64,000 bases of DNA, from contig CAUDNR010002113.1 in NCBI GenBank assembly GCA_958430865.1, forward strand, positions 1 through 64,000, in the 5' to 3' direction. The notes under the pieces were generated by a model. It saw only the letters and a program-made list of their open reading frames with translations, searched no databases and was not told where the DNA came from. Made by a program: the position numbers and the translations under genes. Positions 1 through 64,000 of this stretch are shown here, piece by piece. The stretch is from Entrophospora sp. SA101. Its lineage: Eukaryota; Glomeromycota; Glomeromycetes; Entrophosporales; Entrophosporaceae. Positions within the stretch are counted from its first letter, which is position 1. Every line of letters begins with the position of its first letter.

Positions 1-1307
1 AACCTAAAAATTTATATTTTTTTTTGAAAAGAATTATCTAAAATACTAACAAAAGATTTATTTTTATTTTTTTTTTAAAAAAAAGAAAAAATATTCAAGT
101 GTTAGTTCCGGGCGCTGGATTAGGAAGATTGGCATTTGATATAGTAAACCAAGGTACTAAATTGGTTATTACTTGTACATATGTGTGTTGTGAAATTGAT
201 TTATTGATTTATGATTTTGCTTATTGACATAAATAAGGCTTTAGTTCTCAAGGTACTTCATATTTAAATTATTTGATAGAATTTATTAGATTTCAAAATT
301 TATTTATCATTTTAAATTTATATCTATAAATATAGGAAATGAATTTTCATTTTATATGGTAATTTCCATTATCTGTAAATTATCCCAAATACATATCGAA
401 CAATTCACTAATTGGCATATACTCAATTAGTTGTTAGCATCACATTTCATATTAAACAGGTAGAAAAGGAAAAGAAATATATATAAAGATCTCCCTCCTA
501 AAAGTATCAATAATAAAAACTTATTTTCTGCTATTTTTTTAGGATAGAGAGAATCAATCAATACGAATTATATCCATTCATCCACTCTTTTTCCAACATT
601 TTGTCATCTAAAGATCAATTAGTGCCTGTTTATATACCAGATGTGCTGCCTAGTAGTATCCCACCTGAATCTGATTTTTCAATGGTGGCAGGAGATTTTA
701 CAGAAGTTTACGGTGACAATCAACACATAGGTAGATTAAAAATTCATTGTTAAAATTTTTTTTTGATTTTCATTTTAATTTTATTAAAATAATATTATAT
801 ATATATATATATGTATGTATATATAAAGGCAAGTGGGATTGTATAGTTACCAGTTTTTTTATAGATACTGCTAAAAACATTATAGAATATATCGAACTCT
901 TTCATCGTATTCTTAAGCCCGGAGGATTATGGATTAATATCGGTAAATGATAATTGTTTAAAAATGGAGATTTGTCAATAAGTAATAATCTTTGTATTGA
1001 TATTAGGTCCATTATTGTATCATTACGAGAATACACCCGGTGAGATGTCGATTGAGTTGAGTTTAGAAGAGGTTAAAATGGTTGTGAAAAAAACTGGATT
1101 TCAATTTCAGGTAAAACTTTTTTAAATGCCAATATTAATTATGTATATGACACGTATTAATTATCATGTATATATATATATATATTCCTTATTTAAACTT
1201 CAATATATAAGAGGGAAAACATATTTCAATCAACCTATACAATTAATCCAAATGGAATGTTAAAATATTTATACGATTGTGCATTTTGGACATGTGTAAA
1301 ACAATAA
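1..1307 (+). CDS. Carnosine N-methyltransferase (N2227-like), 3' part
   Basis: SAM-dependent methyltransferase of the N2227/CARNMT1 family (yeast YNL092W), which methylates carnosine or related histidine dipeptides in the animal enzymes; the fungal substrate is not certain. The gene enters from the left edge. Exons that join in phase: <~90-153, 238-252, 336-358, 431-459, 543-730, 829-942, 1007-1110, 1212-1307 (TAA). Family motifs in order: [14 protein letters not shown] (SAM-binding glycine loop), [36 protein letters not shown], a GDF segment, [38 protein letters not shown], and a C-terminus typical of the family (AFWTCVKQ). Exon 2 is only 15 nt and exons 3 and 4 are 23 and 29 nt. All introns are GT-AG and no lesion is visible. 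The gene stops about 700 bp before the duplicated block begins. Confidence 0.88.
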
Positions 1308-1472
1308 TAAAAAATATTTTTATTATTTTATTATTTTATTATTTTATTTTTTTATTGTTTTATTATTTTATTATTTTATTATTTTATTATTATACAGCTT
1401 TTGAAAATATCATTTTTATATAAATCTTATTTTAAGGATTGTTTATATTAGTAAAAAAATTGATCAAATAAA
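1308..1472. repeat. A+T-rich low-complexity tract (TTATT-type)
   Basis: After the methyltransferase stop codon there is a run of imperfect TTATT/TTTTATTA units (about 1315-1398), then plain A+T-rich DNA. No gene is visible. Confidence 0.7.
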
Positions 1473-2017
1473 ATGGCACCATTAACCAAAAAGAGTAAAC
1501 ATCTTCAACAAGCTTGTCTAGCAAAACAAGATCAAACACAATAACATCACCAATTGATCCTAATATTTCCTCAACAAATATTGGTAAAGCTGTAAAGGTT
1601 AAACAAGAATTAATAAATAAAATTAATATGTTACCTGAGAAGCAAGTTTTTTCATGTTCTAAATTGCTTGAAATAATGGTTTATCCAGATGGTGATCATG
1701 AGGGTGAAATTATTTCACCATATCTACAAAAAAAAGCAATGAATTTGCTTCTATTGACTCTGGGAAAACCAGAATCTAGTGCCCAAGAGATTGAAAATAA
1801 AATAAAATCTATAGAGAAGGAAAATAAAATATTAACAAAAAAAAATGAATCTATTACCTCTAAACATAAATCTTTAACAATTAAAATAAAAAAACATGAA
1901 AAAGATAATGATCTTTATATCTCATGAATAAGATCAATGGTTTCAAAAAGAAAATGCATACCTAAGAAAGAAATCCAAAAAGGCATTAAAAAATGGTTAA
2001 AGAAAATAAACATACCT
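1473..2017 (+). pseudogene. Broken coiled-coil ORF, N-terminal part of an unknown protein
   Basis: ATG at 1473 opens MAPLTKKSKHLQQACLAKQD and stops after 23 codons. The same coding sequence continues in the next frame from about 1514 to 1927, including KQVFSCSKLLEIMVYPDGDH and then a Lys/Glu/Asn-rich heptad-like coiled coil. After the stop at 1927 the coil continues in a third frame (QWFQKENAYLRKKS) up to the edge of the duplicated block. So there are at least two frame lesions. The start and the 'VYPDG' segment resemble a repeated, probably transposon-linked protein family of Rhizophagus; this is from memory and uncertain. The remaining C-terminal part is absent because unrelated sequence (the block) starts at 2018. 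Confidence 0.5.
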
Positions 2018-4010
2018 AAGCATAATGGAAATTTGAAATGTTACACTAATTTTTTATATTGTGCAACGTAGCTTTACAATACACGGCAAACATTCTGGCA
2101 ATAAAAAGTAAGTGATAAACTGGATTTGAATTGGATCTGAACTTGATCTCCAATTTAGAAAGGTAACGACTATATACTGGCGAAGTTTCAGAAGCAATGA
2201 GTTCTGTATAACGTTTCGTGTAACAACAAACTTCCACTATGCTACATACCTATACACCTGAGTTTATTGCTCTAGTGACCCAAATGAGCAATATAGGCCA
2301 ATCATCATTGTCATCAACAGTACAATGCACAAAAGAATTCTTTACTTTCCTGACTGGTTATTCCCCTGGTACTTGGGATCTCCACAAGTACTTTATCCAA
2401 GTGGAATAAAGAGGTAGCAGGAATAACAGTTACAGAAAATCTTCCAGGGACCACTTCTCAATTCTCATCATATGGGATCATGGCAGATGAAAGTACAAGA
2501 GGTGATAAAAAAATATTTTTAGTATGTGTATCACATTGGAATGTAGTAAAAGAGAAACCTACACTTACAATTCTCAGCATGAAGGATCTGGATCGGTGCA
2601 ATTCAGTTACTGTATCTACATCTGTACTTGAAGCAATTAGATCATTTATCTTGGATCCAAAACATTGTCTATATTGGCTTACTGATAATACTAGTTATAT
2701 GTAGGGTCCAAGGGTGGTGTTGTTGTAAATTTCAATCAAAGATGTGAAATAAATGCAATTAGGATTCCATGTGGCCTACATGTTGTTCATATTGCAGCAA
2801 CAACATTTGACAATGCTGTTTTTGGGAAGGTCAGTTCCCCCTCAGGTCTTTCCTTGAACCCACATCCATTCAATGTTATAAACTTTGCATATCACCTTCA
2901 TAATGGTTACAATGAATCTAATAAAGATAACCCATTAAACATGAAAAATGAAACTATTAGTAAAATGTATAAAGCATTACTGAATTTAGACCTCAAAAAA
3001 TAACAAAAGCCAATTACAAGCCGTTGGTTATACCAGTTAACTACAGCAAAGCAATACTTGGAACGTTGTGAGCTTCACCTTACATTCACTAATTGGTTCA
3101 TAGAAAAATTAGAAGGTTCAAGGAATGTGCCTGAGGGATATTTACATAAATGGAAAACATTTTTGGAATTCCTACAAAATGAAAATTTAAATACAGAAAT
3201 TTTAATAATGGTAAAATTTGGAGAGTGGTTCTATGAAAAAATAATATATTTTTTAATTGGCTCTGATACTAACTCTAGTCACCCTCTACCAAATGGGTAT
3301 TGTGCACATCAAATGCCTGACATGGTTCAAACTTGGATTAGTGAATTAGAGAATGTTGTGCAGGCACCTGAAGAAGTCTTCATGGATGAATTATTGGCAG
3401 CTTGTGATCATTTGAATGAACAGGAATTTCTGGATCTGGCTCAAAGAATGAAAATAGGTATTGAAAAAACTTTGAATGTCTTCAAAAAATGGATGATTAC
3501 CTGGACTAAATTTCTACTTTGGATATGCAGTCTTGGAGGAGAGCATGGCCCTGAATTTGCACAAGCTGTTCTCAATGTAATACTTTCTCATCCTCTTCCT
3601 GATGATCAACCTACAATAATAGTAAAAAAATATATAGAAAGATTAAATGAGAATTTAAAAGATCAAAACAATACATTTGGGTTATTTGAAGCATTGGAAA
3701 AAAATAACTTTAGAGAACAGTTCATTGCATTTTCAAAAGTTAATTATATCCAGTTAAAAGAATTTCCATTGATATATGATTTTGTTAGACATCGTATCTG
3801 ACCAATAATAGTTCATCAACAACATCTTCAACTTACAGGTCCCACTTCATTTAACCATGTAATTACTGCAGAAAAATTGGCAGTGACCCGAGCAAAAAGA
3901 AGAGAGAAAGCTTCTTTGTCTATTGATCCAGTCATTGGTGAAGAAGAAGCAATAAGATTGGCAGAAGAGTTCTTAATACCAAAAATAAAAGTAATTGATA
4001 AAATTAATAA
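2018..4010 (+). pseudogene. Decayed transposase-like gene ('ADESTRGDKK' family, possibly hAT-related)
   Basis: Relic of a transposase-like protein common in Rhizophagus-type genomes. Coding pieces in order: a BED-finger-like start near 2020-2100 with stops; 2480-2704 with ADESTRGDKKIFLVCVSHW and LTDNTSYM; after a 2-nt frame change at about 2703, GSKGGVVVNFNQRCE and CGLHVVHIAATTFDN; an in-frame TAA near 3001; then 3058-3801 with TSRWLYQLTTAKQYLER just upstream, FTNWFIEKLEG and LLWICSLGGEHGPEFAQA; another stop at 3801; then a Lys/Arg- and Glu-rich tail (3877-4010). The conserved Asp of ADEST and the Asp of LTDNT may be catalytic, but I cannot prove this. The hAT assignment is tentative. No terminal repeats were identified. 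The block's left breakpoint cuts its N-terminus. Confidence 0.72.
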
Positions 4011-4580
4011 AATTTTTTCTTTTTATAATTCATTTTTTTCGAAAAAATATTTTATCTTTACCATATATTCCATCCAACACATGTGTTCCTGTTCATTAAT
4101 CCCCTTTTTAATATTCAAATATCCAAAAAGAATTATGAATATTCAAATACATCAGATAATTTTTGGAATTTTGAATAGTCATAAATGTTTTGAATCATAA
4201 ATAATCATAAATGTTTTGATAACTAAATATACTGTAGTTATTATAGATAATAAATATTTAATTGATGAAAATTGATTAATTTGATTTTATTTATTATACA
4301 TTACAAAATATTTTACCTTTTCCTTCTCATTTGGTTGAATACCAAGTACATGTAATAAATGAGAGATACAATTATTAGTTGAAAGGTGTTATGCATTATT
4401 TAATATTAATGGCTCTATATATGGTATTTCAAATAGTCTTAAATATTTCAAATGAATAGTAATAGTAATAGTTTCAATATTAAATATTTCGAATATTATA
4501 AATTCTAGTGTAACATTTTGAAAAATTCAACCACTAAAAAATCCGCAAATAATAATTTGCTTATATGATGTGACATATAT
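4011..4580. other. A+T-rich spacer without a gene
   Basis: The open frame that continues to 4200 is low-complexity Phe/Ile/Tyr-rich sequence and looks non-coding. Short ATTCAAATA/CATAAATGTTTTGA repeats occur near 4110-4220. Nothing else is recognised. Confidence 0.5.
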
Positions 4581-5666
4581 TTGATAATCAATAGCCATCA
4601 AACACCACATAAAGACCTGGTCTTTAGGTCCAGACCTGCGGACTTTTCCATCCCTATATCAATATCAGCAATTAATGGTTGGAACTCAACAAGTTGCAAT
4701 TCAGAGATTGGAATTCAAATTATTCAACCTACTGATAACCCGGAAACATATGAGAATAGGATTCGACCAGGAGTATCTAAAGTTGTGCAACCCGCAGACA
4801 TTGATGCATTCTTTACTAATCTCAAGAATATGTGGGTGGAGCGTAGACCTTCTTTATTTAATTATGGAAGCGTGAATAATATGAATGGAATGGCATTTCA
4901 ACCACCTCAGCAAATTCTACAACAACCTGTGTTTCAACCACCTCAGCAGATCATTCAACAACCTATGTTTCAACTGCCTCAACTAGAGATGGGCAGATCA
5001 GTACTATACGTATAGTGCGTATAGTTCTAGAAAAATATAGTAGTAAACGTAAATCAATTCCTGTTTAGGTTATTGCCAAATAATAGATGTGATGTTACAC
5101 ATAAAAATTAATTAATACTCTTTCTCATGATAATATATATTTTAAACTTTCCTGCAATTTGGCAACATTTAATATTAACGCTCTAGTTCAATATCTAGAT
5201 GTGAAAAACATTACATCTTTGTCCAAATGCCACAATTCAAATTAAAAGAAATTATTTTGGAGAACATTTTAATACTTCAAATACTTGGTGTACAGGTAAA
5301 TTACAACATAATTGAAGATTTCATCAAGGAAGCTGATGAAAATTTTATTGAAGAATCAAATAAAAAATGAAAGAAGTTTTGATTTTTATGATATTTTAAT
5401 TCATTCAATATAATTAATGATTCATAAATAAAAACCTAAAAAGTGTAGGTTGAATAAATTAAAGATTTATGCTTATCATAATAGCCAAATTATATTTTTT
5501 TCATCCAGTTTTGGAAAATCACCCAATCAAAATTCAACACTACTATACGTACTATACGCCATTTGCCCATCTCTAGCCTCAACGAATTGTTCAACAACCT
5601 GCATTTCAACAGCCAGAATCTCAACTATTTCAACAAAATTTTCGTCCCAAAACTGAGAAAGCCTAG
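4581..5666 (+). pseudogene. Q/P-repeat exon split by a hAT-type MITE
   Basis: Unrecognised protein fragment. The frame is open from 4569; an AG acceptor near 4672 may be the true exon start, since no ATG precedes it. It carries GVSKVVQPADIDAFFTNLKN, then four imperfect repeats of a FQPPQQIxQQP unit. After FQLPQ the frame is broken by a 592-bp insertion (4984-5575). Removing the insertion and one copy of its 8-bp target duplication lets the same frame run on with RIVQQPAFQQPESQLFQQ to a TAG at 5664-5666, so this was a continuous exon before the insertion. Function unknown; a transposon-encoded structural protein or a host Q-rich protein are both possible. Confidence 0.55.
4984..5575. mobile_element. 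hAT-type MITE with perfect 8-bp target duplication
   Basis: Terminal inverted repeats TAGAGATGGGCAGAT... / ...ATTTGCCCATCTCTA, followed inward by related GTACTATACGTATAG-like repeats on both sides. It is flanked on both sides by GCCTCAAC (4976-4983 and 5576-5583), the 8-bp duplication that hAT elements make. Length is 592 bp, with no full transposase; a short frame ending in DENFIEESNKK near 5330-5370 may be a scrap of one. The 'TAGAGATGGGC' end is typical of hAT termini. Confidence 0.87.
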
Positions 5667-5749
5667 TACTAGGGGTTAGCACCGTTAACCGGTTAATATA
5701 TTTTTTTTAACCGGTTAACCACCATTTATTAATTTTTTTTTATATATTA

Positions 5750-6568
5750 CAGTCAAACCTCGTCACAGCGGACCTCGCCACAACACATTTCTTGTTACAA
5801 CGGATTTAAGTATTGTCCCCTTATTAAAATTAATTAAAACGTTTGTCATAATAATAACGGATTCTACTACTAATACTAATAATAAATTTGTTCCACGGAT
5901 TTTTGATGGGGTCTTTATATATGTCTACGTGACATATAAATGTTTTCTCCCTTTGGAAAATGAAATATCTAATAATGAAAATTGAAAATTCAAGAAATAT
6001 GGTCGAAGAGATTTCAAAATGATGTTAATAATATAATACTTGTTGAGAGTAACACAATGTCTAAAGTTTCAACAAAAGATGCCGTAATTTCCTTTGAGAT
6101 AGCTTTTAATTTTCTTCAACAAGGTAATTTAGAAATAGTTTGTAAAGAATTTAAACCATTTAAACCATTGAAAAAAGTGAAATTATTAGATAATACAACC
6201 AAATATTACATCTTATTTCAACAAATAATTTTCATTTCCGTATGTATTATTCATTTATTCATTTATTTATTCCTGTATTTAGTTTATTAATTATTGCACT
6301 ATACCAAACCTCTCTATAACGAACACTAAGTAAATTTCTCTATAACGAATTTCCCTTTTGTCGCCTGTCTCCGATTCAATTTTTTATAATTAATTTCTCT
6401 CTATAATGAACAAAAGCAGAAAAATGCATATAATGGACAGAGGGTTCGGTATAAGAGAGTGAATCATCACCAATTTTGCCGCTGCTGACTTCTTGTCATA
6501 ATAATAATAATAATAATAACGGATTTTTTTGGCTGGAACCATGAATCCAATGTGGCGAGGTTTGACTG
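5750..6568. mobile_element. Tc1/mariner-pogo-like element, nested
   Basis: Ends CAGTCAAACCTCGTCACAGC and, inverted, CAGTCAAACCTCGCCACATT, both next to TA, match the CAGT...TA pattern of pogo/Tigger-type elements. An open frame at 5982-6290 includes VSTKDAVISFEIAFNFLQQG and EFKPFKPLKKVKLLD, which resembles the C-terminal tail of Rhizophagus Tigger-like transposases; no DDE core remains. The element lies inside the 5670-6757 element, so it is the younger of the two. Confidence 0.72.
6300..6452. mobile_element. Short MITE nested in the pogo-like element
   Basis: ATACCAAACCTCTCTATAAC on the left and TTATAATGGACAGAGGGTTCGGTAT on the right (split here: GGACAGAGGGTTCGGTAT) are diverged inverted repeats next to TA. 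This gives a third level of nesting in 1.1 kb. Confidence 0.45.
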
Positions 6569-6757
6569 TAATCATTTATCATCTATTAAGTGTATAATAA
6601 TAAAATTCGACAGGCACGTGATTATTTTGTAAGTAATGAACGATCGAATTTACCAGTTAAAAAATTCCACGTGACTAAATAACCTGTTAACCGGTTAACT
6701 CTTAATTTTAACGGTTAATTAACCGGTTAAAGAATTTTTGCGTGGTGCCAACCTCTA

Positions 6758-8076
6758 TTTATGTTTCTGGATTGTTCCACCTGGTGGTGCTGATATGGAT
6801 ACTGATATAGGAGTTTGGATTTTCATTGAATGTAATATTGCGAATAAGAAAGTTTTTAATTGAATTAACTTTATTTTATTATCTTTTTTATGTTAATAAA
6901 GTTTTCTTTTAACAATGCATCCATCCAAATAATGTATTTGCGATGAAAGAAAATTAATTGATTTTCATTGGTTGGTTTTCTCTAATCAGCCAATCACGAT
7001 TTTATTCAGCAAGATTGATAACGTAAAAGAATTTTGGTTCAAAAAAAAAATGAGTCAACGCACGGTCATTTATTCGTATTCCGGCTCTCAACAGAGAATC
7101 CCAAAACATTATATTAATATTTGATTCAAATAAATATCAAGAATAAATACTTTAATGCACAAGATTTTTTTATTTATAGAGATAAGAAGTTAGCTCGTTT
7201 GGATGATGAATGGTTACTCAAATCCAATGAAAGTGAGAAAAAGAAATATCTGAACAGGCAATTAGGATATCCAATTTCTCGGTAAAAACTTATGTTAAAG
7301 CCATGAAAATATGTATGGGGCCTACTTACTATCAGAATTTTTTTTATCGCATGTTTCCCAAAAATAAAATGACACAATTCACTAAATTTCCGGTTTTTTT
7401 TTAAATACAATAATTATGAAGATCGAAGGGGGCAAACGATTTTATATTGAAACAATGTGTTTAATATCAAGTTTCATAAAATCTACATTGAATTTTAGTT
7501 GAATCTTACCTGTTGAAAATTCTAAAGATATTTACCTCAATTGAATAATTAAAAAGATCACACTACATTCAATTTAGGTTTGAATAAAGAAAAATAAAGA
7601 AGGAAGATAGGACGAAGCTAACGATATTTTGGGTAAGAGGAAAGTGGCGATCTTTTCAGATATTTAAATTCAAAAATTTCCCGAAAAAGGGGCAGTATGT
7701 ATTATAAATATAAATATGAAATATGATTCGTGTGTTAATAATAAATTATTGTGCCGTGTAACTTTTTGAAATTTTTGTTTTGCATCAAAATTTATTGATT
7801 TCTTTACTAAAAATATATTTATTCAAAAATTTTTTTCATTATATAAATAGTTGTAGAAAGCGAGCGAACGATCAAAATAAATCAATTCATTCCTTCATTC
7901 AAAAAAAAAAAATTAATTAATTTTTTCATTCTTTTATTTGTAAAAAAAATATAATTATTCAAATAAAAATTATTTATATAAACTTATATAATAAATACCA
8001 TATAATATTATCCGCTTTTTTTAAAAAAGAAAAAAACATCCTTAAAAAATTCTTTTTTTATATAAAAATTTAAGAA
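6758..8076. other. Region upstream of the SEC14-like gene; one possible orphan exon
   Basis: 6765-6860 has an open stretch reading CFWIVPPGGADMDTDIGVWI that looks coding but has no partner. 7180-7281 is bounded by TTTATAG and GTAAAA and reads DKKLARLDDEWLLKSNESEK..., a plausible exon of an unrecognised gene; no other exon was found. The last 400 bp before the SEC14 start are very A+T-rich with poly-A and poly-T runs, as expected of a promoter/5' leader. Confidence 0.3.
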
Positions 8077-8955
8077 ATGCCACCATCTGTTACTACCGAA
8101 GTACAAGCACATAAATTTACAGGACATCTTGGAAATTTAAGTCCACAACAAGCAGAAGCACTAGAACAATTTCGACAAGAACTTAAAGACGAGGGTGTGT
8201 TTAACGAGGACCGACACGATGATGATTATTTACTCAGGTTTTTAAGAGCAAGAAAATTTGATCTAGTTAAAACCAAAAAAATGTTTATTGATTGTGAAAA
8301 CTGGAGAAAAGATTTTGGTGTTGATGAGTTGGTTAAGACGTTTGATTATAAGGAACGTGATGAAGTGATGAAATATTATCCAAGATATTATCACAAAACT
8401 GATAAGGATGGTCGACCTATTTATATTGAAGAAATTGGCAAAGTTGATATTAAATCTTTATATCAGGTTACCACAGTTGAACGACAAATTCAAAATTTAG
8501 TGGTCGAGTATGAAAAACTTGGTTATATTAGATTACCAGCTTGTTCATTAAAACAGGGTGAACTTATTGAAACAACATGTACAATTTTAGATCTTAAAGG
8601 TGTTTCTATTCGATCATTCTCTAATGTTTTTGGATTTGTGAAACAAGCGTCTAATATTGGTCAAAATTATTATCCTGAACGTATGGGTAAGTTTTACATC
8701 ATTAATGCTCCGATGCTTTTCGCTTCTGTTTGGGGTTTAGTGAAACCATTACTTGATGAGGTTACAGCTGCCAAAATCATAATTTTAAATAGCAAGTATC
8801 AACAAACTTTATTGGAAAACATTCCAGCTGAAAATTTACCAGCTGCTTTTGGTGGAAGTTGTAATTGTAAAAATGGTTGTCAATTTTCTGATGCTGGTCC
8901 ATGGCAAGAAGAAAAACAACTCATTGTTAATGGGTCCAAAGAAAATTTTATTTAA
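8077..8955 (+). CDS. SEC14: SEC14-like phosphatidylinositol/phosphatidylcholine transfer protein
   Basis: Single-exon gene, 292 residues (yeast Sec14p has 304). SEC14 proteins exchange PI and PC between membranes and support PI4P synthesis at the Golgi. N-terminal CRAL-TRIO region (about 35-80) contains DDDYLLRFLRARKFDLVKTK; the lipid-binding domain (about 100-265) contains KDGRPIYIEEIGKVD, the CTILDLKGVSI strand and FYIINAPMLFASVWGLVKP, LDEVTAAKI and LPAAFGGSCNC, all at canonical spacing. The start is the only ATG upstream of the conserved region and is followed by a typical short N-tail (LGNLSPQQAEALEQFRQELK). It is convergent with the F-box gene. No lesion seen. The absence of introns is notable for this gene-dense-intron genome. 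Confidence 0.93.
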   Translation: MPPSVTTEVQAHKFTGHLGNLSPQQAEALEQFRQELKDEGVFNEDRHDDDYLLRFLRARKFDLVKTKKMFIDCENWRKDFGVDELVKTFDYKERDEVMKYYPRYYHKTDKDGRPIYIEEIGKVDIKSLYQVTTVERQIQNLVVEYEKLGYIRLPACSLKQGELIETTCTILDLKGVSIRSFSNVFGFVKQASNIGQNYYPERMGKFYIINAPMLFASVWGLVKPLLDEVTAAKIIILNSKYQQTLLENIPAENLPAAFGGSCNCKNGCQFSDAGPWQEEKQLIVNGSKENFI

Positions 8956-9326
8956 TAATAGATAGATGGAAATATTATTATAATAAACATTATATAAAAT
9001 AATAACGATTTTTCTTGTAAAATTTTCTTGATTTATATTTAATGTAAATAATAACAATATTGTTATTATTATATAACTAGACACAACAAAAATAAAATAG
9101 ATGTTTCATAATATAAATAAAAAATATACAAATTATATATATATATATATACACAAATAAACAAAGGCAAAATGAAATACTTTATTTTATTTGTAAAATT
9201 GACATTATTATGTAAAACAATTGAACTTTTTCTTTAGCCATCAAGAAAATCCAGCAAATCATCATCGTTTCAAAAAAATCAATATAATAATGAAGATCTG
9301 ATGTTGTGTAGGGAAGTTGTGAGATT
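8956..9326. other. Convergent 3' region between SEC14 and F-box genes
   Basis: 371 bp of A+T-rich sequence with an (AT)n run near 9137-9152. It must hold both 3' ends and polyadenylation signals. No gene seen. Confidence 0.6.
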
Positions 9327-10853
9327 CTAAAATTCATAATCAATAATTCCTAAATTTTGATAGTTTTTCAACATTTTATCAAGTCTATAATACCTTAAAG
9401 AGTCTATAGGACGCACCGAAAATTTTATAAATAAAGGTTTATGTCCTTCCCACTCTTTCATCAACATATCTAGCGAATCACCAGAAATAATAACATAACT
9501 ACGTACAAAATAAATCTTTTTTAAATTTTTTGGTAATGTTTTACATAAAACTTCCAATATTTGGTTTGCGTCTATAAAAGACTTGTAAGATTCTTTAAAT
9601 AATTCTAAATTTATTTCCTTTAGCTTAATGCAATTACTAAATATCGGGATTAATTCTTGAGCCAATTCATTTTCATATACTATTGATAAATATTCTAGAT
9701 TTAGACAATTTTCTCCAATTGATTCGATCAATATCTTTAAATATTCAATAAGTTCTTCTTTTGGTTTACCACTAACCCTAAGCTCTTTAATATTTTCCCC
9801 GTTGAGAATAATGAATTCACATATATCTAACAAAGAACCTCTAGAAACGAATTCTACATAAACCTTTTCAACTTTTGGACATATGACTTTATTTATGTTA
9901 TTAGTAATATGGATATTAGATGTTAAACCATAATTATTCAAAGTTTCCAGGTGCAAAAATTTTAACTTGTTAAATGATATTATTGGATAATATTTGTTAT
10001 TATTATTATTATCATTATTATTATTGTTGTTGTTGTTATTATTATTACTATTACCACTACCACCAACACCACCATCAATATGATCTAAAAGACTAAATCC
10101 CACACTATGATATTCAATTAATGATTCTGAATGTGACAATATTGCTTCTTTTAATTCAAATGAATTTACATCGCTATCATTAAGAACATTTGAAGTTATT
10201 TTTATTTTTTTAATTTTATTTTGTGCTTTGATCAATCTAGCCAAGCTATCACAATTATTAGCATTGAAATATTGATCGTAATTAATTACAAGTTCTTGAA
10301 TTTTTGTACAGACATTTGTCAGTTTATCAATATTTTTTGGTTGATAATAATGATTTCCTAATATTAACTCATAAAGGTTCTGGAACCAACTGTTGAAATT
10401 AGCATGATCAATAAAAAGTTCAAATTTTGAATTAGCAGCTTGAAGTTTCCTGATACTTGAACAATCCAAGATAAAGCTCACTAATCTTTCTTTAAAACGT
10501 TCAAACTTCTCACAATTAATGTAAATCGCCAATTTATTTAAATTATGAGATCCTTCCATAAGATCCAATTCAGTAGCAAATCTTGCATAATTGTATAAAG
10601 GTGGTTTCTTTAGTGGTTTATATGATGTCATTGAAATGTCGTTTTTAATAATGAAATCTTGATCCTCTACCAATAAACAATTCATTATCATCAGAGTACT
10701 TTTAAATGTACAAAATGGATTTTTCCATAACGTTGCAATGCTTATGTTGTGCCAATGCTTATTAACTAAAACGCAAGAATAAAGCGATTTAAAATCATTT
10801 TCAACATCTCTGAAAATCGGAATTAAAAGTTCGGTTGGAAAATAGTGAGCCAT
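9327..10853 (-). CDS. F-box protein with diverged leucine-rich repeats
   Basis: 508 residues in one exon. The N-terminus (FPTELLIPIFRDVENDFKSL, then SCVLVNKHWHNISIATLWKNP) is a textbook F-box of the type massively expanded in Rhizophagus, which binds Skp1 in SCF ubiquitin ligases. The rest has Leu/Ile/Asn-rich repeats that suggest a substrate-binding solenoid (for example LNLEYLSIVYENEL, LKEINLELFKES). Residues about 265-290 are a Gly/Ser/Asn tract dominated by Asn (a TTA/TTG trinucleotide expansion at about 9995-10060 on the plus strand). The target is unknown. It is convergent with SEC14 and codirectional with the antiporter gene. Confidence 0.88.
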   Translation of the reverse strand: MAHYFPTELLIPIFRDVENDFKSLYSCVLVNKHWHNISIATLWKNPFCTFKSTLMIMNCLLVEDQDFIIKNDISMTSYKPLKKPPLYNYARFATELDLMEGSHNLNKLAIYINCEKFERFKERLVSFILDCSSIRKLQAANSKFELFIDHANFNSWFQNLYELILGNHYYQPKNIDKLTNVCTKIQELVINYDQYFNANNCDSLARLIKAQNKIKKIKITSNVLNDSDVNSFELKEAILSHSESLIEYHSVGFSLLDHIDGGVGGSGNSNNNNNNNNNNNDNNNNNKYYPIISFNKLKFLHLETLNNYGLTSNIHITNNINKVICPKVEKVYVEFVSRGSLLDICEFIILNGENIKELRVSGKPKEELIEYLKILIESIGENCLNLEYLSIVYENELAQELIPIFSNCIKLKEINLELFKESYKSFIDANQILEVLCKTLPKNLKKIYFVRSYVIISGDSLDMLMKEWEGHKPLFIKFSVRPIDSLRYYRLDKMLKNYQNLGIIDYEF

Positions 10854-11539
10854 GTCTTCTGTTCTGATTATTTATTATGGGACCATATAGGTGTTACACG
10901 CGATTTTTGACGATCTAAAAAGCAGTTTTGTTTGATTGCATTCTAAATATTTAGTAGGCAAAGTCGAACTTGAGGTGTTAATTTAATTTTCATGATCCCG
11001 ATGGTAGCTTGATAAAAAAAAACTCTATCACTATCGAAATACAAGCATATATAATGTTGTAAAAAAAAAATTTTAGTGTGAATAAAACTGATGCTTTCAA
11101 GATTTTTGATATTGGAGGTTTATTTAATGATTTTTCATCCTTTTTCTAATCCTGACATTGTCATGAATTGATTTGTTGAAAATAGGAAAAAGAAATTTTT
11201 AATATCATAAAAGAAAATAAAGCTTTGTCATTTTAAGACTAATGCCTATTTCTATGGATCCCAAACATCAACAAATATCTCTATAATAATATTTGTGGAA
11301 GGTATATATCACTTGTAGCATACAAGGCCAACAAGTGATTTATATCTTATCAAATATATAATAAATGTATAATAAAATAGTTATATTTTATTATTTGTCA
11401 AATCAAAAGTCCAAACAAAAATAATTTGAAGAAAAAAAAAAGCAAGAATCTGAGCTTGATAGTCTCAAATTTCATAATAAATAAATATATACATAATATA
11501 TATATATATACATACATAAATAAATATATATATATAGCA
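10854..11539. other. Spacer between antiporter 3' end and F-box 5' end
   Basis: A+T-rich, with (AT)n near 11495-11540. It should contain the F-box promoter and the antiporter terminator. No coding signal. Confidence 0.5.
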
Positions 11540-14216
11540 TCAATGATTTACATCGCCATGACGTGATGAATAAGTTGATGCATTGTCTTTATCATCTTCC
11601 AATTTTCCTTGAATCACAAAAACACTCGATACAATTTTTGATAATAATAGTGCATCGGCCACAGCACCTAAACACTTCCGCCTATTACTGTTATGGGGGT
11701 GATTAATTCCTAAATCTTTCAATAATTCAAGATATTCGTCTCGATGAGTCAACAATGCACCACGCCTTCCACGACCTATAATCACCAAATCTTTGTGGCT
11801 CACTGATTCTTTTGCAACTTTGATCGCTGCACGTAATGGTTTAAAAGCTTTTATACTATAATATTTTATACGTGGATTAGATTTCAAAGCACCATCCTCG
11901 GTGCCAAAATATCGTTTCAATAATGAATCATCTGTTTCATTTGATGTTTCACGATCAATGTCTGCCTTGAGCACTTGAACTGATGCCGTGGATATTTTAT
12001 GTGCAAGTTGAGGTCTTTCAGGTAATTTATTGCTATTATTTGAATTTGACGGTTCATTATTGTTTGGATCATAAATAGAATCTGTTGTAAGTCCATCATC
12101 ACCTTCAGTGGAGGAGGTAGGTAATGTTGATGAATGATTATCATTTTCTGTTAGAACAGTTGAATGTGATATTCTGACAACTTTTGCAGAAACATAGGGA
12201 TGATCCAATAATCTAACAACAAAATTCAACGCCTCTCTATCATCATTGCCACCAAAGAATAGTAAAACAATGCTTATTTGAAAACCAGGTTGTAAAGGCA
12301 TTGTACCAACGGTTACACCAAGACCTCTATCAACAAAAAAACCCACTGCCGTGTTTACTTCATTGAATACACCTTGTACATAATTGGCAATTTGTGGACT
12401 TGTCTCTCTTTTTTCATGTTTTTCTTTTGGACCTAAAAATATTTGATCGACTGAAGGAATTGAGGTATCTTCAATGATAGCACCAGCACCATTCCAAGGA
12501 ATTATAACCATTTCAGGACCTATTCTTCGTGAATTTTCAGCAACTTCATTTGCAAAATCATTTATAGACACAATTGAAAGATTTGCTTTAATGTTGATGT
12601 AGTTTAGTTGACCAAACATACGAAAAACATTCATGATGGGGTCATGAAGAATAGTTTCTTCAGATTCATTGAATTTCATGACAGCAGAGATACGTTGTGT
12701 AAGTTCAACAAGTCTTAATGCATGAATTGTTAATGGTTCACTTGAAATATTTGAAGCATTGGAAAGATTTGTGAGATCGTTGTTGTTGCTGAGACTTGTA
12801 TTGGCGTTGATATTTGTATTTAATAAAGGCCTTGATTTTCCATCACCGAATTTTTCATTCAGATTATTTGCAACCCTTGGAGGAGTTGGTATGGGTTGTA
12901 GTAATTGAACCAAAGTCATCATTGCAGGCAAATATTCAACTTTATTCAATACAATTAACAATTTGCTGCCATTTTTCCCTTGTAAAGTATTTTCAGATTC
13001 ACTATGATAAGTATGATGTCTTCCTTTTTCATCTACACTATGATCTAATTTTCTTTTATTTTCTGGATAAACAAACAGTGCAAGTGGCGTTGTGAGAAAT
13101 GTTGTAACAATTGCCCTAAAATGAATCATTAAATTTATAAAAATTATTATTAGTGCTGTTGTAATTATTATCGTATTATGAATACATACATACATGCATC
13201 ATACATATATATATATATATTAATGCTTACATAGTGACCATAATTGCAAAGACTTTTTCATTAATAACATGAGCATCGTAACCAATGTTAAGTACAATCA
13301 ATTCCACTAGTCTATATAAATAAAAAATCAACATATATGCATTAGATCAATACACGTATGTGTGTGTATGTGTATGTGTATGTGTAAATTGATTTACCCT
13401 TTACAACTCATAAAAATGCCAATGGTCAATGATTCTCTCCAAGTTAAACCATTAAGTCTGGCAGCTAAACCAACACCTATTATTTTTCCAAACATGGCAG
13501 TACATATTACCAAAACTGTCCATCCTAAGGTTTCTAAATCTCTTAGAAGACCCAATTGTGTTTTTAAACCAGATAAGGCAAAATACTATATGTATTTTTT
13601 TTTTTAATTATACAAAAAATTATAATATATTGAAATTAAATAAAATTAAAATAATAATAAAAAGATTACTCACAATTGGTAAGAATAAAACATTGACCAA
13701 ATCTTCAATTTTTTCAGTGATTCCAACAGCAAAACCACCCTCATGTGGAACAATTACGCCCATTATGAAACCACCAAAAATCGAATGTACACCAATGATA
13801 TTTGTTACAAAAGCAGAAATCAATACAAAGGTTAGAGTGAATGCAGTCATTGTAAGAGTAGGGCCATTATCATCACTTCCAGTTTCCACAATAAGATAAA
13901 GTAACAAAGGACGAACTAGAAATACTACAATTAGGATCCAACCAATACACAATAAAAAAATGTAAAAAGCGTTCATCGAGTTTGTTGAATTAACAATTGA
14001 TACCACCAAAGCAAGTAAAACCCATGCAACTACATCATCATTAACACTAGCAGTGATTGCAGTAGTTCCGACTATGGTTTTTAAAAGCTTCAATTCTGAT
14101 AAAATTCTGGCAAGAACTGCAAAAGCCTTTTTTTTTTTTACAAAGAAAAATCATAATTAAATTAGTATAATTACATATAGAATTGATAGAATTGATATGG
14201 ATATAATAATAACTAT

Positions 14217-14291
<75 letters not shown>

Positions 14292-14797
14292 TATTTACTT
14301 ACAGTGACGGCCATACTTGTACCAATGAATAATACGAAACTTGTGAAAGGGGTAGCATCATCAGCAGTATAGAAAGCATTATACAATCCATAACCTATAG
14401 CTATGCCAAGACTAAAAGTCAAAGTTAAACCAGATGCAGATATAGTGATAGCTTTCCTTGCATTTCTTAATATCAAACTAGGATTCAATTCCACACCAAT
14501 GAGAAAAAGAAACAATACCAAACCCAAAGTTGCCAATAAGTTAAGCATTGGTAGTGATGGTCCAGGGAAAATACTATCCATAAAATTTGGTATACGACCC
14601 ATGACTGTTGGACCCAGAATTATACCACCAACTACTTCTGAAATGACCCTTGGCTGACGAAAACGTGACAGCAGCAAGTTTAAACTACGAGTAAAAAAAA
14701 TTATCAACACAACTTGAATTATAAAAAGTGTTATAGGATCATCCGGATTATAATGTGTTGGAATTACGCCGGCTAATACACCACCAGCTGTACCCAT
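11540..14797 (-). CDS. KHA1: KHA1-type K+/H+ antiporter (CPA2 family)
   Basis: Exons 14303-14797, 13674-14126, 13398-13585, 13231-13311 and 11540-13115 join in phase to 930 codons (yeast Kha1 is 873). CPA2 antiporters exchange K+ for H+ in endomembranes and help organelle pH. Residues 1-400 form the transmembrane exchanger: PRVISEVVGGIILGPTVMGR, LFLIGVELNP, the AFAVLARILSELKLL helix, the VNDDVVAWVLLAL segment with the acidic transport residues, IGVHSIFGGFIMGVIVPHEG and IFMSCKGLVELIVLNIG. The large C-terminal part is cytosolic with nucleotide-binding-like/USP-like strands (LVIIGRGRRGALL) and a disordered Ser/Asn linker. Intron 1 contains an (AATC)n microsatellite. No lesion seen. All five splice pairs are GT-AG. 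Confidence 0.93.
14217..14291. repeat. (AATC)n microsatellite in antiporter intron 1
   Basis: About 18 uninterrupted AATC units lie just 3' of the exon 1 donor (on the minus strand). The same number of units is present in copy 2 at 55545-55619, which matters for dating the duplication. Confidence 0.95.
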
Positions 14798-16639
14798 TTT
14801 TTTCTTTCTTTTTTAACAAATGATTAATGAATTAAAAAGTAGAATAGACGTGGATTAACTAAATTATCGAATGTTTTTTAATTAATTTGAAATTATAAAA
14901 AAGGTTAGTTTTATGTTAATTAAATAAATTGCAACGTGCCTATGACGGAGAAAAATGACGAAAATGATAAGAAGCTAAACCTTATTAATATTACAGCGTT
15001 TTTTGATCATGCCGTTTTTGAAAATAAAATTATAGATTTTCATCAAGATTAATATATAGTAATATTAGTAACATTATAGGAAAAAAATAATCCCTTTTTA
15101 GCTATGATAAAAAAGAAATTACGTGTATTAGGTAGTGTATGAAACTAGTTCAATTTTCGCCATTAGTGATAAAATCTATATTAGACTTGAATAAATACTG
15201 CTTAAGGTGAATATTAATACAAATCGAATATCAATATTTGACGAATGAACGTCATATTATATAAAAAAATATTGTTCATGACTCGCTAGTTTTTCTTGGA
15301 CTAAAAAATTAGCATTTGAAAACCCCACAGTTGTACTCATGTTATTGATCTAGATAATCCGCATCGTACAACTTCGTTTGTTTTGAATAAATAATAAATA
15401 GATACACATAGTGATTAACCATACACTTAATAATTCCAAGTTATTAATTAGTTATTAACCTCTTATTAACTATTTCATTCTAAGCAAGAGTTATTGATTA
15501 ACCCAAGGATAACCTATATATATATACAGACCAAGTCTTCCTAATTTGGAAGCCCTATTGTTATTTTGCAAAGGGGGGTTTTTTTTAATAAGTCACTAAT
15601 AGTTATTAACTACTTTATGATTTTTATGCCCATCACTAGATACAACTAAAATGCCAAGAATTTTATTATATATGTAAATGAGACATTTCACAGCCTCTAA
15701 AACTCCAACCAAATTTGGTTTTTTAAACTATAATTGAAAATCTTTAAACCCTGTTTACATAATAATAATAATAATAAAAAAGGGATTGAGTGGATGACAG
15801 ATAATTTTTTTTATATATATTAATAACGTGTGATCTACAAATTCAGAGGCTGCCAGATAATAAACTTTTTGATTAGGGATAGGGACAGCTCGGTTCAGTT
15901 TACACAAATCTCCAATTTGGCTAGTGAGTTTCATCAACCAGCGGTTTACCATCAATTTTATAATATCAAATTATTTATAATAAAATGAAAATATTTGTTA
16001 TAGTTAAAGCTATTTTAAACATTATTACTGTATATCATCTTCATGTTTGTTTGTGTTTGCATCAAATAGGTGGAGTTCCGCCTGAACTCTAGATCAAGAT
16101 GTGGCGCCAAAGTTCAATTAATTATGGTTGAAATATCAGTTTAAAATCCTCCATGAGATTATAGAATTATGAGCCTTCTTCATAAATTATGTACTTTAGC
16201 TGTTCCATCACGAACTTGCAATCCATGCCATAGAACAATATTGAATATAATGATATGATCATTATTATTATTTGTAAAAACGTTCATTTCTTATTTCCCT
16301 TCCAAATGGTACTGTTGTGAATTTGGATTCATGTGCGTGAAATTCAAATTAGCCAATCAGAATTTTGTAACCAAATACAGATTTAATTAATAAATTAAAT
16401 AAATTACAGATTTAATTCATAAATTACAAATTTGTTATAAGTGACATATATGAATTTTTAAAAAATATCTGGCAAACTGAATTTATATGAAAAATCCGTT
16501 AAATCCATTAAACTGAGATAAAATTGTTATAGAAAAATTTGGTTTTGAAAATTTATCTGCTAAACCCCAAATCTGTTATACTGAGGTCCACTATGCCGAG
16601 ACTCACTGTGTATGACATTTAATTTTCTATCCTGAAGCT

Positions 16640-17390
16640 TTTTACATGGCCAGTATAGATCAGATGCAGCAGAATTCTCTCTAGAAAAATGCACAATCCA
16701 AACTTCCCGGGGGAAAAGCTGGTTGGCATAATTTAATACTTGATCAAAATGTTTTTTAAATTTAGGGATGGATCCTGTTGCTACAAGTTCAAGGATGGCT
16801 TCAGGATAGGAATTATCCGGTTTCTTTATGATCAGGTCACAATAAAAATGGTGGTAGTTGCCATCATCACATACTTGTTCGAGATGCCACTGGAAGTTAT
16901 CTCAAAGCCATGCACCATTGCAAGCCAATTCTATACACCTCAGCATTGTAAGTGCTCTCCCGATGAACTTTTACACTCCATCAGAAAATATTTTAATTGA
17001 TTTAATGTTTTCATCTAGTTGTGTTAATTGTTGTAGAACAACATCAAATGCTGATGCAGTAAACCAAGCATCTTGTTTGTTCAGAATTTACTAGCAAATT
17101 GTTCGAGCTTTTGTATGACGAGAAGATCCAAGGGTAATTATTTTTAGGTCAATGTACATGCAGTAAACTCTAAAATATCTACTGATCCATCAGCTTGTAA
17201 AGGTATTCCCACATTCGGACAGAAGCAACTTATTTCTGGATCTACACATTGCTTCTTTGAATAGGTATCTATTGTTAATAATGATGACGATGACGATGAC
17301 GATAGTGATGAAACTACTGGAGATGATGGTTGTGATGCTAGTGGTGGAGATAGTGCTGGCGGTAATGATGCCTTCCTTTTTCTATTAGTT
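16640..17390 (-). pseudogene. Degraded unidentified coding relic
   Basis: On the minus strand there are short open pieces such as CVDPEISCFCPNVGIPLQAD (near 17180-17270) and PREVWIVHFSRENSAASDLY (near 16650-16710), broken by many stops. On the plus strand 17280-17350 encodes an Asp-rich run (GATGAC repeats). Local G+C is higher than in the flanks, which fits former coding sequence. I do not recognise the family; a transposon relic is the simplest guess. Confidence 0.3.
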
Positions 17391-17934
17391 TTTTGCCATA
17401 AGTTATTTATTTTCTCAACATCAGCTTATAGAAAGCAAAACTAGGTGAGATAGTTCCTTGAAACTCTGTGTAAAAAAGGCATTAATTGAAACCATTAAAA
17501 ATTTTTGATTCAATTTCGTTAATAAATAACAGTCTTGCTCATTTAAATATAATTTACTTACTTGTGATGGTGGTGGTAATTGTGAATGACTAAAGAATTA
17601 GAATGATGAGTTGTAATGCATCACAACCACCACTACCATTCTTTTAAAAATAACTAGAATGATGGCGAGTAGCAATAACCACCATTCTTATGATAAACAC
17701 TTACTCAGGTCTTGTTGCTTCTGCAACATTGTTTATTTTTCTTTTTTTATAAAAAAAAATTTTTTTTGATTGAAAAATCTTATGATACACAAACACATGT
17801 ATGGTTGGATGATTGTTTTTTTTTCTTGGAAAAATGATTTATAATAATAATGACAAAACACGAGTGATGTTGTTTGGTTCTAAAAAAAGGGGTGACTATA
17901 AACATCAGGAAATTAATTTAGCGTAAACTTGCAT

Positions 17935-18024
17935 AAATCTTACGATGCCGACGTAATATTGTGTAAATCTTACAGTGCCGACGTAATATTGTGTAAATCT
18001 TACAGTGCCGACGTAAGTTTTACA
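17935..18024. repeat. 30-bp tandem array, three units
   Basis: Three head-to-tail 30-bp units of AAATCTTACAGTGCCGACGT plus ATATTGTGT-like spacer; the first unit has CGATG for CAGTG and the last diverges at its 3' end into GTTTTACAC. Every unit has a GCCGACGT core. Confidence 0.88.
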
Positions 18025-18083
18025 CTTTTTTATTATTAAACTTACAATTGACATGTGTAAAATTTTTTTATATTTTCCGGATG

Positions 18084-18132
18084 AAAGGACAGGGGATGAG
18101 CATTAGCCACAATTACCTGTACCCTGTCCTTT
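18084..18132. repeat. Perfect 11-bp stem hairpin
   Basis: AAAGGACAGGG and CCCTGTCCTTT form an 11-bp stem around a loop of about 27 nt. No poly-U or protein-coding context. It may be a short MITE scrap or simply a chance or structural hairpin. Confidence 0.6.
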
Positions 18133-19084
18133 TCAATATTTGTATATATACTAATACCATATCAGCCGATTTGATTTTTTGGGCCTTTTTTCAAACCTTA
18201 TGTCTTATTGTGTCTCGATGTTAAACATGAGTATTTTTAATGTGTAAACTGGTCGGTAGAATGATAATTACCCTAAAAAAATTATTTGCCCCACTAAAAA
18301 AACTAATTTACTATCCATCAACCCGTCAAACCAATGCCCCACCTCAGAACCAATGGGTTTTTGCTAGTATAAAGTATTCATAACGTTATTATCATACCAT
18401 ACTGGATTTTGGGGTTCAAACAAAATCAGCGCATATGCTATTAGTGAGTGACACTTGACCCCCTGTAGATCCGCAATGTCCTGCGACTGATATCAAAAAA
18501 AATTTCGACTAAAATACTTTCCATAAAAGTAAGTGATCGCCAATAATTTTCATTAGTTTATGTCGCACCAATAAAAATAACCCAAATTTTTTTTATCATA
18601 ATGGACATCCTATATATTTATCACAAAGTGACAAAATTGAACATTGACCTTTTTTATATTGTGAAAAAGAAATTTTCAATTATTTTAAAGTAAAAAAAAA
18701 AAAAGAGGAATATCAATACAAAAAAACTAATGCACCTTGCATATTGTTTTTTTATATTGATAGGTTGTTTATTCTTTTCTTTATGTTTGGGCAAAATAAG
18801 ATCCTCAGATCTTTGGTCCTATCAAAAACTAGATGAGAAACAAAATTTTTAAGGCGCATAACATAGTAACATGACTAAAATACATTGTAACAACAAAGAA
18901 TGCTTTGCAAGAACATCCCTTCCTTTGAAAGCTTTGCTTGGTTAAAAATAACCCAGTTAATCCAGCAGATTGCAAGATCTAAATAAGAGGCAAAAATTCC
19001 AAAAAGCATACATATTTTTTACCAAGATGTGCAAAAATTAATGATTCAGTTACACTTCTTATTCTTTTTCATTTGTTTCTTTAG

Positions 19085-19412
19085 ACATTAAGGTAATTGT
19101 GCTAGAGCAACACATACATACATATTATTTATTACATATTGGGGTAATAATAAATACACTAATAAAAAACATTATTTATACATGATTGACTCAGGTAGTC
19201 ATAAATGTATACATATATATATATATATTTTATTACATGTCAGAAAGTACATAATAAAAAATGTTATTTATACATGGATGCTGTATGATTGACTTGAGAC
19301 ATAAAGGTAGTTGTAAATTTATTATTTTTTTTTTATTTTTTACATATTAGATAAGTACACACTAATAAAAAATGTTATTTATGATTGATAGATGTTGGCC
19401 TTGTTTCTATTG
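19085..19412. repeat. Imperfect ~100-125-bp tandem repeat plus an isolated MITE end
   Basis: The phrase CTAATAAAAAATGTTATTTA, preceded by 'acatatta...aagtacac' and followed by ATGATTGA, occurs three times in diverged form. It is followed at about 19392-19410 by TTTCTATTGTCCATGCCTC, which matches the terminal repeat of the MITE at 43051-43306, so this is probably one surviving end of a related element. Confidence 0.5.
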
Positions 19413-20759
19413 TCCATGCCTCAATTAAGATAAATAAAGATTTGCTTCCAATATATACTTGATAAAACTTGCACACTTTTTATAATTGGTTAAATGTTGG
19501 GTTAGCAAGATACATGCAAAAATTTATTTCATTAAAAAATAAAATTCTTTTTTTTTTCTTTAAAATTTTGTTTAATTTATTTGGGACAATCAAAGTTGCT
19601 TTTTTGGGTGATAAAATCGAAATATGATCAACGAAAATCATTACCAATTATAAGAATGTCCACTATGCTTTTTTTAATATTATTCATTTTATAAAATTCC
19701 AGGACCATCTAGAAGAAAATTACAAATAAAGAAAGAAATTCTAATGGAAATTTTGGTATAAAAAAAATAAAAGAATCGAATGATTCTTCAGTAGAAGTTC
19801 TCAAAAATGGTGGCAATGATATTATTCAGGAATTAAATAATAATATAAAATTGATTTAATTTTTTATTTTATTACTCTTTTCTTTTTAATTATCTTTTTT
19901 ACTGTTATTTTTTTAACTAATTTTAAATTATTATAAAAAATTATATAACTCATTAAAAAAAAAAAGAACCAAGAGTATCTATCTGTTTTTCTAAATGGTC
20001 AATGATTTGATATAAAAAATAATTACTTATATTGGAAAGATCTACATTTTTACTATTGATGACAGTGCACCATAAGAGGACCTCCATGCCTATCAACAAT
20101 TTCGTTTTTTTTCTTTATATATATCATAGTGATCCCACATAAATCTATCCCCTGCTGCAAAAATACCAGCTAAAGACATATGTGATGCTAATTCTTTTCC
20201 CCTACTTATTAATTATTTGCGAAATATTATTTATGACAGAACGTAAAAAAAGGGTCTGGCCTAAGGTAACTTGCTGATTAGAGGAGTCTGAATTTGCATA
20301 CAGGACCAGAGTATTACAGATGATAATGACGCACACTACGCCTTTGGTAATTGTGGGAAATGCTATACAACCACAAATTACCAAGGAAAAAGGTTCACTT
20401 TTCTCCTTCGAAATTTACTTCGATTCTGAAGGAAGCTTTAATTACACACCCAGCCCACCCGGTTAACAAGAGGAATCTCATTCGGTGATACCTGCTATGA
20501 TTTACTTCCGGGATTACAACTGATGCTTCCTTCGGGAGATATTTGGGATATGTATATACTGTACGTTTACAAGTAATTGGTTTTAATTTGTATTTGTATT
20601 GGCAATTAAAAGGCTTATTTCATTCAACATCCAACTACGTTCAACCTAAATTGTTGTGCAGTTCAAACATTGAAATATTAAAAGCGAGAATTTCTTCTCG
20701 AGCAGAAGCTTTGAAAATGAAAAAGTTTTTAATTATTCTATTATTCTATTATTCTATTA

Positions 20760-22568
20760 TTACACTGCTAGTATGTAACTCACGGATTTCATTATTTTCA
20801 TTATTATTTTTTTTTTTGATAATATTAAAATAAAATTTAAATCTAGATTTTTTTCTATGTGAATAATATACTTCGACTAATTAAATCAATATTAAAGTAA
20901 TTGATTAATTGAAAAGCAAATAATGAATTGGAAAAACGATAATAAAAAGATATATAAATTAACTTACGAATTTGCAATAAACCTTCACCAAAATATCTTA
21001 AATTTATGATTGCCCAAATCAACGTCATCTAAATAGTAAACAGTAGAATTATTATTATAATTATAAGAGAAAAATCGTATTTGTAAAATCATTATAATTA
21101 TTCAAAAACTTACAATTGACATAAATACTGATATACAATCTGGAAGATATTCAAAAATAAAAAAAAAAAATTAGAAACTAATCAAATAACAAACCAATAA
21201 CCAACCAACCAACCAATTGAACAATATGCTTACTTGAATATATTAAGTAATACCAATGGGTGTAAATTTTTCTGGTGGCATATTTCACAGCGATAATAAA
21301 ATCAAGTATAACGAAAATCCAGAAAAATATAAATATAAACATTCCAACTTTTGATTCATTTTTCACCTAATAAATAAACTAAAGGTATTTAGGAATAAAT
21401 TAACTACCGTCATTAGTCATTAGTAATTGATTTATGCTACCTACAGATATAAATCCAATTAATTGCAATGCTAAAATCAAGAAAATTATAAAGCAATGAT
21501 AGTAATAAAATAAGTTGGGTGATGGTGTTTCATAATTATTACTATTACTATTGTTGGTCATAATGAACGACAAAAATGTGTGAACGCCAGTAATTATTAG
21601 GAAGAACAAGTTCATTTTCAATAATACAAAAAAGATTATCCTAGCTCTATAAATTCCTATTATCATTATTTGATAATATAATAATGTTAAAGCTCATTGA
21701 TTCGTGAACATTTAAAGTTTAGGTGTATGCATGAAATAACAACTTACTTTGAATTTTTACACTTCCGCCAATTTTTTTATAAACCATCCAACCAAAATTT
21801 AGGTATACTTTGTAAACCAAGAAACACATAATAACAAAACAAACCAACAGTGAGATGGCTAATGGTAAATCATGGTAGTAAAAATGTTCATAGTTATCAA
21901 TTAAAATTTCTGAACACGAATTAATTAAATCTTCAAACCATTCCTTCACTTCCAATAATTGAATCTGTAGTTGAGGTTGGGAGGGAAGTGGTAGGGTAAA
22001 TTAAATGAATTGGAAGAAAAAAAAGGATTCGATTACAAATCATTACTACTCACAAATCCATAAGTAGAACAAAGTAAATCCGATATTGTGATTGTGATTA
22101 ATTGAATCGTGTTTTTACTTGCAATCTAAATTTTCACAATCGAACACATGTTAATATATAAATATTGGTTGATTAATCCACACACCCACACACACTGATT
22201 TTTAAAAAACCTACCGAACTCAAACAAAACCAACATTGAAATATTTGAAATAATATAAAAACAATATTTTCATTTACAATTCTATCCATTTTTTCAAGTG
22301 AAATTTCTAAATCACATTTTAAAATATTTGGACTGATATATCTTAAATCACTTCGTAGTTTTATATTTCTACACAATATTCTAACTTCTAATGCTATCCC
22401 AACTATGGCTTGAATTATTGTTAATATAACAAGAGATTTGACCCATATATCATTATTAATGCTATTCATGAGGCGATCATTATTAGAGCGGTTATTATTA
22501 TTATTCGAGCGGTTATTATTAATGTTATTATGAGCAGTACTCATCATACGCTTTTCTGTGCAAGCCAT
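20760..22568 (-). CDS. Seven-segment fungal membrane protein, eight exons
   Basis: Exons 22215-22568, 22054-22125, 21748-21964, 21445-21656, 21366-21234, 21114-21139, 20968-21028 and 20760-20854 join in phase to 390 codons (389 residues plus stop). The start is an ATG followed by an Asn/Arg-rich N-tail. About seven hydrophobic helices follow: SLVILTIIQAIVGIALEV, NIVFILFQIFQCWF, LAISLLVCFVIMCFLVYKVY, FFVLLKMNLFFLIITGVHTF, CFIIFLILALQLIGFI, MFIFIFFWIFVILDFIIA, and LIWAIINLRYF. The pattern GxxVKIQRIYRxRxxFxxLLKxNLFF resembles an uncharacterised multi-spanning membrane family of fungi (seen as 'KIQRxxRxYQxFxxLLKFDxFFF' in basidiomycetes, from memory). The exon 4 donor is GTAGGTAG, with a good ACTAATGAC branch site. 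Exon 6 is only 26 nt. Function unknown. Confidence 0.78.
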
Positions 22569-22672
22569 GAAAAGGGTATGTATAAAAAGAGAGTTAGAGA
22601 AAGAAAGTTATTAAAATCAAGAAAAATAGAAACAAAGATAATTGCTACTTAAATATTATAAATATATATTAA

Positions 22673-24099
22673 CCTGTTTGAGATATGATAAAATTTTCTT
22701 AGATCAAAAAAAAATTTACTTGATTCGTAATTCTTTTAAATTTAAAATTAATGATCGGTGGGATGCATTTTAATCATTAATAGAACTTCGTTGTTATTTG
22801 TTGTATGGGGACCTGAGTTTATACTAGATCAATATTTTGAGATTATGGTTTTTTAGAGTCTCAAAACTCTTGATTATTGATGGAATAAAAACATCCTTGA
22901 ATAATAAAAAAAGTGATAAATGTGGTGGAAATGAAGTTTTTAATGAATGCAAAGAAAATGCAAGCTATAATGATTATATTAAAGTATCGAATATTCGGAT
23001 AAAGGTGATTTTTCGAGAAAGTTCATAAAGCAATATGATTCATTTTATAGCAAACATAAATTTATGGTAACTATTATGGAATTACTAAAGACCAAAATAG
23101 ATGATGCCAAGAATGAAGAAATAAAAATCTTCTGGTATTATTTATTACTTGATTATTTATTTTTACACTCTGTAATTAATTGCTTTCATAAATAATTATC
23201 ACACTTGTATTTCTTTATTACTTTTAAAATAAAATGGCGCCAAAAGGTAAGTTGAACTTTACTTGATTCTCAAAAATACGAAATTTGCTTATATGCTAAT
23301 AATAATAAAAAAACCAGAAAAGAATATGATATGCATACTGAAACAAACAATATATTTACATTAATTGGTGAAACATATTGGTAATGTGATCTTATATAAT
23401 AGTTACTTTTATTTCGTTGGTTTTCAAAAATTACAAGAACAACCTTTTCTCTGAAATTAAAGGCTTCTTTACAGCTTTCTTACCATAAATATTTTTATAT
23501 AAAAGTGATTAATAGTTTGATATAACGAATTTTGAATGCATACGTATAGTGTAACAAATTTTTTGAAAATATTTTCACGCTAAATAATTTACTGGTAGAA
23601 TACTCGGAGGATCTTTTCTTTTTTTATATTAATATAGCTGCGTAGCAACACAAAAATTGTGTACATATCTCTTAATATTAAAACAAAACCAATCATAATA
23701 ATACTCCCCGCCAATGTTATATATAAATATATTAATATTAATTAATCATGCATTCCCAACACCTAAATTTGATCGTTTCATATTTTTTTTTTGAAAAATT
23801 AATGTTCTTTTTGAAGAAAAGTTTAGCTAGTTATAATAAACAAAAGTTTCATTGCAATAATAATAACTTAAATAATATGTTGTAAAGCGTTATTGGTGAA
23901 ATACACTCACTCATAAAATATTATCTTCATTGGTATCTTTATTTCCCCAATTCCAAAAATCACAAATTGTAATACTGATAATAATAAAAATTTCGCCCTT
24001 TTTAAACAAAAGTAACAAATTATTTATATTGAAAAAATCATTTTTTAAAAACTTTTTTAAAGCCAAGGATATAGATATTAATATTAATAAATCTAGAAA
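22673..24099. other. Gene-poor sequence right of copy 1
   Basis: This is the first sequence not shared with copy 2 within the window. 22837-23028 continues in the next frame to about 23195 (SFYSKHKFMVTIMELLKTK), a coding-like scrap of an unknown family with one frame change. ATGGCGCCAAAAG followed by GTAAGT at 23235-23253 looks like a tiny first exon, but no second exon was found. Otherwise A+T-rich. Confidence 0.35.
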
Positions 24100-25541
24100 T
24101 GGTACTTGAAGGATTATTAACATCAGACAGGAGAGAATTAGTACTTAAGATTAATAATGTAATGAATGATATTGCTCATTCTGCTTTTCCAACTGTTTCT
24201 GACAGAGAAAATAGAAAGGTTATTTTTTACAATTAGTCAAAGAAAACAAAGAATTTTTAGAAAATGAAAAAGAATATTGCAGAGAAAATTATATTTATAA
24301 TTTTAAATTAGAGAATGTAACAAGTGTAAAACAACAAGATACTCTGATAAACTTTGTATTGGTCTACACCTACAAAGACTTTTCAATACTTGGACATCTG
24401 GAAATAAGATTATTGATGGTTTTATTTAAAAATGTCAACAGCTTTCATCATATTGTAGAATGGATACCTTATAAGCAATTTAAAAATATAAAAAAGCTAA
24501 CAGAAGGTGGATTCAGTTCAATTTATATTGCTGAGTGGACAAGAGGAAGTGTATATGATTATGATGAAAATAAAAGGAGTTTAGTTATTATGGAGCTCAG
24601 CATGTAGTATTAAAATCATTAAATAATTCAAGTAATCCAGGACAGTCTTTTTTAATGAGGTAATTAATCATATTTAAATTAAATTAAACTAAATTAAACC
24701 ATTTATTTTATTTTATTTTATTTTATTTTATTTATATAATTGATCACAGGCATTAAATTATTGTAAAATTAGTTCAAGTTTAATTGTTCCTTGCTATGGT
24801 ATAACTAAATTCCCAAATAATGGAAATTATGTGATGGTTCTTAATTATTTTCAACAAGGAACTTTAAGAGATTATTTACAAAAAAATCATTCAAGTTTAA
24901 CATTAAAGGATAGAATTAATATTTATGTGAGGTGTTATATGATATACATGAAAAGATTTAATTCATTGTGATTTACACAGTGGTAATATATTAATAAGTG
25001 ATGATGGTGGTGGTTATATTACAGGTTTAGGATTATGTGGACCAGTTGATGAAAAACCATCAAACAAAATCTATGGAATTATACCATATATTGCTCCAGA
25101 GCTATTTAGAGGAAACAAGAACACAAAAGAATCAGATATTTATAGTGTTAGGATGTTAATGTGGGAAATATTTGCAGGACATCCACCATTTGATAATAAA
25201 GCTCATGATCATTGTTTAATGTTAGATATGATTGGAGGCTTACAACCACTAATATTATCAGGAATGCCTGATGATTATCCACAAATGATGCAAAGGTGTT
25301 GAGATGTGGATCCAACTAAGAGACCAACCATTAGAGAGCTTTGTTGAATAAACTTCATAGTATTAATATTGGTGGTAGTAATAGTGGCAATAGTAGTAAT
25401 AATAATAACAATAATATTAATTCACAACAAATTCACAAATCACACCCATCAGCATATTATACAAGTAGAATATTAAATAATGAAATTTCTAAATTAAATT
25501 TAAGTAATGAAAGCTTATTAAATTATGAAAAGATAATTTAA
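24100..25541 (+). pseudogene. Decayed TKL-type protein kinase (Rhizophagus family)
   Basis: Start region near 24100 (MVLEGLLTSDRRELVLKINN). The usual pre-kinase segment survives in another frame as LFNTWTSGNKIIDGFI (about 24370-24450), then WIPYKQFKNIKKLTEGGFSS (glycine loop), a stop after SLVIMELSM, an intron-like gap (about 24660-24745), SSLIVPCYGITKFPNNGNYV and LNYFQQGTLRDYLQKNHSSL. The catalytic HCDLHSGNILI is present only after another frame change. The DFG position reads TGLGLCGPVDE, so the metal-binding Asp is missing. TGA replaces Trp in the QRCWDVDP motif near 25300. At least four lesions; not functional as a kinase. Confidence 0.85.
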
Positions 25542-25925
25542 TAAAGCAAATTAAATAGTTAATTAATTAATAATAATATAAGTAGAATTGCTGATGGATA
25601 ATTTTTTGTTAAATATAAAATAATCAAATTGTATAAAAATCCATCCATAGGTATGAATTTATAACTTTAAAGTAATTATATAAAAATGAAGAAATTCGGA
25701 AGTTAACTATTTGCATTTAAAATAATAAACCATTTCGCAGCTATCAGGAAAACATAAAAAAAACATACTAATAGAAATCTCTGGTTCTATTTAATATACC
25801 ACCAAAGTAATTCGAAAAAATGGAAAGTTAATTCAAAGTATTTGCTCAGTTGACATAAATATTTACTTGGCATTAGTAATTAGTAAGTGAGTAATACAGA
25901 AAATTAGTAATTACAAGTTCTAGTC

Positions 25926-26013
25926 ATAGGTTAGTTGATCAAAAATATCCTGTTAATTATGCCTCACTTCGTGATGTCATAATCAACATGATATTTTTGA
26001 TTAACTAACCTAT
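25926..26013. repeat. 88-bp near-perfect palindrome (MITE-like)
   Basis: ATAGGTTAGTTGATCAAAAA... and its inverted partner ...TTTTTGATTAACTAACCTAT pair over about 36 bp with 3 mismatches, around a loop of about 15 nt (CCTCACTTCGTGATG). No target duplication is clear. It is probably a short MITE. Confidence 0.75.
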
Positions 26014-26455
26014 AACACTATTATCGTGAAACCGAATTATGATTTTGATTGTGTAACTTTTTAATTTTTTTATTATTACTACAACCTTTCTTCTAATTCT
26101 CTAATTCAAAAACTAAAAACAAATTTTGTGAATATTACTCACCTTTGTTCATTACCAATCAAGAAATAATTGTTAAAATATAATAAATATTTTTACAACT
26201 CATTATTAAAACCAAGATTCTATTATTGCTATAAAGATGGACAAAACTAAAGCATGTTTCATATTTTATATTTATAGTTTAAAAGATTATAATAATAACA
26301 ATAAAAATATTAAACATTTAATTTCTTGTTATTTACAAGTTACAAATAATAATGGAAATACAGAAGATCTTGATCATGGTAGTCAAACAAGTTTCAATAC
26401 AGCAAGAGAGATATTAAAAGGTAAATTGTTACCACAGTATTTATAATAGAGATGG
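26014..26455 (+). other. Spacer with one weak ORF
   Basis: 26237-26446 starts with ATG and is open for 69 codons, ending in SFNTAREILKGKLLPQYL. An internal acceptor-like TTTACAAG precedes the better-looking part. I do not recognise it. It could be one exon of a lost gene. Confidence 0.2.
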
Positions 26456-27015
26456 TATACAGTCCCCCAAAAAAGTAATGGCGGGGTGTTTTTTTATTAT
26501 TAAAAAATTTTTTATATAACAATTATAAAAAAAAAAATTATTTTTAAAAAATTTAAAAGTAAAAGATTATATTTTCGAAAGATTAGAATATAATGAATTT
26601 TCATTCTATATTAATTCAAATTTGAATGTAATTTTTAAATAATTAATTTTACCAAGTACTGCTTTAATTTTTTAAAAAAAGGTCAAAATTTTTAATAACT
26701 TGACAAACATCAGTTGTATTATAATAAAACAACTATCAAAATGTTCACCTAGTTAAGCTGAATTCAATAAAGTCAAAATGATTAAAATCCAATTACTAGT
26801 TATTAAGAAAACAAACTTTAAAAGTTGTCAACAATTTTAAAGATAAAAAAACATCTCTATATTAAAACTTTATGAATTTCGATTTTTTAATAATAATCTT
26901 TTAACAAGTTATTCATTACTATTATTTATATATTTTGGTTAAATAAAATAAAATATTATTATGATAAATTTTGCATAATAATCCCACTGCCATTACTTTT
27001 TTGGGGGACTCTATA
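26456..27015. mobile_element. TA-flanked MITE with AGTCCCCCAAAAAAGTAATGGC ends
   Basis: The left AGTCCCCCAAAAAAGTAATG and the right CATTACTTTTTTGGGGGACT are perfect inverted repeats of at least 20 bp with TATA at both edges, as in Tc1/mariner-type MITEs. The interior is A+T-rich and non-coding. Length is about 560 bp. Confidence 0.82.
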
Positions 27016-27256
27016 ACCAAGAAAACGTGGGAGTTTTTTTTTATAAAATTTATGTGGTGTAACAATTTTTTGGCCGTTTTGGCCGTTTTTGCCAAATGGC
27101 CGTGGCCAAATGCCAACACTGATCACAAGGTTTGTAATGCTTAAGGGTAGAGACCTCCCTATAAATGATTTTCATTATAGAAAATGTCCACAAAATTTGG
27201 TGATCTGCATTACATATAAAAAAAAATACAATAATAAAAGTTTATAATAATATTAT
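27016..27256. other. Downstream flank of the transposase-RecQ gene
   Basis: 27068-27110 has a short GGCCGTTTTGGCCGTTTTTG repeat and its partial inverse. 27138-27150 carries TTAAGGGTAGAG, whose inverse (CTCTACCCTTAA) is at 32587-32598 on the other side of the gene. That pair may be a short terminal repeat or chance. Confidence 0.3.
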
Positions 27257-29423
27257 TTATTTTTGTCGAGAATTAAATAATTTTTCCCAATTTTCTTGCA
27301 TTATCATTGCAGTAGCACCTTCAACGACACCAAATATATGAAGATTTGTCTGTAATATACTTCCATTTGAGTTTGGTCTATATAAGTTTATCATTACTTT
27401 CACTATTTTACGTATTATAAGCAGATCAAGCAAATGTAGTGCTTCAGCTTTAGTCTTAATCAATCTTTCTTGTTTAAACGTTTTATCTTTATAAGTATTC
27501 AACAAGGTGAGTTCTTCATGATCACATTTCAATTGACAATAAACCTGTATAATATTCTTTGGTGTAGCTATTTTACCATTTTCGTTCAATTTATTCACCA
27601 CTTCTTCACTTACCTCTACCATTTTGAGCACATCTGACATCAAATTAACTTTAGATACAGGTTTAGCTTGTACTCGTAAACAGTTGTCACAATTTCCACA
27701 TGGAGGATTCAGAGTATCACCATTCCATGCAAAATATTCTGCTAGCATATATTCTCTACAAGTATATTGCTCCTCACAAAAATAAACAACTTCAAATATT
27801 TTGGCTTGCCTTTTATCTATTTCAGAACCTTCATCTACTTCCTCAGTCACTCTACAAAAATCGTTTGTATTATTATTATTGGTTTTAATTTTACATTACA
27901 ATATCAAAATACTTACAATTCTCTTCCTTGTGTTATAATTGTATAATTAGTACAAATATCATGACGGGAATAAAAAATCACAGATTTTGCAGAATTATGA
28001 TCTCTTTCTGCTCTCCCTGTTTCTTGGACAAGATTGCCTATTATAAAAAGGTAAGATTATATTATATCAATCTGTTTAATTTTTAAAGCAGTAGTTAGTT
28101 ACTTACCTATACTCAATGGAAATGTATAATGTATTACTAGGCGAATTTTTTTGTCATTAATTCCCATACCAAAAGCATTAGTTGCAATCATAATCTGAAT
28201 TTTATTATCTTTCCATGATTTCAATTTTTTATTTTTTTCTCCATTACCTAGAGAACTGTAATACACTGCCATATCATATCAAGATCAGCTTTTTCACAGA
28301 GTAGTTCATAAACATTATCACACACATGCACTGTTGGGCAGTAGATAATGCATTTTCCATCTTCTAATTCTTTCAACAACATGATAATTTCTCTAATTAA
28401 TTTCTCTTTAGTACTTTTAGAATGCACCTCTATTTTAAGCTCTGGACATGAAAAAGAAATTCCTTGAACAAAGGTAACATCAGATGGAGAAATACAAAGA
28501 TTTTCCAATATTGCATGAGCATCAATTTCCTTGCAAGTTCCTGTAAGCATCATAATTGGGATATCGGGAAATAGATGGTGATTTTCCTAAGTTTGTTCCA
28601 TGAAAAGTTAGATTACATTTATTTCAATAATAATTATTTTACTAAAAAGCCAATTTATTTTAGTTTTTTTACCTATAATGTCCACTTTCTATAATACAAT
28701 GTACTTCATCTATTACAAAAGACACAGGTGAATTTTTGGAAAAGTTCAACAGCATTTTGGTAAATGATTCATTATAAACAAAACTTTCTGCAGTCACATA
28801 TATGAGTTTTGTCAATCCAACAGCAATTTCTGAAAAGACTTTTTCAAAGTATTCTCGTGGCCTATCTTCACCAGTATAAATACTAGCACACCCAATTCCA
28901 GCAATCTATAAAAGAGTAAGGTAAATTTTCTTTCTTTTAAATATAAATCATTAATAAAACTTACCACTTGATCATCAATTAAAGATACTAATGGGCTTAT
29001 TACAATGGTCAAACCTCCACGCATTATAGCAGAAATCCAATAACACATTGATTTTCCAGCACCTGTTCTCATTGAAACAAAAGTATGATTTCCATTAACA
29101 TATTCTGATATTGCCATTTCTTGTGATTCTTGAAACTTTTGATATTTGAATACTTTTGTAAGCACATCATATGATGTAGGTGGATTAGCTTTCAAGTCTT
29201 GTGAAGGTGGTGTGTATTGATTATTTGGAAATTCATGATGATATCCAAATTTCAAACAGAAGTCATGATACTGACACAATCCTGTTGGAGAATACTTGGG
29301 AAAAGCATCACAAGCCAGACATTTTATAATTTTTTCAAAATCAAATATATATTTGGCAAATGTAGGTTCAAATTCTTTAGCTTTTATTTTTTCCTGAACA
29401 CTACGTCCATAAGGTACATAATC
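27257..29423 (-). pseudogene. RecQ half: complete helicase motif set and zinc/winged-helix region
   Basis: All RecQ motifs can be read: motif 0 FKYQKFQESQEMAI; Walker A RTGAGKSMCY (about residue 908); Ia VISPLVSLIDDQV; II FVIDEVHCIIESGHYR; III PIMMLTGTC; IV GKCIIYCPTVHVC; V IQIMIATNAFGMGINDKKIR; VI VQETGRAERDH; then the RecQ zinc module (CEEQYTCREYMLAEYF...CGNCDNC) and a winged-helix-like C-terminus ending NWEKLFNSRQK. DEVH replaces the usual DEAH, and the usual GRAGRDG reads GRAERDH. Two frame lesions fall here (between motifs II and III, and between motifs IV and V). RecQ enzymes unwind DNA 3' to 5' and act in recombination. Confidence 0.88.
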
Positions 29424-29492
29424 CTAAAAAAAAAAAAAAAAATCAAAGAATATTAACATATTATTTAATATATTTCAAACCAGGTTGTTTAC

Positions 29493-31661
29493 CTTGTCCC
29501 AATCAAATGTCTCAAGATTCCTTTTCTGTTCTTGAATCTTCTTACCACGTTCTTGATTTCTTTCAGCAATACTAATAACGTTTTTCTGATTTTGCTTTAT
29601 TCGCTGTTCACTTATTTGATTAATATTATATTTGTCAGCTTCAGATAATTGTTGGATATTACAAGCTGACCTGGAAATTTCCAGCATATTCAATAAACCA
29701 TTATTATATTGAAGAACAGCAAGGGCATGGCGTGTGCTGTAAGTTTTCCAATAATCAATTTTTTTATCCTGAAAACAAAGTTTTACACAATTGAATGCTT
29801 CATTGTATGATGTTCTAATGTGAGTAATTAAACTTTGTTTTGTAGGTATATAAAAAATTTTTTTGAGAAATTCTCTAAACTGATCTATTTGATTGCTTGT
29901 ATGATCTCTCAAATGTGGTTCTTTTAATTGAATATCAGGGTTTCCTTTTCTCCAACATACTTCATCCCAACAAAGGCTATGATTATCTGAAAGGTCCACC
30001 AATCTGTACCTTTTCTAGTTCATCATCAGACACAGTAATTTTATTTCCATCAAGCTTTCTTCCACTTGCTGCATACACACATGAATTATAATAGGTCATA
30101 ATTGTATTTTCATAATCTTTCCATATAGAGTTTTTTGCTGTAAAAAAAGGATAATAATAAGTGGATTATATAAAAACAGGTATGTGATTTAAGAAAGTTT
30201 ACCAATCTTTGCCCTTATATTCTTTCCAACATGTTTCAAATCTGCATATACTTTACTCACACAAGGAATATTATTTAAAGTTTTATTTGAGTTTAGGTCA
30301 CCATCTACACAAATATCCAAGAGTACTTCAGCTTCTTCCAATACTGGTGATATTTTTTCAATAATTCGTAACAATATTGCATGTTCCATCTGACGTGATG
30401 ATTGCTCATGATTGCCATGAAAAACTTCATACTCTTTGCCATCTTTATTTTTCAACTGACGTGGTTTTTCAGCAGTAGAAAAGGCAATAACAGGTTTGTG
30501 GTCATAATCTATTTGTAAAAAAGACTTTTAATTAGCAATTCTAACCAATTAATAATATTGTATTACCTTCTAAATTTCCCTGAAATATTAGCTCTCCACT
30601 AGCTTGATTTGCATTTCGACAATGTGACCAGGAACAATCAAAACTAGCAGGAAGTATTCTTTCTCCTTTTGCTTTGATATATGCAATAGCTTTTGTTAAA
30701 GCAATTTGTGCACTAACTTCAGCTTCATTATTTATGCTTTTCAAATATTCATTTTGTCTATCATAATAATGACCTTTTGATGACTGTGTTGTTACTCCCA
30801 TCATAGAAAAAATGGTTTGAAGTTGTCTCCTATTAACACCACCAACAAGTCCTGCTCCTGCTGCAAGTAAAGAAAATTTTGTACCAGGTAACTCATTATT
30901 ATATTCAGTAATTCCTTGACACATTTTACAATTGATTGTAATTTGAAGATTATAGCCAATTTTATTAACTTTCAGCTTCTTTTTAGACAGATCAAGGTTA
31001 TGGCATGTTAAACAAGGTTGAATAAATATGTTGGTGAGATATTGTTCAGTGTTAACTAATATTGTTGATCCAAATTTATTTTCTTCTATAGTTTTTTGCA
31101 CCCAATCTTTCAATGAATCCTTATTTTTTTTTTCATACTGATTATATTTTAAATTCTTTGCATATTCAAGGTCGGCTTTAGCATGTTTGAATCTTTTACG
31201 TAATGCATCACTTGATTTTTTTGAAGATTCATAATCAATTGCAAGAGCTAAAGTTGCTTCTGAAGATAAGTTTAGACCTGTTTCTTTAATTTCTATTCCT
31301 TGACAAATTATTGGATCTTGTGAAATTAACAATGAATTTCTTGCCTTTGCAATTATTTTTTCACCCTTTTTTTGCATAGTGGCAGTTAGCTTTACCATTT
31401 TGTTTTGAGGTTTTGTCAATGCAACAGAAGTTTCAAAAATATTTGGATAAATTGAATTGACTTTGGCTTGTAGATCATGTATAATATCAGGGTTACCAAA
31501 TCCAAGAATATCTGGAATAGAAATCTTCCCTGACCAATTTATGTATTTCTTCATGCTAACAAAAAAATCTGGGTTTGTTCCTTCGTGTATAATTTGTGTC
31601 ATCTCCACATTATTATAAATTTTCCAATGATATGTAAGGTATTCATTATTACTTTGAATTT
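29493..31661 (-). pseudogene. Transposase half: Mutator-like domain
   Basis: Features in order (residue numbers of the fusion model): zinc-binding CLTC...CKMC pair at about 320-350; FSLLAAGAGLVGGVNRRQLQ and the KGHYYDRQ motif (about 370-415); FDCSWSHCRNANQ (first catalytic Asp candidate, about 448); VLLDICVDGDLNSN (second Asp, about 537) followed by KVYADLKHVGKNIRAKIGK, which matches the 'K-C-HV-KR' region after the second Asp in Mutator-like transposases; and TSYNEAFNCVKL (acidic third residue candidate, about 685). This order and spacing match the Mutator-like transposase domain found in animals and fungi. A 1-nt insertion at about 30000 separates the second and third catalytic residues. 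Confidence 0.78.
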
Positions 31662-32042
31662 CTAGATAAAAATATATAACTCACCAAACTTTCCAATAAC
31701 ACAATGTCCAGGAAGTAAAGGAACCAATGGAGCAGTTGATATATCTCTTTTTGTAACATTATGATAATATGGATTTTTAGAATGATCCTCCACATTTATT
31801 TGTAATTCAGCATGAATACTAAGAATCTTGTGTGATTTTGATATATCACGAAGCATGTATCCACCATTTGCTCTTTTAAATTTTTCTAAAGAAGAATTGT
31901 TAGTTTGCATGTATTGTATCCACTGTGGAATCCTACAATAAATAAACAAAAATCAAAAAAAATATAGAACTTAAATATTTATTTGCTTATAATAAATAAT
32001 ACCTTTCCTTTTTTTTACTATTACTATTGTTTTCTACTGTCA

Positions 32043-33515
32043 CTAAATAAACATATTTATAAAATAAAACTAGAATTAGTATAAGCTCGACATAACATTA
32101 TTAATATTAGACATTCGCGACTATAGTCATTTGCAACTTAATAAGACATTCATGATTTCAAATAAGTTAAAATAAAATATTATTGCATTTAGCATATGCG
32201 ACTATAGTCATTCGCAACTTAATAAGACATTCACGATTTCAAATAAGTTAAAATAAATATTATTGCATTTAGCATAGATATTTATGTGTTTATGGAAGTT
32301 ACTTGTGGTTAAAATAGCTTTAACAGTCATTTGCAAATTTTAACTTAGGAATTCGCTAACTTTACTAGGAATTCGCCAGGAATTTGAACTTCGTTAATAA
32401 TATAAGTCATTATTTTTTAATACTAACTTTTATTTTTTTTTACATAAAGTTAAACTATAGTTCTTAGCAATATATTCTATGTGATTTTATAAAGGAATAA
32501 TAAAAGATATGACTCGTTTTATTTTAATATGTCATGGGAAATTTTTTTGGACATTTTTCATATTCGATTTTGTAATATGTAGATCCTCTACCCTTAAAAA
32601 GCTGGACTTCTGAAGAAGATAGTAATGATGTTTAAAAGTGGTTTGATTATTAGAACAAATTAATTTGTTTTTTTTAAAAAAATAATTTTTTTCATTTTAT
32701 TATAAAAATAAAATTCTTAAATTTAACTTGACCAATAAAATTATAAAAATAAAATTCTTAAATTTAAACTTGGCCAATAAAATTATAAAACCGTGGTTAA
32801 ACTTGGGTTTGAACCGCGGTTCAAACTGTGATCAGTAAACTGTCAATTGGTGCAGTTCACTAGTCAAACTGGCAGTTTATAAACCAAACTGAACCGAACC
32901 GAACCGAACCATTCCCATCCCTACCAATAAAATTATCCCTTAAATTGGCTATCGTACAAATTTGTACGATTAAATTTTTTTATATAAAAAAATTTTTCTG
33001 ATCATCACGCTTTCTAATTAACAAATGATATTTGAGATTCTATACATTGATCTATATATAGAAATTCGGCCATTATTATTATGGGTTTTGTAAAACTGTA
33101 AAAAGTCTACAATGCCCGTGTCGATCATTACCTTAAAAATTGATATATTCATAATAAAATTTTTTATTATGCGATTTGATTGGTGGAATTTTGTGATTTA
33201 CCAATAAAATTTTTCGAAATTCCCTTATTCGAAAATGTGGACAGTTTAAGGGATAAAACTGCGGTTAAACTTGGGTTTGAACTGCAGTGGTAAACCGCCA
33301 GTCGGTGCAGTTCACTAGCCAAACTGGCAGTTTATAAACCGAACCAAACTGAACAGCATAATAGAAGTTTGTTCATGTCACATGCAGATCATTAATTTGT
33401 GACACAATTGAATTATATTGCGAACATAGTAATACAACGACTTTTTATATCTTATGTAACCTATTTTTTTTAGAAGGTACGTGATAAAAATATTACAATT
33501 TAATGTTTTTCATAC
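32043..33515. repeat. Repeat-rich long first intron or upstream region of the fusion gene
   Basis: Contains an 81-bp tandem duplication (about 32117-32277, GCGACTATAGTCATTYGCAA in each unit), a shorter ~43-bp duplication (about 32695-32790, AAAATTCTTAAATTTAA), and two diverged direct repeats (about 32785-32905 and 33252-33355) sharing TGGTTAAACTTGGGTTTGAA-like and CAGTTCACTAGYCAAACTGG. No gene. If exon 1 at 33516-33537 is right, this is one intron swollen by repeats. Confidence 0.6.
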
Positions 33516-33537
33516 CTCCTTCTGTATTTTTAGACAT

Positions 33538-36500
33538 TTGGATCGAATGGGACTGAATAGATTCATGATCTAGATGAGAAGCAAAATTTATTATAGAAGA
33601 AGTAACAAATTAGCAATAAATAGTGGTAATTTCAAATAATTTTTTTTAACACAATAAATGATTTTATCATTTTCCATATCATCAATTATTAATTTCAACA
33701 TTGAGAACAGGTTAAATCAAATATGTTTAGAGATTAAATCGAATATTTTAATTATTAATGTATATATAAATAATAAATAATAAAATAAAATACATGGTGT
33801 ATTGTATATTAAATATGTTATATGTAAATCTATTATTTAAGGGTAGAGTATACGTAACACAAATTTTACTATGATACAGTGGATAATTTTTTGGCTGCCG
33901 ATCATTAAAATATNNNNNNNNNNAAAAAGTTTGGTTGATTTTTTTGGCAATCGAAATTTGTAAATAAATAAAAAATAAATAAACAAACAAACCGATTCAC
34001 ATTTCAAATATTTTTTCTTGCTTGCTTTTTATCTAGATATGGTTATTGAAAAAAAATAAAATCCAACTCACCCTCGTCTTTTTTCTATTCAATATATAAA
34101 AAAATATGTTCATCAGGTCGGCCAGTGGGTGGGACGCATACAGTGACTGGGGTGGCTGTGTGCCATGCGGAAGAGTAAAATTGAAAAAATTATCTATTAC
34201 AATTTGTTGCCCAGGTTCTAATAATTCCAAAAATAAAGAGTTTGTTTTAACCCTAGTGGTTTGAAATTGCGAACAAAAGTGGCATGACTATTTGGGATTC
34301 AAATCAGTAAGGCAATTTTTAAGCATCTTAATTTTTTTGGCGTAGTTAAACCTTAATTTAATATTAATAACACATCTTTTCTTGACTTCGCCGTTTTCTT
34401 TGCACGTTGTGCAATAGTTTGCCATAAGGAGCAAAGAAAACTCGAGTTTTTTTAATTCAAATATCAGAGAAGCACTAATTAGTAAAACGCGTTTTTTAAT
34501 CTTTTTATAAACGTGTAGATAAATTACGATCAATCAATCTTGGACGAAAACCAATTATTACTAATTTTTTATTATATTTATTGTTTATTTTTTATTAGAT
34601 AGTGACGGATGGAATGGAGTGTTGATGTGGATGAGAAGGCTTATCTGTCAAGTATTATTTTTATTACCATTTTCATTATACGCTATACACGAATCATTTA
34701 TATTCAACCACTTTTCATTATTTTCATTGATATATATCCATCGAGAAAACGAATTTTTGGCTATCTATTTCTCAAATGAGATTGGGCTTTTTAAATAAAT
34801 AATAAATTCTTGCTCAACGCAATGAATGAAATAAAATATTGATATAATAATAGTGTACAACTGGCTAACTTTGATGCTCCGTACGAATACATAGATACCT
34901 CTCATTTGTATGTAACGTGTAAAACCAAATAATATATTTCAGCACTACTACTACGTGCATCGATCCTCGAATTCGAATGCAACGTAAAAAGCAAAAACTA
35001 ATGCACTGTTTTTTGGTCCACGAGTGGAGGGTAGAGGATCTATTTATATGCTTTGTGGTAATTTATTAGATTACTCGATCAATGCATCATATGGCCATGA
35101 AATAAGCTATTTTTATTAAAGATTGCATTATTCATTAACTATGAATACATGATGGGATGCTAAGATGCTCCGAACGAATATACATGGTGTGTTTAAGTCG
35201 TGTGATTTTATAAAATTATGACGCCAGAATATCATCGCGCTATAATGCTAATCTATATTTCACGAAACTCACTGATACGTTTTCGTTTAAAAACTCGTTT
35301 GATATTTAAGAAATCACAGTTCGCAAAATTTACTTTTTGAGATGACGCTCTTTGCTAGTTTTATTATTTAAATATCATTAATTATTTAATAATCACCTTG
35401 CCACGGTTACCTTCTCAACCATGAATATCTTTTAAAATACAAGTTAAACCGTGTCCACGGCTAAACTACTAACATGAAGAAGAGCCGTAGAAAAGTCATT
35501 GCTTCTTTTTATTTTTACTGAAGTCAACAAAAAACTAGAAGCTAGCCTTCTGGTCATATATTAATTGCATATACTATGTATGTACGAAAAGAATTTTAAC
35601 GACTCTAGGTATTAGTATGTTCGTACGAAATCATCGATACTAATGATATCATTCATTTAATATTAATTAATGGTGACATTTTAATTTTTGAATGATACGA
35701 TCTAGTGCATCATACTGTTTTTATAGTGATGACATCAGTTTTCCTATGATGTGAATTGGTCATGGAAAATAATGTATGTCACATAATATTAACGCATAAC
35801 ATGCTTGTAATGATAATAACAAAAGAAGATTACGTGATCCAAGCCCTTGTTTTGGCATAGATTTCAAATTTTACAAGGTGACAATATCAAGGCAGTGCTA
35901 TATAGTGACAAAGTTGCAACATATCTGATACACAAATTGTGATTTTTTTAGGAAAATATATAATAATTTATATATATTTCTTTTCCTAGGGTTATGTCTT
36001 CTTTGGTGAAAATTTTTAATAGCGGAAGCAGCAACTTATTTCACTTCTCCAAGGAACTCGTAAATTTTCGTCAAATAGGTTTTTGAAACCCTTTCAACGT
36101 CCTCCAAGTGGTTTACATTTCGCGATATAATAATTATTGATGATGATTTTATAATAACTCTTCTTATGTTCAACAAACACAGAGTATCATTGTCTATAAA
36201 ACTTCTGAGATATAAAACAAAAACTTAATATAGCAAAGAAAAAAGATTTTCAAACCAGAAGAACTATTGTGTTTTTTACTTGTCACTTTCTTTGTGGTCA
36301 TGTAATTAAGGATCATGTGCAGATCATAATACGTGAAGGATATTGAAAAAAAAAACGAATAAATAAATAAATACATTATAATGCAGTACAATTGTGACAT
36401 GGCTAATTCAACCCTCAAAGTCTTTATACGAAATTTAATGTTCACTGTCTGGTTTTGTTGCAGCATTTCAAACACTAGACTTTCCACATGTCACTGTTAA

Positions 36501-37264
36501 AACCGGGTTGAACAAAGTTAGAAGAATTAAATAAGACCTGTACAATCTTAAATTCTCAATTTCAAAATAATTTATATTCTTCATCAATAAATTGTCATCA
36601 ATTAACGACGTCTATGACATGCATAACAAAGTATACATGCCGAGGATTAGCTTATAATATTAATGAAAGATGGAAGATACCTAATAAGATAAGCATCAAT
36701 GACTGACTATATTATATCCACCTTTTACTCTTTTTTATATAACAGTATCAACAAAATTTACAAACTTCTCCACTTCCTAGCATTAAAATGTGTCTAAAAT
36801 AGAAGTACCAGAAACTTGGACCGCAATCAGCACAAAATCTCACTTCTTGTTACAGGGCTAGCACGAAAGCTGATTGAGAATTTTCCATCCACTCATGTAG
36901 AAACCATGGATTCTCTCACCTGCAAGGTCTTGGAAATTATCAAGACAATGATTTTCTTGTTCCTTTTTGGCAGTGGCGTGAATTCATTTAACTTTGATAT
37001 CGTCAAAAATGTTCTTGATTTGCCTTCTTTGATGAAAATAAATCCTAAAGTGATCACTTTCTGAACCATATATTCGTCCAAAGAAGCCATATTTTGTAAA
37101 AAAGTTGTGTCTACGACCATTTTATTTATTATTTATTGTTATAATAATTTTTTGAAATTTGGAGGTTCAAAAAACCGGTTTTTGACCAATGGTAAAACTG
37201 GTCACTTAAATTTTGAATTAAACAAATAAAAAAAAATAGCTTTTTTTTTTCTTTATAAATTATT

Positions 37265-37295
<31 letters not shown>

Positions 37296-37344
37296 GCTTT
37301 TTCTTTTTCTCATTTATTACACTTGTTATCAACGAAATTTTTAA
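33538..37344. other. Gene-poor region with assembly gap
   Basis: No gene that I can support. Minus-strand scraps: 34061-34240 reads ELLEPGQQIVIDNFFNFTLP before a GTGAGT donor; 34288-34423 starts MANYCTTCKENGEVKKRCVI. 36816-37120 is coding-like with higher G+C on either strand (plus: NQHKISLLVTGLARKLIENF; minus: MVVDTTFLQNMASLDEYMVQ), so the strand is undecided. GGGTAGAGGATCTA at 35029-35042 is the inverse of TAGATCCTCTACCC at 32579-32592. An (ATA)n run lies at 37268-37296. Confidence 0.4.
33914..33923. other. Assembly gap (10 N)
   Basis: Ten N bases. A fixed 10-N spacer usually marks a join of unknown length, so the distance and even adjacency of left and right parts of this window are not proved. 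Confidence 0.98.
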
Positions 37345-37908
37345 ATGGATAAATTTAAGGAGGTAAGTGACTTGTGAATAAAGTTAACAAAATATATAAT
37401 AAATATAAATACATTATCTTTATTGATTATTACACATAAAGAAAGTAGCTGCTCTTAAAGTTGAACGTGATGAGGCTGTAGCTCGTCTTGAAGCATTAAA
37501 GGAAGAGTTAAAGGCTGCACAAGAGGAACTTGCTTCTAAAGAAGAGGAAAATAGTACTCTTACAAAGAAAGTTGGCGATCTTGAGACTGATTTGGATGAA
37601 GCCTTGAAAAACTTAAAAGAAACTACTGAAAAGTACTTACTTATTTGTTTGTTTATTTACTTATTTATACTCATAGTAATAATAATGAAATACAAAGAAC
37701 ATTTTTGTTAAATTTAATTTTATCTTATTTATATTTTTTAAAAAGGCTTCGTGAAATGGATATTAAGGTTGAAAATCAAGCACGTACTATTGTTAAACTT
37801 GAGGATGAATCATCGGGAAAAGATAAGAAATTAGATGAACATCAAAAGAAATATGATGAATTGAAAAATGAATATGATGAAACTATTAAAAATATCGATG
37901 ATATTTAA
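37345..37908 (+). CDS. Tropomyosin, short form (123 residues)
   Basis: Exons 37345-37362, 37442-37632 and 37746-37908 join in phase (18 + 191 + 163 nt, 124 codons with stop). The start MDKFKEKVAALKVERDEAVA, the body LASKEEENSTLTKKVGDLET and ALKNLKETTEKLREMDIKVE, and the end DELKNEYDETIKNIDDI match fungal tropomyosins residue for residue in pattern, including the MDK start and the M/D-D-I end that overlap head to tail. It is a continuous coiled coil that would polymerise along actin filaments and stabilise cables and the contractile ring. Known fungal forms have 161 (Cdc8, Tpm2) or 199 (Tpm1) residues; this is 38 shorter than 161. No internal splice site offers the missing part: the first intron (37363-37441) and the second (37633-37745) contain no in-phase coiled-coil exon. 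Confidence 0.88.
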
Positions 37909-38279
37909 TTAATCATTCATTATTATTTATTAGCTTTATTAAATATTTTTATTTATCTATTAATTTATAAATATTGTTTATATATATATATATATATGTA
38001 TATACATATACATATACATATATATATTATATTATAAGAGAATCAATTGATTAATTATATCTAACCTGAAAGAAAGAGAAATAAAAAATCAGTAATTAAT
38101 AGTCAAATTATTTGATGAAATATATTTGATTATATTACTTTATTAAGAAGTTGGTAAATGTTGTGACGTCATCCAATAATGAAGAAGATTTTCGTGATAT
38201 TTCTTATTTGAGGCGGCAGAGATGATGATCTCTAGAGCGTGTTATTTTTTTCAGAAAAAAAAAATTTTTCTCCGTTAAA
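37909..38279. promoter_or_regulatory. Tropomyosin 3' end and BTB-gene upstream region
   Basis: An (AT)n/(ATAC)n run at 37980-38035, then the A+T-rich leader of the BTB gene with a poly-A run just before its ATG. No motif can be assigned. Confidence 0.35.
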
Positions 38280-39932
38280 ATGGCTAGTAGTTTTTCATCT
38301 TTCCAATTAATGAATTCATTGATTAATGAACTTGTTGAATCTAGTATTGGTAATTTACCATTAAAACATATTAGTAAACTTGTACATGATTTAAGAAATT
38401 TATTGCATCAATCAGATTTTTATGATATGGAAATTACAGTTGGAATGGGCGAGGAGGCTAAAATTTTTAAGGCACATTCTACAATTCTAAAAGCCAGGTC
38501 TTCGTATTTTAAAGCAGCTCTATCAAGCAATTGGATTAAAAGATCAGATGATGGTATCATTTTATTTGAAAAAAAAAACATGTCTCCAATAGTATTTGAG
38601 GTTATTTTAGAGTAAGGCTGATTGTTTAATTTAATTTAAATAGTTGATAAATCGATTGATTAATTGATTAATTAACTTTAATTAATTGGTTGATTAATTG
38701 ATTAATTAACTTTAATTTTTTATATTTACATTTTTTCAAAAAGTTATTTATATAATGGAATTATTGATATACATGATTTGGATCCTAATGAAATCCTTGG
38801 ACTTCTTATAGCATGTGACGAATTATCTTTTAATGAATTGCTTGAGGACTTGCAAATTTATTTGATCCGGAGAAAAGAACATTGGGCTCATAGGAATTTG
38901 TGTTATCTTTATAAAATTACACTGCAACACAAATCGTTTAGCTCGCTGGACAAATATTTTAGGAAATTAATTAATCGGAATCCGGAGCTATTTTTAAAAT
39001 CTGAAGATCTTGAAACTCTTGAAAAATCAATGCTCATCCTTATTTTAAAAATTGACAATTTGCTATTAAAGGAAATTGTCATTTGGGATTATGTTCTTCG
39101 TTGGGGAATTGGACAGTTTGAAGATTTGGATAAAAAACATGTTTCCGAGTGGGATGATGATGATTTCGAAATGCTACAGGAAGAACTGGCTGACATTATT
39201 CCATTGGTCAGGTTCGCTCAAATTTCTGCTAGCGATTTCAATGAAAAAATCATGCCTTATGAAAAAATATTTGACAAGGAACTTTTTCAATATTACCATC
39301 ACGCAAATAACAATAATGATGTTTTGCAACCAAACTTATTATTATTACAACAACAAAACCCAAGGACTGGAAAGTTAATAGATACAAAATTAAAATCTAT
39401 ATTTTCTAGTTGGATTGATGGTAAAAAAATGGACTATTATGACGAAGATAACGTGCCATATGAATTTCAATTAATTCATTGTGGGAGTCGAGATGGGTGC
39501 ACCAGATCAGATTTCGAAGAAAATTGTTACAACATTGAAGAGACTATAGTTATCATGAAAATTGAAAAATCAGGTATATTGGTCGGTGGCTATAACCCAG
39601 TTTGTTGGAATTTAAAAGAAAAATCAACAGAAGAGGCCTATTTTATCGAAACAAACAAAAGTTTCATATTTAAAATAGATAAAGACAGGTGGTACTATTC
39701 AATATTAAGCAGAGTCAAAAGACCAGAGCATGCAATAAAGCATAATGAAAATTTGGTGGATTTTAATGATTTATTTCTGTATAACTCTTGTTTAAAAAAC
39801 ATTAGACTATATTGTAATTACTGTTTTTATTTAGATAGAGCTTATGAAAATGACTTGTATCTTAAAAATTATTTTAGTAATTCTCATCAGTTGGAGGATT
39901 ATGAAGTATATAAAGTAGTCAAGGAGAATTAA
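38280..39932 (+). CDS. BTB-BACK-TLDc protein
   Basis: Exons 38280-38611 and 38744-39932 join in phase (GA|T, giving EVILDYLYNG) to 506 residues. BTB at about 45-115 (LLHQSDFYDMEITVGMGEEA, FKAHSTILKARSSYFKAALS), BACK-like helical region to about 270 (LIACDELSFNELLEDLQIYL), TLDc at about 320-500 (LIDTKLKSIFSSWIDGKK, LIHCGSRDGCTRSDFEENCY, SGILVGGYNPVCW). Proteins of this layout are strongly expanded in Rhizophagus; BTB domains can bind Cul3 ligases, and TLDc domains are linked to V-ATPase regulation and oxidation resistance. The role here is unknown. No lesion. It is followed by about 670 bp of A+T-rich spacer. Confidence 0.9.
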
Positions 39933-40607
39933 TTGTTTGCTAATTGATCAATGAATCAATGAACGGATAAAACAATGCTTTTTTATATTTTTTTTATTAT
40001 TTTTTTTTTTTATCAAATAAATATTAAAGTTAAAAGCTGATGCAAAAGAAAGAATTCCTCGTCTATTTGAATAAACTAAATAAACACTTTTGTCCCAACA
40101 CGTAAGAAATAATAAATACCCGATTTACAATTATAAATGATCATATATCAATTTTCATTAACTTCGTGATGAAAACAAGTGAGCATGATGGTCTTTTATT
40201 ATTAGGATCATATCTAATAATAAATCTATTACATAACAGATGGTAATTATGATTTTGCGAGTTCTTTTCACAGCATTGAGCATTTAAGATTGTGTCATTA
40301 CATGTCTAGTTGCGATTACACTAACTAGTGCATTTACATATTCTATAAATATGTAAACTCAACACGGGCTTTAATATATTAATATATAAATAAATGCATG
40401 TCAATATTTATTGAATAATCTTACAATAATATCATCCATATACCCAATATTCAAAATAAAGTCATAGTCTGTTGAACTGATTTAAAGGAGATTAAGCAAT
40501 TATTCATAATAATAGAGGAAATCCATATCTGAATATTACATAATAATAAATAATAATCATACTAATAATGCTAATAATAATGATATTATATAAAATATGA
40601 ATATGTT
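39933..40607. other. Convergent 3' spacer between BTB-TLDc and CBS genes
   Basis: A+T-rich, no gene. It holds the two 3' ends. Confidence 0.5.
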
Positions 40608-41829
40608 TTAAATAAATAATTTAATTAAATCAGTTATAGTGATAACACCTAAAATTTTTTTATCTTGATCAATTATCCAAATACGATGAATATGATTTTC
40701 TACAATAATTTCGATTACTTCTTTCAAACTGGTGTCATATGTTGCTGTTTTTGGATTCAAAATATTTTCTGAATTTGGAAGAAGCTACATTACGAATAAA
40801 GATGAAGGAGAACAAGGAGATGGAGACGTGGAAATTAATATAAAAAAAAAATTTTTTTTTTTTTGAGATATTACAATTTTTTTGTGATTTCATACCTTTA
40901 AGAAATCCAAGACGGGCAAAACAAGATGATCAATAGATTTATAACTTAAACCCCGTAAATCGGAAACTGACAAATTTCCAAATAGTTGTCTATCGCTAAA
41001 TAAATGCGTAGATAATGTAAATAAATAATTGTGATAAATATAATAATATATATATATATATATATATTTATACATCAAGATTTATTTACCTATCAACAAT
41101 TGGAATTCCAATTAAATTCTTAAAAGCCATTCTTCTATAAACATTTAAAGCCGTCTCATTCACATAACCAACCACAACTTCCTCTTTTTTATCTTCACTA
41201 AACAAGCCAAGTGATTTCAAGGATAAATTGAAATCAATGTCTGGTACACTCTCAGGATGTTTATAAACATATTTGATAATATCCGTTTGTGTCAGGATGT
41301 ATGGATTTATTTTACCAGTGTAATCAATTACCAACGAGCGATGAACTCCTTTGGAAAATGCTGTTAAAGTCTAAAACAGCAAATAACAATAACGAAAATA
41401 AATATTATTAAACTATTCACATGTTTTATATACATACACAAATAAATAAAATATAAATTATACATCATGAAGCCCTTCATTTGCATCAGATTTAAATATC
41501 CGATAACTTTCTCGATCACTATCCAAGGTCATAACGATTTCAATAGGTTTATCCAAATTAATAATTCTCTCACTGTTGATGGAAGTTGGCAATTTCTCAT
41601 CTGCGACTGCTTCCTTGATAATATAATTTAAAATGTCCACCAAGTTAACTATATTAACAATCTCTTCTGAAACATGTGAATAAATTGGTAATGAAGTGAT
41701 ATTATTATCTGCCATGGTTTTTAAAGCACTTCTAACCGAAATGATCGGTTTGGCTGCAATGAGTCCCAAGTTTTTTGCAGTGTCTTTAATTTCTAAAGGT
41801 ATAACTTCAGATAATTTTTTAGTCGACAT
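40608..41829 (-). CDS. Four-CBS-motif protein (AMPK gamma-like)
   Basis: Exons 41464-41829, 41090-41370, 40896-40995 and 40608-40784 join in phase to 307 residues. Four CBS repeats: SVRSALKTMADNNITSLPIY..NIVNLVDILNYI (about 30-75); LHDVTLTAFSKGVHRSLVID..ILTQTDIIKYV; ETALNVYRRMAFKNLIGIPI..LFGNLSVSDLRGL; and TYDTSLKEVIEIIVENHIHR..LGVITITDLIKLFI at the C-terminus. CBS pairs bind adenine nucleotides; four repeats in about 300 residues is the layout of AMPK gamma/Snf4 and of Sds23-type proteins, and HRSLVID and HRIWIID keep the basic residue that contacts phosphate in gamma subunits. I cannot separate these subfamilies without alignment. No lesion. Confidence 0.85.
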
Positions 41830-42260
41830 TTTTTATCAACAGATGTTGATCGACCAATGAAATTCATCTGTTATATAGGGAAATTTGAATTCCATATGAT
41901 CACGTGCTTGTAGAAAGTAATGGGGTACGGAAAATAGAACTCCGAAAATCTTGCATGAATTAATATTAATTAGCTGTGGATTATTGTTTTGTGATTATTT
42001 ATTGGATAATAATAATATCTTGGCATACTGCAAAGTGAACATTGGTATTACCAAAAATTCCAGGGGCCAGTAATGTTTGTTTAACATCAGGGTGGCTGCA
42101 TAACTCAAATGAGCACTTGGCTAAACTGACTAAACTATTTAGTCATACTTTAAGTCGAGTTTAGTCAAGTTTAGTCAAGATGATTATTACTAAATTAGGT
42201 TTTTAACCCCTTTACAAAAATAGTTAATATGAAACTCATTATATACATTAATCAGATCAT

Positions 42261-42746
42261 AATCGTGTAGTTTGCCTTTTTTTTTGCCTTTTTTTTTGTC
42301 GATTAATATTAATCACGTCTGAAATTTGTCACCGAAAATATATATATTATCCATATTTATATTTTTGTGACCTGCCGTATTTTTATATCACTTACCTAAA
42401 AATTTTAAAAACTTATGATTTTTTTTTTTCGAATTAATTAAAAAATTCGGCTAATTTTTTTTCTTTATAAAAATACGGCAGGTCACCAAAAATATATTCT
42501 TCAATTAAATATGGACATAAAAATCCGGCAGATCCCCGAAAATATATTTTTTAATAAAATGGCAGGTCACCAAAAATATATATTAATATATATTTTTTTT
42601 ATAAATTATTACTATAATAAAAATATGACAGGCTAAAAATAATTTTTTTATTAGCATTGATGTTAATTAGAGAATAATATATTTTTGGTGACAAATTTCT
42701 TATGTGATAAATATTGATTGATAAAAAAAAGGCAAACTACACAATT
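42261..42746. mobile_element. Inverted-repeat element with internal GGCAGGTCACC repeats
   Basis: Ends GTGTAGTTTGCCTTTTTTTT (from 42265) and AAAAAAAAGGCAAACTACAC (to 42742) are perfect inverted repeats next to TA-containing flanks. Inside, GTGACCTGCCGTATTTTTAT (about 42368) is inverted against AAAAATACGGCAGGTCACC (about 42470), and GGCAG(G/A)TC(A/C)CC(A/G)AAAATATAT is repeated three times in direct orientation (42478, 42523, 42560). Length about 486 bp, non-coding. Confidence 0.68.
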
Positions 42747-43050
42747 ATCATCAGATCTACTATGGAACCCAAGGATTACAGTACAATTAGAAGTATTTTA
42801 AAAAAGGAACAAGGTGAAAAAGTAGCTCTCTGACATTTTCAAATGACACCCAGACACTAAAAGCTTATCTAAAAAAGGAGAGGATTGCTTATGAAATTTA
42901 CCAAGAAGAAAGAATCCCATAACCAGTAAAAGAAAAGAAAATTTGAAGGGAAATAATTTACTGCCTAACTTATCTTTTAAAGATCAAAGGAATTAAAAAG
43001 ATTTGGGGAAAAAAGAATTAATGTGAGTTGGTTTGATCTGCTTAAGAGTA

Positions 43051-43306
43051 TATGGGGCATGGACAATAGAAACAGCCAAACATCAAAATCACAATTTTGA
43101 GTAATCGAAAAAAAAGATCTACATTTCAAGTAATTACCTATTGTTTTTAAGAACTTTAACAGAAAATAACTCAAAATTTTATTAAGCAAAGTGGATATAG
43201 TTTCTAAGCTAAAATTAATCTCTGTAATAAATTTCATGTAGAAATGCTGTTAACTCAAAATCATGATTTTTGACATTTGGGTTGCTTCTATTGTCCATGC
43301 CCCATA
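43051..43306. mobile_element. 256-bp Tc1/mariner-type MITE next to the copy 2 breakpoint
   Basis: TATGGGGCATGGACAATAGA and TCTATTGTCCATGCCCCATA are perfect inverted ends; imperfect pairing goes on for about 55 bp (AACAGCCAAACATCAAAATC against its inverse). TA lies on both sides (43049-43050 and 43307-43308). It ends 39 bp before the copy 2 breakpoint. A similar end occurs at about 19392-19410. Confidence 0.83.
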
Positions 43307-43345
43307 TAACAAAATTGAGAAAAATTATTCCAAATTGGGATAGAA

Positions 43346-45338
43346 AAGCATAATGGAAATTTGAAATGTTACACTAATTTTTTATATTGTGCAACGTAGC
43401 TTTACAATACACGGCAAACATTCTGGCAATAAAAAGTAAGTGATAAACTGGATTTGAATTGGATCTGAACTTGATCTCCAATTTAGAAAGGTAACGACTA
43501 TATACTGGCGAAGTTTCAGAAGCAATGAGTTCTGTATAACGTTTCGTGTAACAACAAACTTCCACTATGCTACATACCTATACACCTGAGTTTATTGCTC
43601 TAGTGACCCAAATGAGCAATATAGGCCAATCATCATTGTCATCAACAGTACAATGCACAAAAGAATTCTTTACTTTCCTGACTGGTTATTCCCCTGGTAC
43701 TTGGGATCTCCACAAGTACTTTATCCAAGTGGAATAAAGAGGTAGCAGGAATAACAGTTACAGAAAATCTTCCAGGGACCACTTCTCAATTCTCATCATA
43801 TGGGATCATGGCAGATGAAAGTACAAGAGGTGATAAAAAAATATTTTTAGTATGTGTATCACATTGGAATGTAGTAAAAGAGAAACCTACACTTACAATT
43901 CTCAGCATGAAGGATCTGGATCGGTGCAATTCAGTTACTGTATCTACATCTGTACTTGAAGCAATTAGATCATTTATCTTGGATCCAAAACATTGTCTAT
44001 ATTGGCTTACTGATAATACTAGTTATATGTAGGGTCCAAGGGTGGTGTTGTTGTAAATTTCAATCAAAGATGTGAAATAAATGCAATTAGGATTCCATGT
44101 GGCCTACATGTTGTTCATATTGCAGCAACAACATTTGACAATGCTGTTTTTGGGAAGGTCAGTTCCCCCTCAGGTCTTTCCTTGAACCCACATCCATTCA
44201 ATGTTATAAACTTTGCATATCACCTTCATAATGGTTACAATGAATCTAATAAAGATAACCCATTAAACATGAAAAATGAAACTATTAGTAAAATGTATAA
44301 AGCATTACTGAATTTAGACCTCAAAAAATAACAAAAGCCAATTACAAGCCGTTGGTTATACCAGTTAACTACAGCAAAGCAATACTTGGAACGTTGTGAG
44401 CTTCACCTTACATTCACTAATTGGTTCATAGAAAAATTAGAAGGTTCAAGGAATGTGCCTGAGGGATATTTACATAAATGGAAAACATTTTTGGAATTCC
44501 TACAAAATGAAAATTTAAATACAGAAATTTTAATAATGGTAAAATTTGGAGAGTGGTTCTATGAAAAAATAATATATTTTTTAATTGGCTCTGATACTAA
44601 CTCTAGTCACCCTCTACCAAATGGGTATTGTGCACATCAAATGCCTGACATGGTTCAAACTTGGATTAGTGAATTAGAGAATGTTGTGCAGGCACCTGAA
44701 GAAGTCTTCATGGATGAATTATTGGCAGCTTGTGATCATTTGAATGAACAGGAATTTCTGGATCTGGCTCAAAGAATGAAAATAGGTATTGAAAAAACTT
44801 TGAATGTCTTCAAAAAATGGATGATTACCTGGACTAAATTTCTACTTTGGATATGCAGTCTTGGAGGAGAGCATGGCCCTGAATTTGCACAAGCTGTTCT
44901 CAATGTAATACTTTCTCATCCTCTTCCTGATGATCAACCTACAATAATAGTAAAAAAATATATAGAAAGATTAAATGAGAATTTAAAAGATCAAAACAAT
45001 ACATTTGGGTTATTTGAAGCATTGGAAAAAAATAACTTTAGAGAACAGTTCATTGCATTTTCAAAAGTTAATTATATCCAGTTAAAAGAATTTCCATTGA
45101 TATATGATTTTGTTAGACATCGTATCTGACCAATAATAGTTCATCAACAACATCTTCAACTTACAGGTCCCACTTCATTTAACCATGTAATTACTGCAGA
45201 AAAATTGGCAGTGACCCGAGCAAAAAGAAGAGAGAAAGCTTCTTTGTCTATTGATCCAGTCATTGGTGAAGAAGAAGCAATAAGATTGGCAGAAGAGTTC
45301 TTAATACCAAAAATAAAAGTAATTGATAAAATTAATAA
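43346..45338 (+). pseudogene. Decayed transposase-like gene, copy 2
   Basis: Identical to the relic at 2018-4010, with the same 2-nt frame change, the same TAA and the same TGA. Left end again cut at the block edge, here next to a MITE. Confidence 0.72.
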
Positions 45339-45908
45339 AATTTTTTCTTTTTATAATTCATTTTTTTCGAAAAAATATTTTATCTTTACCATATATTCCA
45401 TCCAACACATGTGTTCCTGTTCATTAATCCCCTTTTTAATATTCAAATATCCAAAAAGAATTATGAATATTCAAATACATCAGATAATTTTTGGAATTTT
45501 GAATAGTCATAAATGTTTTGAATCATAAATAATCATAAATGTTTTGATAACTAAATATACTGTAGTTATTATAGATAATAAATATTTAATTGATGAAAAT
45601 TGATTAATTTGATTTTATTTATTATACATTACAAAATATTTTACCTTTTCCTTCTCATTTGGTTGAATACCAAGTACATGTAATAAATGAGAGATACAAT
45701 TATTAGTTGAAAGGTGTTATGCATTATTTAATATTAATGGCTCTATATATGGTATTTCAAATAGTCTTAAATATTTCAAATGAATAGTAATAGTAATAGT
45801 TTCAATATTAAATATTTCGAATATTATAAATTCTAGTGTAACATTTTGAAAAATTCAACCACTAAAAAATCCGCAAATAATAATTTGCTTATATGATGTG
45901 ACATATAT

Positions 45909-46994
45909 TTGATAATCAATAGCCATCAAACACCACATAAAGACCTGGTCTTTAGGTCCAGACCTGCGGACTTTTCCATCCCTATATCAATATCAGCAAT
46001 TAATGGTTGGAACTCAACAAGTTGCAATTCAGAGATTGGAATTCAAATTATTCAACCTACTGATAACCCGGAAACATATGAGAATAGGATTCGACCAGGA
46101 GTATCTAAAGTTGTGCAACCCGCAGACATTGATGCATTCTTTACTAATCTCAAGAATATGTGGGTGGAGCGTAGACCTTCTTTATTTAATTATGGAAGCG
46201 TGAATAATATGAATGGAATGGCATTTCAACCACCTCAGCAAATTCTACAACAACCTGTGTTTCAACCACCTCAGCAGATCATTCAACAACCTATGTTTCA
46301 ACTGCCTCAACTAGAGATGGGCAGATCAGTACTATACGTATAGTGCGTATAGTTCTAGAAAAATATAGTAGTAAACGTAAATCAATTCCTGTTTAGGTTA
46401 TTGCCAAATAATAGATGTGATGTTACACATAAAAATTAATTAATACTCTTTCTCATGATAATATATATTTTAAACTTTCCTGCAATTTGGCAACATTTAA
46501 TATTAACGCTCTAGTTCAATATCTAGATGTGAAAAACATTACATCTTTGTCCAAATGCCACAATTCAAATTAAAAGAAATTATTTTGGAGAACATTTTAA
46601 TACTTCAAATACTTGGTGTACAGGTAAATTACAACATAATTGAAGATTTCATCAAGGAAGCTGATGAAAATTTTATTGAAGAATCAAATAAAAAATGAAA
46701 GAAGTTTTGATTTTTATGATATTTTAATTCATTCAATATAATTAATGATTCATAAATAAAAACCTAAAAAGTGTAGGTTGAATAAATTAAAGATTTATGC
46801 TTATCATAATAGCCAAATTATATTTTTTTCATCCAGTTTTGGAAAATCACCCAATCAAAATTCAACACTACTATACGTACTATACGCCATTTGCCCATCT
46901 CTAGCCTCAACGAATTGTTCAACAACCTGCATTTCAACAGCCAGAATCTCAACTATTTCAACAAAATTTTCGTCCCAAAACTGAGAAAGCCTAG
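45909..46994 (+). pseudogene. Q/P-repeat exon split by MITE, copy 2
   Basis: Identical to 4581-5666, carrying the same insertion at the same base. Confidence 0.55.
46312..46903. mobile_element. hAT-type MITE, copy 2
   Basis: Identical to 4984-5575, with GCCTCAAC on both sides. Because both blocks share the insertion, it predates the duplication if the duplication is real. Confidence 0.87.
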
Positions 46995-46997
46995 TAC

Positions 46998-48085
46998 TAG
47001 GGGTTAGCACCGTTAACCGGTTAATATATTTTTTTTAACCGGTTAACCACCATTTATTAATTTTTTTTTATATATTACAGTCAAACCTCGTCACAGCGGA
47101 CCTCGCCACAACACATTTCTTGTTACAACGGATTTAAGTATTGTCCCCTTATTAAAATTAATTAAAACGTTTGTCATAATAATAACGGATTCTACTACTA
47201 ATACTAATAATAAATTTGTTCCACGGATTTTTGATGGGGTCTTTATATATGTCTACGTGACATATAAATGTTTTCTCCCTTTGGAAAATGAAATATCTAA
47301 TAATGAAAATTGAAAATTCAAGAAATATGGTCGAAGAGATTTCAAAATGATGTTAATAATATAATACTTGTTGAGAGTAACACAATGTCTAAAGTTTCAA
47401 CAAAAGATGCCGTAATTTCCTTTGAGATAGCTTTTAATTTTCTTCAACAAGGTAATTTAGAAATAGTTTGTAAAGAATTTAAACCATTTAAACCATTGAA
47501 AAAAGTGAAATTATTAGATAATACAACCAAATATTACATCTTATTTCAACAAATAATTTTCATTTCCGTATGTATTATTCATTTATTCATTTATTTATTC
47601 CTGTATTTAGTTTATTAATTATTGCACTATACCAAACCTCTCTATAACGAACACTAAGTAAATTTCTCTATAACGAATTTCCCTTTTGTCGCCTGTCTCC
47701 GATTCAATTTTTTATAATTAATTTCTCTCTATAATGAACAAAAGCAGAAAAATGCATATAATGGACAGAGGGTTCGGTATAAGAGAGTGAATCATCACCA
47801 ATTTTGCCGCTGCTGACTTCTTGTCATAATAATAATAATAATAATAACGGATTTTTTTGGCTGGAACCATGAATCCAATGTGGCGAGGTTTGACTGTAAT
47901 CATTTATCATCTATTAAGTGTATAATAATAAAATTCGACAGGCACGTGATTATTTTGTAAGTAATGAACGATCGAATTTACCAGTTAAAAAATTCCACGT
48001 GACTAAATAACCTGTTAACCGGTTAACTCTTAATTTTAACGGTTAATTAACCGGTTAAAGAATTTTTGCGTGGTGCCAACCTCTA
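46998..48085. mobile_element. Outer nested element, copy 2
   Basis: Identical to 5670-6757. Its TAGRGGTTRGCACC ends enclose the pogo-like element at 47078-47896 and the short MITE at 47628-47780. Confidence 0.62.
47078..47896. mobile_element. Tc1/mariner-pogo-like element, copy 2
   Basis: Identical to 5750-6568, including the residual frame at 47310-47618. Confidence 0.72.
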
Positions 48086-49404
48086 TTTATGTTTCTGGAT
48101 TGTTCCACCTGGTGGTGCTGATATGGATACTGATATAGGAGTTTGGATTTTCATTGAATGTAATATTGCGAATAAGAAAGTTTTTAATTGAATTAACTTT
48201 ATTTTATTATCTTTTTTATGTTAATAAAGTTTTCTTTTAACAATGCATCCATCCAAATAATGTATTTGCGATGAAAGAAAATTAATTGATTTTCATTGGT
48301 TGGTTTTCTCTAATCAGCCAATCACGATTTTATTCAGCAAGATTGATAACGTAAAAGAATTTTGGTTCAAAAAAAAAATGAGTCAACGCACGGTCATTTA
48401 TTCGTATTCCGGCTCTCAACAGAGAATCCCAAAACATTATATTAATATTTGATTCAAATAAATATCAAGAATAAATACTTTAATGCACAAGATTTTTTTA
48501 TTTATAGAGATAAGAAGTTAGCTCGTTTGGATGATGAATGGTTACTCAAATCCAATGAAAGTGAGAAAAAGAAATATCTGAACAGGCAATTAGGATATCC
48601 AATTTCTCGGTAAAAACTTATGTTAAAGCCATGAAAATATGTATGGGGCCTACTTACTATCAGAATTTTTTTTATCGCATGTTTCCCAAAAATAAAATGA
48701 CACAATTCACTAAATTTCCGGTTTTTTTTTAAATACAATAATTATGAAGATCGAAGGGGGCAAACGATTTTATATTGAAACAATGTGTTTAATATCAAGT
48801 TTCATAAAATCTACATTGAATTTTAGTTGAATCTTACCTGTTGAAAATTCTAAAGATATTTACCTCAATTGAATAATTAAAAAGATCACACTACATTCAA
48901 TTTAGGTTTGAATAAAGAAAAATAAAGAAGGAAGATAGGACGAAGCTAACGATATTTTGGGTAAGAGGAAAGTGGCGATCTTTTCAGATATTTAAATTCA
49001 AAAATTTCCCGAAAAAGGGGCAGTATGTATTATAAATATAAATATGAAATATGATTCGTGTGTTAATAATAAATTATTGTGCCGTGTAACTTTTTGAAAT
49101 TTTTGTTTTGCATCAAAATTTATTGATTTCTTTACTAAAAATATATTTATTCAAAAATTTTTTTCATTATATAAATAGTTGTAGAAAGCGAGCGAACGAT
49201 CAAAATAAATCAATTCATTCCTTCATTCAAAAAAAAAAAATTAATTAATTTTTTCATTCTTTTATTTGTAAAAAAAATATAATTATTCAAATAAAAATTA
49301 TTTATATAAACTTATATAATAAATACCATATAATATTATCCGCTTTTTTTAAAAAAGAAAAAAACATCCTTAAAAAATTCTTTTTTTATATAAAAATTTA
49401 AGAA
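48086..49404. other. Upstream region of SEC14-like gene, copy 2
   Basis: Identical to 6758-8076; the possible orphan exon is at 48508-48609. Confidence 0.3.
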
Positions 49405-50283
49405 ATGCCACCATCTGTTACTACCGAAGTACAAGCACATAAATTTACAGGACATCTTGGAAATTTAAGTCCACAACAAGCAGAAGCACTAGAACAATTT
49501 CGACAAGAACTTAAAGACGAGGGTGTGTTTAACGAGGACCGACACGATGATGATTATTTACTCAGGTTTTTAAGAGCAAGAAAATTTGATCTAGTTAAAA
49601 CCAAAAAAATGTTTATTGATTGTGAAAACTGGAGAAAAGATTTTGGTGTTGATGAGTTGGTTAAGACGTTTGATTATAAGGAACGTGATGAAGTGATGAA
49701 ATATTATCCAAGATATTATCACAAAACTGATAAGGATGGTCGACCTATTTATATTGAAGAAATTGGCAAAGTTGATATTAAATCTTTATATCAGGTTACC
49801 ACAGTTGAACGACAAATTCAAAATTTAGTGGTCGAGTATGAAAAACTTGGTTATATTAGATTACCAGCTTGTTCATTAAAACAGGGTGAACTTATTGAAA
49901 CAACATGTACAATTTTAGATCTTAAAGGTGTTTCTATTCGATCATTCTCTAATGTTTTTGGATTTGTGAAACAAGCGTCTAATATTGGTCAAAATTATTA
50001 TCCTGAACGTATGGGTAAGTTTTACATCATTAATGCTCCGATGCTTTTCGCTTCTGTTTGGGGTTTAGTGAAACCATTACTTGATGAGGTTACAGCTGCC
50101 AAAATCATAATTTTAAATAGCAAGTATCAACAAACTTTATTGGAAAACATTCCAGCTGAAAATTTACCAGCTGCTTTTGGTGGAAGTTGTAATTGTAAAA
50201 ATGGTTGTCAATTTTCTGATGCTGGTCCATGGCAAGAAGAAAAACAACTCATTGTTAATGGGTCCAAAGAAAATTTTATTTAA
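49405..50283 (+). CDS. SEC14: SEC14-like lipid transfer protein, copy 2
   Basis: The 292-residue product is the same as that of the gene at 8077-8955, and its upstream region is also the same. If the duplication is real, both copies should be expressed and their dosage doubled. Confidence 0.93.
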   Translation: MPPSVTTEVQAHKFTGHLGNLSPQQAEALEQFRQELKDEGVFNEDRHDDDYLLRFLRARKFDLVKTKKMFIDCENWRKDFGVDELVKTFDYKERDEVMKYYPRYYHKTDKDGRPIYIEEIGKVDIKSLYQVTTVERQIQNLVVEYEKLGYIRLPACSLKQGELIETTCTILDLKGVSIRSFSNVFGFVKQASNIGQNYYPERMGKFYIINAPMLFASVWGLVKPLLDEVTAAKIIILNSKYQQTLLENIPAENLPAAFGGSCNCKNGCQFSDAGPWQEEKQLIVNGSKENFI

Positions 50284-50654
50284 TAATAGATAGATGGAAA
50301 TATTATTATAATAAACATTATATAAAATAATAACGATTTTTCTTGTAAAATTTTCTTGATTTATATTTAATGTAAATAATAACAATATTGTTATTATTAT
50401 ATAACTAGACACAACAAAAATAAAATAGATGTTTCATAATATAAATAAAAAATATACAAATTATATATATATATATATACACAAATAAACAAAGGCAAAA
50501 TGAAATACTTTATTTTATTTGTAAAATTGACATTATTATGTAAAACAATTGAACTTTTTCTTTAGCCATCAAGAAAATCCAGCAAATCATCATCGTTTCA
50601 AAAAAATCAATATAATAATGAAGATCTGATGTTGTGTAGGGAAGTTGTGAGATT

Positions 50655-52181
50655 CTAAAATTCATAATCAATAATTCCTAAATTTTGATAGTTTTTCAAC
50701 ATTTTATCAAGTCTATAATACCTTAAAGAGTCTATAGGACGCACCGAAAATTTTATAAATAAAGGTTTATGTCCTTCCCACTCTTTCATCAACATATCTA
50801 GCGAATCACCAGAAATAATAACATAACTACGTACAAAATAAATCTTTTTTAAATTTTTTGGTAATGTTTTACATAAAACTTCCAATATTTGGTTTGCGTC
50901 TATAAAAGACTTGTAAGATTCTTTAAATAATTCTAAATTTATTTCCTTTAGCTTAATGCAATTACTAAATATCGGGATTAATTCTTGAGCCAATTCATTT
51001 TCATATACTATTGATAAATATTCTAGATTTAGACAATTTTCTCCAATTGATTCGATCAATATCTTTAAATATTCAATAAGTTCTTCTTTTGGTTTACCAC
51101 TAACCCTAAGCTCTTTAATATTTTCCCCGTTGAGAATAATGAATTCACATATATCTAACAAAGAACCTCTAGAAACGAATTCTACATAAACCTTTTCAAC
51201 TTTTGGACATATGACTTTATTTATGTTATTAGTAATATGGATATTAGATGTTAAACCATAATTATTCAAAGTTTCCAGGTGCAAAAATTTTAACTTGTTA
51301 AATGATATTATTGGATAATATTTGTTATTATTATTATTATCATTATTATTATTGTTGTTGTTGTTATTATTATTACTATTACCACTACCACCAACACCAC
51401 CATCAATATGATCTAAAAGACTAAATCCCACACTATGATATTCAATTAATGATTCTGAATGTGACAATATTGCTTCTTTTAATTCAAATGAATTTACATC
51501 GCTATCATTAAGAACATTTGAAGTTATTTTTATTTTTTTAATTTTATTTTGTGCTTTGATCAATCTAGCCAAGCTATCACAATTATTAGCATTGAAATAT
51601 TGATCGTAATTAATTACAAGTTCTTGAATTTTTGTACAGACATTTGTCAGTTTATCAATATTTTTTGGTTGATAATAATGATTTCCTAATATTAACTCAT
51701 AAAGGTTCTGGAACCAACTGTTGAAATTAGCATGATCAATAAAAAGTTCAAATTTTGAATTAGCAGCTTGAAGTTTCCTGATACTTGAACAATCCAAGAT
51801 AAAGCTCACTAATCTTTCTTTAAAACGTTCAAACTTCTCACAATTAATGTAAATCGCCAATTTATTTAAATTATGAGATCCTTCCATAAGATCCAATTCA
51901 GTAGCAAATCTTGCATAATTGTATAAAGGTGGTTTCTTTAGTGGTTTATATGATGTCATTGAAATGTCGTTTTTAATAATGAAATCTTGATCCTCTACCA
52001 ATAAACAATTCATTATCATCAGAGTACTTTTAAATGTACAAAATGGATTTTTCCATAACGTTGCAATGCTTATGTTGTGCCAATGCTTATTAACTAAAAC
52101 GCAAGAATAAAGCGATTTAAAATCATTTTCAACATCTCTGAAAATCGGAATTAAAAGTTCGGTTGGAAAATAGTGAGCCAT
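50655..52181 (-). CDS. F-box protein, copy 2
   Basis: Same 508-residue product as 9327-10853, including the same length of the poly-Asn tract, which normally varies quickly between paralogues. Confidence 0.88.
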   Translation of the reverse strand: MAHYFPTELLIPIFRDVENDFKSLYSCVLVNKHWHNISIATLWKNPFCTFKSTLMIMNCLLVEDQDFIIKNDISMTSYKPLKKPPLYNYARFATELDLMEGSHNLNKLAIYINCEKFERFKERLVSFILDCSSIRKLQAANSKFELFIDHANFNSWFQNLYELILGNHYYQPKNIDKLTNVCTKIQELVINYDQYFNANNCDSLARLIKAQNKIKKIKITSNVLNDSDVNSFELKEAILSHSESLIEYHSVGFSLLDHIDGGVGGSGNSNNNNNNNNNNNDNNNNNKYYPIISFNKLKFLHLETLNNYGLTSNIHITNNINKVICPKVEKVYVEFVSRGSLLDICEFIILNGENIKELRVSGKPKEELIEYLKILIESIGENCLNLEYLSIVYENELAQELIPIFSNCIKLKEINLELFKESYKSFIDANQILEVLCKTLPKNLKKIYFVRSYVIISGDSLDMLMKEWEGHKPLFIKFSVRPIDSLRYYRLDKMLKNYQNLGIIDYEF

Positions 52182-52867
52182 GTCTTCTGTTCTGATTATT
52201 TATTATGGGACCATATAGGTGTTACACGCGATTTTTGACGATCTAAAAAGCAGTTTTGTTTGATTGCATTCTAAATATTTAGTAGGCAAAGTCGAACTTG
52301 AGGTGTTAATTTAATTTTCATGATCCCGATGGTAGCTTGATAAAAAAAAACTCTATCACTATCGAAATACAAGCATATATAATGTTGTAAAAAAAAAATT
52401 TTAGTGTGAATAAAACTGATGCTTTCAAGATTTTTGATATTGGAGGTTTATTTAATGATTTTTCATCCTTTTTCTAATCCTGACATTGTCATGAATTGAT
52501 TTGTTGAAAATAGGAAAAAGAAATTTTTAATATCATAAAAGAAAATAAAGCTTTGTCATTTTAAGACTAATGCCTATTTCTATGGATCCCAAACATCAAC
52601 AAATATCTCTATAATAATATTTGTGGAAGGTATATATCACTTGTAGCATACAAGGCCAACAAGTGATTTATATCTTATCAAATATATAATAAATGTATAA
52701 TAAAATAGTTATATTTTATTATTTGTCAAATCAAAAGTCCAAACAAAAATAATTTGAAGAAAAAAAAAAGCAAGAATCTGAGCTTGATAGTCTCAAATTT
52801 CATAATAAATAAATATATACATAATATATATATATATACATACATAAATAAATATATATATATAGCA

Positions 52868-55544
52868 TCAATGATTTACATCGCCATGACGTGATGAATA
52901 AGTTGATGCATTGTCTTTATCATCTTCCAATTTTCCTTGAATCACAAAAACACTCGATACAATTTTTGATAATAATAGTGCATCGGCCACAGCACCTAAA
53001 CACTTCCGCCTATTACTGTTATGGGGGTGATTAATTCCTAAATCTTTCAATAATTCAAGATATTCGTCTCGATGAGTCAACAATGCACCACGCCTTCCAC
53101 GACCTATAATCACCAAATCTTTGTGGCTCACTGATTCTTTTGCAACTTTGATCGCTGCACGTAATGGTTTAAAAGCTTTTATACTATAATATTTTATACG
53201 TGGATTAGATTTCAAAGCACCATCCTCGGTGCCAAAATATCGTTTCAATAATGAATCATCTGTTTCATTTGATGTTTCACGATCAATGTCTGCCTTGAGC
53301 ACTTGAACTGATGCCGTGGATATTTTATGTGCAAGTTGAGGTCTTTCAGGTAATTTATTGCTATTATTTGAATTTGACGGTTCATTATTGTTTGGATCAT
53401 AAATAGAATCTGTTGTAAGTCCATCATCACCTTCAGTGGAGGAGGTAGGTAATGTTGATGAATGATTATCATTTTCTGTTAGAACAGTTGAATGTGATAT
53501 TCTGACAACTTTTGCAGAAACATAGGGATGATCCAATAATCTAACAACAAAATTCAACGCCTCTCTATCATCATTGCCACCAAAGAATAGTAAAACAATG
53601 CTTATTTGAAAACCAGGTTGTAAAGGCATTGTACCAACGGTTACACCAAGACCTCTATCAACAAAAAAACCCACTGCCGTGTTTACTTCATTGAATACAC
53701 CTTGTACATAATTGGCAATTTGTGGACTTGTCTCTCTTTTTTCATGTTTTTCTTTTGGACCTAAAAATATTTGATCGACTGAAGGAATTGAGGTATCTTC
53801 AATGATAGCACCAGCACCATTCCAAGGAATTATAACCATTTCAGGACCTATTCTTCGTGAATTTTCAGCAACTTCATTTGCAAAATCATTTATAGACACA
53901 ATTGAAAGATTTGCTTTAATGTTGATGTAGTTTAGTTGACCAAACATACGAAAAACATTCATGATGGGGTCATGAAGAATAGTTTCTTCAGATTCATTGA
54001 ATTTCATGACAGCAGAGATACGTTGTGTAAGTTCAACAAGTCTTAATGCATGAATTGTTAATGGTTCACTTGAAATATTTGAAGCATTGGAAAGATTTGT
54101 GAGATCGTTGTTGTTGCTGAGACTTGTATTGGCGTTGATATTTGTATTTAATAAAGGCCTTGATTTTCCATCACCGAATTTTTCATTCAGATTATTTGCA
54201 ACCCTTGGAGGAGTTGGTATGGGTTGTAGTAATTGAACCAAAGTCATCATTGCAGGCAAATATTCAACTTTATTCAATACAATTAACAATTTGCTGCCAT
54301 TTTTCCCTTGTAAAGTATTTTCAGATTCACTATGATAAGTATGATGTCTTCCTTTTTCATCTACACTATGATCTAATTTTCTTTTATTTTCTGGATAAAC
54401 AAACAGTGCAAGTGGCGTTGTGAGAAATGTTGTAACAATTGCCCTAAAATGAATCATTAAATTTATAAAAATTATTATTAGTGCTGTTGTAATTATTATC
54501 GTATTATGAATACATACATACATGCATCATACATATATATATATATATTAATGCTTACATAGTGACCATAATTGCAAAGACTTTTTCATTAATAACATGA
54601 GCATCGTAACCAATGTTAAGTACAATCAATTCCACTAGTCTATATAAATAAAAAATCAACATATATGCATTAGATCAATACACGTATGTGTGTGTATGTG
54701 TATGTGTATGTGTAAATTGATTTACCCTTTACAACTCATAAAAATGCCAATGGTCAATGATTCTCTCCAAGTTAAACCATTAAGTCTGGCAGCTAAACCA
54801 ACACCTATTATTTTTCCAAACATGGCAGTACATATTACCAAAACTGTCCATCCTAAGGTTTCTAAATCTCTTAGAAGACCCAATTGTGTTTTTAAACCAG
54901 ATAAGGCAAAATACTATATGTATTTTTTTTTTTAATTATACAAAAAATTATAATATATTGAAATTAAATAAAATTAAAATAATAATAAAAAGATTACTCA
55001 CAATTGGTAAGAATAAAACATTGACCAAATCTTCAATTTTTTCAGTGATTCCAACAGCAAAACCACCCTCATGTGGAACAATTACGCCCATTATGAAACC
55101 ACCAAAAATCGAATGTACACCAATGATATTTGTTACAAAAGCAGAAATCAATACAAAGGTTAGAGTGAATGCAGTCATTGTAAGAGTAGGGCCATTATCA
55201 TCACTTCCAGTTTCCACAATAAGATAAAGTAACAAAGGACGAACTAGAAATACTACAATTAGGATCCAACCAATACACAATAAAAAAATGTAAAAAGCGT
55301 TCATCGAGTTTGTTGAATTAACAATTGATACCACCAAAGCAAGTAAAACCCATGCAACTACATCATCATTAACACTAGCAGTGATTGCAGTAGTTCCGAC
55401 TATGGTTTTTAAAAGCTTCAATTCTGATAAAATTCTGGCAAGAACTGCAAAAGCCTTTTTTTTTTTTACAAAGAAAAATCATAATTAAATTAGTATAATT
55501 ACATATAGAATTGATAGAATTGATATGGATATAATAATAACTAT

Positions 55545-55619
<75 letters not shown>

Positions 55620-56125
55620 TATTTACTTACAGTGACGGCCATACTTGTACCAATGAATAATACGAAACTTGTGAAAGGGGTAGCATCATCAGCAGTATAG
55701 AAAGCATTATACAATCCATAACCTATAGCTATGCCAAGACTAAAAGTCAAAGTTAAACCAGATGCAGATATAGTGATAGCTTTCCTTGCATTTCTTAATA
55801 TCAAACTAGGATTCAATTCCACACCAATGAGAAAAAGAAACAATACCAAACCCAAAGTTGCCAATAAGTTAAGCATTGGTAGTGATGGTCCAGGGAAAAT
55901 ACTATCCATAAAATTTGGTATACGACCCATGACTGTTGGACCCAGAATTATACCACCAACTACTTCTGAAATGACCCTTGGCTGACGAAAACGTGACAGC
56001 AGCAAGTTTAAACTACGAGTAAAAAAAATTATCAACACAACTTGAATTATAAAAAGTGTTATAGGATCATCCGGATTATAATGTGTTGGAATTACGCCGG
56101 CTAATACACCACCAGCTGTACCCAT
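52868..56125 (-). CDS. KHA1: KHA1-type K+/H+ antiporter, copy 2
   Basis: Exons 55631-56125, 55002-55454, 54726-54913, 54559-54639 and 52868-54443 give the same 930-residue protein as the gene at 11540-14797, with all introns identical. Confidence 0.93.
55545..55619. repeat. (AATC)n microsatellite, copy 2
   Basis: Same unit count as 14217-14291. Confidence 0.95.
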
Positions 56126-59100
56126 TTTTTTCTTTCTTTTTTAACAAATGATTAATGAATTAAAAAGTAGAATAGACGTGGATTAACTAAATTATCGAAT
56201 GTTTTTTAATTAATTTGAAATTATAAAAAAGGTTAGTTTTATGTTAATTAAATAAATTGCAACGTGCCTATGACGGAGAAAAATGACGAAAATGATAAGA
56301 AGCTAAACCTTATTAATATTACAGCGTTTTTTGATCATGCCGTTTTTGAAAATAAAATTATAGATTTTCATCAAGATTAATATATAGTAATATTAGTAAC
56401 ATTATAGGAAAAAAATAATCCCTTTTTAGCTATGATAAAAAAGAAATTACGTGTATTAGGTAGTGTATGAAACTAGTTCAATTTTCGCCATTAGTGATAA
56501 AATCTATATTAGACTTGAATAAATACTGCTTAAGGTGAATATTAATACAAATCGAATATCAATATTTGACGAATGAACGTCATATTATATAAAAAAATAT
56601 TGTTCATGACTCGCTAGTTTTTCTTGGACTAAAAAATTAGCATTTGAAAACCCCACAGTTGTACTCATGTTATTGATCTAGATAATCCGCATCGTACAAC
56701 TTCGTTTGTTTTGAATAAATAATAAATAGATACACATAGTGATTAACCATACACTTAATAATTCCAAGTTATTAATTAGTTATTAACCTCTTATTAACTA
56801 TTTCATTCTAAGCAAGAGTTATTGATTAACCCAAGGATAACCTATATATATATACAGACCAAGTCTTCCTAATTTGGAAGCCCTATTGTTATTTTGCAAA
56901 GGGGGGTTTTTTTTAATAAGTCACTAATAGTTATTAACTACTTTATGATTTTTATGCCCATCACTAGATACAACTAAAATGCCAAGAATTTTATTATATA
57001 TGTAAATGAGACATTTCACAGCCTCTAAAACTCCAACCAAATTTGGTTTTTTAAACTATAATTGAAAATCTTTAAACCCTGTTTACATAATAATAATAAT
57101 AATAAAAAAGGGATTGAGTGGATGACAGATAATTTTTTTTATATATATTAATAACGTGTGATCTACAAATTCAGAGGCTGCCAGATAATAAACTTTTTGA
57201 TTAGGGATAGGGACAGCTCGGTTCAGTTTACACAAATCTCCAATTTGGCTAGTGAGTTTCATCAACCAGCGGTTTACCATCAATTTTATAATATCAAATT
57301 ATTTATAATAAAATGAAAATATTTGTTATAGTTAAAGCTATTTTAAACATTATTACTGTATATCATCTTCATGTTTGTTTGTGTTTGCATCAAATAGGTG
57401 GAGTTCCGCCTGAACTCTAGATCAAGATGTGGCGCCAAAGTTCAATTAATTATGGTTGAAATATCAGTTTAAAATCCTCCATGAGATTATAGAATTATGA
57501 GCCTTCTTCATAAATTATGTACTTTAGCTGTTCCATCACGAACTTGCAATCCATGCCATAGAACAATATTGAATATAATGATATGATCATTATTATTATT
57601 TGTAAAAACGTTCATTTCTTATTTCCCTTCCAAATGGTACTGTTGTGAATTTGGATTCATGTGCGTGAAATTCAAATTAGCCAATCAGAATTTTGTAACC
57701 AAATACAGATTTAATTAATAAATTAAATAAATTACAGATTTAATTCATAAATTACAAATTTGTTATAAGTGACATATATGAATTTTTAAAAAATATCTGG
57801 CAAACTGAATTTATATGAAAAATCCGTTAAATCCATTAAACTGAGATAAAATTGTTATAGAAAAATTTGGTTTTGAAAATTTATCTGCTAAACCCCAAAT
57901 CTGTTATACTGAGGTCCACTATGCCGAGACTCACTGTGTATGACATTTAATTTTCTATCCTGAAGCTTTTTACATGGCCAGTATAGATCAGATGCAGCAG
58001 AATTCTCTCTAGAAAAATGCACAATCCAAACTTCCCGGGGGAAAAGCTGGTTGGCATAATTTAATACTTGATCAAAATGTTTTTTAAATTTAGGGATGGA
58101 TCCTGTTGCTACAAGTTCAAGGATGGCTTCAGGATAGGAATTATCCGGTTTCTTTATGATCAGGTCACAATAAAAATGGTGGTAGTTGCCATCATCACAT
58201 ACTTGTTCGAGATGCCACTGGAAGTTATCTCAAAGCCATGCACCATTGCAAGCCAATTCTATACACCTCAGCATTGTAAGTGCTCTCCCGATGAACTTTT
58301 ACACTCCATCAGAAAATATTTTAATTGATTTAATGTTTTCATCTAGTTGTGTTAATTGTTGTAGAACAACATCAAATGCTGATGCAGTAAACCAAGCATC
58401 TTGTTTGTTCAGAATTTACTAGCAAATTGTTCGAGCTTTTGTATGACGAGAAGATCCAAGGGTAATTATTTTTAGGTCAATGTACATGCAGTAAACTCTA
58501 AAATATCTACTGATCCATCAGCTTGTAAAGGTATTCCCACATTCGGACAGAAGCAACTTATTTCTGGATCTACACATTGCTTCTTTGAATAGGTATCTAT
58601 TGTTAATAATGATGACGATGACGATGACGATAGTGATGAAACTACTGGAGATGATGGTTGTGATGCTAGTGGTGGAGATAGTGCTGGCGGTAATGATGCC
58701 TTCCTTTTTCTATTAGTTTTTTGCCATAAGTTATTTATTTTCTCAACATCAGCTTATAGAAAGCAAAACTAGGTGAGATAGTTCCTTGAAACTCTGTGTA
58801 AAAAAGGCATTAATTGAAACCATTAAAAATTTTTGATTCAATTTCGTTAATAAATAACAGTCTTGCTCATTTAAATATAATTTACTTACTTGTGATGGTG
58901 GTGGTAATTGTGAATGACTAAAGAATTAGAATGATGAGTTGTAATGCATCACAACCACCACTACCATTCTTTTAAAAATAACTAGAATGATGGCGAGTAG
59001 CAATAACCACCATTCTTATGATAAACACTTACTCAGGTCTTGTTGCTTCTGCAACATTGTTTATTTTTCTTTTTTTATAAAAAAAAATTTTTTTTGATTG

Positions 59101-62087
59101 AAAAATCTTATGATACACAAACACATGTATGGTTGGATGATTGTTTTTTTTTCTTGGAAAAATGATTTATAATAATAATGACAAAACACGAGTGATGTTG
59201 TTTGGTTCTAAAAAAAGGGGTGACTATAAACATCAGGAAATTAATTTAGCGTAAACTTGCATAAATCTTACGATGCCGACGTAATATTGTGTAAATCTTA
59301 CAGTGCCGACGTAATATTGTGTAAATCTTACAGTGCCGACGTAAGTTTTACACTTTTTTATTATTAAACTTACAATTGACATGTGTAAAATTTTTTTATA
59401 TTTTCCGGATGAAAGGACAGGGGATGAGCATTAGCCACAATTACCTGTACCCTGTCCTTTTCAATATTTGTATATATACTAATACCATATCAGCCGATTT
59501 GATTTTTTGGGCCTTTTTTCAAACCTTATGTCTTATTGTGTCTCGATGTTAAACATGAGTATTTTTAATGTGTAAACTGGTCGGTAGAATGATAATTACC
59601 CTAAAAAAATTATTTGCCCCACTAAAAAAACTAATTTACTATCCATCAACCCGTCAAACCAATGCCCCACCTCAGAACCAATGGGTTTTTGCTAGTATAA
59701 AGTATTCATAACGTTATTATCATACCATACTGGATTTTGGGGTTCAAACAAAATCAGCGCATATGCTATTAGTGAGTGACACTTGACCCCCTGTAGATCC
59801 GCAATGTCCTGCGACTGATATCAAAAAAAATTTCGACTAAAATACTTTCCATAAAAGTAAGTGATCGCCAATAATTTTCATTAGTTTATGTCGCACCAAT
59901 AAAAATAACCCAAATTTTTTTTATCATAATGGACATCCTATATATTTATCACAAAGTGACAAAATTGAACATTGACCTTTTTTATATTGTGAAAAAGAAA
60001 TTTTCAATTATTTTAAAGTAAAAAAAAAAAAAGAGGAATATCAATACAAAAAAACTAATGCACCTTGCATATTGTTTTTTTATATTGATAGGTTGTTTAT
60101 TCTTTTCTTTATGTTTGGGCAAAATAAGATCCTCAGATCTTTGGTCCTATCAAAAACTAGATGAGAAACAAAATTTTTAAGGCGCATAACATAGTAACAT
60201 GACTAAAATACATTGTAACAACAAAGAATGCTTTGCAAGAACATCCCTTCCTTTGAAAGCTTTGCTTGGTTAAAAATAACCCAGTTAATCCAGCAGATTG
60301 CAAGATCTAAATAAGAGGCAAAAATTCCAAAAAGCATACATATTTTTTACCAAGATGTGCAAAAATTAATGATTCAGTTACACTTCTTATTCTTTTTCAT
60401 TTGTTTCTTTAGACATTAAGGTAATTGTGCTAGAGCAACACATACATACATATTATTTATTACATATTGGGGTAATAATAAATACACTAATAAAAAACAT
60501 TATTTATACATGATTGACTCAGGTAGTCATAAATGTATACATATATATATATATATTTTATTACATGTCAGAAAGTACATAATAAAAAATGTTATTTATA
60601 CATGGATGCTGTATGATTGACTTGAGACATAAAGGTAGTTGTAAATTTATTATTTTTTTTTTATTTTTTACATATTAGATAAGTACACACTAATAAAAAA
60701 TGTTATTTATGATTGATAGATGTTGGCCTTGTTTCTATTGTCCATGCCTCAATTAAGATAAATAAAGATTTGCTTCCAATATATACTTGATAAAACTTGC
60801 ACACTTTTTATAATTGGTTAAATGTTGGGTTAGCAAGATACATGCAAAAATTTATTTCATTAAAAAATAAAATTCTTTTTTTTTTCTTTAAAATTTTGTT
60901 TAATTTATTTGGGACAATCAAAGTTGCTTTTTTGGGTGATAAAATCGAAATATGATCAACGAAAATCATTACCAATTATAAGAATGTCCACTATGCTTTT
61001 TTTAATATTATTCATTTTATAAAATTCCAGGACCATCTAGAAGAAAATTACAAATAAAGAAAGAAATTCTAATGGAAATTTTGGTATAAAAAAAATAAAA
61101 GAATCGAATGATTCTTCAGTAGAAGTTCTCAAAAATGGTGGCAATGATATTATTCAGGAATTAAATAATAATATAAAATTGATTTAATTTTTTATTTTAT
61201 TACTCTTTTCTTTTTAATTATCTTTTTTACTGTTATTTTTTTAACTAATTTTAAATTATTATAAAAAATTATATAACTCATTAAAAAAAAAAAGAACCAA
61301 GAGTATCTATCTGTTTTTCTAAATGGTCAATGATTTGATATAAAAAATAATTACTTATATTGGAAAGATCTACATTTTTACTATTGATGACAGTGCACCA
61401 TAAGAGGACCTCCATGCCTATCAACAATTTCGTTTTTTTTCTTTATATATATCATAGTGATCCCACATAAATCTATCCCCTGCTGCAAAAATACCAGCTA
61501 AAGACATATGTGATGCTAATTCTTTTCCCCTACTTATTAATTATTTGCGAAATATTATTTATGACAGAACGTAAAAAAAGGGTCTGGCCTAAGGTAACTT
61601 GCTGATTAGAGGAGTCTGAATTTGCATACAGGACCAGAGTATTACAGATGATAATGACGCACACTACGCCTTTGGTAATTGTGGGAAATGCTATACAACC
61701 ACAAATTACCAAGGAAAAAGGTTCACTTTTCTCCTTCGAAATTTACTTCGATTCTGAAGGAAGCTTTAATTACACACCCAGCCCACCCGGTTAACAAGAG
61801 GAATCTCATTCGGTGATACCTGCTATGATTTACTTCCGGGATTACAACTGATGCTTCCTTCGGGAGATATTTGGGATATGTATATACTGTACGTTTACAA
61901 GTAATTGGTTTTAATTTGTATTTGTATTGGCAATTAAAAGGCTTATTTCATTCAACATCCAACTACGTTCAACCTAAATTGTTGTGCAGTTCAAACATTG
62001 AAATATTAAAAGCGAGAATTTCTTCTCGAGCAGAAGCTTTGAAAATGAAAAAGTTTTTAATTATTCTATTATTCTATTATTCTATTA
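56126..62087. other. Gene-poor stretch, copy 2
   Basis: Identical to 14798-20759: coding relic at 57968-58718 (minus), 30-bp array at 59263-59352, hairpin at 59412-59460, imperfect repeat and MITE end at 60413-60740. No intact gene. Confidence 0.5.
59263..59352. repeat. 30-bp tandem array, copy 2
   Basis: Same three units as 17935-18024, with the same unit variants in the same order. Confidence 0.88.
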
Positions 62088-63896
62088 TTACACTGCTAGT
62101 ATGTAACTCACGGATTTCATTATTTTCATTATTATTTTTTTTTTTGATAATATTAAAATAAAATTTAAATCTAGATTTTTTTCTATGTGAATAATATACT
62201 TCGACTAATTAAATCAATATTAAAGTAATTGATTAATTGAAAAGCAAATAATGAATTGGAAAAACGATAATAAAAAGATATATAAATTAACTTACGAATT
62301 TGCAATAAACCTTCACCAAAATATCTTAAATTTATGATTGCCCAAATCAACGTCATCTAAATAGTAAACAGTAGAATTATTATTATAATTATAAGAGAAA
62401 AATCGTATTTGTAAAATCATTATAATTATTCAAAAACTTACAATTGACATAAATACTGATATACAATCTGGAAGATATTCAAAAATAAAAAAAAAAAATT
62501 AGAAACTAATCAAATAACAAACCAATAACCAACCAACCAACCAATTGAACAATATGCTTACTTGAATATATTAAGTAATACCAATGGGTGTAAATTTTTC
62601 TGGTGGCATATTTCACAGCGATAATAAAATCAAGTATAACGAAAATCCAGAAAAATATAAATATAAACATTCCAACTTTTGATTCATTTTTCACCTAATA
62701 AATAAACTAAAGGTATTTAGGAATAAATTAACTACCGTCATTAGTCATTAGTAATTGATTTATGCTACCTACAGATATAAATCCAATTAATTGCAATGCT
62801 AAAATCAAGAAAATTATAAAGCAATGATAGTAATAAAATAAGTTGGGTGATGGTGTTTCATAATTATTACTATTACTATTGTTGGTCATAATGAACGACA
62901 AAAATGTGTGAACGCCAGTAATTATTAGGAAGAACAAGTTCATTTTCAATAATACAAAAAAGATTATCCTAGCTCTATAAATTCCTATTATCATTATTTG
63001 ATAATATAATAATGTTAAAGCTCATTGATTCGTGAACATTTAAAGTTTAGGTGTATGCATGAAATAACAACTTACTTTGAATTTTTACACTTCCGCCAAT
63101 TTTTTTATAAACCATCCAACCAAAATTTAGGTATACTTTGTAAACCAAGAAACACATAATAACAAAACAAACCAACAGTGAGATGGCTAATGGTAAATCA
63201 TGGTAGTAAAAATGTTCATAGTTATCAATTAAAATTTCTGAACACGAATTAATTAAATCTTCAAACCATTCCTTCACTTCCAATAATTGAATCTGTAGTT
63301 GAGGTTGGGAGGGAAGTGGTAGGGTAAATTAAATGAATTGGAAGAAAAAAAAGGATTCGATTACAAATCATTACTACTCACAAATCCATAAGTAGAACAA
63401 AGTAAATCCGATATTGTGATTGTGATTAATTGAATCGTGTTTTTACTTGCAATCTAAATTTTCACAATCGAACACATGTTAATATATAAATATTGGTTGA
63501 TTAATCCACACACCCACACACACTGATTTTTAAAAAACCTACCGAACTCAAACAAAACCAACATTGAAATATTTGAAATAATATAAAAACAATATTTTCA
63601 TTTACAATTCTATCCATTTTTTCAAGTGAAATTTCTAAATCACATTTTAAAATATTTGGACTGATATATCTTAAATCACTTCGTAGTTTTATATTTCTAC
63701 ACAATATTCTAACTTCTAATGCTATCCCAACTATGGCTTGAATTATTGTTAATATAACAAGAGATTTGACCCATATATCATTATTAATGCTATTCATGAG
63801 GCGATCATTATTAGAGCGGTTATTATTATTATTCGAGCGGTTATTATTAATGTTATTATGAGCAGTACTCATCATACGCTTTTCTGTGCAAGCCAT
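62088..63896 (-). CDS. Seven-segment fungal membrane protein, copy 2
   Basis: Exons 63543-63896, 63382-63453, 63076-63292, 62773-62984, 62562-62694, 62442-62467, 62296-62356 and 62088-62182; same 389-residue product as 20760-22568. The window ends 104 bp beyond its start codon. Confidence 0.78.
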
Positions 63897-64000
63897 GAAA
63901 AGGGTATGTATAAAAAGAGAGTTAGAGAAAGAAAGTTATTAAAATCAAGAAAAATAGAAACAAAGATAATTGCTACTTAAATATTATAAATATATATTAA

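Follow-up and report, generated by a model that had tools for sequence, protein, structure and literature searches.

The closest described system to the locus analyzed here is the KolobokH lineage of the Kolobok superfamily, for which Kojima and Bao (2022, PMC9587614) describe the same layout. KolobokH has also been reported adjoining telomere repeats in Cladobotryum mycophilum (PMC10989895), and that report, citing PMC9587614, likens its KolobokH to a structure primarily of Rhizophagus irregularis; the word Rhizophagus is absent from the accessible main text of PMC9587614. The KolobokH and AcademH helicases are discussed in PMC10799480, Kolobok is among the profiles used for R. irregularis in PMC11075540, and PMC4455052, in its accessible part, lists Kolobok only. 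The initial annotation of the present locus had held that no DDE transposase with a RecQ domain was described; as KolobokH elements are already in print (PMC9587614), its belief in an undescribed element type was wrong.

Here a 64,000-nucleotide stretch of Entrophospora sp. SA101 (contig CAUDNR010002113.1, hereafter the window) was analyzed together with the genome from which it comes. The window very probably contains a decayed copy of a KolobokH-type DNA transposon (Kolobok superfamily) whose relatives in the same genome encode transposase and RecQ as one polypeptide. A TTAA duplication, empty sites and near-identical copies at unrelated places support this reading.

Structure of the window element

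The TTAA-flanked element spans 27141–32597, with TTAA-GGGTAGAG inverted repeats at 27141 and 32597 that are exact over 8 bases only. The limits initially given, 27257–33537, are thus replaced, 32598–33537 lying outside the element, while the transposase and RecQ pieces do lie on the minus strand, where they had been placed. With introns set by eye from GT-AG borders and homology, the features are as follows:

27141–27144, no strand: TTAA target-site copy, element 3′ end; similarity between the window and the C1248 copy ends at precisely this point
27145–27152, plus: terminal inverted repeat GGGTAGAG, element 3′ end
27257–27851, minus: final RecQ exon, comprising the zinc-binding module and the C-terminal region (RecQ_Zn_bind 5.3e-9)
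27917–28037, minus: RecQ exon with motif VI (QETGRAERD); 3′ edge set by the GT of the next intron
28107–28586, minus: RecQ exon, second helicase domain; frame break near 28270
28673–28905, minus: RecQ exon with DEVH box; frame into the next exon not clean
28965–29423, minus: RecQ exon, C-x2-C...C-x2-H cluster linker followed by Walker A (TGAGKS) (DEAD 4.6e-9)
29424–29492, minus: 69-nt GT-AG intron at the transposase/RecQ junction
29493–30137, minus: transposase exon, C/H cluster and catalytic Glu (29801–29799, by motif); frame break near 30000
30203–30508, minus: transposase exon, second Asp (VDGD, 30305–30303) and DxxH motif (DLKH)
30567–31673, minus: transposase exon, N-terminal C-x2-C...C-x2-C cluster and first Asp (FDCSW, 30639–30637) (PF20700 1.3e-5, below cut-off)
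31674–31932, minus: N-terminal module, homologous to the family C protein start; frame break near 31673
32586–32593, minus: terminal inverted repeat GGGTAGAG, element 5′ end
32594–32597, no strand: TTAA target-site copy, element 5′ end; no second family A copy was seen reaching this end

The junction intron (29492–29424, GTAAAC...TTTTAG) keeps the frame from FDWDK to DYVPYG, as initially annotated, and exactly 23 residues (69 nt) are missing at its position in two relatives. The other introns lie at 30566–30509, 30202–30138, 28964–28906, 28672–28587, 28106–28038 and 27916–27852. The single continuous spliced frame that had been proposed for this copy did not hold: relative to the frame of the relatives it is broken at about four places (around 31673, 30000 and 28270, and at the exon pair 28673/28586), so that the copy is damaged and probably encodes no full-length protein. 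In Pfam searches the RecQ pieces gave the DEAD and RecQ_Zn_bind matches listed above, and the scores of the transposase pieces with PF20700, 24.7 and 18.3 bits, stayed below its cut-off of 26.5.

Several further repeats were seen in the window. An 81-bp tandem repeat in two copies occupies 32117–32276 in the 5′ region of the element. A 560-bp inverted-repeat element with 39-nt arms, 85% complementary (TATACAGTCCCCCAAAAAAGTAATGGC), lies at 26456–27015, and similarity between the window and C1316 ends at 26457, its outer edge; the similarity of C419 and C1316 to the window also ends at 31670–31673, beside the first frame break. Just outside the transposon, 33837–33913 resembles the family C 3′ end (TTAAGGGTAGAGTATACGTAAC...), giving 50–77 bp matches at 85–89% to other family C ends and adjoining a 10-base N run (33914–33923); no partner for this end was found in the window with a 12-base motif (≤1 mismatch). 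Positions 2018–22672 and 43346–64000 are 100% identical direct copies of 20,655 bases, the match reaching the end of the window, and represent either a segmental duplication of very recent date or an artefact of assembly. Among the other contigs matched in the searches, C1318, C419 and C1323 likewise contain places that recur within the contig.

Transposase and RecQ in one frame in same-genome relatives

The 101.3-Mb assembly (2123 contigs) was searched with both halves. Relatives 38–47% identical to the window at the transposase end carry both halves in one uninterrupted frame. The transposon with its own RecQ helicase fused in frame that the initial annotation envisaged is borne out by these relatives. 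Scoring the best candidates only, 18 places had a transposase match reaching at least position 495 of 531, and at 17 of these RecQ lay ≤200 bp downstream on the same strand (lower bounds); the only exception was a fragment at C1554. At 9 of these 17 places, all in families B and C, a single open frame contained both matches. Since many of these places are near-identical copies, the independent units are five subfamilies:

Family A (window type): C419, C1248, C1316, C1341
Family B: C1448 (two places), C1879, C130
Family C: C913, C1439, C316, C1255 (two places)
Family D: C793, C1318 (two places); stops in all
Fifth subfamily: C167

The subfamilies with a fused frame share about 43–45% identity with each other. 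The transposase-RecQ join is real: one frame spans the junction in two subfamilies, and the linker between the halves is present in all five. Transposase and RecQ are about 190 nt apart in family D and about 80 nt apart in C167. The order along the relatives’ predicted polypeptide is an N-terminal module, a DDE transposase with C/H clusters, a C-x2-C...C-x2-C linker, and RecQ with its zinc module.

The longest fusion frame, 1210 codons without interruption, is found in family B at C1448 (L055 1383–5012) and encodes protein P0001. P0001 matched the Pfam models DEAD (7.1e-24), Helicase_C (3.4e-20) and RecQ_Zn_bind (1e-6), and its residues 662–1109 matched solved RecQ1-type structures at ~1e-55 and BLM at 2e-54. 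Both features of the RecQ helicase family are present, namely the helicase motifs (Walker A, DESH, SAT and QESGRAGRD) and a four-Cys zinc module (C-x19-C-x2-C-x2-C). This copy departs from those at C1879 and C130 beyond L055 4901 and appears to be truncated at the 5′ end; C130 and C1879 have frame breaks of their own, located upstream of the junction. A spliced model for C913 consists of pieces that stay open all the way from the N-terminal module to the stop codon, with ambiguous edges for its first and last introns (4 and 10 candidates). L055 5575–7501 and L056 1–1262 read as N, hiding the surroundings of those copies. Searches of viral_contigs (18 pattern stretches) and genome_contigs (105), covering viruses, bacteria and archaea, with two short peptide patterns each gave no confirmed relative.

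Ends, target sites and copies

Over 5.26 kb the elements at C913 and C1439 share 99.6% identity, their flanks differ, and TTAA is present on both sides; at both ends the similarity breaks at TTAA followed by GGGTAGAGTGTAG. An 18-base end motif (≤2 mismatches) gave 108 matches in the genome versus 0 for a reversed control, and the base preceding TTAA varied among these matches. Family B elements (C1879:2515–7648 and C130:40673–45838) end in TTAA-GGGTAGGGGGAATC. The window copy and the elements of families B and C have GGGTAG...CTACCC termini at either end. The elements are 5.1–5.5 kb long, and in families A, B and C transposase and RecQ both lie between the ends. When joined, the flanks of the C913 element matched five empty sites (98–99% over 364/364 nt) that carry a single TTAA, showing that insertion duplicates TTAA. 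The joined flanks of C130 likewise matched C984 (96% over query 1–206, crossing TTAA), with weaker repeat copies crossing too. No empty site was found for C1439: of 84 candidates, 40 were scored, with just 126 nt of right flank in the query, and the 39 other places obtained resembled the left flank alone.

Two query exons from the window are 100% identical at four places, and the idea that these represent four independent transpositions was ruled out by flanks and match limits: C1316 has 684 bp of 3′ flank in common with the window, the C419 match reaches 27519 at most on the 3′ side, and C1248, the sole family A copy with a different 3′ flank from TTAA onwards, matches upstream to no further than 30169. 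In family B, C1879 and C1448 are 100% identical over 968 bp that take in the 3′ end and the sequence past it, and are therefore not independent insertions, and in family C the two C1255 places carry the same bases outside one end. Pairs of ends in the same orientation about 190–212 bp apart were also seen (C382:56968/57161, C528:5436/5648, C648:21173/21385 and C1482:37199/37411; L060–L062), possibly tandem short non-autonomous derivatives.

Assignment of the transposase

The features used to define Kolobok were compared with the elements found here. The TTAA duplication is seen in the TTAA ends and five empty sites of the relatives, and the window copy has TTAA at both ends. The 5′-RR/YY-3′ termini, which set Kolobok apart from piggyBac, are represented by GGGTAG...CTACCC. 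A DDD/E triad with C/DxxH between the second D and E can be assigned by motif, with predicted catalytic residues D219, D310 and E472 and DLKH at 331 in P0001, and D467, D562 and E712 and DLKH at 583 in P0002, the protein of a second relative. A zinc finger, a feature of almost all Kolobok lineages between C/DxxH and E (PMC9587614), is predicted at that position in P0001 (C365...H412-x2-C415-x4-C420) and P0002 (C615...H652-x2-C655-x4-C660). The termini, the D-D-E triad with DxxH and the C/H cluster before E thus fit the Kolobok superfamily. MuDR/MULE target duplications are long, 8–11 bp; no such duplication was found, that of the relative being the 4-bp TTAA. DxxH alone is common to MuDR and Kolobok (PMC9587614), and it is the TTAA duplication, the 5′-GG...CC-3′ ends, DxxH and the C/H cluster together that replace the Mutator-like (MULE, in the MuDR sense) label of the initial annotation.

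A whole-genome search with PF20700 (Mutator-like transposase) gave four places above the cut-off (42.3, 41.6, 40.4 and 26.7 bits), all in the RecQ-fusion group; hmmscan reported no PF20700 in P0001 or P0002, and the P0001 place was the one scoring 40.4 bits in the genome search. PF20700 is matched here but is a domain model, not a superfamily assignment, and the TTAA ends point to Kolobok. Kolobok transposases have an RNase H-like catalytic fold; of two structural models of the present transposase, the first was RNase H-like but weak (mean pLDDT 52; best Foldseek match TM 0.15, rmsd 26) and the second (pLDDT 41) uninformative. Within Kolobok, where its sequence features place the element, assignment to KolobokH is suggested by RecQ and layout rather than by a tree.

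Origin of the RecQ half and alternative explanations

In a FastTree analysis, the RecQs of the fusion group together with that of C1617 separated from five host-like RecQs on a branch of 1.16 with support 1.000. This tree covered 12 of 19 translated loci, with rows assembled from tblastn pieces (the family D row having 217 residues) and no outside outgroup. At C1617 (L046 1326–3177) the N-terminal module of the fusion is joined directly to RecQ and the transposase is missing, so that this locus looks like a fusion copy that has undergone an internal deletion. Nei-Gojobori dN/dS values between family B and degenerate relatives were 0.46 for the transposase half (C1054, dS 0.17) and 0.22, 0.27 and 0.27 for the RecQ half (C1463, C1320 and C1481; dS 0.67–0.95); the C775 comparison was saturated at synonymous sites. 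Near-identical copies had too few changes for dN/dS (C130 transposase 0.23 at dS 0.007, C130 RecQ 0, C1448 none).

Could the two halves simply be neighboring genes, a transposon beside an unrelated RecQ gene, joined only via an intron-like gap? The intron-sized gap with stops between the halves in the window and the gaps of ~190 and ~80 nt in family D and C167 would agree with this, but 9 of 17 places have both halves in one open frame, the linker recurs in all five subfamilies, in families A, B and C the two halves lie together inside the element ends, and the 1210-codon frame contradicts it outright, making such an arrangement highly improbable. A host RecQ gene, domesticated or telomere-linked, that received a transposon fragment is an equally poor prospect. 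The genome does have other RecQ-like genes, and telomere-linked RecQ genes exist in fungi; against this, the fused RecQs sit on a long branch away from the five host-like ones with support 1.0, and the sole apparent solo RecQ of the fusion group, C1617, retains the N-terminal module of the fusion.

The remaining explanation concerns the transposase, which could belong to a new chimera of a MULE (MuDR) with RecQ, separate from KolobokH. PF20700, the Pfam model reached, does carry the Mutator-like name, and the likeness to KolobokH comes from description, not from aligned sequences. The TTAA duplication, GG...CC ends, DxxH and C/H cluster before E are, however, Kolobok features as given in PMC9587614, and a MuDR chimera is considered very unlikely. 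A KolobokH-type element that encodes transposase and RecQ as one polypeptide is therefore the preferred reading.

Possible role of the helicase

DDE transposases cut and join ends, and RecQ helicases unwind DNA 3′ to 5′. In a KolobokH-type fusion, the transposase half would bind the element ends, cut at TTAA and paste into a new TTAA, and the tethered RecQ half would act as a 3′–5′ helicase on DNA at the cut ends or the donor gap; this unwinding might aid strand exposure and repair that retains the donor copy. It is conceivable, and proposed here tentatively, that the helicase contributes directly to the transposition machinery, one polypeptide cutting TTAA and unwinding through RecQ, with transposition coupled to its own repair and the C/H-cluster linker serving as the coupling module. 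Alternatively, RecQ could help to select targets in DNA that is recombining or telomeric, or could counter host repair. The initial annotation suggested that it might process excision gaps or direct the element to recombining or subtelomeric DNA; in Cladobotryum, KolobokH is placed beside telomere repeats (PMC10989895). With exact ends, empty sites, a fused frame and several diverged subfamilies available within a single genome, the anatomy of this RecQ-carrying cut-and-paste element is clear, and these features make a role of the helicase in transposition directly testable. RecQ genes predicted in such genomes may also be transposon genes.

Comparison with known systems

Other helicase-bearing DNA transposons share parts of this organization. 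AcademH elements of animals and fungi encode a helicase, as here, but belong to a different superfamily (PMC10799480). The rhodophyte element Kolobok-1_CCri is a Kolobok with a RecQ helicase, as here; its RecQ lies on the complementary strand and so, unlike here, is not a fusion (PMC9587614). The KolobokH of Cladobotryum mycophilum has RecQ-like helicase genes in common with the present elements and differs in size and content: it measures about 10.5 kb and holds two RecQ-like genes plus an uncharacterized one, compared with 5.1–5.5 kb and one fused gene here (PMC10989895). With the KolobokH elements of PMC9587614 the likeness is one of description, the sequences being unaligned, and no difference was shown; in its accessible part that paper makes no statement on whether transposase and RecQ form one polypeptide. 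In the present elements a single uninterrupted frame, a C/H-cluster linker and empty sites are directly documented.
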